Positions 1 to 64,000 of a DNA stretch of 64,000 bases are shown here, in pieces. A program made the position numbers and the translations under genes. The DNA comes from Geoalkalibacter subterraneus (GTDB lineage: Bacteria > Desulfobacterota > Desulfuromonadia > Desulfuromonadales > Geoalkalibacteraceae), in assembly GCF_000827125.1 (NCBI RefSeq), contig NZ_CP010311.1, positions 2,294,001-2,358,000 of the forward strand, read 5' to 3'. The notes below the pieces were generated by a model. That model was given only the letters and a program-made list of their open reading frames with translations, had not been told where the DNA came from and ran no database searches. Each line of letters starts with the position of its first letter. The stretch's first letter is position 1.

Positions 1-666
1 ATAAAAGAGTTCCTGCAGCTCAACCGCGCCCTGCGGGTTGTAGCCGGCCCGCACCATATAATCGATGCCGAGACGATCCGATTCGCGCTCCTGCTCCCGG
101 CTGTAAGTATTGTTGATCAAGCTGGCTGCAATCTGACCGGCCTGGCTGGTCAGTCCCCCATAGGCGGTCTGGGAAGTCAGACTTCCCAGCACCCCGACCC
201 CTAACTCAAGCAGCACTCCGCGCTGAATTCCCTGGACCGAGTGACGCGCCGTCACATGTGCGATTTCGTGGCCCAACACCGAAGCGAGCTGTGCTTCATT
301 TTCCATAACGGTCAGCAGCCCCCGGGTAATGGCGACCGGTCCACCGGGCAGGGCAAACGCATTTGGTGTGGAATCGTTGATGACCGTGAATTGATAGGGC
401 AGGTCAGGCCTGTGGCTGTAACGCGCCAGGCGTTTGCCGACGGTGTCCACATATTCATTCAACTGCGGATCGGGATAGCTGCCGCCCATCTGCTGGATCA
501 CCTGGGGATAAGAAGCCTGTCCCAATTCGATTTCCTGGCTTTCGGGGACAGGGATCAGCGCCAGCTCTCTTTTCCCTGTCACGGGATTAACGGCACATCC
601 TGCCAACATTATCCCCAATAGCGCTAGAACGATCCATCGCATTGACCACCATCTTTTATCATTCAT
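1..666 (-). CDS. M48 family metalloprotease lipoprotein (3' end beyond window)
   Basis: A zinc-dependent M48 peptidase (BepA/LoiP-like), expected to act in the periplasm on outer-membrane or misfolded proteins. The ATG at 666 follows an AAAGGAT ribosome-binding site. Residues 9-24 form a lipoprotein signal peptide ending in the lipobox LAGC. The zinc motif HEIAH is at about residue 134, followed by the helix HVTARH, and a downstream SREQERESDRLG segment supplies the third, glutamate ligand. The C-terminal part lies outside the window, so full length and any TPR tail are unknown. It is divergent from typA, with about 160 nt between the starts. An alternative ATG at 642 would still keep the signal peptide. 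Confidence 0.9.
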   Translation of the reverse strand, partial: MNDKRWWSMRWIVLALLGIMLAGCAVNPVTGKRELALIPVPESQEIELGQASYPQVIQQMGGSYPDPQLNEYVDTVGKRLARYSHRPDLPYQFTVINDSTPNAFALPGGPVAITRGLLTVMENEAQLASVLGHEIAHVTARHSVQGIQRGVLLELGVGVLGSLTSQTAYGGLTSQAGQIAASLINNTYSREQERESDRLGIDYMVRAGYNPQGAVELQELFY

Positions 667-746
667 GCCGACTATCCTTTTCGATAATCTTCTGTGGGCA
701 CTGCACATCGCCCCAAACGGAAAAATTCAGAACCCGCGATATTATT

Positions 747-775
747 TTGCCTTTGTCCGTAAATTCAACTAATAT
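747..775 (+). promoter_or_regulatory. Predicted sigma-70 promoter of typA
   Basis: TTGCCT (747-752) and TAATAT (770-775) are separated by exactly 17 nt, 52 nt upstream of the typA start. Four of six bases match consensus in each box. Prediction only. Confidence 0.5.
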
Positions 776-827
776 TGGAGGGTTTTTCCAATCAAACCGC
801 AAATACGTTCAAGGAGTCTCTTCTCAA

Positions 828-2639
828 ATGTCGCAAAACATCCGCAATATCGCCATTATCGCCCATGTCGATCACGGCAAGACCACGCTGGTTGATGCCC
901 TGCTCAAGCAGTCCGGCATCTTCCGGGACAACCAGGTCATCACCGAGCGAGTGATGGACAGCAACGACCTGGAAAAGGAGCGTGGTATCACGATCCTCGC
1001 CAAAAACCTCTCCATCCGTCATGGCGATCTCAAAATCAATATCGTCGACACCCCGGGTCACGCCGACTTCGGCGGCGAGGTGGAGCGTGTTCTGAAAATG
1101 GTCGATTCGGTCCTGCTGCTGGTCGATGCCTGCGACGGCCCCATGCCCCAAACCCGCTTCGTCCTCAAGAAATCCCTCGATCTCGGCCTCAAACCGATCG
1201 TCGTGATCAACAAGATCGACCGCCCCGGCGCCCGGCCGGAAAAGGTGGTAGACATGGTATTCGACCTTTTCTGCGAACTCAACGCAAACGAGGACCAGCT
1301 TGACTTTCCCCTCGTCTACGCCAGCGCAAAAGAAGGATACGCAAAAAAGGAGATGGCCCAGGATTCGGACAATCTCGAACCTCTTTTCCAGATGATCGGC
1401 GAACGCGTCGCACCGCCGGAAGCAGATCCGGATCGACCCTTCCAGATGCTTATCACCCACATCGACTACAATGACTATATCGGGCGAATCGCCACAGGCA
1501 AGATATTCAATGGCCGCATCCGCACCGGCGACCCGTTGGCGCTGGTCAAACGCGGCGGGGAGATCGTGCGCGGCCGCATCTCCAAACTGCTCGGCTACGA
1601 CGGGCTCAAGCAGGTCGAGATCGAGTCTGCATCGGCGGGCGATATCGTCACCATAGCAGGCTTTGAGAAGGTCGGCATCGGAGAGACTTTCGCCGCCATC
1701 GACAACCCCCATGCCCTGCCCTATGTTTCCATTGACGAGCCAACCATTGCAATGAATTTCATGGTCAACTCATCCCCCTTTGCCGGTCGCGAGGGCAAGT
1801 TCATGACCTCGCGGCAGATCCGCGAACGACTGCAGCGTGAACTTCGCACCAACGTCTCACTTCGGGTTGAAGACACCGAGAACACCGACACCTTCAAAAT
1901 CTCCGGCCGGGGGGAATTGCACCTGTCGATTCTGATCGAAAATATGCGCCGGGAAGGTTTTGAGCTAGCGGTTTCCAAACCCGAGGTCATCATGCGGGAG
2001 ATCGACGGTGAGGTCTGCGAACCCATGGAATACCTCGTAATCGATGTTCCTGAAGAATTCCAGGGGACCGTGATTGAAAAACTTGGCACCCGCAAGGCGG
2101 AAATGGTCTCCATGCAGCCCATGGACGGCATCAACCGACTCGAATTCGTGATCCCCGCCCGCGGTCTGATCGGCTTCAGAACCGAATTTCTCACCGACAC
2201 CCGCGGTACCGGCATCATGACCCACACCTTCCACGGATACGCCCCCTTCAAAGGCGCGATCCAGGGGCGTAAAAACGGAGTTCTCATTGCCCTGGAGGCC
2301 GGCGAAACGGCAGGCTACGCCCTGTTCAACCTGCAGGATCGCGGAATTCTGTTCGTTGGACCGGGAGTGGATGTCTACGAAGGCATGATTATCGGACAGC
2401 ACGCCAAGGAGAACGACCTGGTTGTGAACCCCTGCAAAGGGAAAAAGCTCACCAATGTACGCGCCTCCGGCAGCGATGAAGCGATTCGCCTGACTCCGCC
2501 CCGCAACCTGAGCCTGGAACAGGCGCTGGAATACATCGACGAGGATGAGCTGGTGGAGATCACCCCGACCTCGATTCGCCTGCGGAAAAAATATCTCGAC
2601 GCCAACGAAAGAAAGAAATACGAGAAAAAAAACAAGTGA
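828..2639 (+). CDS. typA: Ribosome-associated translational GTPase TypA/BipA
   Basis: TypA/BipA is an EF-G-like GTPase that binds ribosomes and helps 50S assembly and stress adaptation. At 603 aa it matches the usual family length of about 607. The G1 P-loop AHVDHGKTT is at residues 12-20, followed by DTPGH (G3) and NKID (G4). EF-Tu domain 2, the EF-G-like domains III/V and the TypA C-terminal domain follow. The chosen ATG has AAGGAG 11 nt upstream and gives the family N-terminus [11 protein letters not shown]. The longer open frame from 642 would add an unrelated N-terminus. It is a single gene with its own promoter, and no clear terminator was seen after it. Confidence 0.97.
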
Positions 2640-2879
2640 CCATCTGGATTCCTTGTGAAAAGCAACAACTTTACGGAAAGCCGAATTGGTCAGACCAAAT
2701 AAAATCCAAAAAACAAAATCAGAGTTTAAATCGATTTTTTTAAAACGAAATCAGATAGTTGAAAGGATTTCACTGTTCAATAGGTGTATACCGGGCGATA
2801 AAAATAAAATAACGGTATGGTCCTTAAAACGAGAGCGCCATAAATATCTGTTTTTCCTGCATTTTTTGGATCAAAAAGC
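2640..2879 (+). other. AT-rich intergenic region, no gene seen
   Basis: About 240 nt of clearly lower GC than its neighbours between typA and the zinc-ribbon gene. A 74-codon open frame (2686-2910) is made of lysine/isoleucine/phenylalanine-rich low-complexity sequence and has no ribosome-binding site, so it was not called. Nothing else is recognised until the promoter at 2880. Confidence 0.5.
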
Positions 2880-2908
2880 TTGCATCCCCGGCGCGAAATC
2901 GTTATACT
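2880..2908 (+). promoter_or_regulatory. Predicted strong sigma-70 promoter of the zinc-ribbon gene
   Basis: TTGCAT (2880-2885), a 17-nt spacer and TATACT (2903-2908). The -10 box matches consensus in five of six positions. It lies 54 nt before the ATG at 2962. Confidence 0.6.
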
Positions 2909-2961
2909 GACAATCAGTTATGGGATAAAGAACCAAATAACAAACAAAAGAGGTGACACAA

Positions 2962-3135
2962 ATGATTGAATGCCCGGTCTGCAAAGGCAAGACTCATGTA
3001 GAAATCGATACTCACTCGGACGGCTATGCTGAAAACCTGCAGGAATGCGGGGATTGCGGTGCTGTGTGGGTACGTAAAGGGACCAAAAATCTCATGGTGC
3101 ACGGATCAACCCGCCAACAGGCGGTCAACCTGTAA
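2962..3135 (+). CDS. Small zinc-ribbon protein of unknown function (57 aa)
   Basis: A 57-aa protein with two knuckles, CPVC near the N-terminus and CGDC about 27 residues later, which is a classic treble-clef or zinc-ribbon spacing. The second knuckle is followed by GAVWVRKG. The ATG at 2962 follows AGAGGTG. A GTG at 2953 in the same frame overlaps that ribosome-binding site and is less likely. A good promoter upstream and a hairpin downstream suggest a short single-gene transcript. The function is not known; nucleic-acid or partner-protein binding is the usual guess for such ribbons, but nothing here decides it. Confidence 0.75.
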   Translation: MIECPVCKGKTHVEIDTHSDGYAENLQECGDCGAVWVRKGTKNLMVHGSTRQQAVNL

Positions 3136-3274
3136 TCAAAACCAAGAAACTGACCCACAACAAGGGTTTTCTGCGGGCGATAAGGCCCGCAAACCTGCAA
3201 GGTTTCCCCACCAAACGCTTCCGATCTATTCAAATATAAGTAATCGGACAATTCAAGTCATATTAAGAGCCTAT

Positions 3275-3311
3275 ATTCCCAGCCGCGCATCGCGTGGCTG
3301 GGAATTATTTT
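3275..3311 (+). terminator. Hairpin terminator between convergent genes
   Basis: ATTCCCAGCC (3275-3284) pairs perfectly with GGCTGGGAAT (3296-3305), with an extra GCG/CGC pairing inside the loop. On the plus strand it is followed by TATTTTA, so it best serves the zinc-ribbon gene. It also abuts the stop codon of the convergent lipoprotein gene. A second weaker hairpin, TGCGGGC/GCCCGCA, is at 3172-3191. Confidence 0.7.
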
Positions 3312-4216
3312 ATGTCCCCTTCTCCCCCGCGCTGCAATAGAACGATCAAGCGGTCCGCGGCCGTTCGACCTAAGCTTTCCAGAATCATCTCCGTTGAAAC
3401 AGCCTCAGTCTCCTGCACCGACAGATCAAAACTTTCAAGCAGGCGCCCCTGATCATCAAATGCTTTCAGCAGCGCGCTGGCTTCCATCCGCCCCGGGCTT
3501 TGATCAAGTTCAACCTGCGCCTGCACCAGCAGATCCCGATCGAATGCCGGCGCCAATTCCAACCCTCTTCCCGCCATGGTGCGAACCAGACCGCCGCGCG
3601 TCACTCCCTCCGTATCACCCTGCACCTCCACATTGAAGGTCATGCCCCGAAGCAGCGCGCTCATGCGGTGTTCGATCTCAGCCAAAAGAGCAGCTCCTGC
3701 ATCAATGGAGGCATCTGGCTGAACGACCTTGATCCGTTCTGCCAGAACGGATCTAGCTCTCTGCAACTCAGAAGCAAGCTCCAAACGCTGCATCTGCTCG
3801 GCGCGGGAAGGCTCTTCCTGAGCTTGGTCCAGCGCAAAATCAACACCTTCTTCAAGTTCCTGTACGGCCTTCCACAGAGGAACAACAGCCTCTCGCCGGT
3901 CAAGAGTTGCTATCACATGATGCTGCCCTTCTTTTTCGTCTTTCCAGTAATCGAGTGTCGTAATATTTTTTTCTGCCAGCAGCACGAAAGGTTCCTGGGA
4001 GGCAAAGTAGGCGGGGGCAATCTGCTGCAGGATGAAGAGGCGGGCCTGCTTTTCAGCCTCCAATTGTGAATCGCCTGCGCCGCGTGCAAAGACATAAGAT
4101 TTGGTATCATATCCTTCAGGATCATTGACCAGCCAGGCGGGCTTATCCGGCCCGCCACAAGCAGCGAGCGCACAACACAGCAGAATCAACGGGGTCAATG
4201 CTTTAAATAATCGCAT
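3305..4216 (-). CDS. LPP20-like lipoprotein of unknown function
   Basis: A 303-aa predicted lipoprotein with a hydrophobic signal peptide followed by LAAC at residues 17-20. The mature N-terminus (PAWLVNDPEGY, then a FARGAGDSQLEAEKQAR stretch) resembles the LPP20/FlgT-N pattern, in which a small alpha/beta domain follows a Trp-rich entry segment. The middle (about 120-200) is helical and glutamate/arginine-rich. The C-terminal part (about 205-295) predicts another alpha/beta domain. It is a monocistronic gene between the zinc-ribbon gene and the Hsp20 cluster. The role is unknown; the assignment rests on pattern recognition and the lipobox only. Confidence 0.7.
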   Translation of the reverse strand: MRLFKALTPLILLCCALAACGGPDKPAWLVNDPEGYDTKSYVFARGAGDSQLEAEKQARLFILQQIAPAYFASQEPFVLLAEKNITTLDYWKDEKEGQHHVIATLDRREAVVPLWKAVQELEEGVDFALDQAQEEPSRAEQMQRLELASELQRARSVLAERIKVVQPDASIDAGAALLAEIEHRMSALLRGMTFNVEVQGDTEGVTRGGLVRTMAGRGLELAPAFDRDLLVQAQVELDQSPGRMEASALLKAFDDQGRLLESFDLSVQETEAVSTEMILESLGRTAADRLIVLLQRGGEGDIK

Positions 4217-4385
4217 AACATCTCCAGAGAAACAGTCATATCAGGGCGTTTGGGCGACAAACAGAGAATTGGGCTTGCTGTACCCCCATACAACGGCCCC
4301 GGGGAAACAAAGTTAACTTCATTTTACCTTAAACCCCGTCCTGTTAAAACAATCATCTTTGTGCGAGAGGCGAAAGAATTCAAAA

Positions 4386-4424
4386 TGCCGCCGGATGCGA
4401 TACGCCGGCGGCAATACTCTTTTT
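4386..4424. terminator. Terminator hairpin downstream of the Hsp20 genes
   Basis: TGCCGCCG (4386-4393) pairs with CGGCGGCA (4406-4413) around a 12-nt loop. On the minus strand it is followed by TTTTGAATTC. On the plus strand a run of six T follows. It lies about 40 nt past the stop of the last Hsp20 gene and is the likely end of that operon. Confidence 0.6.
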
Positions 4425-4454
4425 TAATTTACGCGTGACGGAGCGACACAACCC

Positions 4455-4949
4455 CTAATGAATCTCAATCTTTTTCCGTGATTTTTGTGCCTGTTCGGAC
4501 TTGGGAAGCCTGACTTTGAGCACCCCCTTGCGATAAGTGGCTTCAATCTTGTCTTCCTCAACCTCCGCAGGCAGAGGAATCACGCGGTGGAAAGCCCCAT
4601 AGCTGCTTTCCTTGTGGTAATAGTGCTCCTCTTTTTCCTCCTTTTCGCTCTTCTTTTCCCCGCGGATGACCAGGTTGCTGCCACTGAGAGTCAGGTCGAG
4701 ATCCTTTTCATCGATACCGGGGATCTCAGCGGTAACCCGGATCTCCTTTTCGTTCTCCGATACATCGACGGTGGGAAAAAACCCTTCCCAGAGATCCTCG
4801 CCCGGGGCAAGATCTCCCCGCCCGAAACGCCTTTGAAAACGTTCCATCATGCGATTCATGTCGCGTTGAAGAGCCTGGAAGGGATTCTCTTCCTCACGTC
4901 CATGGGAGAGTTGTTGTTTTCTCCAGGGCATCATTTCTCTTAGAGCCAT
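4455..4949 (-). CDS. Hsp20/alpha-crystallin small heat-shock protein (third of three)
   Basis: A 164-aa ATP-independent holdase that binds unfolding proteins and keeps them refoldable. The N-terminal arm (1-60) has MNRMMERFQRRFG, and the alpha-crystallin domain spans about 60-155 (FPTVDVSENEKEIRVTAEIPG...). The C-terminal tail ends KKIEIH, the I-x-I anchor used for oligomer assembly. A glutamate/lysine-rich loop (SEKEEKEEHYYHKES) is the usual dimer loop. It is the last gene of a three-gene Hsp20 set, 58 nt after the second. It resembles the first copy more than the short second one. Confidence 0.93.
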   Translation of the reverse strand: MALREMMPWRKQQLSHGREEENPFQALQRDMNRMMERFQRRFGRGDLAPGEDLWEGFFPTVDVSENEKEIRVTAEIPGIDEKDLDLTLSGSNLVIRGEKKSEKEEKEEHYYHKESSYGAFHRVIPLPAEVEEDKIEATYRKGVLKVRLPKSEQAQKSRKKIEIH

Positions 4950-5007
4950 AACCCTCCTCCTTTCTGTTGTTCTTCTCGGCTTCCGTCCTTAAACAACGGC
5001 AATCGAA

Positions 5008-5403
5008 TCAGTGATGAATTTCGATGCGACGCGGTTTGGCCGCTTCGGTTTTGGGCATCACCAGAGTCAGAACGCCATTCCTGAATTCTGCCGAAACCCG
5101 ATCAACAGCAATTTGATCAGGGAGATGAAACTGTCGAAAATAGTGAGAGGGGGTAAACTCCCGCGACAGGGCATGGCCCTGTTCCGGATTGGCGACTTTG
5201 GCCTTCAGTGTCAGAATTCCCTGATCGAGATTGATGTCAAGTTGATCTTTATCCGCACCGGGAAGATCCGCCACCAGCGTCAGGTTATCCTCGGTTTCGA
5301 AGATGTCGACGGCTGGGCGTGCCGCATGCTCCCAGGGGCGTCCCTGCTCCTGTGTCGACGGTGAGGAACCCTGCCGCGTGACGGGGATGGTTCGTTTTTC
5401 CAT
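5008..5403 (-). CDS. Hsp20/alpha-crystallin small heat-shock protein (second of three)
   Basis: A 131-aa small heat-shock protein with a short, polar N-terminal arm of about 28 residues (MEKRTIPVTRQGSS...). The alpha-crystallin domain begins at PAVDIFETEDNLTLVADLPG and the tail ends RRIEIHH with an intact I-x-I motif. The dimer loop is shorter than in the flanking copies. It starts 20 nt after the first Hsp20 gene, with AAGGAGG upstream, and is almost certainly co-transcribed. The poor N-terminal arm suggests a partner subunit in mixed oligomers (inference). Confidence 0.92.
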   Translation of the reverse strand: MEKRTIPVTRQGSSPSTQEQGRPWEHAARPAVDIFETEDNLTLVADLPGADKDQLDINLDQGILTLKAKVANPEQGHALSREFTPSHYFRQFHLPDQIAVDRVSAEFRNGVLTLVMPKTEAAKPRRIEIHH

Positions 5404-5423
5404 AAGGCACCTCCTTAACGAGT

Positions 5424-5867
5424 TCAGGCAACAGATACATTAATTTTCTTCGGCTTGGCCTCTTCGGCTTTAGGCAACGTGACAGTCAGTATGCCGTTGT
5501 CGTACCGCGCCTTCGCCTTATTCGGGTCCACTGCCGACGGCAGTTCGACCGCCCGCAGAAAATGCCCCATGCCGCGCTCACGCCGATGCCAGGTTTTTTC
5601 ATTTTCATCGCCTTGCTTGCGTTCCCCTGCAATGGTCAGGGTGCCTTTCATAATGTTGAGTTCGACATGCTGGGGATCCACACCGGGCATCAACGCCTGC
5701 ACGTACAGATTATCATGGTCTTCGCCGAGGTTGATGGCCGGATACCGGGACGTGCCGATGCCCGGCAGAAAGCCGGGGACAGCCCGTCCCATGCCGAATC
5801 CACGAAAAGCATCGTCGATTTCGCGTCTCAGATTTTCCATTTCGCTGAAAATATCCGGATATGCCAT
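5424..5867 (-). CDS. Hsp20/alpha-crystallin small heat-shock protein (first of three)
   Basis: A 147-aa class A-type bacterial small heat-shock protein. The N-terminal arm carries an IFSEMENLRREIDDAFRGF-like helix, the alpha-crystallin domain spans about 40-140 (YPAINLGEDHDNLYVQALMPG...), and the C-terminus is KKINVSVA with a degenerate I-x-I. GGAGG lies 7 nt upstream of the ATG. It is the promoter-proximal gene of the operon; a TTGAAA/TACATT promoter lies about 65-90 nt upstream. No CIRCE operator and no convincing ROSE-type thermometer was found in the leader. Confidence 0.93.
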   Translation of the reverse strand: MAYPDIFSEMENLRREIDDAFRGFGMGRAVPGFLPGIGTSRYPAINLGEDHDNLYVQALMPGVDPQHVELNIMKGTLTIAGERKQGDENEKTWHRRERGMGHFLRAVELPSAVDPNKAKARYDNGILTVTLPKAEEAKPKKINVSVA

Positions 5868-5929
5868 GGTTTTCGCCTCCTTTCAGATGCAACGCCTTGA
5901 ACCGACTGCAATGGGTTTCTCTGCTTCTT

Positions 5930-5957
5930 AATGTATCAGAATTTGAGATGATTTCAA
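5930..5957 (-). promoter_or_regulatory. Predicted promoter of the Hsp20 operon
   Basis: Read on the minus strand, TTGAAA (5957-5952), 16 nt and TACATT (5935-5930) give a plausible sigma-70 promoter. The TTGAAA box is also the -35 of heat-shock sigma-32 promoters, but the expected CCCCAT -10 is absent, so the sigma factor is undecided. Confidence 0.45.
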
Positions 5958-6129
5958 AAACTGAGTCCAGAAAAAATGACGCACGTCCGGTCACCTTTTC
6001 CCCCTTCTTCAACCCTTTTATTGCAAATGCAGACACCTTCGCTAAAATAGACCGGCCCGGCGTCCAGCGCTTGTTTGCAACGGGCACCGGTTTCTTGGCT
6101 TTTTGAACAAAAAAATTACAGGAGAGTTT

Positions 6130-7254
6130 ATGTCTGACCTTTTTGACGACGTCCGAATCGGCTCACTGATCATCCCCAACCGTTTGGTGCGCAGTGCCAC
6201 CTGGGAGGGGATGTGCGAAAAAGACGGCACCCCCACAACCAAGCTTGAAAAATATTACGAAACTCTCGCTCGCGGGGGGATCGGTCTATTGATCTCCGGC
6301 TATGCGTTCGTGCGGGCCGACGGCAAGCAGCTGCCCGGCAAGATGGGAATCGATAGCGATGACAAGATTCCGGCGCTGCGCACATTGACATCCGCTGCGC
6401 GCAACAACGGCAGCCGCATATTCTGCCAGTTGGTTCATGCCGGCGGGCAGGCCAACGCCAAGGAAACCGGCTCCACACCTATGGCCCCTTCCGCGATAGA
6501 ATCTTCCCTTTACCCGGTCACCCCAAAGGAAATGAGCGCCCAGGATATTGCCGAAATCATCCACGCCTTCGGCGAGGGGGCGCGCCGCGCCAAGGAGGCG
6601 GGCTTCGACGGCGTGCAGCTGCACGGCGCCCACGGATACCTGATCAACCAGTTTCTTTCCCCTTTGACCAATAAACGTACCGACCGGTACGGCGGCAGCC
6701 TTGAAGGTCGTGCCCAGTTCCTGAAAGAAGCCTTCGAAGCGGTGCGGGAAAAAGTCGGACTCGACTACCCTGTTGCGATCAAGCTGACGGCCTCCGACAA
6801 CCTGGAGGGAGGCTTTTCCCTGGAAGACGCGGTCGAAATCTCTCGCATGTTGCAGAACCTGGGGATCGACGCCATCGAGGTCAGCTCCGGTACGGCCGCC
6901 TCCGGAGACCAGACCCCCGTGCGACAGGGAATCGACACCGAGGAGAAGGAAGCCTACAATGCAACCTATGCCGCTGCGATCAAAAAGTCAGTGAATCTGC
7001 CGGTCATGGTGGTCGGCGGCATCCGCTCCGGCACTGTTGCAAAGCGCATCCTGTCCGCCGGTCAGGCTGATTTTATCGCACTGTCCCGCCCCCTGATCCG
7101 AGAGCCCGACCTGCCAAGGCTGTGGCAAAATGACCCGCACCACCGCGCTCGCTGCATTTCCTGCAACGGCTGTTTCAAGCCCGGTTTGAAAGAAGGCGGT
7201 ATCTATTGCGTTATCGATAAAATCGAGCAACAGGACCCGAATCCTGCGATCTGA
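6130..7254 (+). CDS. NADH:flavin oxidoreductase, Old Yellow Enzyme family
   Basis: A 374-aa FMN-dependent TIM-barrel oxidoreductase of the OYE family, expected to reduce activated C=C bonds with NAD(P)H in the cytoplasm. The N-terminus IPNRLVRSATWEGM and the segments AGFDGVQLHGAHGYLINQFLSP and NKRTDRYGGS are hallmark FMN/active-site motifs. VVGGIRSG is the phosphate-binding loop. The C-terminus carries four cysteines spaced Cx2Cx2Cx11C (CISCNGCF...YC), like the 4Fe-4S motif of dienoyl-CoA reductase-type OYEs but one residue shorter, and the FAD domain is absent. The ATG at 6130 has CAGGAGAG upstream; an earlier in-frame ATG at 6103 lacks one. The natural substrate is unknown. Confidence 0.9.
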   Translation: MSDLFDDVRIGSLIIPNRLVRSATWEGMCEKDGTPTTKLEKYYETLARGGIGLLISGYAFVRADGKQLPGKMGIDSDDKIPALRTLTSAARNNGSRIFCQLVHAGGQANAKETGSTPMAPSAIESSLYPVTPKEMSAQDIAEIIHAFGEGARRAKEAGFDGVQLHGAHGYLINQFLSPLTNKRTDRYGGSLEGRAQFLKEAFEAVREKVGLDYPVAIKLTASDNLEGGFSLEDAVEISRMLQNLGIDAIEVSSGTAASGDQTPVRQGIDTEEKEAYNATYAAAIKKSVNLPVMVVGGIRSGTVAKRILSAGQADFIALSRPLIREPDLPRLWQNDPHHRARCISCNGCFKPGLKEGGIYCVIDKIEQQDPNPAI

Positions 7255-7315
7255 CAAATTGTCGCAACAGGTCTCATCACAAACCTTGAAAAAGCAAAAC
7301 GATCTGATTATATTG

Positions 7316-7344
7316 GGGCGACCCCGAGGGGGCGCCCTTTTTTT
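7316..7344 (+). terminator. Rho-independent terminator after the OYE gene
   Basis: The stem GGGCG-CCCC / GGGG-CGCCC (7316-7337, one bulged A) is followed by seven T at 7338-7344. It separates the OYE gene from the AMMECR1-domain gene. Confidence 0.85.
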
Positions 7345-7363
7345 ATCTGCGATGGAGGACACC

Positions 7364-7918
7364 GTGGACAAGGAACTCACGGACAAGGAAAAAAGCATTC
7401 TTCTGAAAATCGCGCGACAGGCGATCGTTGACTACGTGACCAAAGGGGAGGCGCTCCCCGAACCGCGCGAGGAAAAATCCCTCAACCAGCGCAACGGATG
7501 CTTCGTCACCATCAAGCAGAACGGTCGGCTGCGTGGCTGTATCGGGAACTTTCAGTCCGAGCGCCCCCTTTTCAAAGAGGTGGCCGAAATGGCCATTTCC
7601 TCTGCCACCCGTGACCCGAGGTTCTATCCTCTGGGAAAGGAAGATCTCGACAACTTCTCCCTCGAGATCTCCGTTCTTTCCCCCCTCAAAAAGATTGACG
7701 ACATTGAGGAGATCGAGGTTGGCCGGCACGGGATCTACCTGGAGAAAGGGTTCTACCGGGGGGTGCTTCTCCCCCAGGTCGCAACCGAGCATGGCTGGGA
7801 CCGCACCACTTTTCTCAAGCAGACCTGCATCAAAGCGGGATTACCCACCCATGCCTGGCAAAGCGAGGACGCTGAAATTTACATCTTCAGCGCCCAGATA
7901 TTCTCTGAGCAGGAATAG
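7364..7918 (+). CDS. AMMECR1-domain protein (AmmeMemoRadiSam system protein A)
   Basis: A 184-aa protein with the AMMECR1 domain over nearly its full length. The conserved core GCFVTIKQNGRLRGCIGNF (about residues 45-63) contains the signature LRGCIG, and the C-terminal part has the family GVLLPQVATEHGWD motif. The biochemical function is unproven; in many prokaryotes it neighbours MEMO and radical-SAM genes, which are absent here. The chosen start is GTG at 7364, preceded by GGAGG at 5 nt. The ATG at 7352 is in frame but has no ribosome-binding site and lies partly on that GGAGG. It is transcribed after the terminator at 7316-7344, so a promoter must lie close by or transcription reads through. 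Confidence 0.85.
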   Translation: MDKELTDKEKSILLKIARQAIVDYVTKGEALPEPREEKSLNQRNGCFVTIKQNGRLRGCIGNFQSERPLFKEVAEMAISSATRDPRFYPLGKEDLDNFSLEISVLSPLKKIDDIEEIEVGRHGIYLEKGFYRGVLLPQVATEHGWDRTTFLKQTCIKAGLPTHAWQSEDAEIYIFSAQIFSEQE

Positions 7919-8081
7919 GTTTTATATTTACTTCTCCCTATCCCCGATCACCTGCACCAATTGCCCTACCCCGGAATCGATCACCCTTTCTTTTAGATGC
8001 GGCTTGTGTTTTTGAGACGTTTTCGGTTAGGATTCCCACTGTTCAGCAATACTTCTACCAAAAAAAGAAAGGATTTCACTC

Positions 8082-8579
8082 ATGACCCAAGCCAAAATGG
8101 GCGACCGGGTAAAACTTCATTTCGTCGGGAAGCTCGACGATGGAACCATTTTCGAATCCAGCGAGGAATGCCTCGATGATGCCTGCGGGTGCGATGATCA
8201 CGCCGAATCGGATTGCGGCTGCGGGCCTCAGCCTCTGGAATTCACGATCGGCGATGGCGATGTTTTCGCCGCGATTGAACAGGCCGTCATAGGCATGGCG
8301 CCGGGCGAAAAGCGCACCGTACGCTTGAGTGCCGAAGAGGCTTTCGGCGAGAGGGACGAAGACCTGATCTTCGAGATGTCGCGGGAGGAGCTTCCCGAAG
8401 GACTCGAGCCGGAAGAAGGCGAAGTTCTCGAACTCGGGGGAGAAAGCGAAGAAGAGGAAGGGTTCCCGGTCTGGGTTGCCCAGATCACCGATGACATGAT
8501 CGTTTTTGACGGCAATCACCCTCTGGCCGGCAATGCCCTGAATTTCGACCTTGAACTTGTGGAGATCACGGGACAATAA
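8082..8579 (+). CDS. SlyD-like FKBP-type peptidyl-prolyl isomerase
   Basis: A 165-aa FKBP isomerase/chaperone of the SlyD type. The FKBP half-domain VKLHFVGKLDDGTIFESS opens the protein, and the IF (insert-in-flap) region follows AFGERDEDLIFEMSREELP, which is the SlyD signature. The substrate-binding FTIGDGDV and GMAPGEKRTVRL segments are intact. It is unusual in carrying a cysteine/histidine/acid cluster (CLDDACGCDDHAESDCGC, about residues 28-45) inside the N-terminal FKBP loop instead of the C-terminal histidine tail of E. coli SlyD. That cluster looks like a metal site (inference). AAAGAAAGGATTT precedes the start and a strong terminator follows. Confidence 0.92.
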   Translation: MTQAKMGDRVKLHFVGKLDDGTIFESSEECLDDACGCDDHAESDCGCGPQPLEFTIGDGDVFAAIEQAVIGMAPGEKRTVRLSAEEAFGERDEDLIFEMSREELPEGLEPEEGEVLELGGESEEEEGFPVWVAQITDDMIVFDGNHPLAGNALNFDLELVEITGQ

Positions 8580-8606
8580 GCCGCGGTCATTGAAGCACTG
8601 AGGTTA

Positions 8607-8651
8607 AAACCCGGGCAGAATCTGCGTGGTGCAGGTTCTGCCCGGGTTTTT
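8607..8651. terminator. Bidirectional terminator between slyD-like gene and mutM
   Basis: A long stem in which AACCCGGGCAGAA plus CTGC pairs with GCAG plus TTCTGCCCGGGTT (8607-8648), with a five-T run on the plus strand and AAAA entering it from the other side. It ends at the stop codon of the convergent mutM gene. Confidence 0.9.
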
Positions 8652-9466
8652 CATTTCTGGCAGCGGGGACAGAAAAAGCTGGAACGCTGCCCGACCACTA
8701 TTTTGCCGATCGGCTCTCCGCACGCCGGACAGGGCTGCCCCGCCCGCCCGTAAACCTTGAGTTCCTGTGCGAAGTATCCCGGCTGCCCCTGCCCGTCGAC
8801 AAAATCCCGCAGAGAGGTGCCCCCGGCTTCGATTGCGCGGGTCAGGACATCTTTGATCGCAGCGGCCAATTTTTCAGCCAGCTTTTTGGTCAAACTGCCG
8901 GCCAGGCGGTCGGGACGAAGCCCTGCCTGAAATAAAGCCTCACTGGCGTAAATATTGCCGACGCCCACCACCACCCGCGCATCCATGATGAAATTTTTCA
9001 GGGGTATTTTTCGGCTGCGTGAACGGTGCCACAGATAGGCGCCGTCAAATTTATCCTCCAGCGGCTCTGCCCCGAGATGGCTCAACAGAGGATGCTCAAG
9101 GGGATCAGCCTCCGTCCACTCAACCAGGCCGAAACGCCGCGGATCACGGTAGCGCAGGCAGATTTCGCCCTCAAAAACAAGATCGATGTGATCATGTTTT
9201 TCTGCCCTGCCTCCATCGGTCAGGATACGCAGGCTGCCCGACATACCCAGATGCCAGATCAGGGTGCCGCGCTCGGTGTAGAAAAGAAGGTACTTGCCGC
9301 GGCGACCAACTTTCTGCACGGAAGCGCCGATGCATTCGTCCTGTAAAGCCTGGGGCACAGGGCGCCGCAGACGGGATTGCCGCACCGTGGCCTGACGAAG
9401 GGTGCGTCCGATAAGATGGGGCGCAAGTCCCCGTCGGATCGTCTCGACTTCCGGCAATTCAGGCAC
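8651..9466 (-). CDS. mutM: Formamidopyrimidine-DNA glycosylase
   Basis: A 271-aa bifunctional DNA glycosylase/AP lyase that excises 8-oxoguanine and Fapy lesions. The N-terminus after fMet removal is PELPEVETIRRGL, giving catalytic Pro1 and Glu2. The catalytic beta-elimination lysine is in GRRGKYLLF (residue 58 of the precursor). A helix-two-turn-helix contains GVGNIYASEALF. The C-terminal zinc finger has four cysteines (CPACGEPIG...FFCPRC). The start is GTG at 9466 with GGAGGG upstream, giving the exact family N-terminus. It is the last gene of the minus-strand cluster that begins near 16.6 kb. Confidence 0.97.
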   Translation of the reverse strand: MPELPEVETIRRGLAPHLIGRTLRQATVRQSRLRRPVPQALQDECIGASVQKVGRRGKYLLFYTERGTLIWHLGMSGSLRILTDGGRAEKHDHIDLVFEGEICLRYRDPRRFGLVEWTEADPLEHPLLSHLGAEPLEDKFDGAYLWHRSRSRKIPLKNFIMDARVVVGVGNIYASEALFQAGLRPDRLAGSLTKKLAEKLAAAIKDVLTRAIEAGGTSLRDFVDGQGQPGYFAQELKVYGRAGQPCPACGEPIGKIVVGQRSSFFCPRCQK

Positions 9467-9490
9467 AACAAGCCCTCCACCCGCTGCGCA

Positions 9491-9949
9491 TCAGAAAAAA
9501 ACCTTATCGGTGAGGCGCTTAAAATCGCTGAAGTCGATCTCAGATGGATCGCCCGGGAAATCATCCTTCAGCATTTTCTGACTGCTGTGATACCGCCAAC
9601 CCTGTGAGGTCGAGAAGAAGCGGCCCATTTCAACGGATTCAACCACTTCATCCGCAAGCTCGACGCTCTGGTGAAAGATCAGGTGATATTCTTCAGAGCT
9701 GAGCTGGCGTTCACGCAGAACGACGCACCGTCGGATTTTGAAATCCCGGCGCAGATGATTCCAGGCGTAGCGGATATATTCGTCACGTTCTGGAAATTGA
9801 GCGCGGAAAAAGGAATCCGGGTGGTAGCTGTCGTAGATCAGGCCGAACTCACCGAGACGGAAAGCTCTGACACGCAGTTCGATAATCTCGGCCGGAGCAG
9901 CCTTGTCCAGGGGGTTATCGGGGCTTGAATTGTTTTGAGAATCGGTCAT
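9491..9949 (-). CDS. YchJ-like NTF2-fold protein of unknown function
   Basis: A 152-aa protein. After a polar N-terminus (1-25), the segment LRVRAFRLGEFGLIYDSYHPDSFFRAQFP, then ERDEYIRYAW, and the late segment VEMGRFFSTSQGWRYHSSQKM give the order of elements seen in the YchJ/UPF0225 NTF2-like domain. The cysteine-rich SEC-C zinc motifs that flank YchJ in other bacteria are missing. It sits between the ABC permease (10 nt upstream) and mutM (24 nt downstream) and is probably co-transcribed. The family call is by pattern only; function is unknown. Confidence 0.55.
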   Translation of the reverse strand: MTDSQNNSSPDNPLDKAAPAEIIELRVRAFRLGEFGLIYDSYHPDSFFRAQFPERDEYIRYAWNHLRRDFKIRRCVVLRERQLSSEEYHLIFHQSVELADEVVESVEMGRFFSTSQGWRYHSSQKMLKDDFPGDPSEIDFSDFKRLTDKVFF

Positions 9950-9959
9950 TGCTTACAGC

Positions 9960-10829
9960 TCATTGTTTCAGGCGTGGATCGAGGGCATCGCGGATCCCCT
10001 CGCCCAACAGGTTGTATCCGAGAACAGTCAACAGGATGGCCATTCCGGGGAAAACAGAAAGCCACCACGCCGTTCCAAGAGTTTGCTTGCCGGTAATCAG
10101 CATGTTGCCCCAGGATGGGGTTGGAGGCTGTACACCGATGCCGAGAAACGACAGGGCGCTCTCGGTCAGAATCGCACCGGCCACGCCCAGAGTCGCCGAA
10201 ACCAGCACCGGCGAGAGGGCATTGGGCAGGATATGACGAAAGATAATGCGTCCATCCGATGCGCCGAGTGCCTTGGCGGCAACCACGAAATCACGCTCCC
10301 GCAGGGAGAGAAATTCAGCCCGTACCAGCCGCGCCACACCCATCCAGCTGGTGAGGCCGATAATGATCATGATGTTCCAGATGGAGGGTTCGAGAAAAGC
10401 GATCACCGCCAGGATAAGAAAAAACGTCGGGAAACACAGCATGATATCAACAAACCGCATGATGAGGCTGTCCACCCACCGCCCGTAATACCCGGACAGA
10501 GCGCCGAGAAACACCCCGATCAATGTGGCCAGCCCGACTGCGACGAATCCCACCAGCAGTGAAATCCGTGCGCCATAAAGAATGCGCGCCAGAACATCAC
10601 GCCCCAGGTCATCGGTTCCCAGAGGATGAGCGAGGCTCGGCGGTTCCAACTGGCGCACCACCTCGATGGCGGCAGGGTCGTGCCACAACGGGGCAATCGC
10701 CGCCAGCGCGAACATGAACAGCACAATGCCGGTGCCCGTCAGCGCCATGCGATTGCGCCTGAAACGCGGCCAGAAGACATCGCGCAGAAATGAGGCTTCC
10801 CCCTTGGCAACAGGTGCGCGGCCGGTCAT
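9960..10829 (-). CDS. Peptide/nickel-type ABC transporter permease (DppC/OppC family)
   Basis: A 289-aa inner-membrane permease with six predicted transmembrane segments. The N-terminal OppC_N segment FRRNRMALTGTGIVLFMFAL precedes the BPD_transp_1 domain (about 85-285). The EAA loop, which contacts the ATPase, reads FVVAAKALGASDGRIIFRHILPN. Its start overlaps the stop of the GspE-N gene by 4 nt (ATGA), implying translational coupling. With the DppB-like permease and the binding lipoprotein it would form an importer of peptides or related solutes, but no ATPase genes are present in this cluster. Confidence 0.93.
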   Translation of the reverse strand: MTGRAPVAKGEASFLRDVFWPRFRRNRMALTGTGIVLFMFALAAIAPLWHDPAAIEVVRQLEPPSLAHPLGTDDLGRDVLARILYGARISLLVGFVAVGLATLIGVFLGALSGYYGRWVDSLIMRFVDIMLCFPTFFLILAVIAFLEPSIWNIMIIIGLTSWMGVARLVRAEFLSLRERDFVVAAKALGASDGRIIFRHILPNALSPVLVSATLGVAGAILTESALSFLGIGVQPPTPSWGNMLITGKQTLGTAWWLSVFPGMAILLTVLGYNLLGEGIRDALDPRLKQ

Positions 10830-11437
10830 CGCAGTTTTTCAACCTCCTCTCGTGACAGGATTCCCTTACGAAGCAGCAGATCGATCAGCCGCTGCAAACG
10901 GTCCGCTGCCGAACCTTTCTCTTCCCTTCCCTGTTTCGGCGTCGCATCATCGCTCTGCAGAATATCATCCAGGGCCTGCGCCAGGCTCTGTTCATCATCA
11001 TTGCTCAGGGCAGGATAATAACGATCGATCGCATCCCGAATGCCTTTCTCCGTTTCCAGCGCAGGACGGACGCGGCAGCCGGTAATTGCCTCTAGCTCGT
11101 CGATAAGTTCCGGATTGGTCGGGTCGCTCATGGCCACCAGCAGATAAACGGTTCCCCCCGACTGCTTGCGGGCCACCGGGATCACGTTGTGCTGCCGCGC
11201 CTTCTGTTCCGGCAGGCAGGCAAACACCTCTTCAGCAATGCGCCGCTGTCCGACATCGACACGCATGAGCTTGAGCTGTTCCGCAAGAAAATCGAGCAGC
11301 GTCTCTTCCGAAATATACTTGAGGGTAATCAGCGCCGAACCGAGGCGGCCGCCGCTGTTGCGCTGATAAGACAGGGCCGAATTGAGCTGAAAACTATCAA
11401 TCAGCCCGGCCTCCTTGAGCATTTCCCCCAGTTTCAT
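10826..11437 (-). CDS. Stand-alone GspE/PilB N-terminal domain protein
   Basis: A 203-aa protein built around the T2SSE_N (MshEN-like) domain that normally sits at the N-terminus of type II secretion and type IV pilus ATPases. The opening MKLGEMLKEAGLIDSFQLNSALSYQ and the later IPVARKQSGGTVYLLVAMSDPTN block are typical. No Walker ATPase domain follows; the C-terminus is a short charged tail ending LLRKGILSREEVEKLR. The ATG at 11437 is chosen from the family N-terminus; an in-frame ATG at 11485 would add 16 arginine-rich residues. It lies between two ABC permease genes. Such domains can bind c-di-GMP in some proteins, which is not shown here. Confidence 0.8.
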   Translation of the reverse strand: MKLGEMLKEAGLIDSFQLNSALSYQRNSGGRLGSALITLKYISEETLLDFLAEQLKLMRVDVGQRRIAEEVFACLPEQKARQHNVIPVARKQSGGTVYLLVAMSDPTNPELIDELEAITGCRVRPALETEKGIRDAIDRYYPALSNDDEQSLAQALDDILQSDDATPKQGREEKGSAADRLQRLIDLLLRKGILSREEVEKLR

Positions 11438-11499
11438 CCCTTTTCTCGGTCGTAGCACGGTCGCTCCCCTTATCCGGCCTCTCATCCTGCCGAATCGTC

Positions 11500-12474
11500 T
11501 CAGTTGTTGCGGATGCGCGGGTCAGCCAGCGCATAGCTGACATCAGCAATCAGGTTGCCGATCAGAGTCAGGATCGCCCCCATCACCAAAACTCCCATAA
11601 TGACCGGATAATCACGCATCATCACACTGTCGAAAAATAATTTTCCCATTCCGGGAATCGCAAAAATTGTCTCGAAAATAACGCTGCCGCCGATGAGTCC
11701 TGGCACCGAAAGCCCCAGAATCGTAATCACGGGCAGCAGTGCGTTGCGTAACGCGTGACGGTAAATCACCGTCCGCTCAGAAAGCCCCTTGGCCCGGGCG
11801 GTCAGAATATAGTCCTGCCGGATGACATCAAGCATATTGGAGCGCATATAGCGCGAAAAGCCCGCCAATCCGCCAAATGCGGAGACCAGGACCGGAAGAA
11901 TCAGATGGTGAACGATGTCCCAGACCTGTGCAGCGGGACTCAAATAATCAAACCCCAGGGACTTGATGCCCGAGATGGGGAAAACTCCAAGGCGCGCGCC
12001 CAGAAAATCCATCAACAGAAGAGCAAGCCAGAATGAAGGCGTGGCAAAACCGACGAAAACGAAAATAGTGGTGGCGCGGTCAAACAGGCTGTTGCGCTTA
12101 ACCGCCGATAGGACGCCGATCGGGGTGGCCACCAGAAGAATCAGCACAATGGACAAAACATTGATCGCGATAGTCACCGGCAGTCTTTCGGCAATTTTTT
12201 CTGCCACCGGTCGCCGGTCCTGAGAAAAGGAGTTACCGAAATCAAGCCGGGCCAGCCGGCTGAGCCACAGCCCGTACTGAGTCAACAGCGGCTTGTCCAG
12301 ATCATACTGAGAGCGCAGCCGCTGCTTAAGCTCGACGCTCGCTTCAGGGTTGAGCTCAGTCTGCAGATCGGTCGGCTCGCCTGGTGCCAGATGGATCACA
12401 ACGAAGGAAATAAGTGTGATCCCCAGCAACAGGGGCACCATCATCAGCAGGCGGCGAGCGAGATAATGCAGCAT
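11500..12474 (-). CDS. Peptide/nickel-type ABC transporter permease (DppB/OppB family)
   Basis: A 324-aa inner-membrane permease. The N-terminus [34 protein letters not shown] is the standard DppB opening, and the EAA loop [24 protein letters not shown] is intact. The BPD_transp_1 domain covers about residues 95-320. The ATG at 12474 sits behind TAGGATC and starts 18 nt after the binding-protein stop; the longer open frame from 12531 would overlap that gene. It would pair with the DppC-like permease, although the GspE-N gene separates them. Confidence 0.95.
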
Positions 12475-12491
12475 GATCCTATCCCAGTCTC

Positions 12492-14111
12492 TTAGCGGGT
12501 GTATTTGCGCAGTGCCTGCGGCACATACCATCGGATGAAATTATGCGTGATCCCCGCAGGTGCCGGCTCGATGCCATGCACACGGGCCGCAACCGCAGGG
12601 AGTGCATCAGGGACAAAAAGAAAAACATAAGGTTGTTCCTCCGCCAGGATTTCCTGGAACCGGTCATAGTAGGCCTTGCGCTGCTCCTGATCAAGGGTGC
12701 GCCGCCCCTTTTCCAGCAGTTCATCGACTTCGGCATTCTGAAAATTGATGAAATTAAGTTCCCCCGGGCGCGTCTTGCTGGAGTGCCAGACATTATAACC
12801 GTCCGGGTCCATGGGGATATTCCACCCCATGATCAATGCATCGAAATCACCGGGGTTGATAAATTCCTTGAGAAAGCTGGCCCACTCCACAACCCTGAGC
12901 TTGACGTCGATGCCGATATCGGCCAGACGCCGCTGAATGATTTCGCCCGCCTTGATCCGTGAATCATTGCCCTGATTGGTCATGAGGACAAAAGAAAAAT
13001 CACGACCGTCTTTCTCCACCACGCCATCCCCGTCGCTGTCGCGCCAGCCGGCTTCAGCCAGCAGGGTTCGAGCCTGTTCCGGGTCATAAGCATAGCGTCT
13101 GACATCGGGATTATAGGGCCAGGTGCCCGGCTTGTAGGGGCCCGTGGCAATCTGCCCGAGGCCTAGAAGTACGCCGTCGACGATCTCCTGTTTGTTGATG
13201 GCGTGAGCAAAGGCCTGCCTCACCCGCTTATCCTGAAAAAGCGGGCGCCTCAGATTGAACCCCAGGTAGGTATAGCCAAAGGCAGGGTAGCGATATTTGT
13301 TGAAATTTCGCTTGAAAGCCGGCGTCTCCGTCTGTCGGGCGTACTGGATCGGGGTCAGGTCCATCATGTCAAGGCCGCCCGACTGCAGTTCAAGAAACAT
13401 CGTGGATGGATCAGGGATGAAACGATACACCACTCTCTGGATGAAGGGCTCCCCCTCGAAATAATCTGGATTGGCCTTCAGTTCGATTTTTTCTCCAGTC
13501 TTCCACTCGACGAACCTGTAAGGGCCGGTCCCGACAGGTGAGCGTGACAGGGGACTTGCCGTCACGTCCTGCCCTTCCAGCAGATGGCGGGGGTGAATGC
13601 CCACCCCCCAGCTGATCAGGGCCGAGGCCAGCGGCTTTTCATAATGAACGCGAAATGTATGTGCATCCGGTGTCTCGGCTTTTGAAACCTGCATGTAGCG
13701 CTCGGCATACGCTGTCGGCGTATCGGGATCAACAAGAAGCTGATAGGTGAAAAGCACATCAGCGGAGGTAAAAGGTGTCCCGTCGTGCCAGCGCACCCCT
13801 TCACGCAAATGAAAGGTGATGGTCCGCCCGTCATCAGAGATTTCCCAGGAATGAGCCAGTTCGCCTTCAATGTTCAGATCCTTGTCGTAGCGCACCAGTC
13901 CGTTGTAAACCAGACCATTGATCGCTGACGACGCACCATCGGATGCGATAGCCGGAATCAGATTGCTCGGCTCTCCGATGGTTCCCTGAATCAGGGTTCC
14001 GCCAGGGGCGGGTACGGTCGAAATGCTTTTATCCGCAGCCTGCTCAACAGGCGCTTGCTCACAACCGCAGAGCAGCCCCAGCAATAACAGGCATATAAAC
14101 GGAAATGACAT
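12492..14111 (-). CDS. Peptide-type ABC transporter substrate-binding lipoprotein (SBP_bac_5)
   Basis: A 539-aa extracytoplasmic solute-binding protein of family 5 (dipeptide/oligopeptide/nickel). The lipoprotein signal ends LLCGC at residue 16. The binding fold starts at [23 protein letters not shown] and includes the family motifs [29 protein letters not shown] and [18 protein letters not shown]. The late segment [17 protein letters not shown] is also typical. AAGGAG precedes the ATG. The ligand cannot be predicted. It lies upstream of dppB in the same operon, 30 nt after the DUF4292-like lipoprotein gene. Confidence 0.95.
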
Positions 14112-14141
14112 CGATAATTCTCCTTACAATGACTTACATGT

Positions 14142-14921
14142 TCAAGGGAAAGGCAGGACTCTGACCCCGTCTGGAGGTGTCAGAGAGAACCGTTTCTCCG
14201 GAATATCGGGGTTGATTTCAGGTTCCCGGAATGAGAGCGATACGTTGGTTCGGTAAAAAGGCATATCGATCTCGATGGAAAGCGGAAAGGCGGGGCCGGA
14301 TTCGGTAAAATTATCGTACTCAATCTGGAATTGCAGCTCATCATCGACAAAATAGCCCGTCTGCAGCATCCGCAGGCGATCATCGAACAACAGCGCCTGC
14401 CGCACCCCGTTATCTGCAAGCAGATCGAGGCGATACCCTGCCCCTTCAAGCGCTGCTCTGCGGACCTGGAAATCAATCATCAACGGATCATAGAGCATGA
14501 TATGAACCAGATCGGTCAACCGCAAGGGAATCGGGATAAATCGCTGAAGGTTTTCAAGATCAGGTTCCCCGCGGTAAAACCTTCCCTTGCTCGGGATATA
14601 GGCATCAAGCTGCCGGCCGTTGGCCGCCGTCATCAACAGCGGGTTGCCGAAAGGGCTCAGCACTTCGGCACGAAACCGGTCGGGTTTCTGCACGAACAGC
14701 ACCTGATTGGCGTTGATGTTCCGCTCGGGATGACTGATGCGAACCTTGGCCATGCCGCTGAGACTGTTAAAAGCGCCGGCCTGGGCTTCGATCCGCGCAA
14801 GCAGTCGATCCGCCATCCGTTCGGGTGATTCGATCGGGGCGACAGGGGGTCGCGAAGGCGGCGCAACCGGAGCGCAGCTGCTCAAAAATACGAGCCCAAT
14901 CAACAGTATAAGAAATTTCAC
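14142..14921 (-). CDS. LolA/LolB-fold DUF4292-like lipoprotein
   Basis: A 259-aa lipoprotein with the lipobox LSSC at residues 13-16. After a proline-rich linker, the region from about 35 has a LolA/LolB-like concave beta-sheet pattern (FNSLSGMAKVRISHPERNINANQVLFVQKPDRFRAEVLSPFG), matching DUF4292-type proteins. It probably works at the outer membrane, perhaps on lipoproteins or glycolipids (inference). The start is GTG overlapping the TPR gene stop by 4 nt, with GGAGG ideally placed, so the two are translationally coupled. Confidence 0.8.
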   Translation of the reverse strand: MKFLILLIGLVFLSSCAPVAPPSRPPVAPIESPERMADRLLARIEAQAGAFNSLSGMAKVRISHPERNINANQVLFVQKPDRFRAEVLSPFGNPLLMTAANGRQLDAYIPSKGRFYRGEPDLENLQRFIPIPLRLTDLVHIMLYDPLMIDFQVRRAALEGAGYRLDLLADNGVRQALLFDDRLRMLQTGYFVDDELQFQIEYDNFTESGPAFPLSIEIDMPFYRTNVSLSFREPEINPDIPEKRFSLTPPDGVRVLPFP

Positions 14922-16648
14922 AATCCCTCCGGGGACAACTGATTCAGTTTTTCCCGCACCTGTTCGGCAGCGGGATCAATATCCAACGCACGCTGATAGG
15001 CTTGCTTCGCCTTTTCGAATTCCCCCAGGGTCTCCCACACCTCGCCAAGATGTTCCCACACAACGGGGTCTCCGGGGAGTTCACGGGAGGCTCGTTCCAG
15101 GTGCCGCAGCGCTTCACGCGGCTGGTCGAGACGGTAGTATATCCAGCCCACCGTATCGTGAATATAACCGAGATTTTTAAGAGAGAGCGCCTTTAAACCC
15201 AACTCAAGAGCTTCTTCAAGGTTCTGTTCAGTTTCGGCAAAATGGTAAGCCAGATAATTCAGCGCATCGGCATGATCGGGCTGGTCTTGAAGAGCCTGGC
15301 GCATTTCGTCAACGGCCTGCTCCCATTGTTCAAGCTTTCCGTAAAGGATGCCGATGCGATAGGAGAACTCCGCCTGGGCGCTCGAGGTGGTCTGCCGCCC
15401 CTGCTGTAATCGTCTGATCGCCTCCTCGTAATGGCCCTGTTCCTCCAGAAGCGATGCCAGGTAGATATAATACTGGTGGCGATCCGGCGCTTTCTCAACC
15501 GCTTCTTCCAACCGCAGGCGGGCAAGATCATTTTCACCAAGCCGCTGATGAAGGTAGCTCAGGTGAACCAATGCATCGGGATAGAGAACGGACTCCGGTG
15601 ACACCCGGCTGAATGCGTCGATTGCATCCTCCCAACGCTGCTGCTCCTCAAGGGCAGATCCCAGATGGTACAGACTTTGGGAATGATCTGGTTTGTGCCG
15701 AAGAATCTCTCTAAAAGTGGATTCGGCAGCCTCCCAATTGCCCTGCTCCATCTCGATCAACCCCAGCTTGCGCATGGACTCGAGATGATCGGGGGACTGA
15801 GCCAGCATCCATTCAAGTTCCTGCCGCGCATCATTGAGTCGCCCCTGCCGAAGGAGGATTTCGACAAGCTGGTGGCGGACCTCGAACTGGCCGCTTTCAT
15901 CCTTCAGACCTTGTCGCAGAACTTTTTCTGCTTCATCGCTGCGCCCCGATTCCATAAGCATTTCGGCCCATTCCCCATAGGTCTGAAAGAGATCGGGATG
16001 GCGTTTCAGGAGGTCCTGATATACAAGAGACGCGGACGAAACCAATCCGATTTCCCGATAGATGCGCGCCAGAGCCAAACGCGCATTGATTGTATCGGGG
16101 TCACGGGCAAGAATTCGCTTGAGGAGATCGGTCGCTTTTTCACTCTGCCCTGTCTGAACATAGGTCACGGCAAGATTGACTGCGACCTCTTCATGCTCCG
16201 GCTGCAGCTCAAGGACCCTTTCCATATGAGTGACCGCCTCAGAAAGACGCCCTCGCCGCATCTGGATATCTCCCAGAAGCATATGCGCCAGGACATTGTC
16301 CGGATCACGCACAAGAGCATCCTCGGCTGCCCGCACTGCCTTTTCAATTTCACCACGCCGCAGATGCAGGTGTGCGAGGTCAACCAGCACCTCGGAGTGT
16401 TCGTCGTCGAGGTCAGCCGCTTTTTCAAGGAAAACTGCAGCGGACTCCAGGTCGCCGGTTTTTTCTGCGTAGCGCCCTTTGAGATAGGCAGCAAAACCAC
16501 GTGCACTACGATCATCCGTGCGAAGCCGGTGCTGAAAATCCTTCTGGGACGCTGTCGCCAGCGGGCCTGCCTGTTCATTTCCAGTGACCGTACCGAAACA
16601 CCCGGTCAGTAAAAAAAACAGCAACCCGAACGTTGCGCTTTTAATCAT
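14918..16648 (-). CDS. Multi-TPR lipoprotein
   Basis: A 576-aa protein with a lipoprotein signal (LLFFLLTGCFG, lipobox cysteine at about residue 17) followed by about 14 tetratricopeptide repeats covering 45-570. Repeats such as AAVFLEKAADLDDEHSEVLVDLAHLHLRRGE and NLAVTYVQTGQSEKATDLLKRIL follow the W-LG-Y-A-F-A-P pattern. It is likely a periplasm- or outer-membrane-facing scaffold. The ATG at 16648 follows GGCGGGGATC and starts the signal peptide; the longer frame from 16711 adds a non-signal leader. It is the first gene of the minus-strand cluster down to mutM, which suggests envelope-linked work for the set. Confidence 0.88.
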   Translation of the reverse strand: MIKSATFGLLFFLLTGCFGTVTGNEQAGPLATASQKDFQHRLRTDDRSARGFAAYLKGRYAEKTGDLESAAVFLEKAADLDDEHSEVLVDLAHLHLRRGEIEKAVRAAEDALVRDPDNVLAHMLLGDIQMRRGRLSEAVTHMERVLELQPEHEEVAVNLAVTYVQTGQSEKATDLLKRILARDPDTINARLALARIYREIGLVSSASLVYQDLLKRHPDLFQTYGEWAEMLMESGRSDEAEKVLRQGLKDESGQFEVRHQLVEILLRQGRLNDARQELEWMLAQSPDHLESMRKLGLIEMEQGNWEAAESTFREILRHKPDHSQSLYHLGSALEEQQRWEDAIDAFSRVSPESVLYPDALVHLSYLHQRLGENDLARLRLEEAVEKAPDRHQYYIYLASLLEEQGHYEEAIRRLQQGRQTTSSAQAEFSYRIGILYGKLEQWEQAVDEMRQALQDQPDHADALNYLAYHFAETEQNLEEALELGLKALSLKNLGYIHDTVGWIYYRLDQPREALRHLERASRELPGDPVVWEHLGEVWETLGEFEKAKQAYQRALDIDPAAEQVREKLNQLSPEGL

Positions 16649-16879
16649 GATCCCCGCCTTCGTTATGGGGGTCGAAACAATATCGTTTACCCCTCTGAAT
16701 ATCCGAGTCACTATACGTCAGGGGTCACAGACCGGTCAAATTCTTTCCCCCGGTCCGCCCCGGCTTTACACACCCCATCACTATGCTAAAGTTCTAAAGT
16801 AATTTCGCTGCTTATACGCACTTTATCGGAAATTCGTCGGTTGCCCCGCGGGGATCGACCCAGCAATTATGGAAAGAGC

Positions 16880-18451
16880 ATGACCACCGAGTCCGTACAC
16901 AAAGCCCTGATGCGGACAAGCACCTATCCGGAGACCACCTCTGAGGTGGCCTATATAGAGACTCACGTCTCCAAACTCTATTTAACCGATCAGTTCGTCT
17001 ACAAACTCAAAAAACCTGTCAATTTCAAATTTCTTGACTTTACGACCTTGGACCGCCGCCGGTTTTACTGTGAGGAAGAGGTTCGTCTCAATCGCCGGTT
17101 TGCCCCTGACACGTACCTGGGGGTGATGGAAATTCGGGAGGACCACGGCCGCATCTCCATAGGCGGCCCGGGCACAACAATCGAATACGCCGTCAGAATG
17201 GTCCGTCTGCCTTTCGACCGCATGCTCGACCATCTCATCGACCGGCAAGCTAGCGAACTCCCCGGTCAAATAGATCGCCTGGCACCTTTACTTGCGCGCC
17301 TGGAGGATGAATCGCCTGTCTGCCAGCGCAACGGGGGCCGAAATAATTTTGACGCGGTGTGCGGCAACTGGCAGGAAAATTTCGAACAGATGACGCCTTT
17401 TATCGGCCAGACTCTGTCAGCCGAAGCCGAAGGTATCTGCCGTCGCTATGTCGAGAAATTCCTGCAGGAACACGAAGAACTTCTCCTGCACCGTGAAGAT
17501 GAGGGGTTTGTCCGCGAGGGCCATGGCGATCTGCATGCCGAGCACATCTGCCTGACCGACACGATCCGGATTTATGACTGTATCGAATTCAATCGACGTT
17601 TTCGAGTGGCCGATGTCGCCGCTGACCTGGCCTTCCTGCTGATGGATCTGGAATATCGTCAACGCCGCGACCTTTCAACCCGTCTCTTGTCCGGCTACCG
17701 CGCTCATGCCAGGCCCGATCCGGATTTACCCGGACTTCTCGAATTTTACAAAATCTATCGCGCTTATGTGCGCGGCAAAGTTCAGACATTTCTTCAGGCG
17801 GACGCACAGGCCCAGGATGCAACCCGTCGTGAAGCACGCCTTTGTGCCTGCCGCTATTTCAACCTGGCCCTGGGCTACCTGCTCCCATCCTCTCTGATCC
17901 TGGTCGGCGGATTGATGGGAACAGGCAAGTCAACGCTTGCGCTGGAACTTTCTCGTGCCAGTGATGCAACCCTGCTTCGCTCCGACGTGGTACGCAAGCA
18001 TCTCGCCGGCCTGCACGAATCGACTCCGGCGCCCGCAGAGTTCGCACAGGGCATCTACACCCCGGAGTGGAATCGCCGGGTCTATAACGAAATGCTGCGA
18101 CAGACCGAAGCGCTGTTGAGCGAGGGCAGGAGCGTCATCGTGGACGCCAGCTTCTCCAGAAAACAGGATCGCGTCCAGTTCCAGGAGCTGGCCCGCCGGA
18201 TGCAGAAGCCGTCCCTGTTTATTCATCTCGCCTGCGACACCGAAACCCTGGGACGCCGATTGCAGCAACGCCGGCAAGATCCCCATGAAGTTTCGGACGG
18301 CCGGCAGGAATTGCTGGCGGATCAGATGGCACACTTTCAACAACCCGGGGAAGAAGAATGCATCCTTTCCCTTGATGGCGCGCACGACCCGTGTCAGAAT
18401 GCCCAGAGCGTTTTATGCGAAATCCTTTCCCGAAAGGACCCTACGGCATGA
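16880..18451 (+). CDS. Bifunctional APH-like kinase / AAA P-loop kinase fusion
   Basis: A 523-aa cytoplasmic fusion. Residues about 1-330 resemble the aminoglycoside phosphotransferase (APH/choline kinase) fold, with the catalytic HGDLHAEHICL loop near residue 215 and a following DCIEFN metal site. Residues about 340-520 form a zeta-toxin/gluconate-kinase-like P-loop domain with Walker A GGLMGTGKST and a conserved NVIVDASF-like strand (SVIVDASFSRKQDR). The architecture is widespread and annotated by homology only; the substrate is unknown. Antibiotic resistance should not be inferred. The ATG at 16880 follows GGAAAGAGC. It overlaps the next gene by 4 nt, so it is translationally coupled to the symporter cluster. 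Confidence 0.85.
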   Translation: MTTESVHKALMRTSTYPETTSEVAYIETHVSKLYLTDQFVYKLKKPVNFKFLDFTTLDRRRFYCEEEVRLNRRFAPDTYLGVMEIREDHGRISIGGPGTTIEYAVRMVRLPFDRMLDHLIDRQASELPGQIDRLAPLLARLEDESPVCQRNGGRNNFDAVCGNWQENFEQMTPFIGQTLSAEAEGICRRYVEKFLQEHEELLLHREDEGFVREGHGDLHAEHICLTDTIRIYDCIEFNRRFRVADVAADLAFLLMDLEYRQRRDLSTRLLSGYRAHARPDPDLPGLLEFYKIYRAYVRGKVQTFLQADAQAQDATRREARLCACRYFNLALGYLLPSSLILVGGLMGTGKSTLALELSRASDATLLRSDVVRKHLAGLHESTPAPAEFAQGIYTPEWNRRVYNEMLRQTEALLSEGRSVIVDASFSRKQDRVQFQELARRMQKPSLFIHLACDTETLGRRLQQRRQDPHEVSDGRQELLADQMAHFQQPGEEECILSLDGAHDPCQNAQSVLCEILSRKDPTA

Positions 18452-18669
18452 AAGATCCCAAACCTCCACAAATTCGCGAAGCCTGGGTGCTTTTTTTCGT
18501 TATGGGAATGATTATGATTAATTATCCGTTCATCCATATTTTCAATAAAGACATCACCATTTTCGGGATCCCCCTGCTGGTTTTTTATTTTCTGGTCGGG
18601 TGGCCGCTCTCCATACTCGTCGTGGCGATCTTTGCCCATGTCCTCGAAAACGCCCCTCTAGACCAGTAG
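18448..18669 (+). CDS. Small two-helix membrane protein preceding the symporter
   Basis: A 73-aa protein with two predicted transmembrane segments (VLFFVMGMIMINYPFIHIF and GIPLLVFYFLVGWPLSILVV), connected by a short loop with NKDITIFG. Small proteins of this kind (DUF3311/YhdT type) often precede sodium/solute symporter genes and may be accessory subunits. Its ATG overlaps the upstream stop by 4 nt and its own stop is 6 nt before the symporter-phosphatase ATG. Together they look like a single translational unit. Confidence 0.75.
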   Translation: MKDPKPPQIREAWVLFFVMGMIMINYPFIHIFNKDITIFGIPLLVFYFLVGWPLSILVVAIFAHVLENAPLDQ

Positions 18670-18675
18670 CGCCGT

Positions 18676-21600
18676 ATGATTCCGATTCAGACCGTCGCCC
18701 TTATTACGCTGACCTACTTCGCGCTGCTTTTCTTCGTGGCGTATTATGCCGACAAACGGAGGCAGGCCGGGCGCAGCATCATTTCCAATTCACACATCTA
18801 CTCGCTCTCCCTGGCCGTCTACGTGACCACGTGGACCTTTTACGGCAGTGTCGGCCGTGCAGCCACCTCGGGACTCGATTTTCTGCCCGTCTACCTGGGC
18901 CCGACCCTCATAGCGTTTACCTGGTGGTTTCTGCTGCGCAAGATGGTACGTGTCAGCAAGGAGCAGAATATCGTTAGCATTGCCGACTTTATCTCCAGCC
19001 GTTACGGTAAATCATCGATTCTCGGTGCGATCGTTACCCTGTTTGCCGTAGTAGGGATCATGCCCTACATCGCGCTGCAGCTTAAAGCGGTGGCGCGCAC
19101 TTTCGAGATCCTGACAACCCCCGCTGACGGAACTCCGGTGGAGGGCGCCCTGCTGGCGACCCTCCCCCCGTACATTGATACGGCCTTTATCGTTGCAGTG
19201 GTCCTGGCACTGTTCGGCGTACTGTTCGGAGCCAGGCGCCTTGACGCCGCTGAGCGGCACGAAGGTCTGGTCGCGGCAATCGCGCTTGAATCCCTGGTTA
19301 AAATCATTGCCTTCATGGCGGTCGGTATTTTCGTCACCTATGGGCTGTTCGACGGGTTCGGGGACATCTTCACACGCTTTGCCGCAACCTTCCCGGATCG
19401 CCAGTATCTCCTGCAGCTCGGCACCGATCAGGTGCCCTACGCCAAGTGGTTTACGGTCACGTTCATCTCCATGATGGCGGTCATGTTCCTGCCCCGCCAG
19501 TTTCACATCATGGTCATTGAAAACTCGGATGAAAATCATATCCGTAAGGCCATGTGGCGTTTTCCGCTCTACATGTTCATGATCAACCTGTTCGTCATTC
19601 CCATTGCCCTTGGAGGGCTTCTCCTGACCGGAGGCGATACTTCCGCAGCAGATTATTTTGTTCTATTCATTCCCCATGAAGCAGGGCAAACCTGGTTGGC
19701 CATGCTGATTTTTCTGGGCGGATTCTCCGGTGCGGCCGGCATGGTGATGGTCAGTTCCGTGGCGCTGGCAACGATGATTCTCAACCACCTGGTCATGCCC
19801 ATCATCATCCGCCTGCACATTCATGCCGCCGATCTTTCCGGCTTTCTGGTCAATGTCAAGCGACTGGCCATTGTCGCCGTCATTTTCCAGGGCTACCTGT
19901 ACTACAAGGTCATCGGCGACTCACTGGCGCTGGTCAACATCGGATTGATCTCCTTTGTCGCCGCGACCCAATTTGCACCTGCAGTCATTGGCGGTCTTTA
20001 CTGGAAGCGGGGCAATGTCAAGGGAGCAACTGCCGGGATTCTTCTTGGCTTCTGTGTTTGGTTTTACACCCTGCTGGTTCCCTCCTTCGTACGGTCCGGC
20101 TGGCTGAAGACCGATATCATGGAAAAAGGTCTTTTTGATCTGGCCATCCTTCGTCCCACCGAACTTTTCGGCCTCAGCGGCTTTGATGCCCTGACCCATT
20201 CCCTCTTCTGGAGCCTGTTCTTCAACCTGAGTGCTTACCTCGTTCTCTCCCTGTTCTGCCGCCGCCATTCCATCGAGCAGGAGCAGGCAGAGAAATTCGT
20301 CGACGCATACGGCTATAAGGATAAAGAGCAGGAACGCCAACGCATCAGCAAGGCTCCGACGGTCATGGAATTTGTCGACCTGATGGCCAAATTTATCGGA
20401 GAAAAGCAGGCCCATTCAGCGATATCAGAGTATCTCGGCAATAGCGAAATAGACGAACGGGGCAGTCTTTCCGAATACGACCTGCCACACTTGAAGCGTT
20501 TCACGGAACGAACCCTTGCCGGTTCAGTCGGCGCGGCGCCCGCACGCATTATTATCGACAACTACCTGTCTGCACGCGGCAGCAAAATGGAGGATGTTTT
20601 TGACATTTTCGGCTCTGTTACTCTGAGCCGCACCACCAGCCGCGAACAGCTCGGCGTCCTTTATGAAGCAGCCCGGATCGTCGCCAGCGGTCGCAACCTC
20701 GACGACATTCTTGAAGATATTCTCGACCTGTTGACCCAGCAGTTCAAATTCGACCTCTGCGTCATCCGCATTATTGACGAAGACAGCAACACCCTCGTGG
20801 TGCGCTGTCAGAAAGGGATGACCTCACAACATCTGGGAGAATCCGAACGTGACATTTCCCGCGAGACCTACATTGGTGAAGCTTTTCTGACCAACTCGGT
20901 CATCAAGGTTAACGATACCGATTTTCTTGACAAACCCCAATCCGCCCAGATTATCCATCGCGAGGGGATCAAATCCTTCGCCCACGCGCCCATTACCATC
21001 GAGGGCCAGCCGATAGGGGTTCTCTCCGCCTTCTCCCGCTCGGTCAAAGGCATCTTTACCGATGAATTCATTGAACTTTTCCGAAGCCTTGCAGGCCAGA
21101 TCGGCATCGCCTGGCGAAATGCCATGCAGACCAAGGAACTGATCGAAGCACGCGGGCGCGAGCGCGAGATGGAGATTGCGAAAAATATACAGATGAGTCT
21201 GCTGCCCACCCATGTTCCCAAAATCGAAGGGATCACGCTGGCCGGCATGTGCGTGCCGGCGCGGCAGGTCGGTGGCGATTATTATGATTTCCTGGTGCGC
21301 GGGGAAAATGGCCTGGATATCGTCATCGCCGATGTCTCGGGGCACAACGTCGGCGCGGCACTGCTTATGGCAGAAACCCGGGCATTTATTCAGGCCCGCG
21401 CCGACGGCCTCGGCACCCCTGCCGAAATCCTCGATTCACTCAACCGTTTCTTTTATGAAGATCTGACCCGCACCGAATTGTTCATCACCATGTTCTACCT
21501 GCATTATGATGCCGCGGATCGCAAGATTCTGTATGCCAATGCCGGGCATAATCCTCCCCTGCTCTGGCGTTCGGAAAGCAACACCTGCGAGTGGCTTGAT

Positions 21601-21888
21601 GCGGAAGGGTTGATCCTGGGCGTCAAACCCTCGGTTGAATTTATCGAAATCAGAGACCAGTTGCATCCTGGCGATATGGTTTTACTCTATACGGACGGCA
21701 TCACCGAAGCGGAAAACGACCGGGGGGAATTTTTCGGTCGTGAGCGACTCTGCGGTCTGCTCAATGAAAACTCCGACGATGATCCGAAAAAGGTCCTCAA
21801 CATGCTGCTTGACCAGGTGCGACTTTTTACCGGTGTTCAACATTTTACTGACGACGTAACCATGGCAATCATGAAAATACAAAAATGA
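18676..21888 (+). CDS. Sodium/solute symporter-GAF-PP2C (SpoIIE) phosphatase fusion
   Basis: A 1070-aa integral membrane protein with three parts. Residues about 1-560 form a sodium/solute symporter (SSS/PutP-like) domain with about 13 membrane helices. A GAF sensor domain lies at about 656-815 (LYEAARIVASGRNLDDILEDIL...). A SpoIIE/RsbU-type PP2C serine phosphatase domain covers about 829-1070. Metal-binding acidic motifs are intact: GGDYYDF at about 866, ADVSGHNVGAAL, YTDGITEAEN and the late TDDVTMAIM. Such phosphatases usually dephosphorylate a STAS antagonist, and a STAS gene and a kinase gene follow directly. Whether the symporter part transports or only senses is unknown. The ribosome-binding site is weak, consistent with coupling to the upstream gene. 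Confidence 0.92.
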   Translation: MIPIQTVALITLTYFALLFFVAYYADKRRQAGRSIISNSHIYSLSLAVYVTTWTFYGSVGRAATSGLDFLPVYLGPTLIAFTWWFLLRKMVRVSKEQNIVSIADFISSRYGKSSILGAIVTLFAVVGIMPYIALQLKAVARTFEILTTPADGTPVEGALLATLPPYIDTAFIVAVVLALFGVLFGARRLDAAERHEGLVAAIALESLVKIIAFMAVGIFVTYGLFDGFGDIFTRFAATFPDRQYLLQLGTDQVPYAKWFTVTFISMMAVMFLPRQFHIMVIENSDENHIRKAMWRFPLYMFMINLFVIPIALGGLLLTGGDTSAADYFVLFIPHEAGQTWLAMLIFLGGFSGAAGMVMVSSVALATMILNHLVMPIIIRLHIHAADLSGFLVNVKRLAIVAVIFQGYLYYKVIGDSLALVNIGLISFVAATQFAPAVIGGLYWKRGNVKGATAGILLGFCVWFYTLLVPSFVRSGWLKTDIMEKGLFDLAILRPTELFGLSGFDALTHSLFWSLFFNLSAYLVLSLFCRRHSIEQEQAEKFVDAYGYKDKEQERQRISKAPTVMEFVDLMAKFIGEKQAHSAISEYLGNSEIDERGSLSEYDLPHLKRFTERTLAGSVGAAPARIIIDNYLSARGSKMEDVFDIFGSVTLSRTTSREQLGVLYEAARIVASGRNLDDILEDILDLLTQQFKFDLCVIRIIDEDSNTLVVRCQKGMTSQHLGESERDISRETYIGEAFLTNSVIKVNDTDFLDKPQSAQIIHREGIKSFAHAPITIEGQPIGVLSAFSRSVKGIFTDEFIELFRSLAGQIGIAWRNAMQTKELIEARGREREMEIAKNIQMSLLPTHVPKIEGITLAGMCVPARQVGGDYYDFLVRGENGLDIVIADVSGHNVGAALLMAETRAFIQARADGLGTPAEILDSLNRFFYEDLTRTELFITMFYLHYDAADRKILYANAGHNPPLLWRSESNTCEWLDAEGLILGVKPSVEFIEIRDQLHPGDMVLLYTDGITEAENDRGEFFGRERLCGLLNENSDDDPKKVLNMLLDQVRLFTGVQHFTDDVTMAIMKIQK

Positions 21889-21965
21889 TTTTTAAATCAA
21901 AAGGGTCGTGGCGCCCTCGACAGGGTTATGATATTGTTGGGATTGAGCGAAATTAACTTGGATTC

Positions 21966-23420
21966 CTATTCAATGACATGATGAATAAGTAAAGGAGATG
22001 CAACATGGTTTTGAAAATCGAGGAAAAAGATGATGTGGTCCTCATGCTTGTCAAGGAAGAGCGTCTTGATGCCCATAACAGCGGCGAGCTTAAAAATCAG
22101 ATGCTGAGCCTTTTTGAAGAAGGCAAGAACCACATTGTAATCGATCTGCAGGATGTGCGCTTCATTGACTCGTCGGGACTTGGCGCCCTTGTTTCCGGTT
22201 TTAAAAACGCCAGCGCCCGCAATGGCAATTTGAAACTGTGTGGTCTGCAGCCGCAGGTCAAATCCATGTTCGAACTGACCCGCCTGCATCGCGTTTTTGA
22301 AATCTTCTCGGGTGTTGACGAAGCTCTGGCGAGTTTCTAACGGTCTTTCGGGGGCCCTATGAGAGACGAACAGATCGAGGTGGACATCAAAGTCCCCAAC
22401 CAGACCCGATACCTGAGCCTCATCGGGAAAATCGGCGAGGACATTGCCCGAACACTCAAGAAGTACAAGGGAGATCGGGAGGAGCTTGCCTATCACATCA
22501 ATCTGGTGTTGACCGAATCCATGACCAACGCCATCCGGCATGCCCATGAAGGCGACCCAAGCAAAGAAGTCCACATCACCATCAGCATCCTGGACAACAT
22601 TCTGTCCATAAAGGTGTACGATCAGGGACAGGGTTTCGACATCAGCACGATTCCGACGCCAAAGTTTCGCTGTCTCGAAGAACACGGGCGCGGCGTGTTC
22701 ATTATTCACACCCTGATGGACAGCGTAACCTACCGTAAATACAACGGCGGACATGTGCTTGAAATGGTCAAGGCACTGGGGGGTAATTTCTTTATCCCGC
22801 AAACGATGGATCAGACAAACCAGTTCGGCATGTGACGCCACCCGCTGGTTGCTGCCGAAATCACCTTTGTAGGCAACAAACGAGACCCGCGCTCTTCTGA
22901 CGGCGTCTAAATCAAGCGACGAGTCTCCCACAAAGAGCATCTCATGGGCCTGGCGGTCAAGACGACGGCCGACCTCATGCAGTACATCCGGCCAGGGCTT
23001 AGGGTACGCGACATCTTTCCTCGTAACCACCGTAGAAAAATACTGCCGCACACCGAAATGGCTCAGCAGATCGAAGGCACTCAGCCCGCGGTTGGTGGCT
23101 AATGCCAGCGAAAAATCGACAGCCAATTCCTCCAGCGCCTCGGCGAGACCGGGTTCCATCGTCAGATATGGAATAAATTGCCTGTAATCCAAGGTGGCGG
23201 CGTAAGCCAAAGCCTCCCCTGCGTGATCCGCCCCCAGCAACTCCTTAAGAACCTGATCGCTTGAAGCGGTATGGCAAAGGGTGCTTTTACTCTGGTCGTC
23301 AGCAGTGATCGGAGCCACCCCGAAATGCTCAAGAATCGTATTGTAGTAGGCAAGGTTGGCCTGTTTGCTTTCAAACAGAACGCCATCACAGTCAAAAACG
23401 ATTGTCTGTAGCTCGGTCAT
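21966..23420 (-). CDS. HAD-family hydrolase with frame running antisense into the rsb-like genes
   Basis: The first 195-210 residues (about 23420-22795) are a HAD superfamily phosphatase: FDCDGVLFESKQAN is motif I, LALATNRG is motif II, DVAYPKPWPDVLHEV supplies motif III lysine, and MLFVGDSSLDLDAVRRA is motif IV. After YKGDFGSNQRVASHAELVCLIHRL the natural end would be expected, but the frame has no stop until 21966. It runs codon-aligned antisense through the kinase gene and the STAS gene, and residues past about 210 show no HAD features. In another frame a TAA occurs at once after HRF-A-G, so a 1-nt shift may have removed the stop. The ATG at 23420 overlaps the lgt stop by 1 nt. Confidence 0.6.
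   Translation of the reverse strand: MTELQTIVFDCDGVLFESKQANLAYYNTILEHFGVAPITADDQSKSTLCHTASSDQVLKELLGADHAGEALAYAATLDYRQFIPYLTMEPGLAEALEELAVDFSLALATNRGLSAFDLLSHFGVRQYFSTVVTRKDVAYPKPWPDVLHEVGRRLDRQAHEMLFVGDSSLDLDAVRRARVSFVAYKGDFGSNQRVASHAELVCLIHRLRDKEITPQCLDHFKHMSAVVFTVGYAVHQGVNNEHAAPVFFETAKLWRRNRADVETLSLIVHLYGQNVVQDADGDVDFFAWVAFMGMPDGVGHGFGQHQIDVIGKLLPISLVLLECSGNVLADFPDEAQVSGLVGDFDVHLDLFVSHRAPERPLETRQSFVNTREDFKNAMQAGQFEHGFDLRLQTTQFQIAIAGAGVFKTGNKGAKSRRVNEAHILQIDYNVVLAFFKKAQHLIFKLAAVMGIKTLFLDKHEDHIIFFLDFQNHVASPLLIHHVIE
22005..22340 (+). CDS. STAS-domain anti-sigma factor antagonist
   Basis: A 111-aa single STAS domain. The loop VRFIDSSGLGALVSGFKNA contains the phosphorylatable serine of SpoIIAA/RsbV-type antagonists (DSSGLG at about residues 55-60). 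The expected role is to bind the HATPase kinase when unphosphorylated and to be reset by the PP2C phosphatase encoded upstream. AAAGGAGATGCAAC is an ideal ribosome-binding site. It lies 116 nt after the phosphatase gene and 18 nt before the kinase gene. The final target (sigma factor or other output) is not encoded in the window. Confidence 0.93.
   Translation: MVLKIEEKDDVVLMLVKEERLDAHNSGELKNQMLSLFEEGKNHIVIDLQDVRFIDSSGLGALVSGFKNASARNGNLKLCGLQPQVKSMFELTRLHRVFEIFSGVDEALASF
22359..22835 (+). CDS. RsbW/SpoIIAB-type HATPase anti-sigma serine kinase
   Basis: A 158-aa GHKL ATPase of the HATPase_c_2 type. The N-box is ESMTNAIRHAHEG at about residues 53-65, the G1 box is DQGQGFD and the G2 box is HGRGVFIIHTLMD. 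This is the architecture of RsbW/SpoIIAB kinases that phosphorylate a STAS antagonist and hold a sigma factor or other partner. It starts 18 nt after the STAS gene, completing a phosphatase-antagonist-kinase order. The 3' end overlaps the convergent HAD gene frame on the other strand. Confidence 0.92.
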   Translation: MRDEQIEVDIKVPNQTRYLSLIGKIGEDIARTLKKYKGDREELAYHINLVLTESMTNAIRHAHEGDPSKEVHITISILDNILSIKVYDQGQGFDISTIPTPKFRCLEEHGRGVFIIHTLMDSVTYRKYNGGHVLEMVKALGGNFFIPQTMDQTNQFGM

Positions 23421-24205
23421 CACATTTTCCTTTGCTGCTGCAAGAGCCACAATATTCCGCCGAGGCCAACAAGCATCATCGGTACGGACAGCAATTGTCC
23501 CATGGTCGCCCCACCCCATAAGAATCCAAGATGCATGTCCGGCTCACGGAAAAATTCCACCAGGAATCTGAACCCGCCATAGAGCATTAGAAATGCGAAG
23601 AGCGGGAGCCCTGCAGAAACTTTTTTGCGATGCAACCCGTAAAGGATGGCAAAAAGAACAGCCCCTTCCAGAATGGCTTCATACAGTTGGCTGGGGTGCC
23701 GCGGCAGCGCACCAGCGCCTGGGAAGACCATCCCCCAGGGGACATCGGTGACCCTTCCCCAGAGTTCCGCATTTATAAAGTTGCCCATGCGGCCGAAGCC
23801 GAGCCCGGGGGCAGCGGAAGTCACAAGAATATCGGCGGTGAGCAGAAAAGGAAGATCACGCCGTCGGATAAAAAAAAGCGCGGCGACAACGACCCCGAGC
23901 AATCCGCCATGAAAACTCATCCCTCCTTCCCAGACAGAAAAAATTTCCAGGGGATGTTCCAGGTAGAATGCGAGATTATAAAAGAGAACGTAACCAAGAC
24001 GCCCACCAAGGATAACACCGACGACGCAATAAAAAAGAAGATCGCTCACCCCGTCTTTGGACAAAGACAGGCCGCGCCTGCGGCTGAGGTGAAGAATCAG
24101 AAAATAAGCGCACGCGAATCCGAGAAGATACATCAGTCCGTACCAGCGCACTGCCAGTGGGCCGATTTCAAAAATAACCGGATCGATATCAGGATAAGTC
24201 AACAT
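23420..24205 (-). CDS. lgt: Prolipoprotein diacylglyceryl transferase
   Basis: A 261-aa inner-membrane enzyme that transfers diacylglycerol from phosphatidylglycerol to the lipobox cysteine, the first step of lipoprotein maturation. Seven membrane segments are predicted. Motifs present are WYGLMYLLGF near the N-terminus, GGMSFHGGLLG and the Lgt signature GRMGNFINAELWG with the essential arginine, followed by RHPSQLYEA. The ATG at 24205 (MLTYPDIDPVIFEIG) fits the family; ATG at 24214 is also possible. Both overlap the end of the pseudouridine synthase gene. The many lipoproteins in this window are its natural clients. Confidence 0.95.
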   Translation of the reverse strand: MLTYPDIDPVIFEIGPLAVRWYGLMYLLGFACAYFLILHLSRRRGLSLSKDGVSDLLFYCVVGVILGGRLGYVLFYNLAFYLEHPLEIFSVWEGGMSFHGGLLGVVVAALFFIRRRDLPFLLTADILVTSAAPGLGFGRMGNFINAELWGRVTDVPWGMVFPGAGALPRHPSQLYEAILEGAVLFAILYGLHRKKVSAGLPLFAFLMLYGGFRFLVEFFREPDMHLGFLWGGATMGQLLSVPMMLVGLGGILWLLQQQRKM

Positions 24206-25187
24206 GGGTATCATCCATTTCAAGCTTTTGCATGGTTCGGGCATCCCCGAAAGACTCTTCATCGAGAAAATTTACCAGAGAAGTCATATCGGGATGAACT
24301 GGTGCCACCAGAGACAGGAGGTTTGCCTCCACCGGATGGACGACCTGCAATCGCCAGGAATGCAGCATCTGGCGGGGAACCTCCCTGCCGGAAAGCAATG
24401 AAGACCCGCCGTAGCGCACGTCTCCGACCAGCGGATGCCCTTTTTCAGTCAGATGAGCGCGTATCTGATGAGACCGACCGGTGGGAATGGTCACTGCGAG
24501 CAGAGCACAGTCGGCGGCAGGCCAGGTTTGTACAACCCGGAAATGGGTCAAGGCATCCTTGCCCCCTTTGGGTACTGAGCGAACAAGGTTGTCGCGCCGC
24601 GATCGCGCGAGCATGGAGTGGATTGTACCGTCCTGTTGAGAAGGCACACCATGAACCAGGGCCAGATAGACTTTTTTGACTTCACGCTCCCGCACTGCCA
24701 GGGTCAATCCTTTGTGAGCACGGCGGTGAATGGAGAAAACAAGGACACCGGACGTATCCCGGTCCAGGCGCTGCGCCATCCCGAGTTCAGGATCGTGGCG
24801 GGGGCGCCTGGGATCATGCAGAAAATTTTTGATCGCTTCATAAAGCGTCCCCTTGTAACGGGCATGAGTGGGCTGCGTATCGACCCCCGAGGGTTTATTA
24901 ATCGCCAGCAGATAAGGGTCGCGGTAAAGAAGATGGCTATCGCTGAGCACAAAAGGCTCGAGAGGCAGACCATCCAGGTGAACTTCTATGGCGTCCCCTG
25001 CCCGTACGGTATAGGAGCAGCGGCGACTGCGGCGACCGGAGATATGCACCCCGCCAAGATCGAGGATTTTGCGTGCATGGGAACGCGAAAAATCGTCGAT
25101 AACCGCGGCCAGAAACTGATCGATTCGCATCCCGTCATTATCATCGGAAACAACGAGACGATAAAGGCGACGAAGATTGCCACTCAA
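24189..25187 (-). CDS. RluA/RluD-family RNA pseudouridine synthase
   Basis: A 332-aa pseudouridine synthase. An N-terminal S4 RNA-binding domain (about 20-75: MRIDQFLAAVIDDFSRSHARKILDLGGVHI) is followed by the catalytic domain with QRLDRDTSGVLVF carrying the catalytic aspartate, and later TGRSHQIRAHL. It likely modifies 23S rRNA; the exact RluC/RluD specificity cannot be settled. The best start is TTG at 25187, preceded by AAGGA at 7 nt. An upstream TTG at 25241 lacks such a site, and the first ATG (at codon 20) cuts off the start of the S4 region. It overlaps lgt. Confidence 0.88.
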   Translation of the reverse strand: MSGNLRRLYRLVVSDDNDGMRIDQFLAAVIDDFSRSHARKILDLGGVHISGRRSRRCSYTVRAGDAIEVHLDGLPLEPFVLSDSHLLYRDPYLLAINKPSGVDTQPTHARYKGTLYEAIKNFLHDPRRPRHDPELGMAQRLDRDTSGVLVFSIHRRAHKGLTLAVREREVKKVYLALVHGVPSQQDGTIHSMLARSRRDNLVRSVPKGGKDALTHFRVVQTWPAADCALLAVTIPTGRSHQIRAHLTEKGHPLVGDVRYGGSSLLSGREVPRQMLHSWRLQVVHPVEANLLSLVAPVHPDMTSLVNFLDEESFGDARTMQKLEMDDTHVDLS

Positions 25188-25650
25188 AATAAAATCCTTC
25201 CACACCAAAAAAAGAACCCTGACGCTTGACAGCCCCTTCAAGCGTGATATTCATAAAAGCAAACGCTCTTTGAAATTGTTTCTGGAATGAGGGAAAGCCT
25301 CTTTGCAGCAGCGACCAACATAAGCCGAAACAACGACCGGACGCAAGGTCATGGTGAGCCAGCCCGCCCCGTAGCGGGACGCCTGAAGTGGCCCTTCGGT
25401 TGAATGCTTTTAAAGGTCAAGGTCGCAATTCGAAGCTTGCTTTCTTTATTCCGGAGACAGTCAGGCAATCGGCGAGGCATGGTCCAACGATCCGATCCGT
25501 AAGGACGAAACCGCGTGCCATATCGACCCAGGAGTCAACAAGCTCGTACATACGGTGGTCCGCAGCGAGCATCTGATGTCAGCTTGAATGAACCCGAGGT
25601 CGGCGGTCGAAAAAGCGTGAGCCATGGTATCCTTGCCGATTGCTGTATTG
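25188..25650. other. Intergenic region without a recognised gene
   Basis: About 460 nt between the pseudouridine synthase and the terminator at 25651. It contains several short open frames on both strands (52 codons on the minus strand at about 25409-25254, and 50-75 codons on the plus strand near 25470-25740), none with a ribosome-binding site or recognised motif. GC is similar to coding DNA. It could be a decayed repeat, a pseudogene remnant or a small RNA ending at the 25651 terminator. No tRNA, 6S, tmRNA or known riboswitch pattern was found. Confidence 0.4.
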
Positions 25651-25688
25651 AAAAAAGCCCCGGGTGTTATGCACCACGGGGCTTTTTT
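25651..25688. terminator. Strong bidirectional terminator
   Basis: AAAAAAGCCCCG (25651-25662) pairs with CGGGGCTTTTTT (25677-25688), with a further GTG/CAC pair inside. It has U-tracts on both strands, so it ends the ihfB/thioesterase transcript on the minus strand and possibly a plus-strand transcript. Confidence 0.9.
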
Positions 25689-25707
25689 ATCTGCAAAAAA
25701 ACTGGAG

Positions 25708-26070
25708 TCATTGATCAAAAATGTGATGACCGAGGATAAAGCAGGTGAAGGTGCCCTGAAAAACCTTTTGATCACCAACCGAGACGGAACATTCAACCTG
25801 CCGTTTTTTATCCTCGGCAAGCTGAACCTCTGCCCTGGCCACGAGAGCTTCCCCGACCTTGACCGGACCAGTGAAACGAACCTGGGCAGCGCCGAGCACG
25901 ACATTGGGGTCATTGACAGCCAACATGGCGGCATAATCGGCCAGACCAAAGGTAAATCCACCGTGAACCAGGTCACGTTCATCAGCCGCCATGACGGGCT
26001 GGGTAACCAGCTGAGCAACCGCGGTACCTTCACCAACCTCAAGAGGCTCCCCTACCAGCGAAGGATCAAT
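25708..26070 (-). CDS. Hot-dog fold thioesterase, PaaI-like, with uncertain start
   Basis: The hot-dog domain is clear: ERDLVHGGFTFGLADYAAMLAVNDPNVVLGAAQVRFTGPVKVGEALVARAEV, with the family HGG turn and helix. It would hydrolyse acyl-CoA-type thioesters. The only ATG in frame is at 25992, which cuts off about 26 residues (IDPSLVGEPLEVGEGTAVAQLVTQP) that look like the genuine first strand and helix of the fold. No ATG, GTG or TTG precedes them: upstream codons are TTA AAG ATT and the frame reaches the ihfB TGA. I draw the start at the ATT at 26070 as a placeholder. ATT initiation, an N-terminal deletion or a sequence error are all possible. ihfB lies 33 nt upstream. Confidence 0.65.
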   Translation of the reverse strand: MDPSLVGEPLEVGEGTAVAQLVTQPVMAADERDLVHGGFTFGLADYAAMLAVNDPNVVLGAAQVRFTGPVKVGEALVARAEVQLAEDKKRQVECSVSVGDQKVFQGTFTCFILGHHIFDQ

Positions 26071-26103
26071 CTTTAAGTGAGATTGGCCCGCATCCCCGAT
26101 CGC

Positions 26104-26391
26104 TCAACAGGCACCGTTGTTGACGCGTTCACGCAGCTCTTTTCCGGTTTTAAAGAAGGGCGTTTTTTTCGGCGGAATTTTAACCAGGTCGCCGCTCTTG
26201 GGATTTCTCGCCTCGCGTGCATCTCGCTCACGAATCGTGAATGACCCGAACCCCCGGATCTCCACCCGATCTCCGTCGATCAGAGCATCGCTGATACTAT
26301 CGAAAATGGTGTTGATGACCAGTTCCGCCTCTTTTTTACTCAACATGGTATTCACAACGGACAACTGCTCAATCAGCTCACTTTTTGTCAT
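26104..26391 (-). CDS. ihfB: Integration host factor beta-like DNA-bending protein
   Basis: A 95-aa HU/IHF-family protein. MTKSELIEQLSVVNTMLSKKEAELVINTIFDSISDALIDGDRVEIRGFGSFTIRERDAREARNPKSGD includes the IHF/HU GFGSF signature and the beta-arm RNPKSG loop. The position after sppA and rpsA matches ihfB in related genomes, which favours the beta subunit over HU. It would bend DNA at specific sites for promoters and recombination. AGGAGG precedes the ATG. It is 19 nt after sppA. Confidence 0.93.
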   Translation of the reverse strand: MTKSELIEQLSVVNTMLSKKEAELVINTIFDSISDALIDGDRVEIRGFGSFTIRERDAREARNPKSGDLVKIPPKKTPFFKTGKELRERVNNGAC

Positions 26392-26409
26392 GCTGCAAAC
26401 CTCCTAACT

Positions 26410-27288
26410 TTAAAGGCCATTCCATCGGTACTGCAATCCAGGAAAAATTTCCTGCCGCAATTGTCCCATGGTTTCCTGGATGAGAAATTCGACCAGTCGT
26501 GGTTTTTCTTTTTCAGGGTAAACCAGTTGCGGCTCGCCCTCAACACCGGAAAGTTCCGCCGCAAGATCAACGGCAACCTGAAGATTACCGAGTCGATCAA
26601 TCAACCCGAGATCTAAAGCCTGTTTTCCGGTATAGATCCGCCCATCTGCCAATTGCGCCGCCACCGTGCGCTCCATGTCCCGTCCTTCGGCAACGGCATC
26701 AATAAACTGATTATGAACGTCTTGAATAAGATTTTGAAGAATAACCCGATCAGATTCGTCCATAGGTCGTACCGGAGAGCCAATGTCTTTATGAGGGCCG
26801 CTTTTGATCACGTTGGTTTTCAAGCCGACCTTGTCGAGAAGATCCTCGATATTGGTGAACTCCATAATCACGCCGATACTGCCCGTAATGCTGCCGGGAT
26901 TGGCGACAATGGAGCTGGCAGGCGCTGCGATGTAGTATCCGCCGGATGCAGCGACAGAGGCCATGGAGACAACGACAGGCTTTTCTTTGACGGTTTTCGC
27001 GACCTCATCGTGAATTTCCTGGGAAGGCCCTACTCCGCCCCCCGGTGAATCAACGCGCAGTACAATAGCCTTGATGGAGGGGTCTTCTCGAAAACGTATA
27101 AGGTCACGATTGAGTTTGTCTGAAGAAACGATCGGCCCCAGGACCTGGACCACACCGATGCGGTCCCCTGACGGAAAAGGTATGGATCGTCCTGTCAGGT
27201 GAGTAAACACCAGAATCAGGATAAAAAAGACAATGAAAATGGCGCCGAATGTAGCGAGCGCCATCAAAAAGGGGCGTTTTTTATTCAT
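26410..27288 (-). CDS. sppA: Signal peptide peptidase SppA
   Basis: A 292-aa membrane-anchored serine protease (S49) that degrades cleaved signal peptides. One N-terminal transmembrane anchor (FLMALATFGAIFIVFFILILVF) is followed by a single Clp-like domain. The catalytic serine is in ASVAASGGYYIA, and the catalytic lysine is in NVIKSGPHKDIGS, with correct spacing for the short SppA type. The order rpsA-sppA-ihfB is conserved in relatives. It is separated from rpsA by a perfect 14-bp palindrome. Confidence 0.95.
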   Translation of the reverse strand: MNKKRPFLMALATFGAIFIVFFILILVFTHLTGRSIPFPSGDRIGVVQVLGPIVSSDKLNRDLIRFREDPSIKAIVLRVDSPGGGVGPSQEIHDEVAKTVKEKPVVVSMASVAASGGYYIAAPASSIVANPGSITGSIGVIMEFTNIEDLLDKVGLKTNVIKSGPHKDIGSPVRPMDESDRVILQNLIQDVHNQFIDAVAEGRDMERTVAAQLADGRIYTGKQALDLGLIDRLGNLQVAVDLAAELSGVEGEPQLVYPEKEKPRLVEFLIQETMGQLRQEIFPGLQYRWNGL

Positions 27289-27306
27289 GTGGTTTCGGAT
27301 GAAATT

Positions 27307-27336
27307 CGGGCCCTCGAATAGGTATTCGAGGGCCCG
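27307..27336 (-). terminator. Perfect 14-bp hairpin between rpsA and sppA
   Basis: CGGGCCCTCGAATA (27307-27320) and TATTCGAGGGCCCG (27323-27336) are perfectly complementary around a 2-nt spacer. The minus-strand sequence after it (AATTTCATCC) is only weakly T-rich. It may act as a partial terminator or an mRNA stabiliser that lowers sppA relative to rpsA. Confidence 0.55.
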
Positions 27337-27356
27337 TGGGTGGTATCCGAGAAAAC

Positions 27357-29084
27357 TTAGTCGTTCTGGTCTTCGTCGGGAGTTCTGTTCTTCATTGCCC
27401 CTTGAAGCAATTCGCCAAGGCTGGAAGTTGCTTCACGCTGAGCACCGAGGAAGGCATCGACTTCAGCTTTTTCTTTCTGATCGGAGAGCTTTTTGATGGA
27501 CAGGCCGATCTTGCGATCGTCATTGTCCACGTTGAGAACGACAGCTTCAAGCTCGTCTCCAACGTTGGCAAAGCTCTTGGGTGAATCGATCTTATCCTTG
27601 CTGATTTCGGAAACGTGAATCAGCCCCTCGATCCCTTCTTCGATCTCAAGGAAGATGCCGAAGTCCGTCACCGAGGTCACTTTGCCCTTGACGATGGTGC
27701 CGGGGCGGTAACGCTGCGGGATGGTCTCCCAGGGGTCGGATGCCAGCTGCTTGATCCCCAGAGAGAAGCGCTCATTTTCACGATCGATATTGAGCACCAC
27801 TGCCTTGACGGTGTCACCCTTCTTGAAGACTTCGGAGGGGTGCTTGATGCGCTTGACCCATGACAGGTCCGAAATATGCACAAGCCCGTCGATTCCTTCA
27901 TCGACACCGACAAAAATACCGAAATCAGTGATATTCTTGACTTGGCCTTCGATAATGGTGCCCACCGGAAATTTCTCACCGATGACATCCCAGGGGTTGG
28001 GTTCGATCTGCTTGAGCCCCAGGGAGATGCGACGATTGTCAGCGTCGACCGCAAGAACGACCGATTCAACCTCATCACCGATATTGAGCAGCTTGTTGGG
28101 ATGCTTGATGCGCTTGGTCCAGCTCATTTCGGAGACATGGATAAGCCCTTCGACACCCTCTTCAAGTTCGACAAATGCGCCGTAATCGGTAAGACTGACG
28201 ACCTTGCCTTTGACGCGCTCGCCCACCGGGAATTTGTCCGCAGCGGACTCCCAGGGGTCAGGCGTAATCTGCTTGAGACCCAGAGAAACGCGCTCTTTCT
28301 CCTGGTCGTACTTGAGCACCTTGACATTGATCTTGTCGCCCACGGCCAGAATGTCGGAGGGGTGATTGACCCGCCCCCAGGACATATCGGTAATGTGCAG
28401 CAACCCATCAATGCCGCCGAGATCGATAAACGCGCCGTAATCGGTGAGGTTCTTGACGATACCTTCAACCACCTTGCTTTCTTCGAGATTCTCGAGCGTT
28501 TCACCACGCATGCGCTCGCGCTCGTCTTCAAGAAGGACCCGGCGGGACAACACGATATTGCCGCGACGCTTGTTGAGCTTGATAATCTTGAATTCGAAAG
28601 TTTCCCCGATCAGCTTCTCCAGATTGCGTACGGGACGCAGGTCCACCTGGGAGCCGGGAAGGAATGCGTTGACTCCGATATCGACAGAAAGACCGCCTTT
28701 GATCCGGGAAACGATCCGCCCCTCGACAATGGCTTCCTCTTCCAGGCCGTTCCAGACTTTCTGCTGGTCAGCCTTGCGTTTGGACAGCCTTACAAGCCCC
28801 GTTTCATTGTCGGTGCCTTCAAACAGCACGTCGAACTCGTAGTCGACATCGACTTTGTCAGCATCCTCGCCGAATTCGACAAGCGGTATAATCCCTTCGG
28901 ATTTGTAGCCGACATCGACCACGACCGAATCCGGAGTACGCTGAACAACGGTTCCCTTGACAACCTCACCGGGCTTGAGTGCCTTGTGGGTGCTATCGAG
29001 AAGCTCGGCGAAGCTCTCCATATCTTCGTCGTTCTCGATGAAATCTTCTTCTTCCTGGTTAATCGTTTCCTTGTTTTCGACCAT
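27357..29084 (-). CDS. rpsA: 30S ribosomal protein S1
   Basis: A 575-aa S1 protein that helps 30S bind mRNA. An acidic N-terminus (MVENKETINQEEEDFIENDED) is followed by six S1 OB-fold repeats spanning about 35-560; the central ones carry the repeated GLIHVSEMSW / GLVHISDLSW motif. The ATG at 29084 has AGGGGGAAC upstream; the open frame to 29204 has no such site. A 7-bp stem CCTGCCG/CGGCAGG at 29110-29128 sits in the leader just before the ribosome-binding site and may take part in S1 autoregulation (inference). It continues the cmk-ispH cluster. Confidence 0.97.
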   Translation of the reverse strand: MVENKETINQEEEDFIENDEDMESFAELLDSTHKALKPGEVVKGTVVQRTPDSVVVDVGYKSEGIIPLVEFGEDADKVDVDYEFDVLFEGTDNETGLVRLSKRKADQQKVWNGLEEEAIVEGRIVSRIKGGLSVDIGVNAFLPGSQVDLRPVRNLEKLIGETFEFKIIKLNKRRGNIVLSRRVLLEDERERMRGETLENLEESKVVEGIVKNLTDYGAFIDLGGIDGLLHITDMSWGRVNHPSDILAVGDKINVKVLKYDQEKERVSLGLKQITPDPWESAADKFPVGERVKGKVVSLTDYGAFVELEEGVEGLIHVSEMSWTKRIKHPNKLLNIGDEVESVVLAVDADNRRISLGLKQIEPNPWDVIGEKFPVGTIIEGQVKNITDFGIFVGVDEGIDGLVHISDLSWVKRIKHPSEVFKKGDTVKAVVLNIDRENERFSLGIKQLASDPWETIPQRYRPGTIVKGKVTSVTDFGIFLEIEEGIEGLIHVSEISKDKIDSPKSFANVGDELEAVVLNVDNDDRKIGLSIKKLSDQKEKAEVDAFLGAQREATSSLGELLQGAMKNRTPDEDQND

Positions 29085-29109
29085 TAAAGCGGTTCCCCCT
29101 AGCGATTTT

Positions 29110-29128
29110 CCTGCCGCCTTCCGGCAGG
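29110..29128 (-). promoter_or_regulatory. Leader hairpin of rpsA
   Basis: CCTGCCG (29110-29116) pairs with CGGCAGG (29122-29128) just upstream of the AGGGGG ribosome-binding site of rpsA. It lacks a T-tract in the minus direction, so it is not a simple terminator. S1 mRNA leaders fold and are bound by S1 in other bacteria, hence the guess of a regulatory hairpin. Confidence 0.3.
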
Positions 29129-29212
29129 TTTTCCTTTGTTGCTGGATAATAGGAAGGGAAAATATCACAAAGCCACCCAAAAAACAAACTCTTATTTTAA
29201 TCAAGAGAAAGC

Positions 29213-30058
29213 TCAGGATTCTCTGGACATCCCTTCGACTTTACGAATGACTTCATCAATCAACCAACCAGGCGTTGAGGCGCCAGCCGTCAGGCCAACG
29301 GTTTCAACACCTTTGAACCATTGAGGCTCAAGCTGGTCGGCGGTTTCGACATGATGAACCCGCGGCTGAATCTCTCGGCAGAGCTGCGCCAGGCGCGTAG
29401 TGTTGGCGCTGTTGAACCCTCCGATGACCAGGACCAGGTCACTTTTGCGGGCAAGTTCCCGTGCTTCTTCCTGGCGAACGCTGGTGGCATCGCAGATCGT
29501 ATTAAAAACACGCAATTCCTGGCATTTATCAAGGCATGCCCCGGCGACATCACGCAGGTTGTCCAGCGACTGTGTGGTCTGCGCAACCACTCCAATCCGC
29601 TTCCGGGCGGGGATGCGGGCGGCATCCTCGCGGGTGCCGACCACAACAACCTCAGCGCCCTCTGCATAAGAAACAATCCCCTGCACTTCGGGGTGCTCAT
29701 TTTCGCCGACGATGACGACCGTGTAGCCGTCACGGGCCAGACGCGCAGCACGGTCCTGGGCGCTTTTTACAAACGGGCAGGTTGCATCAACGGTTTCCAG
29801 GCCACGATCGGAGATATCCGCCAACTCGCCGCTGGTCACACCGTGAGACCGGATGATGACCGCACCGTGCCGGATCTCGTCCACATCGCGCACGACTTCG
29901 ACCCCTTTTTCCTCAAGTCGCTTGACCAGCTGGGGCGAATGAATAATCGGCCCAAGTGAACAGATGCCGTCATGCGAATCTGCCGCTTCAAACGCCATCT
30001 GGGTAGCACGCTTGACGCCGAAACAGAAACCGGCGCTGCGGGCGAGCAGAATTTTCAT
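29213..30058 (-). CDS. ispH: 4-hydroxy-3-methylbut-2-enyl diphosphate reductase
   Basis: A 281-aa 4Fe-4S enzyme that makes IPP and DMAPP, the last step of the MEP isoprenoid pathway. The three cluster cysteines appear in SAGFCFGVKRA (Cys12), VDATCPFVKS and NTICDATSVRQ. The conserved PEVQGI, IRSHGV and GGFNSANTTRL segments are all present. The ATG at 30058 has GGGAGAAAG upstream and overlaps cmk by 4 nt. It lies between cmk and rpsA, the usual order in this group. Confidence 0.97.
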   Translation of the reverse strand: MKILLARSAGFCFGVKRATQMAFEAADSHDGICSLGPIIHSPQLVKRLEEKGVEVVRDVDEIRHGAVIIRSHGVTSGELADISDRGLETVDATCPFVKSAQDRAARLARDGYTVVIVGENEHPEVQGIVSYAEGAEVVVVGTREDAARIPARKRIGVVAQTTQSLDNLRDVAGACLDKCQELRVFNTICDATSVRQEEARELARKSDLVLVIGGFNSANTTRLAQLCREIQPRVHHVETADQLEPQWFKGVETVGLTAGASTPGWLIDEVIRKVEGMSRES

Positions 30059-30771
30059 ACGCTTTCTCCCTGCAGGCATCCGGAATCCCTGTCGAGAGAG
30101 CGAACCCGCCGGGCCATCATCTCAACCACCTGTTCAATGGTCATGTCGGTGGAATCCACCAGAATGGCGTCCTCAGCCTGGGTCAGCGGAGAATGCTGCC
30201 GGGAGCTGTCAGCCTGATCGCGGGAGATAACCTCGTCGATTGTCTGCTGCAGATCCACTTCATGGCCCTGTTCACGCAATTCGCGATAACGCCGAGCGCC
30301 CCTTTCCTGCGCCGAGGCGGTAAGAAAAAATTTAATCCCGGCGTCGGGAAACACAACGCTGCCGATATCACGCCCTTCGAGCACGACACCGCCCTCGCGC
30401 CCCATCTCCCTCTGCATGGCCACCATCTTTTCTCGCACCGCAGCAACGGAAGAGACCCGCGAGGTCAGCAGACTCACAGCCGGGGTACGGATCTCCCCGC
30501 TGACATCCTCTCCATCAAGAATGACTCGCTGCTGCCCATCCTGGCGTTTGAAATCTATCTTAACCCGTTCACACAGCTCTGCAAGTGCAGCTTCGTCTTC
30601 AGGGTCAATCCCCCGGCGCAAAGCGGCCAGGGCGATACAGCGATACATGGCACCGGTGTCGATATGAGTGAAATTCAACCGCCGTGCAAGCATTCGGCTG
30701 ATGGTGCTTTTACCGGCTCCCGAGGGACCGTCGATGGCGACAATGGGAAAACTGTCAGGAGTCTTCTTCAT
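30055..30771 (-). CDS. cmk: Cytidylate kinase
   Basis: A 238-aa (d)CMP kinase that makes CDP/dCDP for nucleic acid and phospholipid synthesis. The P-loop IDGPSGAGKSTISR is at about residues 13-26. NFTHIDTGAMYRCIALAALRRG is the CMP-binding segment, and EGRDIGSVVFPDAGIKFFLTAS is the standard late motif. The ATG at 30771 gives the family N-terminus; the longer open frame to 30921 overlaps aroA. It overlaps ispH by 4 nt. Confidence 0.97.
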   Translation of the reverse strand: MKKTPDSFPIVAIDGPSGAGKSTISRMLARRLNFTHIDTGAMYRCIALAALRRGIDPEDEAALAELCERVKIDFKRQDGQQRVILDGEDVSGEIRTPAVSLLTSRVSSVAAVREKMVAMQREMGREGGVVLEGRDIGSVVFPDAGIKFFLTASAQERGARRYRELREQGHEVDLQQTIDEVISRDQADSSRQHSPLTQAEDAILVDSTDMTIEQVVEMMARRVRSLDRDSGCLQGESV

Positions 30772-30811
30772 CTTTAACCTGTATAAATAGTCGGGATCAG
30801 GTCCGCGGGAG

Positions 30812-32107
30812 TTACCCTCGAACCTGTTCGAGCAGTTGCCAGAATCCGGGAAAAGAAGTTGCCGTACAGGCCGTATCGCAGATGGTGACCGGCGACCTGG
30901 ATCGCAGGGCAGCGACCGCAAGACTCATGGCGATACGATGATCGCCGCAGGAATCGACCTCCCCTCCCCCGTCCAATGCTTCACGTCCCTCTATGCGCAT
31001 ACCGTCCTCAAGAGCTTCGATGCATGCCCCAAGAGAGCCAAGCCCTTTGACCATTGCAGCAATGCGGTCGGTCTCTTTGACCCGCAGTTCACGGGCATCG
31101 CGAATGGTGGTCACGCCCTCGGCAAAAGCGGCCGCCACCGCAATCACCGGGAATTCGTCAATAGCACGGGGTACGAGTTCGCCGCCGATCTCAATTCCTT
31201 TCAGGCGGCTGGAACGCACAAGGATATCCGCCACCGGTTCGCCGGACAGGGTCCGCGGAGAGGTCAACTCGAGATCTCCCCCCATTTTCTGCAGGATATC
31301 AATGATGCCGCTGCGGGTGGGATTGACACCTACGTTGCGAATCAGAAGTTCGGAGGATGGCGTCACCAGCGCGGCAACCAGAAAAAAAGCGGCCGACGAG
31401 ATATCGCCCGGCACAAAAACCTCACGCCCTTCCAGGTGCGGACGGGGCTCTATGCGCACACCGCCATCAATGGGTGCAACATGGGCACCGAAAAAGGACA
31501 GCATCCGTTCGCTGTGATCCCGGGACAGATGCGGCTCATAGACGGTGGTTGGGCCTTCGGCATAAAGGCCGGCCAGCAGCAGAGCGGATTTGACCTGGGC
31601 GCTTGCGACAGAAGAGCGGTAGGTCGTTCCCTGCAGATGGGTTCCCTGAATGGCCAGGGGGGCTTTTTCACCCTGCTCGCGCCCCCAGATACGGGCCCCC
31701 ATACCGGACAGCGGTTCGACCACCCGTTTCATCGGTCTCCGGCGCAGATACCGGTCACCTGTAAGAACCGAAAAAAACCGCTGAGCCGCGAGCAATCCCG
31801 TCATCAGACGCATGGTAGTTCCGGAGTTGCCGCAATCGATCACATCCTCGGGTTCTGTCAGACCGTCAAGACCCTTGCCGTGGATTTCCAGAATGCCGTC
31901 CCGGCAGCGGCAAATTTTGATTCCCATGGTCTCAAAGGCCTGCAGGGTCGCCATATTATCTTCTCCGGCCAGAAAACCTTCGACCCGTGTCGTGCCGTCA
32001 GCCAGCGATCCCAGCATGATGGACCTGTGGGAAATGGACTTATCGCCCGGCACCCTGATTTCACCGCGCAGTCCCTGGCCGGAAACTATTTCCTGTCTCT
32101 CAATCAT
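30812..32107 (-). CDS. aroA: 3-phosphoshikimate 1-carboxyvinyltransferase (EPSP synthase)
   Basis: A 431-aa EPSP synthase that joins PEP to shikimate-3-phosphate in the shikimate pathway. VPGDKSISHRSIMLGSLADG (substrate-binding) and DCGNSGTTMRLMTGLLA (PEP loop) are intact, and LRVKETDRIAAM near the C-terminus matches the second signature. Length is as expected. GGGGAG precedes the ATG at 32107. It follows tyrA and pheA, so aromatic amino acid synthesis genes are grouped here. Confidence 0.97.
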   Translation of the reverse strand: MIERQEIVSGQGLRGEIRVPGDKSISHRSIMLGSLADGTTRVEGFLAGEDNMATLQAFETMGIKICRCRDGILEIHGKGLDGLTEPEDVIDCGNSGTTMRLMTGLLAAQRFFSVLTGDRYLRRRPMKRVVEPLSGMGARIWGREQGEKAPLAIQGTHLQGTTYRSSVASAQVKSALLLAGLYAEGPTTVYEPHLSRDHSERMLSFFGAHVAPIDGGVRIEPRPHLEGREVFVPGDISSAAFFLVAALVTPSSELLIRNVGVNPTRSGIIDILQKMGGDLELTSPRTLSGEPVADILVRSSRLKGIEIGGELVPRAIDEFPVIAVAAAFAEGVTTIRDARELRVKETDRIAAMVKGLGSLGACIEALEDGMRIEGREALDGGGEVDSCGDHRIAMSLAVAALRSRSPVTICDTACTATSFPGFWQLLEQVRG

Positions 32108-32133
32108 CGAATTACTCCCCTCAATCCGGCCGC

Positions 32134-33018
32134 TCACAGAATTTCGTCCCGCATCTGCTTTGAACGCTGGAAGAAGTCAAACAACTTTCCATCGTCACCC
32201 TGGCGGACATCCTCCTTAAGCTCACCGAAAAAGCGCTCAAAACGTTCCATCATCTCGATCAGCGCATCGCGATTGGTCAAGGCGATATCACGCCACATGG
32301 TGGGATCCGAAGAGGCAATCCGGGTAAAATCGCGGAATCCGCCCGCCGAATACTCGAGGATATTTTCCTCGTAACGATCATAGGAGCCGACGGCATTCAC
32401 CAGGGAATACGCCACCATGTGCGGCAGATGACTGATGGCGGCCAACACCCTGTCGTGCTTGGTCACATCCATCAGAACCACTTCACTGCCGACGGTCGCC
32501 CACATCCGTTGGATGAAAAGCAAGGCTTCCTGATCCGTGCTCTTGGTCGGGGTCAGAATGCAGCGCCGTCCCTGGTAAAGAGTCGCAAATGCCGCTTCAG
32601 CGCCGCTTTTCTCCGTCCCGGCAATGGGGTGGCCAGGCACCAGGAAAACATCGTCGCGCAGCAGGGGTTCAATCTCCTGCGCCACCTGGGCCTTGACGCT
32701 GCCGCCATCGGTCAGAATGGCGCCGGGCTTAAGAGACGGAATGATCGCAGCAGCCACATCGGCAAGAGTGCGCACCGGTGTGGCAAGAAAGACCACATCG
32801 GCGTCGCGGCAACCCTCTGCTGCATCCTGGGTGATCCGATCGACAATCCCCAGATCAAGAGCTTTCTGCAGATTTTCCAGGCCGCGGCCGATACCGACAA
32901 TTTCGCCGACAGCACCGGCCTCACGCAATGCCAGCGCCAGGGATCCGCCGATCAGGCCGACACCGATTACGGCAAGACGTGGTATGAAAAAATCCGATTG
33001 GGTCTGTGCTTTATTCAT
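32134..33018 (-). CDS. tyrA: Prephenate dehydrogenase
   Basis: A 294-aa NAD-dependent prephenate dehydrogenase for tyrosine synthesis. The Rossmann motif AVIGVGLIGGSLALAL is at about residues 16-31, and the catalytic histidine lies in PGHPIAGTEKSGAEAA. The C-terminal helical dimerisation domain starts near 180. No ACT or chorismate mutase domain is fused. It overlaps pheA by 4 nt and aroA follows 26 nt later, so the three are translated from one message. Confidence 0.96.
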   Translation of the reverse strand: MNKAQTQSDFFIPRLAVIGVGLIGGSLALALREAGAVGEIVGIGRGLENLQKALDLGIVDRITQDAAEGCRDADVVFLATPVRTLADVAAAIIPSLKPGAILTDGGSVKAQVAQEIEPLLRDDVFLVPGHPIAGTEKSGAEAAFATLYQGRRCILTPTKSTDQEALLFIQRMWATVGSEVVLMDVTKHDRVLAAISHLPHMVAYSLVNAVGSYDRYEENILEYSAGGFRDFTRIASSDPTMWRDIALTNRDALIEMMERFERFFGELKEDVRQGDDGKLFDFFQRSKQMRDEIL

Positions 33019-34091
33019 CGAGCCGCCTTGGGATAAGAACCGAGAACTTTCAGAAACTGACAGTAGGGGCGCAGTTCCTCCACCGCCTGGCGCACCGAGT
33101 CGTCCGCAATATGGCCGTCGAGATCAAGGAAAAAGATATATTCCCAGGCTTTTGACTTCAGAGGCCTGCTTTCAATCTTGCTCAGGTTGATCTGCCGCTT
33201 GTGGAAGGGCTCGAGCATACGATAGAGGATGCCGGGCTGATCTTTGACGCTGAACATAATCGAGGTTTTGTCCTGCCCACTGCGCTCAGGTGTGTGACGG
33301 CCGACAACGAGAAAACGAGTGAAATTGCTGGGGTTGTCGGCAATTTTCTGTTTGGCGACCTTGAGCCCGTAGAGCGATGCGGCCATCTCGCTGGCGATGG
33401 CGGCAGCCGTTTCATCCTCAGCCGCCATCTGTGCCGCCAGGGCGGTGCTGCCTACATCGACCAGCGGGATATCGGGCAAGGTCTCCTCCAACCACTTGCG
33501 GCACTGAGCCAGGGCTTGGGGATGCGAAATCACTTTGCGGACATCCTCAAGGCGTCCGCTGCGATTGAGAAGGTCGTGAGAAATCTCCAGAAGAATCTCG
33601 CTGCTGACTTTGAGATCAGACTCCATGAACATATCAAGGGTATGATTGACGATCCCCTCGTTGGAGTTCTCCACCGGCACCACCCCGTAATGGGCTCTTC
33701 CGCGCGCCACTTCCTCAAATACGGCGGAGATGCTTTTGAGTGGAACGAGGCGGGCACTGAGACCGAACTGCTGCATGGCCGCCACATGGGTAAAGGTGGC
33801 CTGGGGGCCGAGAAAGGCAACTTTCATCGGCTCTTCGAGTGAAAGGCAGGCAGAGATGATCTCCCGGTAAACGCGACGGATGGCTTCGGAGGGAAAGGGT
33901 CCGGGGTTGCCGTCGCACAGGCGCTGATAAATAGCCTGTTCGCGGCTTGGGACATAAAACTGCCGCTTTTCTCCTGCCTTGGTTTCACCCACTTCGATCA
34001 CGACCCGGGCCCGTTCATTGAGCAGGTCCAGAATACGGTCGTCGATCGCATCGATCCGCTGCCGCAACGCGTCGAGTTTGTCATCTGCCAT
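33015..34091 (-). CDS. pheA: Bifunctional chorismate mutase / prephenate dehydratase (P-protein)
   Basis: A 358-aa enzyme for phenylalanine synthesis. Residues about 1-85 form an AroQ chorismate mutase domain (LDALRQRIDAIDDRILDLLNERARVVIEVG). Residues about 90-270 form the prephenate dehydratase domain starting KVAFLGPQATFTHVAA, with GVVPVENSNEGIVNHTLD and SNFTRFLVVG. A C-terminal ACT domain (SIMFSVKDQPGILYRMLEPF...IESRPLKSKAWEYIFFLD) is the phenylalanine feedback site. The ATG at 34091 sits behind GAGGTG at 6 nt. It is the first gene of the aromatic/cmk/rpsA cluster. Confidence 0.96.
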   Translation of the reverse strand: MADDKLDALRQRIDAIDDRILDLLNERARVVIEVGETKAGEKRQFYVPSREQAIYQRLCDGNPGPFPSEAIRRVYREIISACLSLEEPMKVAFLGPQATFTHVAAMQQFGLSARLVPLKSISAVFEEVARGRAHYGVVPVENSNEGIVNHTLDMFMESDLKVSSEILLEISHDLLNRSGRLEDVRKVISHPQALAQCRKWLEETLPDIPLVDVGSTALAAQMAAEDETAAAIASEMAASLYGLKVAKQKIADNPSNFTRFLVVGRHTPERSGQDKTSIMFSVKDQPGILYRMLEPFHKRQINLSKIESRPLKSKAWEYIFFLDLDGHIADDSVRQAVEELRPYCQFLKVLGSYPKAAR

Positions 34092-34189
34092 GGCGTGCAC
34101 CTCGTCTGAGTTGAAGCAGGCAATTTAGCTTATCCGTCACCAAAAAGCAACTTATCGCCCCACCTGCCGCCGGCCTGTATCAACGGCTC

Positions 34190-34218
34190 TTGACCCTCCC
34201 TGACAGCAACGGTAAACT
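34190..34218 (+). promoter_or_regulatory. Predicted sigma-70 promoter of the aminotransferase gene
   Basis: TTGACC (34190-34195), 17-nt spacer, TAAACT (34213-34218), 76 nt upstream of the plus-strand aminotransferase. Five of six and four of six consensus positions match. Confidence 0.55.
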
Positions 34219-34294
34219 GCGCCATTCACATTCATCAAAAAGGTGTCTATCGTGAAGAGTTGCGACACCCAACTGTTTTTCAGGAGATCTTCAA

Positions 34295-35485
34295 ATGGCC
34301 ATTGCGAAAAAAGTTCAGGGGTTTATCGATCGCGCGTCCTGGATTCGCAGGATGTTTGAGCAGGGAGCAGCCCTGCGGCAGCGTTTCGGAGAAGAGAATG
34401 TCTTTGATTTTACCCTGGGTAATCCCTCGGTGGAGCCGCCTGAGGCGTTCAAGCAGGAACTTCTCGATCTGGCGCAGAATCCTCAGCCCGGTATGCATCG
34501 CTACATGAACAACGCAGGATATGAGGAAACGCGCGCCGCTGTGGCGCAGGTGCTTGTACAGAAAAGCGATCTGGCGGTCAAACCTTCGCAGGTGGTCATG
34601 ACCTGTGGTGCGGGGGGCGCCCTCAATGTCGTTCTGAAGACCATCCTCAACCCCGGCGAGGAAGTCATTATCCTGGCCCCCTTTTTCGTCGAATATAAAT
34701 TCTACATCGACAATCACGGCGGAACGCCGGTCGAGGTCTGGACCGACCGAAATACCTTTCAGCCGGACCTCGAGGCAATCGAAGCGGCGATCGGCCCCAA
34801 AACCCGCGCAATTATTCTGAACTCTCCCAACAATCCGACCGGGGTGATCTATCCCCGGGACACGTTGGAGCAACTTGGCCGCATCCTTGAGCAGAAAGAG
34901 AAAGAGCTCAACCGGCAGATCTATGTCATTTCGGACGAACCCTATGCTCGCCTGAGCTACGACGGCCTTGAGGTTCCCTGTATCTTCAACGCCGTACGCA
35001 ATTCCGTGATCGTGACCTCGCACAGCAAGGATCTGGCCCTTCCCGGGGAACGCATCGGCTATCTGGCCGCCAACCCGGAGATGAACGAGGTTGACCTTTT
35101 CATCGAAGGCGCGGTTTTCTGCAACCGGGTCCTGGGGTTTGTCAATGCCCCGGCACTGATGCAGCGCCTGGTCAGCCATCTGCAGCATGTCAGCGTCGAC
35201 ATTCAGGAGTACCAGGACAAACGCGATATCCTGTACCTGCACCTCTCCAAGATGGGGTTTGAAATGGTCAAGCCCCAGGGCGGCTTCTACCTCTTCCCCC
35301 GCTCGCCCCTTGCCGACGACATTGAGTTCGTAAAGCAGGCGCAGAACCACAACATCCTGCTGGTGCCGGGCTCGGGCTTCGGTGCACCCGGCTATTTCCG
35401 CATCGCGTACTGCATCGATCGCTCCATTATTGAGCGAAGCCTGCCGGCATGGGAGAAACTCGCCCGAGAAACAGTGAAGGACTAG
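34295..35485 (+). CDS. PLP-dependent class I aminotransferase
   Basis: A 396-aa fold-type I aminotransferase, aspartate aminotransferase-like. The segments LGNPSVEPPEAF, LNSPNNPTGVIYP and VISDEPYARLSYDG match the family, and the PLP lysine is in SHSKDLALPGERIGY, where D replaces the usual S/T after K. Its substrate is not fixed by sequence; amino transfer for aspartate, tyrosine or phenylalanine would fit next to pheA-tyrA-aroA. CAGGAGATC precedes the ATG. A perfect bidirectional terminator follows. Confidence 0.9.
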   Translation: MAIAKKVQGFIDRASWIRRMFEQGAALRQRFGEENVFDFTLGNPSVEPPEAFKQELLDLAQNPQPGMHRYMNNAGYEETRAAVAQVLVQKSDLAVKPSQVVMTCGAGGALNVVLKTILNPGEEVIILAPFFVEYKFYIDNHGGTPVEVWTDRNTFQPDLEAIEAAIGPKTRAIILNSPNNPTGVIYPRDTLEQLGRILEQKEKELNRQIYVISDEPYARLSYDGLEVPCIFNAVRNSVIVTSHSKDLALPGERIGYLAANPEMNEVDLFIEGAVFCNRVLGFVNAPALMQRLVSHLQHVSVDIQEYQDKRDILYLHLSKMGFEMVKPQGGFYLFPRSPLADDIEFVKQAQNHNILLVPGSGFGAPGYFRIAYCIDRSIIERSLPAWEKLARETVKD

Positions 35486-35513
35486 CCCAGGTTTGGAGAA
35501 GTTACTCCGTCGC

Positions 35514-35547
35514 AAAAAGCCCATCCGGTGACCGGATGGGGCTTTTT
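35514..35547. terminator. Bidirectional terminator between aminotransferase and recJ
   Basis: AAAAAGCCCATCCGG (35514-35528) pairs with CCGGATGGGGCTTTTT (35532-35547, one G bulged). It has U-tracts in both directions and lies between convergent genes. Confidence 0.9.
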
Positions 35548-37268
35548 CATGCACTCGGCCTGAAATCACGGATACGAAGCTGCACGTTGCTGCGGCCTTG
35601 CCAGGTATTGACCTGTGGAGAACAGAGAAAGTCGAGTTCCCCTTGCATAAATTCGGCCTGTGACGCCATCCCGAAAGCGATGGCATCAATTCGCCGGTTT
35701 CCCTGCTGCAGGGAAAGTTTCAAATGCTCGCGGCCGACCGGGCGCAGGTTGCACGCCCGAACCTGCCTGACCCGCAGCACTGGCTCCGGATTGCCGAAGC
35801 CGAAAGGCGCCAGGCGTGTCAATTCGGCCACCGTCTCAAAGTCCAGTTGAGACAGAGTCCCATCCACATCATAGTCACGATTGGGGACCCGCATCTCCTC
35901 AGTCACAAGCTCCTGGGCGAGATCGGCGAACCGCGCGGCAAAATCCTCTATCCTGTCAGCCTTGATGGACAGCCCCGCTGCACAGGCATGTCCGCCGAAC
36001 CCCTCGAGCCAATCGGAACATCTGCACAATGCTTCATAAAGGTGGAATCCAGGGATGGAACGTGCCGATCCCTTGCCAAGACCCTGATCTAATGCAATCA
36101 GCACCGTTGGCCGGTGAAATTTCTCCGTCAGCCGACTGGCCACAATGCCGATGACACCTGGGTGCCAACGCTCATCGGCCAGAACAATCCCCCGGCAGTT
36201 ACGGCCATCAACGTTCTCAAGATGCTCAAGGGCCTGGGTCAACGTGTCCTCTTCGATCCGACGGCGGTCCCGATTGAGTTCATCAAGCCTGCGTGCCAAT
36301 GGTGCGGCCTTTCGATTCTCCTGACAGAGCAGCAGCTCAACCCCCAGTGCAGCATCCTCGATGCGCCCTGCGGCGTTAAGGCGCGGCGCAATCTGGAAGC
36401 CGACGGCCCCGCAGGAGATCTCCCGCACCCCTGCCACATCCCTCAGTGATTGTATTCCGCAGCGGCGATTGCGGCGCATCAGCTCAAGGCCGTGTGCGGT
36501 CAGAACGCGATTGACGCCGGTCAGAGGAACAATATCGGCAATATTTCCAAGGGCGACAAGATCGAGTTGGTGACGCAGGTCGGGCTCCGGGCGTTCCTGA
36601 AACCACCCGCGGTCCCGCAGGGCCCGCCTGAGCCCCAGCATGAGAAAGAACGCGACTCCTACCCCGGACAATTCCTTGTACGGGAAAGAATCGCCGGGGA
36701 GATGCGGATTGACAATGGAGAAGGCCTGAGGAAGCGTCTCGGGCGGCTGATGGTGATCGGTGATGATCAGATCGAGCCCAAGGTCGGCTGCGACCTGTGC
36801 CGGGCCGTGCGCTGAAATTCCGCAATCAACCGAAACAATGACGCCTGCAGTGGCGCGATGGGCCTCTCGGATGGCTTCGGCGCTTAATCCATAACCTTCC
36901 TGAAGCCGCAGCGGCAGATGAAAATCAACCCGTCCGCCCATAACGCTGATGCATTCCATCAGCAAGGTCGTTGCCGTAATTCCATCCACATCATAATCGC
37001 CATGAATCACGATCAATTCATGACGGGAGATTGCAAGGCAAAGGCGCTCAACCGCTTTATCGATACCACCAAGCAACAGCGGATCGGGCAGAGAGGAGAG
37101 TCGCGGCGAAAGGAAGGCTTCAGCGGCAGAAGGTTCGACCATCCTGCGCGAGGCAAGCACCTGGGCGGTCAGGTTTCGGCAGTTGAGTTCGGACATCAGA
37201 CGGGATACCCGCTCTTCAGGCGGGCTCTGTCCACGCTGACGCCAGTTGCAGTCGGTTACCGGTTCCAT
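35547..37268 (-). CDS. recJ: Single-stranded-DNA-specific exonuclease RecJ
   Basis: A 573-aa 5'-3' ssDNA exonuclease used in recombination and mismatch repair. HGDYDVDGITATTLL is DHH motif I at about residue 91, VDCGISAHG and DLIITDHHQPPE carry the catalytic DHH, and SGVGVAFFLM follows. The DHHA1 domain with the GGHACAAGLSI motif and a C-terminal OB-fold complete the RecJ core. Length is normal. The start overlaps the beta-helix lipoprotein gene by 13 nt. It is the last gene of the queA-tgt-sec minus-strand cluster. Confidence 0.96.
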   Translation of the reverse strand: MEPVTDCNWRQRGQSPPEERVSRLMSELNCRNLTAQVLASRRMVEPSAAEAFLSPRLSSLPDPLLLGGIDKAVERLCLAISRHELIVIHGDYDVDGITATTLLMECISVMGGRVDFHLPLRLQEGYGLSAEAIREAHRATAGVIVSVDCGISAHGPAQVAADLGLDLIITDHHQPPETLPQAFSIVNPHLPGDSFPYKELSGVGVAFFLMLGLRRALRDRGWFQERPEPDLRHQLDLVALGNIADIVPLTGVNRVLTAHGLELMRRNRRCGIQSLRDVAGVREISCGAVGFQIAPRLNAAGRIEDAALGVELLLCQENRKAAPLARRLDELNRDRRRIEEDTLTQALEHLENVDGRNCRGIVLADERWHPGVIGIVASRLTEKFHRPTVLIALDQGLGKGSARSIPGFHLYEALCRCSDWLEGFGGHACAAGLSIKADRIEDFAARFADLAQELVTEEMRVPNRDYDVDGTLSQLDFETVAELTRLAPFGFGNPEPVLRVRQVRACNLRPVGREHLKLSLQQGNRRIDAIAFGMASQAEFMQGELDFLCSPQVNTWQGRSNVQLRIRDFRPSA

Positions 37269-38134
37269 GTGGGCCCTGCAATCGGGTTGGGAGATGTCAA
37301 AAACGGCTCGAACAACACACGGCCGATGTATTCGACGCGTCGGCCGTCAAACATTCCGGCTTCAATCTCATCCGAATCGTCTGAACCCCAGTAGTTGTTC
37401 CTCATGTGCACATCGTCGGGAACTTCTTCCCCGAGAACGACATGATAGCGCCGGCTTCCGATGATGGTATTTCCGCAGATCCGGTAATCCTTCGGGAAAG
37501 AGGTGACGAAAATACCCTTTTCGTTGCCTGAGAAAATGTTGTCCACGATTTCCGGGGCCCCGTAATGAAAACGAATTCCGGTCTGATTGTCGGCAATGAG
37601 ATTGTTGCGGATGAGGATATCAGTCTGGTTGAAGCGAATGGCGACCAGATTTTGGGAAAAAAAGCAGTTCTCGACGCGCATGGACGCATTCTGGCTGTGC
37701 AGGGCGCTGTCGGCCTGAGTGAGGATGCAGTGGCTGAATCTTCCGGAGCTGTCCTCCTGGAAATTGATGGCTCCCCAGGAACCGGGCGGGCCCTGGCTGT
37801 CTTCAGCCTTAAATATAATGGGATTTTCAGAGGTTCCTTCGGCGACGACACGACCGTATACAATCAACTCGCTGCCGGGGAAGAAAGGATGGTCGGTAAA
37901 GGAATCCTTCCCCCTGCCAGGGGGAAGGAATTGGACGCGTGTTCCGGGGGCAATGGTGAGGGTCTCTCCGGCCGGGACAATCATGTCTCCGCGCAGAAAA
38001 ACGTCTCCTTTCCAGAAATTCCCCCCGGCAATTTCACCGGAGGTTTGATAACCGGGAGTCGCGGCACATCCGCTGATCAGTAAAAGGATCGCTGCACCAA
38101 GACAAAGGGTGCCCCATTGGATTTGCAGGCGCAT
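37256..38134 (-). CDS. Beta-helix repeat lipoprotein of unknown function
   Basis: A 292-aa predicted lipoprotein. The signal ends LISGCAAT (lipobox cysteine at residue 23). The rest is a right-handed parallel beta-helix of the NosD/PbH1 type with repeated coils such as CILTQADSALHSQNASMRVENCFFSQNLVAIRFNQ and NNLIADNQTGIRFHYGAPEIVDNIFSGNEKGIFV. A conserved C-terminal MRNNYWGS motif is typical of such proteins. Beta-helices often bind polysaccharide or build envelope surfaces; no function is assigned. The 3' end overlaps the recJ start. Confidence 0.8.
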   Translation of the reverse strand: MRLQIQWGTLCLGAAILLLISGCAATPGYQTSGEIAGGNFWKGDVFLRGDMIVPAGETLTIAPGTRVQFLPPGRGKDSFTDHPFFPGSELIVYGRVVAEGTSENPIIFKAEDSQGPPGSWGAINFQEDSSGRFSHCILTQADSALHSQNASMRVENCFFSQNLVAIRFNQTDILIRNNLIADNQTGIRFHYGAPEIVDNIFSGNEKGIFVTSFPKDYRICGNTIIGSRRYHVVLGEEVPDDVHMRNNYWGSDDSDEIEAGMFDGRRVEYIGRVLFEPFLTSPNPIAGPTWNR

Positions 38135-38172
38135 TAAGGATACCAGGTCAGAACGGAAACCGCTTAACGTCT

Positions 38173-38757
38173 CTATTGGGCCGGCGCTCCCGCCGGAGGG
38201 GTTGGATGCGCTTCAAGAAACGACATCTCGGCCCTGATCTGATCGGAACCCGGCCCGGAAGGATTGATTTCCAGGTAACGGGACCAGGTTTCGCGTGCCT
38301 TGTCGTAATCCTGAAGATCGTAGCGGTAGACCACACCCAGGTTGAACAACGCCTGCTGATGACGGGGATTAATATCAAGGGCCCGATTGAAATTTTCAAC
38401 CGCCTTGTCAAACCACCCGACGCGGCGGAACATAATCCCCTGATCCACCAGCACATCGGTATCATTGCCGTTGAGCTCCAAAGCCTTGCTGTAAGCCTCG
38501 ATGGCTTCCATGGGGCGATTAGAGTCGAAATAATTATGCCCCAGTTGAACCCACGCATTGCGGTTTTCAGGTTCCCGCGCCACGATCTGCTCAAGGGTCT
38601 TGATGTTTTCCTGATAGTTGACTGCCGGTGCAGGAGGAGCAGTTGCAGTTCCGGACGTAGCGCGCGGCCCCTTGTCCCCGACACGGGAAAAAAGGACGCC
38701 CAGCAGGATGCCCACAATAAGGGCCACGATGACAAAGGCCAGAGTTTCTTTTTTCAT
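38173..38757 (-). CDS. Membrane-anchored TPR protein next to secF
   Basis: A 194-aa protein with an N-terminal transmembrane anchor (LAFVIVALIVGILLGVLFSR), a short Thr/Ala/Pro linker and three to four TPR repeats (about 55-180; for example NAWVQLGHNYFDSNRPMEAIEAYSKALELNG). It is probably a periplasm-facing scaffold. The ATG at 38757 overlaps the secF stop by 4 nt, so it is coupled to the Sec genes. Similar anchored TPR proteins follow secF in related genomes (inference from gene order). Confidence 0.85.
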   Translation of the reverse strand: MKKETLAFVIVALIVGILLGVLFSRVGDKGPRATSGTATAPPAPAVNYQENIKTLEQIVAREPENRNAWVQLGHNYFDSNRPMEAIEAYSKALELNGNDTDVLVDQGIMFRRVGWFDKAVENFNRALDINPRHQQALFNLGVVYRYDLQDYDKARETWSRYLEINPSGPGSDQIRAEMSFLEAHPTPPAGAPAQ

Positions 38758-39695
38758 CGAGCCGCCTCCTGAACTTTTGCCGACCCGGAGCCGGCTTTTC
38801 CTTTTCGCCAATCATCCCAGAACAGGATGAGCGGGCTGGCGATAAAAATTGAAGAATAGGTGCCGACCAGAATTCCGACCAGCAAGGCAAAGGCAAAATT
38901 GTGAATCACGCCGCCGCCAAAGACAAAAAGGGCGAAAACGACCAGAAGCGTCGTTCCCGACGTCATGATGGTGCGTGACAGGGTTTCGTTGATGCTGCGG
39001 TTGATGACCGACGCGAACCCCTCGCGTCTATACTTGTTCATATTCTCGCGGATCCGGTCGTAAACAATAATGGTATCGTTTAGAGAATACCCGATGATTG
39101 CCAGAAATGCGGCCACGATCGGCAGATCGATCTCTTTGCCGAACAGGGAGAAGATTCCCAGGGTGATCAGCACATCGTGCAGCAGTGCAACAATGGAGCC
39201 CACGGCAAAACGGAATTCAAAGCGCCAGGTGACATAGATCAGAATTCCGATCATGGCATAGAGAACTGCCAGCAGTCCCTTTTGCCTTAAATCCTTGCCG
39301 ACCTGGGGCCCAACCATCTCAGCGCGCCGCAAATCAGCGGACTCAGCGCCAAATGCCTCCTCCAGAGCGGAGGTGATCTGGACATTGAGCCCCTCCACCT
39401 CCGATGAAGTCGTGGGCGTACGGATGAGAAATTCGTTGTCTTCATCACCAAAGGTCTGCACGGACAAGCCGTCGAGACCGGTGGCGGCCAGCGCCTTCTT
39501 GATCTCAGCCGCGTTGGTGTCCTGATCGAACTTGACCTGGACGATCATCCCGCCGGCAAAATCGATGCCATAGTCCGGTCCGCCTTTCACAATCAGCGAT
39601 GCCAGCCCGACCAACAACATCGCGAGGCTGACAAAAAGAGCGATTTTGCGTTTTCCGATAAAATCTATATTGACATCAGGCTTGACCAATTCCAT
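38754..39695 (-). CDS. secF: Protein translocase subunit SecF
   Basis: A 313-aa inner-membrane component of SecDF, which uses proton motive force to help complete protein export. MELVKPDVNIDFIGKRKIALFVSLAMLL leads into the first membrane helix, then GIDFAGGMIVQVKF. The conserved SLNDTIIVYDRIRENM segment is present (proton-translocating helix region). Five further membrane helices are predicted. Its start is 13 nt after secD. Confidence 0.97.
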   Translation of the reverse strand: MELVKPDVNIDFIGKRKIALFVSLAMLLVGLASLIVKGGPDYGIDFAGGMIVQVKFDQDTNAAEIKKALAATGLDGLSVQTFGDEDNEFLIRTPTTSSEVEGLNVQITSALEEAFGAESADLRRAEMVGPQVGKDLRQKGLLAVLYAMIGILIYVTWRFEFRFAVGSIVALLHDVLITLGIFSLFGKEIDLPIVAAFLAIIGYSLNDTIIVYDRIRENMNKYRREGFASVINRSINETLSRTIMTSGTTLLVVFALFVFGGGVIHNFAFALLVGILVGTYSSIFIASPLILFWDDWRKGKAGSGSAKVQEAAR

Positions 39696-39708
39696 GAAAC
39701 GCTCCTTA

Positions 39709-41307
39709 TTATATGCTCAGCCGGTTGATCTGGCGCTTATCGAGGATGAAATCGAACACGAAGCGGGTCACGAAAACCGCGGTGAACAGCGATGCCAGAA
39801 TGCCGATGGAGAGCGTTACGGCAAATCCCTTGACCGGCCCGGTCCCGAACTGAAACAGCACCAGCGCGGCAATCAAGGTCGTGACGTTGGCATCGATAAT
39901 CGTTAGAAACGCTTTGCCGTAGCCGGATTCAACGGCGGCACGCGGCGTCTTGCCGATCCGCAGCTCTTCCCTGATCCGCTCGAAGACCAGGACATTGGCA
40001 TCTACCGCCATCCCGACCGTCAGGACGATGCCTGCCATCCCTGGGAGGGTCAGCGAAGCTTTGAACAAAGTCAGCATCGCCATGATGAAGACCAGATTGA
40101 GCACCAGGGCAAGAATAGCCACAAGGCCGGAGAGCCCATAATAGATGGCAATGGCCACAACCACCAATGCCCCCCCCACAGCGATGGAGACGATACCCTG
40201 GCGAATGGAGTCATGGCCGAGAGACGGGCCGACGGTTCGATTTTCAAGAATTTTAACCGGCGCCGGCAAAGAACCGGCTCGCAGAACGATGGCGAGATCC
40301 GTAGCTTCCTGCTCGGTAAAGGAACCGGAGATCTGAGCGCTCCCCCCGGAGATACGTTCCCGGATCACCGGTGCCGAATAGACAGTATCGTCCAGAATGA
40401 TCGCCATACGCTTGCCGACGTTGGCGGCCGTGATCTGATCGAAGCGACGAGCACCGACGGAATTGAAGTCAATGGACACATAAGGCTCATTGAATTGCGG
40501 ACTGATGCGCACCTGCGCATCGGAGAGAAGGTCTCCCGTCATCACAGTTTTTGATTCAACGACGAGGGGAGATTCACTCGTAGCACCCGTACGGGGGTCG
40601 ACCCGTTTTTCGTAAAGAAGTTCCGTCCCGGGCGGAAGATTCCCCTGAACAGCTTCTTGCGGATTGACATCCTCAGCGACCATTTTGAATTCAAGTCGTG
40701 CCGTCTTGCCCAGCAGGGCGATCGCGCGCTCAGGGTCTTCAACGCCGGGCAATTGAATCAAAATGCGGTTGTTGGCCTGACGCTGCAGAACCGGCTCACT
40801 CACCCCGAACTGGTCCACACGGTTTCGCATGGTTTCCAGCGCCTGCCTCAAGGCGTAATCCTCGATGTTTTCCACTTCTCTGTCACTGAGACGGAAATTT
40901 TTTACAATATAACCTCCCTCGGACTGAACCGTCAGGGCCTCCAGGTCCGGGAAATTTTCTTTCATTACGGCATCGACTTCGGCTCCAGCCTCTCGGTCGT
41001 ACACCACAACGGAGATAACCCGGCCGCCACCACGCTTAACCCGTCGGAAGACAATGTCTTCTTCGCGCAGCAGGCTCTCGGTCTGGTCCAGCAGGGTGTC
41101 CATCCGGCTTTCAACGGCCTTGTCCACTTCCACACCAAGGACCAGATGCATCCCGCCCTGCAGGTCGAGACCCAGGTGAATCGGATCAACGGCGCGATTC
41201 CACCATTGGGGCAGCGCCGAGCCGAAAAAAGTAGGAGCCAGGGCAAAAAAGGCAAGCAACACCAACAGCAGGATCAAAGCGCCCCGCATTTTGAGGCTAT
41301 TGGACAT
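39709..41307 (-). CDS. secD: Protein translocase subunit SecD
   Basis: A 532-aa SecD with six predicted membrane helices and a large periplasmic P1 region between helices 1 and 2. Hallmarks are LGLDLQGGMHLVLGVEV near residue 45, ALETMRNRVDQFGVSEPVLQRQANNRILIQLPG, and the TM4-5 segments VLTVGMAVDANVLVFERIREEL with the conserved aspartate. The ATG at 41307 has AAGGAG 11 nt upstream; a TTG at 41316 is too close to the same site. It follows yajC, then secF. Confidence 0.97.
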   Translation of the reverse strand: MSNSLKMRGALILLLVLLAFFALAPTFFGSALPQWWNRAVDPIHLGLDLQGGMHLVLGVEVDKAVESRMDTLLDQTESLLREEDIVFRRVKRGGGRVISVVVYDREAGAEVDAVMKENFPDLEALTVQSEGGYIVKNFRLSDREVENIEDYALRQALETMRNRVDQFGVSEPVLQRQANNRILIQLPGVEDPERAIALLGKTARLEFKMVAEDVNPQEAVQGNLPPGTELLYEKRVDPRTGATSESPLVVESKTVMTGDLLSDAQVRISPQFNEPYVSIDFNSVGARRFDQITAANVGKRMAIILDDTVYSAPVIRERISGGSAQISGSFTEQEATDLAIVLRAGSLPAPVKILENRTVGPSLGHDSIRQGIVSIAVGGALVVVAIAIYYGLSGLVAILALVLNLVFIMAMLTLFKASLTLPGMAGIVLTVGMAVDANVLVFERIREELRIGKTPRAAVESGYGKAFLTIIDANVTTLIAALVLFQFGTGPVKGFAVTLSIGILASLFTAVFVTRFVFDFILDKRQINRLSI

Positions 41308-41381
41308 GTCGATCAACGCTCCTTCTTCATTACGGCCGATCCGGTGCCTTCAGCAGCAGGTCGGCATCTCGCGGCGGTAGA

Positions 41382-41693
41382 TTACTGGGCGGCAGGCTTG
41401 TTCGCGATGGAAGACCGGTTGACTTTGATTTTTACACCTGAGGCGATTTCAACAGTCACAACCGATTCCTGCAGAGCGGCAATTTTGCCGTGGATACCTC
41501 CGGCAGTCACGACAGGATCTCCGACTTTGAGGGATTCAAGAAGTTCGCGGTGCTGCTTCGCACGCTTCTGCTGGGGACGAATCAGCAGAAAATAAAAAAT
41601 GGCGAACATGATCACCAGCATGATCAGCCCGGAATAAGGGTTACCCTGCTGTCCGGCGCCGGTACCAGCCATTGCAAAAGCTTCTGAAACCAT
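41382..41693 (-). CDS. yajC: Preprotein translocase subunit YajC
   Basis: A 103-aa single-span membrane protein that associates with SecDF. One transmembrane segment (LIMLVIMFAIFYFLLIRPQQKRAKQ, residues 23-47) is followed by the conserved cytoplasmic domain LLESLKVGDPVVTAGGIHGKI. It lies between tgt and secD, the standard order. Confidence 0.96.
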   Translation of the reverse strand: MVSEAFAMAGTGAGQQGNPYSGLIMLVIMFAIFYFLLIRPQQKRAKQHRELLESLKVGDPVVTAGGIHGKIAALQESVVTVEIASGVKIKVNRSSIANKPAAQ

Positions 41694-41754
41694 CTGTATC
41701 CTCCATAAATAAAGTTAAGCGCTTCCCCAAAGGTTAATTTGAATGGAAGCAGAA

Positions 41755-42876
<1,122 letters not shown>

Positions 42877-42893
42877 TCACCATCACATACAGG

Positions 42894-43925
42894 TCAAAGG
42901 ATCAGCATGCAGTCGCCGTAGCTGAAAAAACGAAATTGTTCCGCCACCGCCTGCCGGTAGGCGTTCAACACAAAATCGCGGCCTGCGAAAGCACTGACCA
43001 GCATGAGGAGGGTCGACTGCGGAAGATGAAAATTGGTAATCAGTGCATCGACCATGCGAAACTCAAAGCCGGGATAAATAAAAAGATCGGACGCGCCCTC
43101 CCCTGCCCTGAGACGGCCATTTGCGTCGAGGGCATATTCAAGCACGCGTGTCGTCGTCGTCCCCAGGGCGAAGATGCGCCGCCCCTCACTCCGAGCCTGA
43201 TTGACCGCAGCAGCAGTCTCATGACTGACTTGAAAATGCTCGGCATGCATGCGGTGTTCGAGCACATTTTCTACGCGTACGGGGAGAAAGGTTCCCAGCC
43301 CCACATGCAGAGTTAAAGCGTGTATCTCGACCCCGATGCGCTGCAATTCATCAAACGTCTTCCGGGTGAAGTGCAGTCCCGCAGTCGGTGCAGCTACCGC
43401 CCCCGGATTGGCCCCGAAGACGGTCTGGTAGCGCTCCGGGTCATCCTCGTCTGGCGACCGCTTGATGTAGGGCGGCAGGGGCACCTGGCCGACACGATCG
43501 AGAGTTTGGTAAAAATCACCCTCGAATTCAAACCTGATCAGGCGATGCGGCGGCTGATCTCCCTCAAGAACGACCCCCCGCAGATTATCATCGAAAAACA
43601 AACGGGTGCCGGGCCGCGGGGTTTTCGAGCTGCGCATAAGGCACTGCCAGACCGTGCCGGGCAAGGGCACCTGGCGGGAGAGAAAAACCTCGATGCGCCC
43701 GCCCGACTCCTTGTGTCCCAGCAGCCGAGCCGGAATCACCCGTGTGTCGTTGACCACGAGCAGATCGCCAGCCTGGAAAAATTGTGAAAGATCAGCAAAA
43801 CGTCCGACACTCACCGATAGAGCACCCCGGTCAAGAATCATGAGGCGCGAACCATCACGTTGCTGGTGGGGATGCTGGGCGATCAGCTCGTCCGGCAGAT
43901 CAAAACTGAAATCACTCAACTGCAT
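42894..43925 (-). CDS. queA: S-adenosylmethionine:tRNA ribosyltransferase-isomerase
   Basis: A 343-aa QueA that adds the epoxycyclopentanediol moiety of queuosine from SAM. Conserved segments are DFSFDLPDELIAQHP at the N-terminus, DLLVVNDTRVIPARL, VAAPTAGLHFT and the late NFHLPQSTLLMLVSAFAG. Length is as expected. tgt follows 20 nt later, so the two queuosine steps are co-transcribed. Confidence 0.97.
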   Translation of the reverse strand: MQLSDFSFDLPDELIAQHPHQQRDGSRLMILDRGALSVSVGRFADLSQFFQAGDLLVVNDTRVIPARLLGHKESGGRIEVFLSRQVPLPGTVWQCLMRSSKTPRPGTRLFFDDNLRGVVLEGDQPPHRLIRFEFEGDFYQTLDRVGQVPLPPYIKRSPDEDDPERYQTVFGANPGAVAAPTAGLHFTRKTFDELQRIGVEIHALTLHVGLGTFLPVRVENVLEHRMHAEHFQVSHETAAAVNQARSEGRRIFALGTTTTRVLEYALDANGRLRAGEGASDLFIYPGFEFRMVDALITNFHLPQSTLLMLVSAFAGRDFVLNAYRQAVAEQFRFFSYGDCMLIL

Positions 43926-44056
43926 GAATGTGACTTTTACACCATTTCAAACCCGGCCCGAGCCACCGTTTGTCTAAAAATACAGCGTCTTAATCAACCA
44001 TAAACAGATGCCGAAGTCAACTTGAATCGGCCCCCGATCGGCATGGCGAAAGATGC

Positions 44057-44257
44057 TCAATTTTCGGATCGGTCACGCGCCAGGCGAGCAAAAGAGCGAT
44101 CATAGGTGCGTTCGGCTTCAGTAGAAAAGAAACACCCGGGAATTTCGCCCTTGCGGTTGTGGTATGCCACGCACTTGCAGCAATGACCCCGTTTATCACA
44201 GGAAAGATAAGTACAAGTGCAATGCTCAAGAGTTCGGCTGGCGACACACTCGTTCAT
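44057..44257 (-). CDS. Cysteine-rich small protein (DUF6485-like)
   Basis: A 66-aa protein with six cysteines in a compact array (EHCTCTYLSCDKRGHCCKC) followed by VAYHNRKGEIPGCFFS and AERTYDRSFARLA, the pattern of the DUF6485 family. It probably binds zinc or another metal; function unknown. Three consecutive ATG codons lie after AAGGAG; the third, at 44257, has the best spacing (7 nt). It sits between queA and argC as a separate small unit. The frame is short but the cysteine spacing is convincing. Confidence 0.8.
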   Translation of the reverse strand: MNECVASRTLEHCTCTYLSCDKRGHCCKCVAYHNRKGEIPGCFFSTEAERTYDRSFARLARDRSEN

Positions 44258-44299
44258 CATCATTCTCCTTGAACATCAATGATTGGCGCTTTTCCACTG

Positions 44300-45337
44300 T
44301 CAAGGAAACAGGGCGAGTTGCGTGAGCCCGAGCGACTCCTCAAATCCCAGCATCAGATTCATATTCTGAACCGCCTGGCCGGCCGCTCCCTTGACCAGAT
44401 TGTCAATGGCTGCAACTACAATGACCCGATTCGTACGTGCATCAAACATAAGATTGATATCGCAGAAATTACTGCCGCGAACATTGGAAACATTGGGCCA
44501 GGAGCCCTGCGGCAAAAGCCTGACAAAACGTTCGGACGCATAAGTCTGCTGGTAAAGCGAGCGCAGTGATGTGGTATCGACATCACCAAGCGCGAGAGCA
44601 TAGCAGGTCGAAAGAATACCCCGGTTGATCGGCAGCAGGTGCGGCGTGAAAGTCAAACGGACGTCCTCTCCCGCAACCGCACTCAGCGTCTGCTCTATTT
44701 CTGGAGTATGCCGATGAGCGCCAACCCCATACGGCTTGAACCCTTCGTTGACTTCACAGAACAGGCTGCCCACCTTGGCTGCACGCCCGGCGCCGCTGGT
44801 GCCGGATTTGCAGTCGGCAACGAGAGTCCGGTGGTCGATCAGCTTTTCACGCAGAAGGGGACTCAGCGCAAGGGCGACGCTGGTCGGATAGCAGCCCGGG
44901 TTCGCCACCAGACGCGCAGAACGCACCTGGTCCCGGTTCAGTTCAGGCAATCCGTAAACTGCCTCCGGCAGCAGATCGGCACTTGTATGCTCCTGATACC
45001 AACGCCTGTAGACATCCACATCACGCAGACGGTAGTCCGCCGACAGGTCAACGACGCGGCTGCCATATTCAAGAAGCCCAGGCACTACTTCCATGGCGGC
45101 CTGATGAGGGAGCGCGGTAAAGACGATATCTGATTCTTTCGCCGGCCGGGCCGGGTCGCCCCCCTCACAGACCAGGTCGATTTCGCGAAACAGTGAAGGG
45201 AACAGCGAGGCCATCTCTTCCCCGGCGTTCTGACGCGCCGTCACGCAGGCAATTTCCACTTCGGGATGCGCATGAAGCAGGCGCACGAGTTCGACGCCTG
45301 TATATCCACTGGCTCCCATGACAGAAACTTTCACCAT
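44300..45337 (-). CDS. argC: N-acetyl-gamma-glutamyl-phosphate reductase
   Basis: A 345-aa NADP-dependent reductase, third step of arginine synthesis. The Rossmann motif [16 protein letters not shown] is at the N-terminus and the catalytic cysteine is in [29 protein letters not shown] and the late [18 protein letters not shown] fit the family. It is the third gene of the rplM-rpsI-argC arrangement, but a terminator at 45414-45444 lies in between, so its expression may be partly separate. Confidence 0.96.
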
Positions 45338-45413
45338 GACCCACCTCCGTGAATTGAGCAGAAAAAGCGTCTGCGGACTCCTCCTGCTCTTTTCAGTGTC
45401 CCATACAGCCTAT

Positions 45414-45444
45414 AAAAGAAAAGGGAACCCATAGGGCTCCCTTT
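45414..45444 (-). terminator. Terminator after rpsI
   Basis: On the minus strand AAAGGGAGCCC pairs with GGGTTCCCTTT (45444-45420, loop TAT, one G-U pair) and is followed by TCTTTTA. It separates ribosomal protein genes from argC. Confidence 0.8.
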
Positions 45445-45468
45445 GAAAAAACGGATCGAAAACGGTGA

Positions 45469-45861
45469 TCAACGTTTGGAGAACTGGAAGCTCCGCCGCG
45501 CACCACGCTGACCGTATTTCTTACGCTCCTTGACGCGACTGTCACGGGTAATGAACCCGGCTTTCTTCAGCACGCCGCGCAACTCGGAGTCGACCTCGAG
45601 CAACGCTTTCGTAATGCCGTGCTTGATGGCACCGGCCTGACCGGAAGGTCCGCCGCCCCTGACGTTGACATGAATATCGAACTGGCCGACATGGCTGGTC
45701 AACTCGAGAGGCTGCATGACAACCATCTTGGAGGTCTCGCGCCCGAAATACTCATCAAGGCTGCGATTATTAACAAAGATCTTGCCGTCACCCGGCAGCA
45801 TACGCACCCGGGCCACGGAAGTTTTTCTCTTACCGGTAGCGGTAAACATTTCCTGAGCCAT
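45469..45861 (-). CDS. rpsI: 30S ribosomal protein S9
   Basis: A 130-aa S9. The N-terminus [26 protein letters not shown], the middle [19 protein letters not shown] and the C-terminal tail [17 protein letters not shown], which reaches the P-site tRNA, are all typical. It follows rplM by 18 nt. Confidence 0.98.
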
Positions 45862-45879
45862 TCATCTATCTCCTGGATC

Positions 45880-46308
45880 CTAAAAAGTCAATTCCTTGGG
45901 CTGCTGAGCCTGGTGGGGATGTTCCGAACCGGTGTAGACTTTGAGCTTGCGAAACATCTGACGACCGAGCTTGTTTTTGGGCAACATGCCTTTGACCGCC
46001 TTTTTGATCAGCTCTTCCGGCTTGGACGCCAGCAGCTTTTCGGCATTGATTTCCTTGATCCCACCGGTATAGCCGGAGTGACGGTAATACATCTTGTCAG
46101 CCAGCTTGTTTCCGGTCAAACGGATCTTGTCGGCATTGAGGACAATGACAAAATCTCCGGTATCGACACTGGGGGAAAAGGTTGCCTTGTGCTTGCCTCG
46201 AAGCACTCGGGCCACCTCGGTTGCAGCGCGGCCGAGAACCTTGTCCTCGACGTCGACTACGAACCACTTCTTGTCTTTCTGGGCGTTTGAACCGATCTGG
46301 GTGCTCAT
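45880..46308 (-). CDS. rplM: 50S ribosomal protein L13
   Basis: A 142-aa L13. [32 protein letters not shown] at the N-terminus, then [14 protein letters not shown] and [30 protein letters not shown] near the end, match the family. It is transcribed from a near-consensus promoter about 60-85 nt upstream and followed by rpsI. Confidence 0.98.
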
Positions 46309-46364
46309 GGGAATCCTCTCTATACGTTCATCTGTGATTATGTACGGGGCTCACAGAAGTTGAG

Positions 46365-46393
46365 AAAGTAGCCGAAAGAGGCGGTCATGTCAA
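46365..46393 (-). promoter_or_regulatory. Predicted strong sigma-70 promoter of rplM-rpsI
   Basis: Minus-strand TTGACA (46393-46388), 17-nt spacer, TACTTT (46370-46365). A perfect -35 box upstream of ribosomal protein genes is expected for high expression. Confidence 0.65.
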
Positions 46394-46437
46394 GACAATT
46401 TCAAGGGAAATTTCAGAAATCCGGAGAAAAGATCCGG

Positions 46438-46893
46438 TCAGAGAACCGAGGGCTTAACACTCAGAACCGGGCAGCTGGCCTGCTGCACCACACGTTCGGC
46501 GGTGCTGCCGATCAGAAGATGGGACAAGCCTGTGCGGCCATGAGTCCCGATCACGATGAGTTCAATGTTTTTCTGGTCGGCAAAGCGGCAGATTTCCTTG
46601 AAGGGGACACCGGTGACCGCATCAACCTCAACATGCAGATCCGGATAATCACTGCGCAGGCGCTCGGCCTCGCGTTCAAGTTGATCCCGGGCTTCATCTA
46701 GCTTCTTCTGCTGTTCCTCCCGCAGGCTGCCTGCCATCTGGGTAAAGGATTCAAATTCGCCGTCCAGATGAACATAAAGGAGATAATAGCTGGGATCGAA
46801 ATAGTCGCTCAACCCTGCCGCAAAATTAAGAGTTTCCAGACTGTACCTGGAGAAATCGATGGGAACGAGAATTCTCAATGGCTTTTTCATCAC
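46438..46893 (-). CDS. Universal stress protein UspA family
   Basis: A 151-aa single-domain USP. It opens RILVPIDFSRYSLETLNFA and carries the ATP-binding motif G-2x-G-9x-G(S/T) as GTHGRTGLSHLLIGSTAERV near residues 119-138. Such proteins bind ATP or AMP and accumulate in stress. It is the last gene of the leuB-asd-ecfT-truA run and its function in this cluster is not apparent. Confidence 0.93.
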   Translation of the reverse strand: MMKKPLRILVPIDFSRYSLETLNFAAGLSDYFDPSYYLLYVHLDGEFESFTQMAGSLREEQQKKLDEARDQLEREAERLRSDYPDLHVEVDAVTGVPFKEICRFADQKNIELIVIGTHGRTGLSHLLIGSTAERVVQQASCPVLSVKPSVL

Positions 46894-46977
46894 CCTGCCC
46901 CGTAAGAAAAGATGCCTGTGACTGACTATACCCGCCCCGGAGCATTTTGCAACAATTCCGGAACGCCGGGGACAACC

Positions 46978-47733
46978 CTACGACGACTGCCTTTCATCGT
47001 ACCAGACTTCCATCAGGCACAATCCATGAGCCGGGGCTGTGGGACCTGCTTTTCCCCCATGTGCCCCCCGGAGCAGTCGATCAAACTCAGCCAACGAAAC
47101 TTTCTCTCTGGCCACGGCGACAAGCGTCCCTGCCATCATACGCACCATGTTGCGTAAAAAACCCTCCCCTTTGACATCAATATGCAAAAAAGGAGGTTCT
47201 TCCAATAGATCCACAGAGTAGATTTCCCTCACGGTGGTCCGGGCCCCACACCCGGCGCCCCTGAAGGCGCGAAAATCATGTTGTCCCACGAACTTTCCCG
47301 CAGCGCAGCGCATACGCCCCGTATCCAGTTCGGATCTCAGATGCCAGCTGAACCGCCGCGCCAGAGGCGAGCGCACAGGAGAGAGATAAAGAGTGTAACG
47401 ATACCATTTACCCCGAGCATCAAAACGGGAATGAAAATCCTCATGAACGATGTGGGCTTCACGCACCGCGATATCCACGGGAAGAAGCCGGTTCAGACCT
47501 TCGCGGTAGGCGCGCATCGGCAATGATCGCGAAGTACGGAAGTTCGCCACCATTCCCCGGGCATGCACGCCGGCATCGGTTCGTCCGGATGAGATAAGCC
47601 GAACGGGCTCTCCCAGAAGTTCCCATAATTTCTCTTCAAGAATCTGCTGTACGGACAGTCCATTGGCCTGCACCTGCCATCCGACATAGTTGGTACCGTC
47701 ATATTCGATGAGCAAACGGATATTGGAGGTCAC
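46978..47733 (-). CDS. truA: tRNA pseudouridine synthase A
   Basis: A 251-aa TruA that modifies U38-40 in tRNA anticodon arms. IRLLIEYDGTNYVGWQ opens the protein, and the catalytic aspartate is in SSGRTDAGVHARGMVANF. FLRNMVRMMAGTLVAVA is the late signature. The start is GTG at 47733, overlapping the ecfT stop by 4 nt (GTGA); the longer open frame to 47829 would overlap ecfT and lacks a TruA-like start. The two genes are translationally coupled. Confidence 0.95.
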   Translation of the reverse strand: MTSNIRLLIEYDGTNYVGWQVQANGLSVQQILEEKLWELLGEPVRLISSGRTDAGVHARGMVANFRTSRSLPMRAYREGLNRLLPVDIAVREAHIVHEDFHSRFDARGKWYRYTLYLSPVRSPLARRFSWHLRSELDTGRMRCAAGKFVGQHDFRAFRGAGCGARTTVREIYSVDLLEEPPFLHIDVKGEGFLRNMVRMMAGTLVAVAREKVSLAEFDRLLRGAHGGKAGPTAPAHGLCLMEVWYDERQSS

Positions 47734-48509
47734 CGCCACAGCCAAAGGACTCCCACTACGCCAAAAACTCCGCAAGAGACAACAATCTGCACGAACACAG
47801 GCAAAGGTTTGAGCTTCACGGCAGGGCAAGGAGATTGAACAGATTCGCCCCGAGCCATCTGCAGCGCCCAGGTGTCGGCATGGTCGCAGAGGCGAAAAAG
47901 CAGGGTCGAGAGAAGATCACGCAATCCGTCCAACCGTTGCCTGAACCCGGCACTGGCGAGCGCCCTTGCCCGTGGTACCAGCGCGTTCAACTCCTGTCGC
48001 AGAAGAGGAAGAAAATTCAAAATCAAAAGGAAAAATGCGCCCCAGCGTTCAACAGGAATCCCGAATCGTGCCAACGGACGCAGCAGGTCGACGCCTGCAC
48101 GAGCCAGGCACGAAGCATCTACCGTCAGAGACAGCAGAGAAGCCAGGCAGACAGCCAGGCACAGCCTCAATATCACAGTGAGGCCTGTTTTAAGCCCGTC
48201 TTGCGAAAGGAATTCAATCCCGAACAGGGTATGACCTGGGGTGAAAAGCAGATGGAGTACCAGAGTGAAGAGAAAAAACCAGCGGAAAAACCAGAGCCCG
48301 CGCCACCAGACCACCGGGGCAATCGCCGAGAGTGCCATGAGTGCGAGGGTCAGAGCTGCAAGAACGGAAAGCTGAACGAACCCTGGGGCACTGAACACCG
48401 CAGCGATCAGGACCGAAACCATAACCAGTTTCAAACGGGAATCCAGCCGGTGCATCAAGGAATCACCAGGGTGATATCGTCCTAAAGTCAGGTCGTCGAG
48501 AAAGGCCAT
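47730..48509 (-). CDS. ecfT: ECF transporter transmembrane component EcfT/CbiQ
   Basis: A 259-aa membrane protein with five to six predicted helices. The N-terminus MAFLDDLTLGRYHPGDSLMHRLDSRLKLVMVSVLIAAVF is typical of EcfT (short DPR-like start, then LD-P-K segment). The cytoplasmic coupling helices carrying the A-R-G type motif (ALVPRARALASAG) lie in the second half. EcfT links ATPases to a substrate-binding S component, but neither an S component nor EcfA ATPases are encoded nearby, so the vitamin or metal moved is unknown. Confidence 0.88.
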   Translation of the reverse strand: MAFLDDLTLGRYHPGDSLMHRLDSRLKLVMVSVLIAAVFSAPGFVQLSVLAALTLALMALSAIAPVVWWRGLWFFRWFFLFTLVLHLLFTPGHTLFGIEFLSQDGLKTGLTVILRLCLAVCLASLLSLTVDASCLARAGVDLLRPLARFGIPVERWGAFFLLILNFLPLLRQELNALVPRARALASAGFRQRLDGLRDLLSTLLFRLCDHADTWALQMARGESVQSPCPAVKLKPLPVFVQIVVSCGVFGVVGVLWLWR

Positions 48510-48589
48510 AAAGTAGACCGGCAGAAGAAAAGGCGTACGACAGACCAGCGCTCATGAATCATCACAAACTGGGATAAGTGATATCCGGC

Positions 48590-49630
48590 TTAATTCTTCG
48601 TCGCTGTGAAGGCGGGATGACGGCCAATTATCTCGGCAATTTTTACCGCATTGGCGGCATCCCCACTGCGCAGGTTGTCCGAGACGGCCCATAACTGCAG
48701 CGTATTCGACATGCCGGGCTCCTGGCGGATACGCCCGACCATCACCTCGTCCCGCCCGGCAGCATCCAGAACGGAAGGTTCGCAGTCGGCAGCAGCGGCT
48801 TCGTCGACCAGCTCAATGCCGGATTGACAGGACAGAACCTCACGCACTTCCTCCAGACTGATCGGCTCAGCGGTCTGCACATAAACAGACATTCCCTGAC
48901 CGTAAAAAACAGGCATCTGGACCACCGTGGCCGACAACCCGAGAGCGGCAGCTCCCATGATTCTGCGCACACCTTGGATCAAAGAGAATTCATCATCGGA
49001 GGCGCCCTGTTTCTCAGCCGAAGGTTGTTGGGCAAAGCAATCGAAGGCCACGGGACGACAAAACGCCTCAGGCTCAACGGGGCGACCGTTGAGAAGCTCG
49101 CCGCTTTGCTTTCGCAGCACGTCGATCCCCTTCCTTCCGGCACTTGAAACAGAAAGAAACGCGGTCACCACGACTCGCTCAATAGTGCCGCATTGCCTTA
49201 AGGGTTCCAGCAGCAAGGCGGTCTGAACAGCCAGACTTGACGGGCAGGCGATGATCCCGCGGGACGGGAGACTCTCCAGAGCAGCGGCATTGATCTCGGG
49301 GACAACCAGCGGGATCTCCGTTTCCTCTTCCCAGGCTCCGGTGACATCGATACCAATGGCTCCCCGGGCAGCCGCAACGGGCGCATAGTGAGCGCTGACT
49401 TCGCGGGAGCCACAGAAAAAGACCAGATCCGCTCCTTCAAAGGTCGCTTCCGAAACCTCTTCCACCAGGATGGATTCTCCCCGGAACTCAAGTGGTTCCC
49501 CGAGAGAATCAACCGAAGCCGCAAGACGCAGTTGACCCGTCGGAAAATCGCGCTCGGCGAGAAGGTGGAGAATTTCACGCCCTACGGCGCCGGTCGCGCC
49601 GACCAGGACGATGTTCAGAGGATCGGACAT
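48590..49630 (-). CDS. asd: Aspartate-semialdehyde dehydrogenase
   Basis: A 346-aa enzyme at the branch point of lysine, threonine, methionine and diaminopimelate synthesis. NIVLVGATGAVGREILHLL is the Rossmann motif, and the catalytic cysteine lies in the GIIACPSSLAVQTALLL segment, where C-P-S-S replaces the usual C-N/S pattern; the later VSSAGRKGIDVL and QPSAEKQGASDDE match the family. The ATG at 49630 follows AAGGAG; the longer frame reaches 49858 without a site. It lies directly after leuB, a common pairing. Confidence 0.94.
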   Translation of the reverse strand: MSDPLNIVLVGATGAVGREILHLLAERDFPTGQLRLAASVDSLGEPLEFRGESILVEEVSEATFEGADLVFFCGSREVSAHYAPVAAARGAIGIDVTGAWEEETEIPLVVPEINAAALESLPSRGIIACPSSLAVQTALLLEPLRQCGTIERVVVTAFLSVSSAGRKGIDVLRKQSGELLNGRPVEPEAFCRPVAFDCFAQQPSAEKQGASDDEFSLIQGVRRIMGAAALGLSATVVQMPVFYGQGMSVYVQTAEPISLEEVREVLSCQSGIELVDEAAAADCEPSVLDAAGRDEVMVGRIRQEPGMSNTLQLWAVSDNLRSGDAANAVKIAEIIGRHPAFTATKN

Positions 49631-49706
49631 ACGGATGGTTCTCCTTCGTGTGCGGGAAAAAGTCAGGGTACCGGACCCTGTTCTCAGGGCCCGGCTGATG
49701 CAGAGA

Positions 49707-50795
49707 TCAGATGGCAGCCACAATCGCGTCGCCCATCTCCCGGGTGTTGATCTTTCTCTCCCCCGGTTGATTCTGGAAAATGTCGCCGGTGCGCAGCCCC
49801 TGGTCAAGTACCCTCTCGACAGCCGTGTCAATGGCGTCGGCCGCAGCAACCATTGCAAAAGAATGGCGCAGCATCATGGAGGCGGACAGGATCTGCGCGA
49901 TGGGATTGGCGATCCCCTGCCCGGCGATGTCGGGAGCACTTCCGCCGGAAGGCTCGTACATGCCGAAACTGCCTTCCGCAAGGGAGGCGGAGGGCAGCAT
50001 TCCGAGGGAGCCGGTCAGCATGGCCGCTTCATCCGAGAGGATATCGCCGAACATGTTTTCGCACAGCAGGACATCGAACTGCTTGGGCCAGCGCACCAGC
50101 TGCATAGCGGCGTTATCCACATACATGTGGCTCAGCGCGACATCCGGATACTGCCGGGCAACCTTCTCGACAACTTCACGCCACAGAACCGAGGTGGAAA
50201 GGACATTGGCCTTGTCGATGGAGCACAGGCGCCTGTCGCGTTTCTGCGCGGCCTTGAATGCAACATGGGCGATTCTCTCGATTTCGGGGACAGTGTAGCG
50301 CATGGTGTCGACACCGACCCGCTCGTCTCCCTCTCCTTCGATCCCTTTGGGCTGGGAGAAATAAATACCGCCGGTCAACTCACGCACGACGAGAACATTG
50401 AATCCACCTTCGATCACTTCCTGCTTCAAGCTGGAGGCACCGGTCAGAGCCGGAAAAATGATCGCCGGGCGCAGATTGGCATAAAGACCGAAGATCTTGC
50501 GCAGCGGCAGCAGAGCACCACGCTCGGGCTGCTCGTCGGGGGGCAGACTTTCCCATTTGGGGCCACCCACCGAACCGAACAGAATCGCGTCGGAGTCCTT
50601 GCAGATATCGATCGTTGTCTCCGGCAGCGCCTTGCCCTCCTTGTCGATGGCAATACCGCCGACGTTGGCAAAGGTGCGCTGAAAACTGACATCGAATTTC
50701 TGCTCAACCACATCCAGAACCCGCAGGGCTTCGGCCATCACTTCAGGGCCGATGCCGTCTCCGGGAAGAACCGCAACCTTAAAGGTTTTCGCCAT
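49707..50795 (-). CDS. leuB: 3-isopropylmalate dehydrogenase
   Basis: A 362-aa NAD-dependent dehydrogenase in leucine synthesis. [22 protein letters not shown] starts the protein; the [14 protein letters not shown] segment and [16 protein letters not shown] hold substrate and metal residues, and [15 protein letters not shown] is near the end. The ATG at 50795 sits behind AAGGAG. The ribosome-binding site is part of the direct repeat that flanks mobile element A, which lies immediately upstream. The 36-codon 5' extension of the open frame comes from that element and is not protein. Confidence 0.96.
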
Positions 50796-50808
50796 GATGC
50801 TCTCCTTG

Positions 50809-50962
50809 ATGGCGTCGCAAAAACTCACCAACTGCTGCGTTGCTGCAATTGCTCTCGCTGCTTCAACGTACCTAAGTACGCCTCATTGCTCGACAATCGC
50901 GTGCCTTGCATTTGGCGCTTTTTGCTTAGCCCATCGACATTGATGCTTTTTTGCGAAAGCAT
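50809..50962 (+). repeat. MITE-like element, copy A (upstream of leuB)
   Basis: A 154-bp non-coding element at about 97% identity to copy B (54891-55043), in the opposite orientation; I count three substitutions and one 1-nt indel. Its ends are imperfect inverted repeats (ATGGCGTCGCAAAAA at the left, ATGCTTTCGCAAAAA read inward from the right, 12 of 15 identical). It is flanked by the direct repeat CTCTCCTTGA at 50800-50809 and 50963-50972. The left repeat contains the leuB ribosome-binding site (AAGGAG on the minus strand). It has no transposase, as expected for a miniature element. Confidence 0.85.
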
Positions 50963-50998
50963 CTCTCCTTGAATCAAAAATTCAGATCCGATCCCGCC

Positions 50999-51529
50999 TC
51001 AGTAGCGGGAATCGGCAAATTCCACCCAGCCGCCGGCTTCCACCAGCGCCTTGTCAAAAGCACTGATCTCGAAGGAGCAGACCTCTTCGCGGCCGCCGGA
51101 TCGTGCAATCACTTTTTGCGCGTCGAGATCGACAGCGATATCGACATCGCCGTCCTTATCCAGGGCAAACAGACGGTCAAGATCCTGCCGGGGCAACTCA
51201 ATGGCGAGCATCCCCCCATTGAACATGTTCTGGCGGAAAATGCGCGCATAGCTTTCGGCAATAATCGTATGGATTGCGTTGACCTCAAAAACCCAGGGAG
51301 CATGCTCGCGGGAAGATCCGCAGCCGAAATTTTCACGGGTCACCACCACCCGGGCCCGCTTGAGCTCGTCGCCCTTCGGGTCGAATCCTTCCAGTTTAAG
51401 ATCTTCCAGGATATACGGCTCGAGCGCTTCCTTGGTCACCTCGGTCAGATACTTGGCCGGGATAATTTCATCGGTATTGATATCGGACCGGTCGAGAAAG
51501 ATCGCGGGTCCGCCAAATGTTTTTTTCAT
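50999..51529 (-). CDS. leuD: 3-isopropylmalate dehydratase, small subunit
   Basis: A 176-aa small subunit that completes the isomerisation of 2- to 3-isopropylmalate with LeuC. FLDRSDINTDEIIPAKYLTEV, the swivel-domain motif ENFGCGSSREHAPWVF and FRQNMFNGGMLAIELP are all intact. The ATG at 51529 has AAGGAG 10 nt upstream; the longer open frame to 51604 is an unlikely extension. It is 84 nt after leuC and ends about 35 nt before element A. Confidence 0.95.
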   Translation of the reverse strand: MKKTFGGPAIFLDRSDINTDEIIPAKYLTEVTKEALEPYILEDLKLEGFDPKGDELKRARVVVTRENFGCGSSREHAPWVFEVNAIHTIIAESYARIFRQNMFNGGMLAIELPRQDLDRLFALDKDGDVDIAVDLDAQKVIARSGGREEVCSFEISAFDKALVEAGGWVEFADSRY

Positions 51530-51613
51530 AATCTTATTGCTCCTTGTCACATTCGGGTCGAACGCAGCCGCGCCGCCCGCAGGCGGTCTGCCGGCGCATT
51601 TCAAGGGGCCGGA

Positions 51614-52894
51614 TCAGATCCGGCGGGCATCGGTGATCACTCCCTTGACCGCCGTAGCTGCCGCAGTGGAGGGACTCATCAGATGGACCATGCCGCCTTT
51701 GCCCATGCGTCCGTTGAAATTGCGGTTGCTGGTGGAGGCGCAGACCTCGCCTTCGGCCAACACACCGTTGCTCATCCCGAGACAGGCGCCGCAGGTGGGG
51801 TTGGTGACACAAAAGCCGGCATCCATGAAAACCTGGATGATCCCTTCGGCCAGGGCATCCTGGAAAATTTTCGGTGTCGCAGGCGAGACGATGCCGCGCA
51901 CCGTATCGGCCAGCTTGCGGCCCTTGAGAATTTCCGCCGCCACGCGCAGATCTTCGATCCGACCGTTGGTGCAGGTGCCGATATAGACCTGATCAACGGG
52001 AGTTCCTGCCATCTCTCCAACGCTTTTGACGCAGTCCGGCTTGTAGTCGAAGGTGACTTGAGGCTCAAGATCGCAGACGTCGAAATCAAGGACTTTCTCG
52101 TATTCGGCGTCCGCATCGGAATGCCAACGGGAAAAATCTTTCAGTGCGGCCTCTTTGTCCGGATAATCGCTGGAGATAAAGGGCCAGAGGTAGTTAACCG
52201 TCGTCATGTCGGGCAGACAGATGCCGCTGGTGCCCCCGGCTTCGATGGCCATGTTGCACAGGGTCATGCGGGCTTCCATGGACATGCCGTCGACAACCGA
52301 ACCCCGGAATTCAATGACGCGGTCGGTGGCCCCGTTGACGCCGAGCTGGCCGATGACGTAGAGAATGACGTCCTTGGCGTACACGCCCTGCGCCAAAGAG
52401 CCTTCAAGATTGACGCGAATTGTATTGGGCTTGCGGAAGGCACAGACTCCTTTGAGAATGCCGACTTCGAGGTCCGTGGTGCCGACGCCGGCGGCGAAGG
52501 CGCCGAAGGCCCCATGGGTACAGGTGTGGCTGTCACCCATGATCACGGTGAACCCGGGGCGGATGAATCCTTTTTCGGGGAACAGTGCGTGACAGACGCC
52601 ATTGCGGCCGACATCAAAAAAATCCTTGATCTCGTGGCGCCGGGCCCATTCGCGCAGCATCTTGCCCTGGGTGGCGGTTTTACTGTCCTTGGCCGGAGTC
52701 ACGTGATCGATCACCGCCTTGATGCAGTCGGGGTCGAACACCCGATCTTTGCCGCGCCACTGCAGATCGGCAATAGCAACCGGAGTGGTGATTTCGTGGC
52801 AAAGAACCCGATCGAGATCGAGAACGTAAGTCCCCGGGAACGGTTCATCCCGGAGATGGGTGGAAAAGATTTTTTCCGCGATCGTCTGTCCCAT
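51614..52894 (-). CDS. leuC: 3-isopropylmalate dehydratase, large subunit
   Basis: A 426-aa aconitase-superfamily 4Fe-4S enzyme. Cluster cysteines appear as YIGTCTNGRIEDL and NPTCGACLGM with the conserved CxxC, and MGDSHTCTHGAFGAF and STSNRNFNGRMGKG are signature segments. The length of about 420 puts it in the LeuC type found in archaea and Geobacter-like bacteria rather than the 465-aa E. coli type. The ATG at 52894 follows AAGAGGAG. leuD is downstream. Confidence 0.96.
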   Translation of the reverse strand: MGQTIAEKIFSTHLRDEPFPGTYVLDLDRVLCHEITTPVAIADLQWRGKDRVFDPDCIKAVIDHVTPAKDSKTATQGKMLREWARRHEIKDFFDVGRNGVCHALFPEKGFIRPGFTVIMGDSHTCTHGAFGAFAAGVGTTDLEVGILKGVCAFRKPNTIRVNLEGSLAQGVYAKDVILYVIGQLGVNGATDRVIEFRGSVVDGMSMEARMTLCNMAIEAGGTSGICLPDMTTVNYLWPFISSDYPDKEAALKDFSRWHSDADAEYEKVLDFDVCDLEPQVTFDYKPDCVKSVGEMAGTPVDQVYIGTCTNGRIEDLRVAAEILKGRKLADTVRGIVSPATPKIFQDALAEGIIQVFMDAGFCVTNPTCGACLGMSNGVLAEGEVCASTSNRNFNGRMGKGGMVHLMSPSTAAATAVKGVITDARRI

Positions 52895-52930
52895 ATCTTC
52901 TCCTCTTGGGGTATTTTTCAAAACGGGCGA

Positions 52931-52960
52931 AGTTTACCTCAACTCTTCCGCCTGGCGCAA
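52931..52960 (-). promoter_or_regulatory. Predicted promoter of leuC-leuD
   Basis: Minus-strand TTGCGC (52960-52955), 18-nt spacer, TAAACT (52936-52931). The -35 match is weak. It lies after the terminator at 52997-53017, which makes a separate leuCD promoter necessary if that terminator works. Confidence 0.35.
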
Positions 52961-52989
52961 CCTTTCAAGACCGCCATGGTGCGGTATGC

Positions 52990-53017
52990 GTAAAACGGGG
53001 CGGCAAAAAGCCGCCCC
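52990..53017 (-). terminator. Terminator between leuA and leuC
   Basis: GGGGCGGC (53004-52997 strand-wise) pairs perfectly with GCCGCCCC (53010-53017) around TTTTT, and on the minus strand is followed by GTTTTA. It lies about 150 nt after the leuA stop, so leuA appears transcriptionally separate from leuCD. Confidence 0.75.
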
Positions 53018-53050
53018 AGGCATTACTATATTTTTATCTAATCACCTCGC

Positions 53051-53129
53051 GGGGTCGGAACTTCCATGTCAAGGGTGTTTGGCGCCAGGGATGGCGAAAA
53101 GTGCCCCTTGTCATGGGAGTTCCAACCCC
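53051..53129. repeat. 79-bp imperfect palindrome downstream of leuA
   Basis: The arms GGGGTcGGAACTtCCATG and CATGGgAGTTCCaACCCC are complementary except for the bases shown in lower case. Inside, CAAGGG / CCCTTG and GGCGCCAGGGATGGCG extend the fold. No coding potential. It could be a repetitive extragenic palindrome or a stabilising 3' hairpin of leuA mRNA. Confidence 0.6.
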
Positions 53130-53168
53130 ATGCTGAACAGTTGCCTGTATTTTTGAATGCCGGTGAAA

Positions 53169-54707
53169 TCAGATCCGTATCCGGTTGCGCTCCATGGTCG
53201 AGGCCAGCTTGTTCAAGGCGTTGACATAGGCTTTGGCGCTGGCAACGATAATGTCCGGATGGGCCCCCTGGCCGAGGACTTCGCGCCCCCCCTCTTCGAG
53301 GCGCACGGTGCACTCACCCTGCGCATCGGTTCCGCCGGTAATACCGCCGACGTTGAATGCGAGCAGATTTGCCTTGCTGCCGGTGAGCTTCTTGATGGAT
53401 TTGAAGGCGGCATCGACCGGACCGGCCCCAATCATAGCGCCTTTTTTAACCTTGCCGTTGATTTCCAGTTCGATGGTTGCCGTGGGAGCGGCAAACGAAC
53501 CGGACGAAACATTCATCTGCATCAACTTATATTTCTCAGGCACCCGGATAATTTCATCGGCAATGATGGCGTCGAGGTCTTCGTCAAAGATCTCTTTTTT
53601 CTGGTCAGCCAGGGTCTTGAAACGCACGAAGGCTTTATCGAGATCCTCTTTTTTCAGATCATAGCCAAGTTCTTCCAACCGCTGCTTGAACGCATGACGT
53701 CCGGAGTGCTTGCCCAGAACAAGCTTGTTCTGATTAAGACCGATCGATTCAGGCGTCATGATCTCGTAGGTAGACTTTTCCATGATCACGCCATGCTGAT
53801 GAATGCCGGCCTCGTGGGAAAAGGCATTCGCCCCGACAACGGCCTTGTTGGGCTGCACCATGATGCCGGTGATAGTCGACAGCATGCGGCTGGTGGGATA
53901 GATGTGCTCGGTGGCCACGCGCGTGTCGTAGGGCAGTACGTCATTGCGGGTCCGAAGGGTCATGACCAATTCTTCGAGGGAGCAGTTGCCGGCACGCTCA
54001 CCGATACCGTTGATGGTGCATTCCACCTGGCCTGCGCCAGCCTGCACGGCCGCCAGCGAGTTGGCCACCGCAAGACCGAGATCATTGTGGCAGTGTACCG
54101 AGATCGTCGCCTTGTCGATATTGGGCACATTGTTGCGCAGATAGGCAATGATCTCAAAAAATTCCGAGGGGACGGTATAGCCGACCGTATCGGGGATATT
54201 GACGATAGTCGCACCGGCGTCAATGACCGCCTCAACCACCCGTTCCAGGAATGGAAGCCGGGTGCGTACCGCATCCTCAGCAGAAAATTCGATATTGTCG
54301 GTATATCTCTTGGCTCTCTCGATGGCTTTGACCGCAGTGGCCAAGACCTGATCCTCATCCATCTGCAACTTGTACTTCATATGGATATCGGAAGTCGCGA
54401 TGAAGGTGTGGATACGGCCGCGCTCCTTGGCGTACTTCAACGCTTCCCAGGCACGGTCGATGTCTTTGTCGTTGGCACGGCAGAGACCTGCGATCTGCGG
54501 ACCCTTGATCGTCTGCGCGATTTTTTTGACAGCTTCAAAATCACCATCGGAAGCAATAGGGAAGCCCGCTTCGATGACGTCGACATTCAAACGCTCGAGC
54601 TGGTGGGCAATCCTGAGCTTCTCTTCAATATTCATGCTGGCGCCCGGCGATTGTTCTCCGTCACGCAAGGTTGTATCGAAAATTTTGATCATTTTATTTT
54701 CACTCAT
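53169..54707 (-). CDS. leuA: 2-isopropylmalate synthase
   Basis: A 512-aa enzyme that condenses acetyl-CoA with 2-oxoisovalerate, the first committed step to leucine. [23 protein letters not shown] is the HMGL-like TIM-barrel start, [22 protein letters not shown] carries metal histidines, and HEAGIHQHG follows. A C-terminal LeuA allosteric domain (about 385-505) is the leucine feedback site. The ATG at 54707 follows a GGAGAT-type site. Expression should be controlled by the T-box leader at 55066-55312. Confidence 0.97.
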
Positions 54708-54870
54708 GCCTATCTCCTTTGTTCAGCCAGCCTTCCGCCATGAAAGGGGCGTCTTCGTTTCATCGGTTATCAAACTCTTCATCGCCGTAAGATCTGATTC
54801 ATCCAGGTCACTCAGGTCCGATTCCAAAAGACCACCCCCTTCCCTTCCTGAGACGCTGTCCATACTGAGG

Positions 54871-54905
54871 TTTTTGCGAAAGCATTCATGATGCTTTCGC
54901 AAAAA
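54871..54905. repeat. Palindrome formed by a solo element end abutting copy B
   Basis: TTTTTGCGAAAGCAT (54871-54885) and ATGCTTTCGCAAAAA (54891-54905) are perfect complements around a 5-nt loop. The right arm is the end of element copy B; the left arm matches the same element end in opposite orientation, so it looks like the remnant of a second copy. Confidence 0.6.
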
Positions 54906-55043
54906 AGCATCAATGTCGATGGCTAAGCAAAAAGCGCCAAATGCAAGGCGCGCGATTGTCGAGCAATGAGGCGTACTTACGTACGTCGAAGCAGCGAGAG
55001 CAATTGCAGCAACGCAGCAGTTGGTGAGTTTTTGCGACGCCAT
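54891..55043 (-). repeat. MITE-like element, copy B (between T-box and leuA)
   Basis: A 153-bp element in inverted orientation to copy A, about 97% identical. Its terminal inverted repeats are ATGCTTTCGCAAAAA and ATGGCGTCGCAAAAA. It is flanked by an exact 8-bp direct repeat CATTCATG at 54883-54890 and 55044-55051, consistent with target-site duplication. It lies about 20 bp after the T-box terminator and about 180 nt before leuA, so every leuA message that escapes termination carries it. A minus-strand frame across it is not a gene. Confidence 0.88.
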
Positions 55044-55065
55044 CATTCATGGGCGCCAATCCAAT

Positions 55066-55312
55066 AAAAAAGCCCCCGCCCGGTCAGGGGCGAGAGCTTT
55101 ATGCTTCGCGGTACCACCCTGTTTCAGTTCGGTAAAAACCGAACCCTCATTGGCCCTTGACGCGGGCGCTCGGCACGGACTAGCCGCAGAGCGGGTTCAT
55201 CCGGGCAGCTCCGAGGCGAGTTCAACCACTTTCGTACCGGCTCACAGCAACCGCCGGCTCTCTGGAACGAAAGGAGGGCCTACTACTCCTCTTCATCGCT
55301 TTTAAAAACATG
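55066..55312 (-). promoter_or_regulatory. Leucine T-box riboswitch leader of leuA
   Basis: A tRNA-sensing leader read on the minus strand. The invariant T-box sequence AGGGTGGTACCGCG is at 55120-55107; its TGGT would pair with an ACCA 3' end, as for tRNA-Leu with discriminator A. Stem I with AGAGAGCCGG/CCGGTACGAAAG lies at about 55262-55228, and the specifier loop reads GAACTCGCC with codon CTC (Leu) at 55220-55218. The terminator AAGCTCTCGCCC/GGGCGGGGGCTT (55099-55070) is followed by six T. Uncharged tRNA-Leu should stabilise the antiterminator and turn leuA on. T-box leaders before leuA are known in this bacterial group. Confidence 0.93.
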
Positions 55313-55322
55313 ATTTTCTAGA

Positions 55323-55352
55323 AGTAAAACAGAGTTACAGCAACAATGTCAA
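55323..55352 (-). promoter_or_regulatory. Predicted sigma-70 promoter of the leuA T-box leader
   Basis: Minus-strand TTGACA (55352-55347) is a perfect -35; TTTACT (55328-55323) lies 18 nt on. The start point would fall near 55316, just before the T-box fold. Confidence 0.7.
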
Positions 55353-55439
55353 GCGGGCAGCCGGTCAAAAAACCTTTTCGAGAGATTTTTTCGATCGGAC
55401 TAGACAAGCATTGCGCAGCATGGAAAAAGAGCAGACGCA

Positions 55440-56084
55440 CTATTGGAAATAACCGACAATGGTTTCCCCTCCCACCGTCTTGTCGCCGACACGCAGTTTC
55501 ACGTCGGTGTTTTTGGGCAGGTAAAGATCGACCCGCGACCCGAACCGGATCAGGCCATAGCGGTCTCCCCGTTCAAGGGAATCCCCCACTTCAGGATAGG
55601 AGACGATGCGACGAGCCACCAGGCCGGCGATCTGCACGCAAAGCAGTTTCTGCCCGCCTTCGGCTTCAATCAGCAAACCTGACTGCTCATTTTCGATACT
55701 GGCCTTATCCAGAGAGGCGTTAAGGTATTTACCCTTACTGTAATAGCTGTCAAGCACCTTTCCAGCAACGGGAAAACGGTTGACATGAACATTGAACACG
55801 TTCATGAAAATGCTGACCTTAAGGGTCTCTTCCTTCAAAAAACGCTCTTCGCGTACCTCGCCGACAAAAACCACCTTGCCGTCGGCGGGCGCCACCAGCG
55901 CATTGGGTTCGTTCGGCACAAGCCTTTCGGGGTTGCGGAAAAAATAAACGCTGAACAGGGTCAAAAGAAAGAAGATAAACGTCAGAAAACCCCAGTCCAA
56001 CAGGCCGAAGACCAACGTAATAAAAGCAAAAAGGCCGATAAAGGGATAACCTTCCACGGCAATGGGCTGATTACGGTTACGCAT
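55440..56084 (-). CDS. psd: Phosphatidylserine decarboxylase (short, PSD-A type)
   Basis: A 214-aa pyruvoyl enzyme that makes phosphatidylethanolamine. Two membrane segments open the protein (YPFIGLFAFITLVFGLLDWGFLTFIFFLLTLF). FRNPERLVPNEPNALVAPADGKVVFVGEV is the core motif, and the self-cleavage site is GS in LIRFGSRVDLYLP. Length fits the short bacterial type. In many relatives pssA follows psd, but here the T-box and leuA follow directly. AGAGGATGCC precedes the ATG; a terminator after ilvC lies just upstream. Confidence 0.95.
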   Translation of the reverse strand: MRNRNQPIAVEGYPFIGLFAFITLVFGLLDWGFLTFIFFLLTLFSVYFFRNPERLVPNEPNALVAPADGKVVFVGEVREERFLKEETLKVSIFMNVFNVHVNRFPVAGKVLDSYYSKGKYLNASLDKASIENEQSGLLIEAEGGQKLLCVQIAGLVARRIVSYPEVGDSLERGDRYGLIRFGSRVDLYLPKNTDVKLRVGDKTVGGETIVGYFQ

Positions 56085-56110
56085 GGCATCCTCTTATCAT
56101 AAGCTCAGAT

Positions 56111-56139
56111 AAAAAAACGGGGACCGCTGGGCCCCCGTT
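56111..56139 (-). terminator. Terminator after ilvC
   Basis: Minus-strand AACGGGGGCC (56139-56130) pairs with GGTCCCCGTT (56125-56116) around a 4-nt loop and is followed by TTTTT. It lies 14 nt after the ilvC stop and 27 nt before psd, so psd depends on read-through or a nearby promoter. Confidence 0.85.
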
Positions 56140-56152
56140 CGGTTCACAATGA

Positions 56153-57223
<1,071 letters not shown>

Positions 57224-57276
57224 TTATAGCATAGCTTTTCATCAGGCACCAGAGCTTTCGCCCCGCAAACCTTCGG

Positions 57277-57297
57277 TCAAGCAATGCCAATGCTTGA
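57277..57297 (-). other. Small hairpin between ilvN and ilvC
   Basis: TCAAGCA (57277-57283) pairs with TGCTTGA (57291-57297). No T-tract follows on the minus strand. It could be an mRNA processing or stability element, or chance. Confidence 0.3.
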
Positions 57298-57306
57298 TAA
57301 AAGTCG

Positions 57307-57801
57307 TTAACTGCTCTTCCACCCTTTGGGGCCACGCCCGATGACCACAGGCCCAGATCGTACGATCTCTTTGATCCCCAGCGGCCGCAGCAATTCAACG
57401 ATGGCATTGATCTTCCCGGGTGCCCCGGTGACTTCAACCGTATAGGATTTAGGCGTGACATCAACCACCTTGGCGCGGAAGATATCGACGATACGCAGAA
57501 CTTCCGCACGGCTCTCCTCTTCAGCGCAGACTTTCACCAGGGCCATTTCACGTTCAACGAAGTCGTGGCCGGTAAAATCAATCACCTTGATGGTATCGAT
57601 CAGCTTGTTGAGCTGCTTGGTGATCTGCTCCAGGATCTGGTCGTCGCCGGAAGTCACAATCGTCATGCGGGAAATGGATGGATCAAGGGTCGGAGCCACC
57701 GACAGGCTCTCGATGTTAAAGCCACGCCCGGAAAAAAGTCCGGCCACGCGCGACAACACGCCGAACTCGTTTTCCACCAGAACAGAAATCGTGTGTTTCA
57801 T
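57307..57801 (-). CDS. ilvN: Acetolactate synthase, small regulatory subunit
   Basis: A 164-aa regulatory subunit. The ACT domain ISVLVENEFGVLSRVAGLFSGRGFNIESLSVAPT occupies about residues 5-75 and binds valine; a second ACT-like region (about 80-160) includes GAPGKINAIVELLRPLGIKEIVRSG. It follows ilvB by 45 nt and precedes ilvC by 137 nt. Confidence 0.96.
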   Translation of the reverse strand: MKHTISVLVENEFGVLSRVAGLFSGRGFNIESLSVAPTLDPSISRMTIVTSGDDQILEQITKQLNKLIDTIKVIDFTGHDFVEREMALVKVCAEEESRAEVLRIVDIFRAKVVDVTPKSYTVEVTGAPGKINAIVELLRPLGIKEIVRSGPVVIGRGPKGWKSS

Positions 57802-57846
57802 AACAATTCCTTTGCTTGATCAGAATAAAATCCGAACAGCCGACGA

Positions 57847-59544
57847 TCAGCTGGCCAGAACCATTTCATTGAGTCCCGATGCCGGCGGCACCATGGGCAG
57901 CACATTCTCTTCACGGGAGATTCTGAACTCCATAATAACCGGGCCGGGAGTTTCAAGCCCTTTTTTGATCATGGCTTCCACTTCGTCAGGTTTCTCGGCG
58001 CGCAGTCCCGTTGCACCATAGGCTTCTGCCAGCTTGACAAAATCGATGGGCAGCTCCATGCAGGTCTGGCTGTAGCGGCGATCAAAGAACATCTCCTGCC
58101 ACTGACGCACCATTCCGAGGAAATTATTATTGAGAATGACGATCTTGACCGGCAGGCGATACTGAACAAGCGTCGCCAGTTCCTGGGAATTCATCTGAAA
58201 GGAGCCATCACCGGAGATATCGATGACCTGCCGGTCGCGAAAGGCGACCTGGGCTCCCAGGGCGGCAGGCAAACCATACCCCATCGTGCCGAGACCGCCC
58301 GAGGTCAGGAAGGTGCGGGGTTGGATAAAATCGAAAAACTGCGCCGTCCACATCTGATGCTGCCCCACCTCGGTGGTGATAATGGCGTCATCCCGGGTCA
58401 GCTCGCGAATCTTCTCGATCACAAACTGCGGCTTGATGACGGAGGTGGAGGGTGTGTATTTCATGGGGTGGGCTTTTTTCCACTCGGCAATTTCCGAACG
58501 CCAGCCATGGGTGCGCTCTACAAGCGCATCGACTTTGTCACCCTGCTCCTTCATCTTGTCGGCCAATTTCTGCAGGACATCATTGAGATGCCCGACAATA
58601 GGCAGATCTACCCGGACGTTTTTCTTGATGGACGTCGGATCGATATCGATATGGATGATCTTGGCATTGGGCGCAAAGGTTGCGATCTTGCCTGTTACAC
58701 GGTCGTCGAAGCGGGCCCCGGCGGCGATAAGGAGATCACAGTTCGTCACGGCCATATTGGAATAATAGGTGCCGTGCATCCCGAGCATGCCGAGACAGAG
58801 GGGATGGCGACTGGGAAAAATCGATTTCGCCATCAGAGTCGTCGTCACCGGCAGCTGAGCCAGTTCGGCCAGTTCTCGCAGTCCCTGCGCCGCGTCGGAA
58901 AGAACCGCGCCTCCCCCCACGTAGATGAGAGGCTTGCGGGCTTCGAGGATCATGCGGGCGGCTTTTTCAATCTGACGAGCATTGCCACCAACCGTCGGCT
59001 TGTATCCTGCCAGTTCGACCTTGTCAGGATAGGAAAAAACCGTGCTATCAAGCTGAACATCTTTGGGAAAATCAATCAGGACCGGTCCCGGCCGGCCGCT
59101 GCGGGCAATATGAAAGGCTTTTTTGACAATGGTCGTCAACTCGTTGATGTTGCGCACCAGAAAGTTGTGCTTGGTGATGGGTCGGGTGATACCCACCATA
59201 TCGGCTTCCTGGAAAGCGTCGTTTCCAATCAATGCAGTCGGAACCTGCCCTGTGATGACAACCAGAGGGATGGAATCCATGTAAGCCGTGGCGATGCCCG
59301 TTACTGTATTGGTCGCCCCGGGTCCGCTGGTCGCGATAGCGACGCCCACCTTGCCGGTGGCCCGTGCATAACCGTCCGCAGCATGAACGGCAGCCTGTTC
59401 ATGGCGGGTCAGAATATGATTGATTGGGTAATCCATCAGGTCGTCGTAAATATTGATGACGGTGCCTCCGGGGTAGCCGAAAACGGTATCGACCTCCTCG
59501 CGAAGCAGACATTCCAATAAAATTTTCGATCCGGTCAATTTCAC
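57847..59544 (-). CDS. ilvB: Acetolactate synthase, large catalytic subunit
   Basis: A 565-aa ThDP/FAD enzyme that makes acetolactate and acetohydroxybutyrate. [16 protein letters not shown] with the catalytic glutamate in [18 protein letters not shown] opens the protein, and the ThDP motif is [30 protein letters not shown]. Length is standard. It starts a three-gene ilvBNC transcript; a 20-bp palindrome lies about 110-130 nt upstream. Confidence 0.97.
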
Positions 59545-59654
59545 CGCACATCTCCTCCGTTGTCTTAATCCTGGATATAATCATGGAATGCCGGAATCGA
59601 TCAGGCCCTCCATGGCTTCCTGTGCGGACTTCCCCAATCCGCAATCATCAAAAC

Positions 59655-59674
59655 TTTGAAATCAGAATTTCAAA
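59655..59674. promoter_or_regulatory. 20-bp palindrome upstream of ilvB, possible operator
   Basis: TTTGAAAT (59655-59662) and ATTTCAAA (59667-59674) are perfect complements around CAGA. On the minus strand the TTGAAA part could double as a -35 box. It lies in the ilvD-ilvB gap. No matching second site was seen; regulator unknown. Confidence 0.35.
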
Positions 59675-59750
59675 AAACAATTTATTCAGGCTTTCCCGTG
59701 CCGAAGATCCGTGACAAAGGCCTCCACAACATATTGAAGCGACATGTCGA

Positions 59751-61421
59751 CTATTCGGCCTTGGTGACCGCGCCTGTGTAGGCAGAGGTGACAACCGAGG
59801 CATAACGCGCCAACCAGCCTGTCTTGATTTTCGGTTCGGGTTTGGTCCAGTTCCTGCGACGCTCGGCAAGGGTCTCGTCATCGACATCAAGCTCAAGGCG
59901 CCTGTTGGGGATATCGAGCTTGATTCGATCCCCTTCCTGCACAAGCGCAATTGGGCCCCCCTGGGCGGCTTCGGGAGAGATGTGGCCGATACAGGGGCCG
60001 CGCGTTCCACCGGAAAAACGCCCATCGGTAATCAATGCCACACTGTCTCCAAGCCCCAACCCCATCAGCGTCGCAGTGGGAGCAAGCATTTCACGCATGC
60101 CGGGACCGCCCTTGGGTCCCTCGTAGCGAATCACCACCACATCACCGGCCTTGACATCTCCACCCATCAAAGCTTTCATGGCCTCTTCTTCGGAATCAAA
60201 ACAGCGGGCGCGTCCCTCAAAATTCATCATCTTTTCCGAGACTCCGGACTGTTTGACAATCGCGCCTTTGGGTGCCAGATTTCCAAACAGGACGGCGATG
60301 CCTCCCTCCGGACGGACCGGGCGATCCACCGGCTGAATGATCTCCTCGTCGACCTCTGAAATACTGTCGATGATCTGCCGAATGGTCAAGCCGCTCAGGG
60401 TGGGATTATCAGCGATCCGATCACGCAGTTGATAAAGAACCCCGGAGACGCCGCCGGCCGCATCAAGATCTTCCATGAAATATTTGCCGCCCGGATTCAT
60501 GGAGGCGAGCTGCGGTGTCTGGCGACCCAGTTCGTCAAATACTTCCAGCGGCAGGTCGACGCCGGCTTCTCGGGCCACGGCAAGCAGATGAAGAACAGTG
60601 TTGCTCGACCCACCCAAAGCGAGGTCGATGCGAATGGCATTTTCAAACGCGGCCCTTGTCATAATCTGGCGCGGTGTGATGTTGTCACGCACCAACTGCA
60701 CCACACGTTGCCCCGAAGCAAAAGCAAGGCGCCTTTTATCGGCAGATACCGCCGGGGTCGTCGCGCATCGCATCAGACTCATGCCCATGGTTTCAGTCAG
60801 AATCGCCATGGTGTTCGCGGTAAAAAGTCCCTGGCACGATCCGGCCCCGGGGCAGGCCTTGTCCTCGCAGACCTGCAGCTGTTGTTCATCGATCACTCCG
60901 GCCTTGTACTGGGCCATCGCTTCAAAGGTGTCACTGACAAAGGAGTAGCGACGCCCTTCTGCGCCACGCCCGGTCATCATGGGGCCGGCCGTCACAACGA
61001 TACACGGTATATCGAGTCGTGCCGCGGCCATGAGCATGCCGGGAGTGATCTTGTCGCAGTTGGTCAGCAGCACGAGACCGTCAAGGCGGTGTGCTTCGGC
61101 GACGGATTCTATCATGTCGGCAATCAGTTCGCGGGTCGGCAGAGAATAGTGCATCCCCCGGTGGCCCATGGCGATCCCGTCACACACCCCCGGGATGCCG
61201 AAGATAAAGGAAAAGCCGCCGCCGGTATGAACACCTTTTTCAATGAAGCGCTCCAGATCGCGCATGCCGATGTGTCCGGGGATCAGATCGGTGAATGAAC
61301 TGGCGATGCCGATGAAGGGCTTGTCCATCTGCTCGCCCGGTACCCCGGTTCCTTTGAGCAAGGCCCGATGAGGAGTGCGTTCAAATCCCTGGGTGATGAC
61401 GTCGCTGCGTTTGGGTGCCAT
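59751..61421 (-). CDS. ilvD: Dihydroxy-acid dehydratase
   Basis: A 556-aa Fe-S dehydratase for valine, isoleucine and leucine precursors. [19 protein letters not shown] carries one cluster cysteine, and [25 protein letters not shown] carries others. Later [19 protein letters not shown] is typical, with the third cluster or metal-binding site. It is first in the ilv run, 206 nt before ilvB, with no terminator seen in between. Confidence 0.96.
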
Positions 61422-61583
61422 ATTCGGTGTATTCCTTATCTTTATATTGACGATTCAACACAACCCGCCCCTTTGCATCCCCGGCTGCGCTGTTGGCGCA
61501 TTTTAGGAAAACAAATTGCGGCATATTGAACAGTTATATCATTTTAAATAATTTTGGGAGATCGCTTCTTCACAGAATGACAA

Positions 61584-61606
61584 CAGGGGTCTGCAAGAGA
61601 CCCCTG
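61584..61606 (-). terminator. Possible terminator after the DUF465 gene
   Basis: CAGGGGTCT (61584-61592) pairs perfectly with AGACCCCTG (61598-61606) around a 5-nt loop, 34 nt after the stop. On the minus strand it is followed by TTGTCATTC, a weak T-tract. Confidence 0.45.
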
Positions 61607-61639
61607 CCGCGAACTGAATGAAGTTGACTTTTAAGGTGT

Positions 61640-61879
61640 TCAGGCGTGCTGAGCAGGCTGGCAGGTCCGATCCCGCAGAATTCGCCTCATTTCGTCCTTG
61701 CCCGCCAGCTTGATCTTCTGTATTTTCTTTCGCTCGAATTCTTCCTCGGGGGATAAAAACTTTTTCCGCTCGAATTCGTCAAGTTCCCTCTCCAGCAGCT
61801 GGTGTTCCTCAAAAAGCATCCGGAATCTGGCGTTTTCACTCACCAGCTGCTCAACTAACTCCATGTCCATTTCCTCCAT
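61640..61879 (-). CDS. DUF465 (YdcH-like) small protein
   Basis: A 79-aa protein. MDMELVEQLVSENARFRMLFEEHQLLERELDEFERKKFLSPEEEFERKKIQKIKLAGKDEMRRIL matches the DUF465 helical hairpin: two long antiparallel helices joined at FLSPEEE and the family KL..KD element. Function is unknown. The ATG at 61879 has GGGAGG 5 nt upstream; an in-frame GTG at 61885 lies on that site. The C-terminal RDRTCQPAQHA tail extends beyond the domain. Confidence 0.85.
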   Translation of the reverse strand: MEEMDMELVEQLVSENARFRMLFEEHQLLERELDEFERKKFLSPEEEFERKKIQKIKLAGKDEMRRILRDRTCQPAQHA

Positions 61880-61961
61880 GGGCACCTCCCGAGAAAAGGT
61901 TAGAGGGTTTAAAAGAGCTTACGGAAACATGATTTTAAAATATCCAAACCGTCACGGGTTG

Positions 61962-62675
61962 TCAACCTTGCAAAGCCCCCTCGCTGCGTCGTTTTTGCCA
62001 CGCAATTTCAGCTTCTGACGCTCGCAGGTAAACAGGCTTCACCAGCCGGGCGCTGCCAGCTTCAGACGCTTGCGCATCAGCGGCCGCCAGTAGGGCCACC
62101 ATGGAAGCACGCGGCCAGTTCAAAGGCCCTTCCACAAAACGAGCCTGGGTACCAAGCACAGACTCAATCAGCTCGCGGTACACCATGGCGCCCTCCCCGA
62201 CAAACAGGGTCGGTTCGCTGATCTGCTCAACAACCGTCGCAGGAGAAGCGACCCGCTCAGGGCAGCAGGCAGAAGCGCGTCCCTGTCGCACATGATATAA
62301 CCCGGCGTAGACCTCTTTTTTGCGCGCATCGAGCATGGCACAAATCTGGCCTTCACAGCCCGCCGCATTCATGGCCAGCGCCTGCAGCGAAGAGATGCCG
62401 ACCAGAGGCTTGGTCAAGGCAAGGGACAGACCTTTGGCCGCTGCCATCCCGACCCGCACTCCAGTAAAAGATCCGGGACCGCGTGTAACGGCAAAAAGAT
62501 CAATCTCCTCAAGGGTAACGTCCGCATCAATCAGGGCTCGGTCGATAACAGCCGTTATACGTTCGGCATGACGTGCCCCCGTGTTGAAGTAGTTTTCGCT
62601 CAGCAGCTTCGTTCCGCGGCAGACTGCTGCGCTGCCCGCGGAGGTGGCCGTATCGATGGCGAGGATCGTCTTCAT
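61962..62675 (-). CDS. tsaB: tRNA threonylcarbamoyladenosine biosynthesis protein TsaB
   Basis: A 237-aa ASKHA-fold partner of TsaD, needed for t6A37 in tRNA. ILAIDTATSAGSAAVCRGTKLLSE starts the first subdomain and FAVTRGPGSFTGVRVGMAAAKGLSLA is the diagnostic TsaB segment. ICAMLDARKKEVYAGLYH follows. It lacks TsaD metal histidines, as expected for TsaB. It begins 3 nt after rseP. Confidence 0.95.
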   Translation of the reverse strand: MKTILAIDTATSAGSAAVCRGTKLLSENYFNTGARHAERITAVIDRALIDADVTLEEIDLFAVTRGPGSFTGVRVGMAAAKGLSLALTKPLVGISSLQALAMNAAGCEGQICAMLDARKKEVYAGLYHVRQGRASACCPERVASPATVVEQISEPTLFVGEGAMVYRELIESVLGTQARFVEGPLNWPRASMVALLAAADAQASEAGSARLVKPVYLRASEAEIAWQKRRSEGALQG

Positions 62676-62678
62676 AAC

Positions 62679-63998
62679 CTATCCCATGAAGATGCGGACA
62701 ATATCATTGTAAAACGCCACCACCATCAGCATGATCAGCAGCACCAGCCCGATCTGCTGGGCAATCTCCCGTGTGCGTACAGACAGGGGCCGCCTGAAAA
62801 CCAATTCGAAAAGATTGAAAAAGATATGCCCGCCGTCAAGGATCGGGATCGGCAACAGGTTGAGGATTCCCAACTGGATACTCAAAAAGGCCAGGACGGT
62901 CAGGATGCTCGAAACATCTGTCTGAGCAGCCTGCCCGGCAATCTGCACCACCGTGATCGGTCCGCCGATATTTTTCGTGGAAACGTGCCCGCTGAACAAC
63001 TTCTGGACAAAAACTACGGTGAGTTCGATAAGGTCGTAGGTCCGCTCGGCCCCTGCAGCGACAGCTTCAAGAGGGCCGAATCGCTTCATCACAACATCTT
63101 GGGCGGGGGCAATTCCAATCAGATAATCATCGCCCCGATCTCCCCTCTCGGGCGTCACTATGTATTCAAGGCGCTCACCGTTTCGCTCAACGACAACCGG
63201 GACGGCCTGCCCTCCGGTTTCCTGGATTGCGTTTTTCAGATCAAACCAGGACGAAATTTCATGGTCGCCAACGGAGATTATCAGGTCGTCCTGCTCCATC
63301 CCGGCTTGCGCAGCGGGCATGTTAGGAGCAAGGGCACCGATACGAGCCGCCTGATCGGGGAAAAGCCCCAGACTTTGGAACTCAAGGTTACTCTCTTCGA
63401 CGGGAATGGTGAGTTCGACGTTCTCCCCGCCACGTAAAACCTCAAAGCGCAGCGAATCTCCAGCAAGCGAAATGAGCTTTTTGTTAGCTTCATTCCAACT
63501 GGCAACGGGAATATCGTTCACCGCTTCTATGCAGTCGCCCTGAACAAACCCGGCATTCGCTGCAGGACTCTCGGGAGCGACAAATCCGACACAGGGTTCG
63601 CGATCCAGAAAAGCGGGAAGATTGACACCGAGCATGAAGGCCAGCGGCAGAACGACAAAGGGCAGAATCAGGTTCATGAAAGGTCCGGCAGCAACGATCG
63701 CCATGCGCTTTGCAGGAGACTTGGCCGCATAGGAACGCGCCTTTTCCTCTTGCGTCAATTCGCCCGTTTCCCCATTTTCGCCTCCGCCCTCACCAAGCAT
63801 CTGCACATACCCCCCGAGGGGAACGGCACAGATCATATACTCGGTTTCACCCCAGGTTTTCGAGAAAAGCCTGGGGCCGAAGCCGAGGGAGAACTTCAGC
63901 ACTTTGACTCCAGCCATTTTGGCGACGCAGAAATGACCGAATTCATGGATAAAAACCAGAATCCCCAGCATGATGATTCCGGCAGCAATCGTAATCAT
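62679..63998 (-). CDS. rseP: RIP metalloprotease RseP (site-2 protease)
   Basis: A 439-aa intramembrane zinc protease that cuts anti-sigma factors and remnant signal peptides. The zinc motif is VFIHEFGHFCVAKMAG at about residues 16-31. Two PDZ domains lie at about 125-210 and 220-295, and the third zinc ligand is in NLLPIPILDGGHIFF. Four membrane segments are predicted. The ATG lies at the edge of the window, so its ribosome-binding site is not visible, but the N-terminus MITIAAGIIMLGILVFIHE fits the family. In relatives dxr usually lies upstream. Confidence 0.95.
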   Translation of the reverse strand: MITIAAGIIMLGILVFIHEFGHFCVAKMAGVKVLKFSLGFGPRLFSKTWGETEYMICAVPLGGYVQMLGEGGGENGETGELTQEEKARSYAAKSPAKRMAIVAAGPFMNLILPFVVLPLAFMLGVNLPAFLDREPCVGFVAPESPAANAGFVQGDCIEAVNDIPVASWNEANKKLISLAGDSLRFEVLRGGENVELTIPVEESNLEFQSLGLFPDQAARIGALAPNMPAAQAGMEQDDLIISVGDHEISSWFDLKNAIQETGGQAVPVVVERNGERLEYIVTPERGDRGDDYLIGIAPAQDVVMKRFGPLEAVAAGAERTYDLIELTVVFVQKLFSGHVSTKNIGGPITVVQIAGQAAQTDVSSILTVLAFLSIQLGILNLLPIPILDGGHIFFNLFELVFRRPLSVRTREIAQQIGLVLLIMLMVVAFYNDIVRIFMG

Positions 63999-64000
63999 TG

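Follow-up and report, generated by a model that had tools for sequence, protein, structure and literature searches.

In Geoalkalibacter subterraneus, four consecutive plus-strand genes join a transporter-type sensor to a phosphatase, a STAS antagonist and a serine kinase, and we favor, with moderate confidence, the reading that this cluster senses a small carboxylate through a transceptor, which dephosphorylates the STAS protein and so controls a partner switch. The cluster lies at positions 18448-22835 of the window, that is, the whole stretch of 64,000 nt that was analyzed (contig NZ_CP010311.1, positions 2,294,001 to 2,358,000). The reading builds on features observed by computation, namely the domain make-up, the intact catalytic residues, the synteny, a lysine at position 209 (K209) of the fusion, shared pocket residues, and differing outputs on one sensor. 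The features are listed below in window coordinates, with the sources of each assignment.

16841..18451, plus strand: AAA_33 / APH-like kinase gene, 536 aa (ORF list, Pfam)
18448..18669, plus strand: small membrane protein, 73 aa, with two hydrophobic regions (ORF list)
18676..21888, plus strand: SLC5-STAC-GAF-PP2C fusion ("transceptor phosphatase"), 1070 aa (ORF list, Pfam, PDB match, model)
18676..20265, plus strand: SLC5 (SSF) transporter-type domain, residues 1-530 (Pfam, PDB match, structure comparison)
19300..19302, plus strand: K209 codon (alignment with CbrA K196)
20362..20577, plus strand: STAC domain, four predicted helices, residues 563-634 (PDB match, model)
20692..21114, plus strand: GAF domain, residues 673-813 (Pfam, PDB 2qyb)
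21061..21201, plus strand: long predicted helix between GAF and PP2C, residues 796-842 (model)
21208..21879, plus strand: PP2C/SpoIIE phosphatase domain, residues 845-1068 (Pfam, structure comparison)
22005..22340, plus strand: STAS antagonist, 111 aa (ORF list, Pfam)
22173-22175, plus strand: STAS Ser57 codon, likely phospho-acceptor (conservation)
22359..22835, plus strand: RsbW-type serine kinase (HATPase_c_2), 158 aa, with N, G1 and G2 boxes (ORF list, Pfam)

The open reading frames and the Pfam matches bear out the four-gene arrangement described in the first-pass annotation, and all the families it had named for a domain search (SSF, GAF, SpoIIE, STAS, and HATPase_c_2) were recovered. 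The motifs it had named are all found, and the metal aspartates, the DSSGLG loop of the STAS protein and the N, G1 and G2 boxes of the kinase are conserved among the relatives; in the TDDVTM motif, the two aspartates are conserved but its T varies. The RsbU-RsbV-RsbW-like anatomy proposed there holds, with PP2C, STAS and kinase carrying intact motifs, as does the transporter-type input domain (SSF in Pfam, SLC5 in the PDB match). The STAC domain, the kinship to SLC5-STAC histidine kinases, and a fifth gene had been overlooked. A frameshift or joining artefact behind the fusion was ruled out, because most relatives encode the fusion in a single uninterrupted frame.

The SLC5 domain is matched by SSF in Pfam (E 7e-7) and resembles CHT1 and SGLT1 in the structure comparison, with Z about 30. 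For residues 7-634 of the fusion, the best PDB match is 10ed_A (E 1.3e-72), a 606-residue chain titled "histidine kinase" that we take for the CbrA SLC5-STAC structure (PMC13022988); 10ed was absent among the 50 Foldseek and VIA matches listed. K209 aligns with K196 of CbrA, which is reported to occupy the Na2 site of that transporter, and transport by CbrA is reported to be sodium-independent (PMC13022988). A lysine fills this column in 78 of 78 aligned fusions, five of unknown context being left out. The 15 aligned STAC histidine-kinase/EAL proteins, which here as in the pocket alignment include just 8 of the 24 histidine-kinase loci L095-L118, all have it as well. One divergent fusion (G099) has a gap there, and E. 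coli ActP, which is not a STAC protein, also has a lysine, although ActP is too remote for that alignment to be relied on. Because K209 aligns with the Na2-filling K196, the label "sodium" for the SLC5 domain appears doubtful, a reading of one alignment position that concerns the Na2 site alone among the sodium sites; the sodium or ion-flux input suggested in the first-pass annotation thus found no support.

Eight pocket positions were compared with the consensus of the canonical fusions. Four of 14 STAC histidine-kinase/EAL proteins agree at all eight positions, another seven of the 14 agree at seven, and L138, the fifteenth STAC protein, left out of this count, agrees at all eight. CbrA, read by hand from the alignment, agrees at five positions and differs at three (T51/S, T54/A, and S265/F); the presumed RpuS of NGR234 differs at two, and two unnamed plasmid-borne hybrid kinases of CrbS-like make-up differ at one and two, respectively. 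For the histidine kinases, the test of pocket agreement was not significant (0.16 of random sets were as low). The STAC domain, which was reportedly described by Korycinski in 2015, spans residues ~555-634, with a pLDDT of 60-84 across its four predicted helices. A stretch around TERxLAGxxGAAxAR is common to the fusion and the STAC histidine kinases, and the STAC region alone gave no match in a search of the PDB. By its sequence, in particular the presence of the STAC domain, the sensor is a relative of the CbrA, CrbS, and RpuS transceptors.

PDB 2qyb, the isolated GAF domain of a "Membrane protein, putative" with no stated function and presumably from a Geobacter relative, matches residues 664-832 of the fusion (E 2.6e-34), overlapping the Pfam GAF match. 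The GAF domain is poorly modelled in the predicted structure, and the first part of the long helix, up to residue 826, has a pLDDT below 50. The PP2C/SpoIIE domain (Pfam match at residues 878-1068, 2e-50) resembles SiaA, RssB, and Rv1364c by PDB profile search and structure comparison. Its metal aspartates D868, D886, D1007, and D1060 are invariant in 78 of the 78 proteins counted, five fusions of unknown context having been dropped beforehand, so that the loss of catalytic aspartates, which the first-pass annotation had named as evidence that would count against it, was absent. Pfam recognized only SSF, GAF, and SpoIIE in the fusion and no histidine-kinase output (HisKA, HATPase).

Outside the class, related sensors carry such an output. 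Homology of the out-of-class relatives to the fusion stops near residue 836, immediately ahead of the phosphatase, with no match extending beyond residue 837; HisKA and HATPase_c are present in 10 of the 10 out-of-class loci read, and a small gene lies upstream in 6 of them. Within the phylum, SLC5-STAC-GAF histidine kinases (L187-L194, L196) are about 44-53% identical to the fusion up to residues 819-837, GAF included, but carry HisKA and HATPase_c after the helix. The association of the same sensor with a kinase outside the class and the end of the homology before the phosphatase suggest that the output domain was exchanged on one sensor, probably once. Two quick trees of the SLC5-STAC part, in which every fourth or fifth canonical fusion was sampled, disagree on the direction of the exchange: when the distant ActP and MctP, flagged as long branches, draw the root, the kinases fall inside the PP2C fusions, whereas without them, and with a midpoint root, the PP2C fusions fall among the kinases.

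The AAA_33 / APH-like gene ends in a 4-bp overlap with the start of the 73-aa gene and is therefore probably the first gene of the operon. It is present upstream in 23 of the 48 canonical loci whose upstream sequence spans 2500 bp or more, and the exact 4-bp overlap was found in 17 of 36 canonical loci that have both genes, including the locus in the window. The promoter scan was uninformative (4 sites vs. 4.1 expected by shuffling), and the terminator scan returned 12 sites (6.4 expected by shuffling), none of them on the plus strand between the cluster genes. The 73-aa protein matched no Pfam family. A sequence link to CbrX did not emerge: a profile of 34 small proteins found no CbrX in the copy of the PDB searched, which may lack that protein. 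Nevertheless, the two proteins agree in gene position and hydrophobic stretches, and the 73-aa protein may be called CbrX-like by position and topology.

Among the 73 distinct fusion ORFs that have 1300 bp or more of downstream sequence, 64 are adjoined on the same strand by STAS and kinase genes; the set is non-random, comprising the best search matches and 20 regions picked from the class of this genome. Such synteny rules out chance adjacency of the three genes, and the lack of conserved synteny that the first-pass annotation had considered damaging was not seen. The layout recurs across this class of anaerobic bacteria, and the record titles of the carriers include Desulfuromonas, Desulfuromusa, Geoalkalibacter, and Geobacter. 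A STAS or kinase gene nearby is absent for 9 of the 73 ORFs, which is consistent with a different substrate for the phosphatase, adjacency to STAS then reflecting co-expression alone; the strong synteny and the single STAS protein of the genome make this improbable. In one family (f17), the sensor phosphatase is missing while STAS and kinase are retained with intact motifs, and these two thus have a role that does not depend on the transporter. This family argues against transport as the main role, with phosphatase, STAS, and kinase regulating SLC5 uptake and not the reverse. So does the report that, in CbrA/B of Pseudomonas fluorescens, activation of the response regulator needs no transport through the SLC5 domain (PMC5715377). 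We consider such a role quite unlikely, even though K209 and the CbrA-like pocket are kept and histidine transport by CbrA has been reported (PMC13022988).

The kinase (HATPase_c_2, Pfam 7.5e-23) is closest to RsbW and anti-sigma F. The STAS protein (Pfam 3e-23) resembles TM1442 and SpoIIAA in the PDB profile search, and Ser57, which we take to be equivalent to Ser58 of SpoIIAA, is its likely phospho-acceptor. The genome encodes one STAS protein and one clear RsbW-type kinase, together with two more SpoIIE-type phosphatases, so that the STAS protein may answer to other masters as well.

The first-pass annotation had found no target sigma factor or other output in the window; indeed, across the whole genome, no sigma factor of the SigB/F/G type passes the cut-off, and the classic client of a partner switch is therefore absent. 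The four sigma-70 genes found encode RpoD, an RpoS-like factor (341.9 bits against TIGR02394, under the cut-off of 378.7), FliA, and RpoH. With these factors available and a kinase nearest to RsbW and anti-sigma F, a classical RsbU-RsbV-RsbW system, with the kinase as anti-sigma factor and the RpoS-like sigma or FliA as its client, is possible but doubtful, given that no sigma gene adjoins the cluster and no SigB/F/G member was detected. SiaABCD and HsbRA are Gram-negative switches with non-sigma clients. The absence of a SigB-type sigma and the closeness of the PP2C fold to SiaA make a comparable client under the STAS protein or the kinase (a cyclase, a transporter, or an anti-sigma adaptor) a serious candidate, if somewhat short of probable; no candidate gene for it is found within the cluster.

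For the phosphotransfer, the ligand, the sign of the response, and the client, we infer the following course for the favored transceptor. The SLC5 pocket would bind acetate or a comparable small carboxylate. The SLC5 domain would serve as a sensor and might in addition carry out proton-coupled transport; the 73-aa protein would sit against it in the way that CbrX packs against CbrA. The sensor corresponds to that of the SLC5-STAC-GAF histidine kinases, the phosphatase replacing the kinase. A shape change could travel via the docked STAC bundle and GAF into the long helix, which would pair and activate the PP2C domain. The neighbouring kinase would phosphorylate Ser57 and the PP2C domain would take the phosphate off; unphosphorylated STAS would then capture the kinase and free the kinase's client. 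Leads to the ligand come from the locus taken for RpuS, which adjoins mctP, and from ScfR genes near two STAC histidine kinases. A link to acetate through TIGR03458 was rejected: of the order's 136 genomes, 122 have a match to this model, none of them over the cut-off, and 13 of the 14 genomes of the sensor-less family f17 likewise have one below the cut-off (two of them weakly), so that it fails to separate genomes with and without the sensor. We would only tentatively extend the scheme to a hub in the class of this genome, in which several transceptor phosphatases with their own ligand pockets and the two additional PP2Cs act on one STAS-kinase pair, the client is RpoS-like or otherwise non-SigB, and the origin was an exchange of kinase and phosphatase outputs at the joining helix.

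Among known systems, CbrXA of Pseudomonas, an SLC5-STAC-PAS-histidine kinase with the small peptide CbrX, shares with the cluster an SLC5 and STAC part that aligns end to end, a small membrane protein gene just upstream, and the lysine at the Na2-site position. However, its output consists of PAS-DHp-CA and a response regulator instead of GAF-PP2C with STAS and kinase, and no homology between the small proteins could be recognised. CrbS and RpuS, hybrid histidine kinases for acetate and pyruvate, have the SLC5-STAC sensor of the fusion, but their output is a phosphorelay. RsbU-RsbV-RsbW and SpoIIE-SpoIIAA-SpoIIAB share the cluster's trio of PP2C, STAS, and serine kinase, whose motifs are intact, but the cluster differs from them in its transporter-type sensor and the lack of a SigB/F/G sigma. 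SSS, GAF, and PP2C in one protein are also reported from Actinobacteria, as SSS-GAF-PP2C_SIG-HATPase proteins, for which a HATPase domain in the same protein was a search requirement (PMC7918813). The cluster combines two known kinds, an SLC5-STAC sensor and a partner switch.

An exchange of output domains was proposed in a recent study of RsbU (PMC12143880), and one sensor and helix with either a kinase or a phosphatase behind them are a natural case of it. How SLC5-STAC sensors signal is a question left open in the CbrA structure preprint (PMC13022988); with an output that should amount to the simple dephosphorylation of a small protein, the fusion would offer an assay for such signalling. 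In the bacteria that carry the cluster, partner switching would receive nutrient signals directly, via a transporter fold.

The ORF listing placed four genes where the first-pass annotation had located them, with the start of the first one overlapped by a further kinase gene:
16841-18451: AAA_33/APH-like kinase gene, 4-bp overlap with the start of the 73-aa gene
18448-22835, plus strand: cluster of a 73-aa small gene, a 1070-aa SLC5-STAC-GAF-PP2C fusion, a 111-aa STAS gene and a 158-aa RsbW-type kinase gene

The domain search proposed in the first-pass annotation bore out its assignments: Pfam recognized SSF, GAF and SpoIIE/PP2C in the 1070-aa protein, STAS in the 111-aa protein and HATPase_c_2 in the 158-aa protein. 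The 73-aa protein, which has two hydrophobic regions, matched no Pfam family. The part of the fusion beyond residue 555, overlooked earlier, is a STAC domain, a module described in PMC5715377 as lying between an SLC5 domain and a signalling domain, for example a histidine kinase or GGDEF. The motif TERxLAGxxGAAxAR and its surrounding stretch are common to the fusion and to STAC histidine kinases, and the predicted model contains four helices within residues 563-634 with pLDDT values of 60-84 (mean 78 for the whole model, below 50 across much of GAF and residues 781-826). Residues 7-634 align to PDB chain 10ed_A, a 606-residue 'histidine kinase' (E 1.3e-72); the STAC region used alone as a PDB query gave no match. 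We take 10ed_A for the CbrA SLC5-STAC cryo-EM structure of preprint PMC13022988, because the alignment numbering (Y51, S53, W55, A56, F71, Y75, K196, F248, F406) fits the residues named in that preprint.

The gene neighbourhoods and the catalytic residues turned out to be conserved. From the fetched loci, 83 distinct fusion ORFs were taken, 73 of them with at least 1300 bp downstream. STAS and kinase genes were adjacent on the same strand in 64 of these 73, a ratio drawn from a non-random sample, the loci being the best fusion matches plus 20 chosen regions, and 63 of the 64 also had a detected small gene. In the remaining nine, referred to as orphans, the small, STAS and kinase genes were all absent. 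The aspartates D868, D886, D1007 and D1060 were invariant in 69 canonical proteins (STAS and kinase adjacent) and nine orphans, a count that excluded five further proteins of unknown context. Of the 48 canonical loci whose upstream sequence extends to 2500 bp or more, 23 were seen to carry the AAA_33/APH-like gene upstream; among the 36 in which both it and the small gene were found, the window's own included, 17 show exactly the 4-bp overlap. Across the order, the kinase was present in 132 of 136 genomes; outside one family, f17, the fusion was matched at E <=1e-130 in 118 of 122 genomes (some matches being fragments), and the other four had weaker matches. One TAG stop interrupts the fusion gene of locus L020 (genome G105) in the sequence as read, and in genome G099 a divergent STAS-kinase pair (L136) lies on a separate contig from the fusion (L137).

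The genome of G. subterraneus encodes one STAS protein, one clear RsbW-type kinase and three SpoIIE phosphatases, the two additional ones (L002 and L003; 397 and 271 aa) having no recognized N-terminal Pfam domain. A second HATPase_c_2 match, in a 633-aa frame, barely exceeded the cut-off (28.7 bits), and 15 weaker ones fell below it. The search with the SigB/F/G model found four sigma-70-type genes, namely RpoD, RpoS-like, FliA and RpoH, none of which is of the SigB/F/G type.

The label 'sodium' on the symporter domain is doubtful, because K209 occupies the column of CbrA K196, which fills the Na2 site. This lysine is present in 69/69 canonical and 9/9 orphan fusions, as well as in all 15 aligned STAC histidine-kinase or EAL proteins. 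E. coli ActP has K and MctP has M in this column, both being too distant for a trustworthy alignment. The divergent fusion L137 of G099, truncated by the contig end, has no residue aligned to K209.

Eight ligand-pocket positions, chosen after the CbrA preprint, were compared; in the canonical fusions their consensus reads Y49, T51, W53, T54, F69, Y73, S265 and F427. Among 14 STAC histidine-kinase/EAL proteins, four agreed with it at 8/8 and seven at 7/8 positions, exceeding random conserved positions, although not significantly (0.16); L138, outside this set, also agreed at 8/8. The putative RpuS of NGR234 (pyruvate), whose location beside mctP fits PMC9100948, differs at two positions, and CbrA (histidine) at three in an alignment read by hand. 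Two of the closest kinases are near genes with a ScfR short-chain acyl-CoA regulator domain. In orphan fusions, there were 16 pocket differences out of 72 vs a random mean of 5.6, and 0.8% of random sets were as high. TRAP-type transporter genes follow the related orphans L049 and L119, with Pfam evidence for L119 only (DctP, DctM); L049 reads alike. L049, L119 and L069 are fusion paralogues lacking the small, STAS and kinase genes. Based on the pocket comparison and the neighbouring genes, our best guess is that canonical fusions bind a small carboxylate and some orphans other ligands; the model TIGR03458, tried for an acetate link, gave no support for this guess.

The fusion has relatives with a different output domain. 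An even sampling of the phylum, 395 genomes with the two best candidates of each scored, gave 77 genomes with matches at E 1e-120: in the 17 in-class genomes, all matches reached at least residue 1068, and in the 60 out-of-class genomes they ended at or before residue 837. Ten out-of-class loci from nine genomes, selected among the stronger matches, all encoded HisKA and HATPase_c, in nine cases with GAF ahead of HisKA; an upstream small gene was detectable in six. Homology with the histidine-kinase relatives stops near residue 836, within a predicted helix (796-842). In quick SLC5-STAC trees, the PP2C fusions used all fell on one side of a branch with SH-aLRT of 100 and 98, so that a single output exchange would suffice. 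The midpoint-rooted tree without distant permeases places the PP2C fusions beside GAF histidine kinases, among kinases; adding E. coli ActP and MctP, which attract the root through their long branches, nests the kinases inside the PP2C fusions. Such an exchange would fit the proposal, in PMC12143880, that coiled-coil linkers allow sensor swaps among phosphatases, kinases and cyclases. An Azoarcus plasmid protein (L141:5001-8189) carries this type of SLC5-STAC sensor joined to GGDEF-EAL. No paper recognizably on this cluster was among the literature matches listed, which mostly did not cover subscription papers; the nearest precedent, in PMC7918813, concerns proteins from Actinobacteria that combine SSS, HATPase, GAF and PP2C_SIG.

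Family f17 has the kinase in 13 of 14 genomes and a strong fusion match in none (best E 1.1e-33). STAS and kinase genes were present in all seven f17 loci examined (L129-L135, from 7 of the 14 genomes), small and fusion genes were not seen there, and the AAA gene was recognized in three. By eye, the flanking ORFs resemble those of the window; two of them, on the opposite strand, look HAD-like and Lgt-like. A tree built from concatenated STAS and kinase proteins resolves f17 as one group and those class members that lie beyond the order, whose clusters are complete, as another, so that loss of the sensor in f17 is the simpler reading. In the searched f17 genomes, relatives of the 271-aa phosphatase occur in 7/7 and of the 397-aa phosphatase in 5/7. 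Because f17 retains STAS and kinase alongside these other SpoIIE phosphatases, the pair, judged from gene content, seems to function where the membrane sensor is absent, and phosphatases of the 271-aa and 397-aa types may serve it there.
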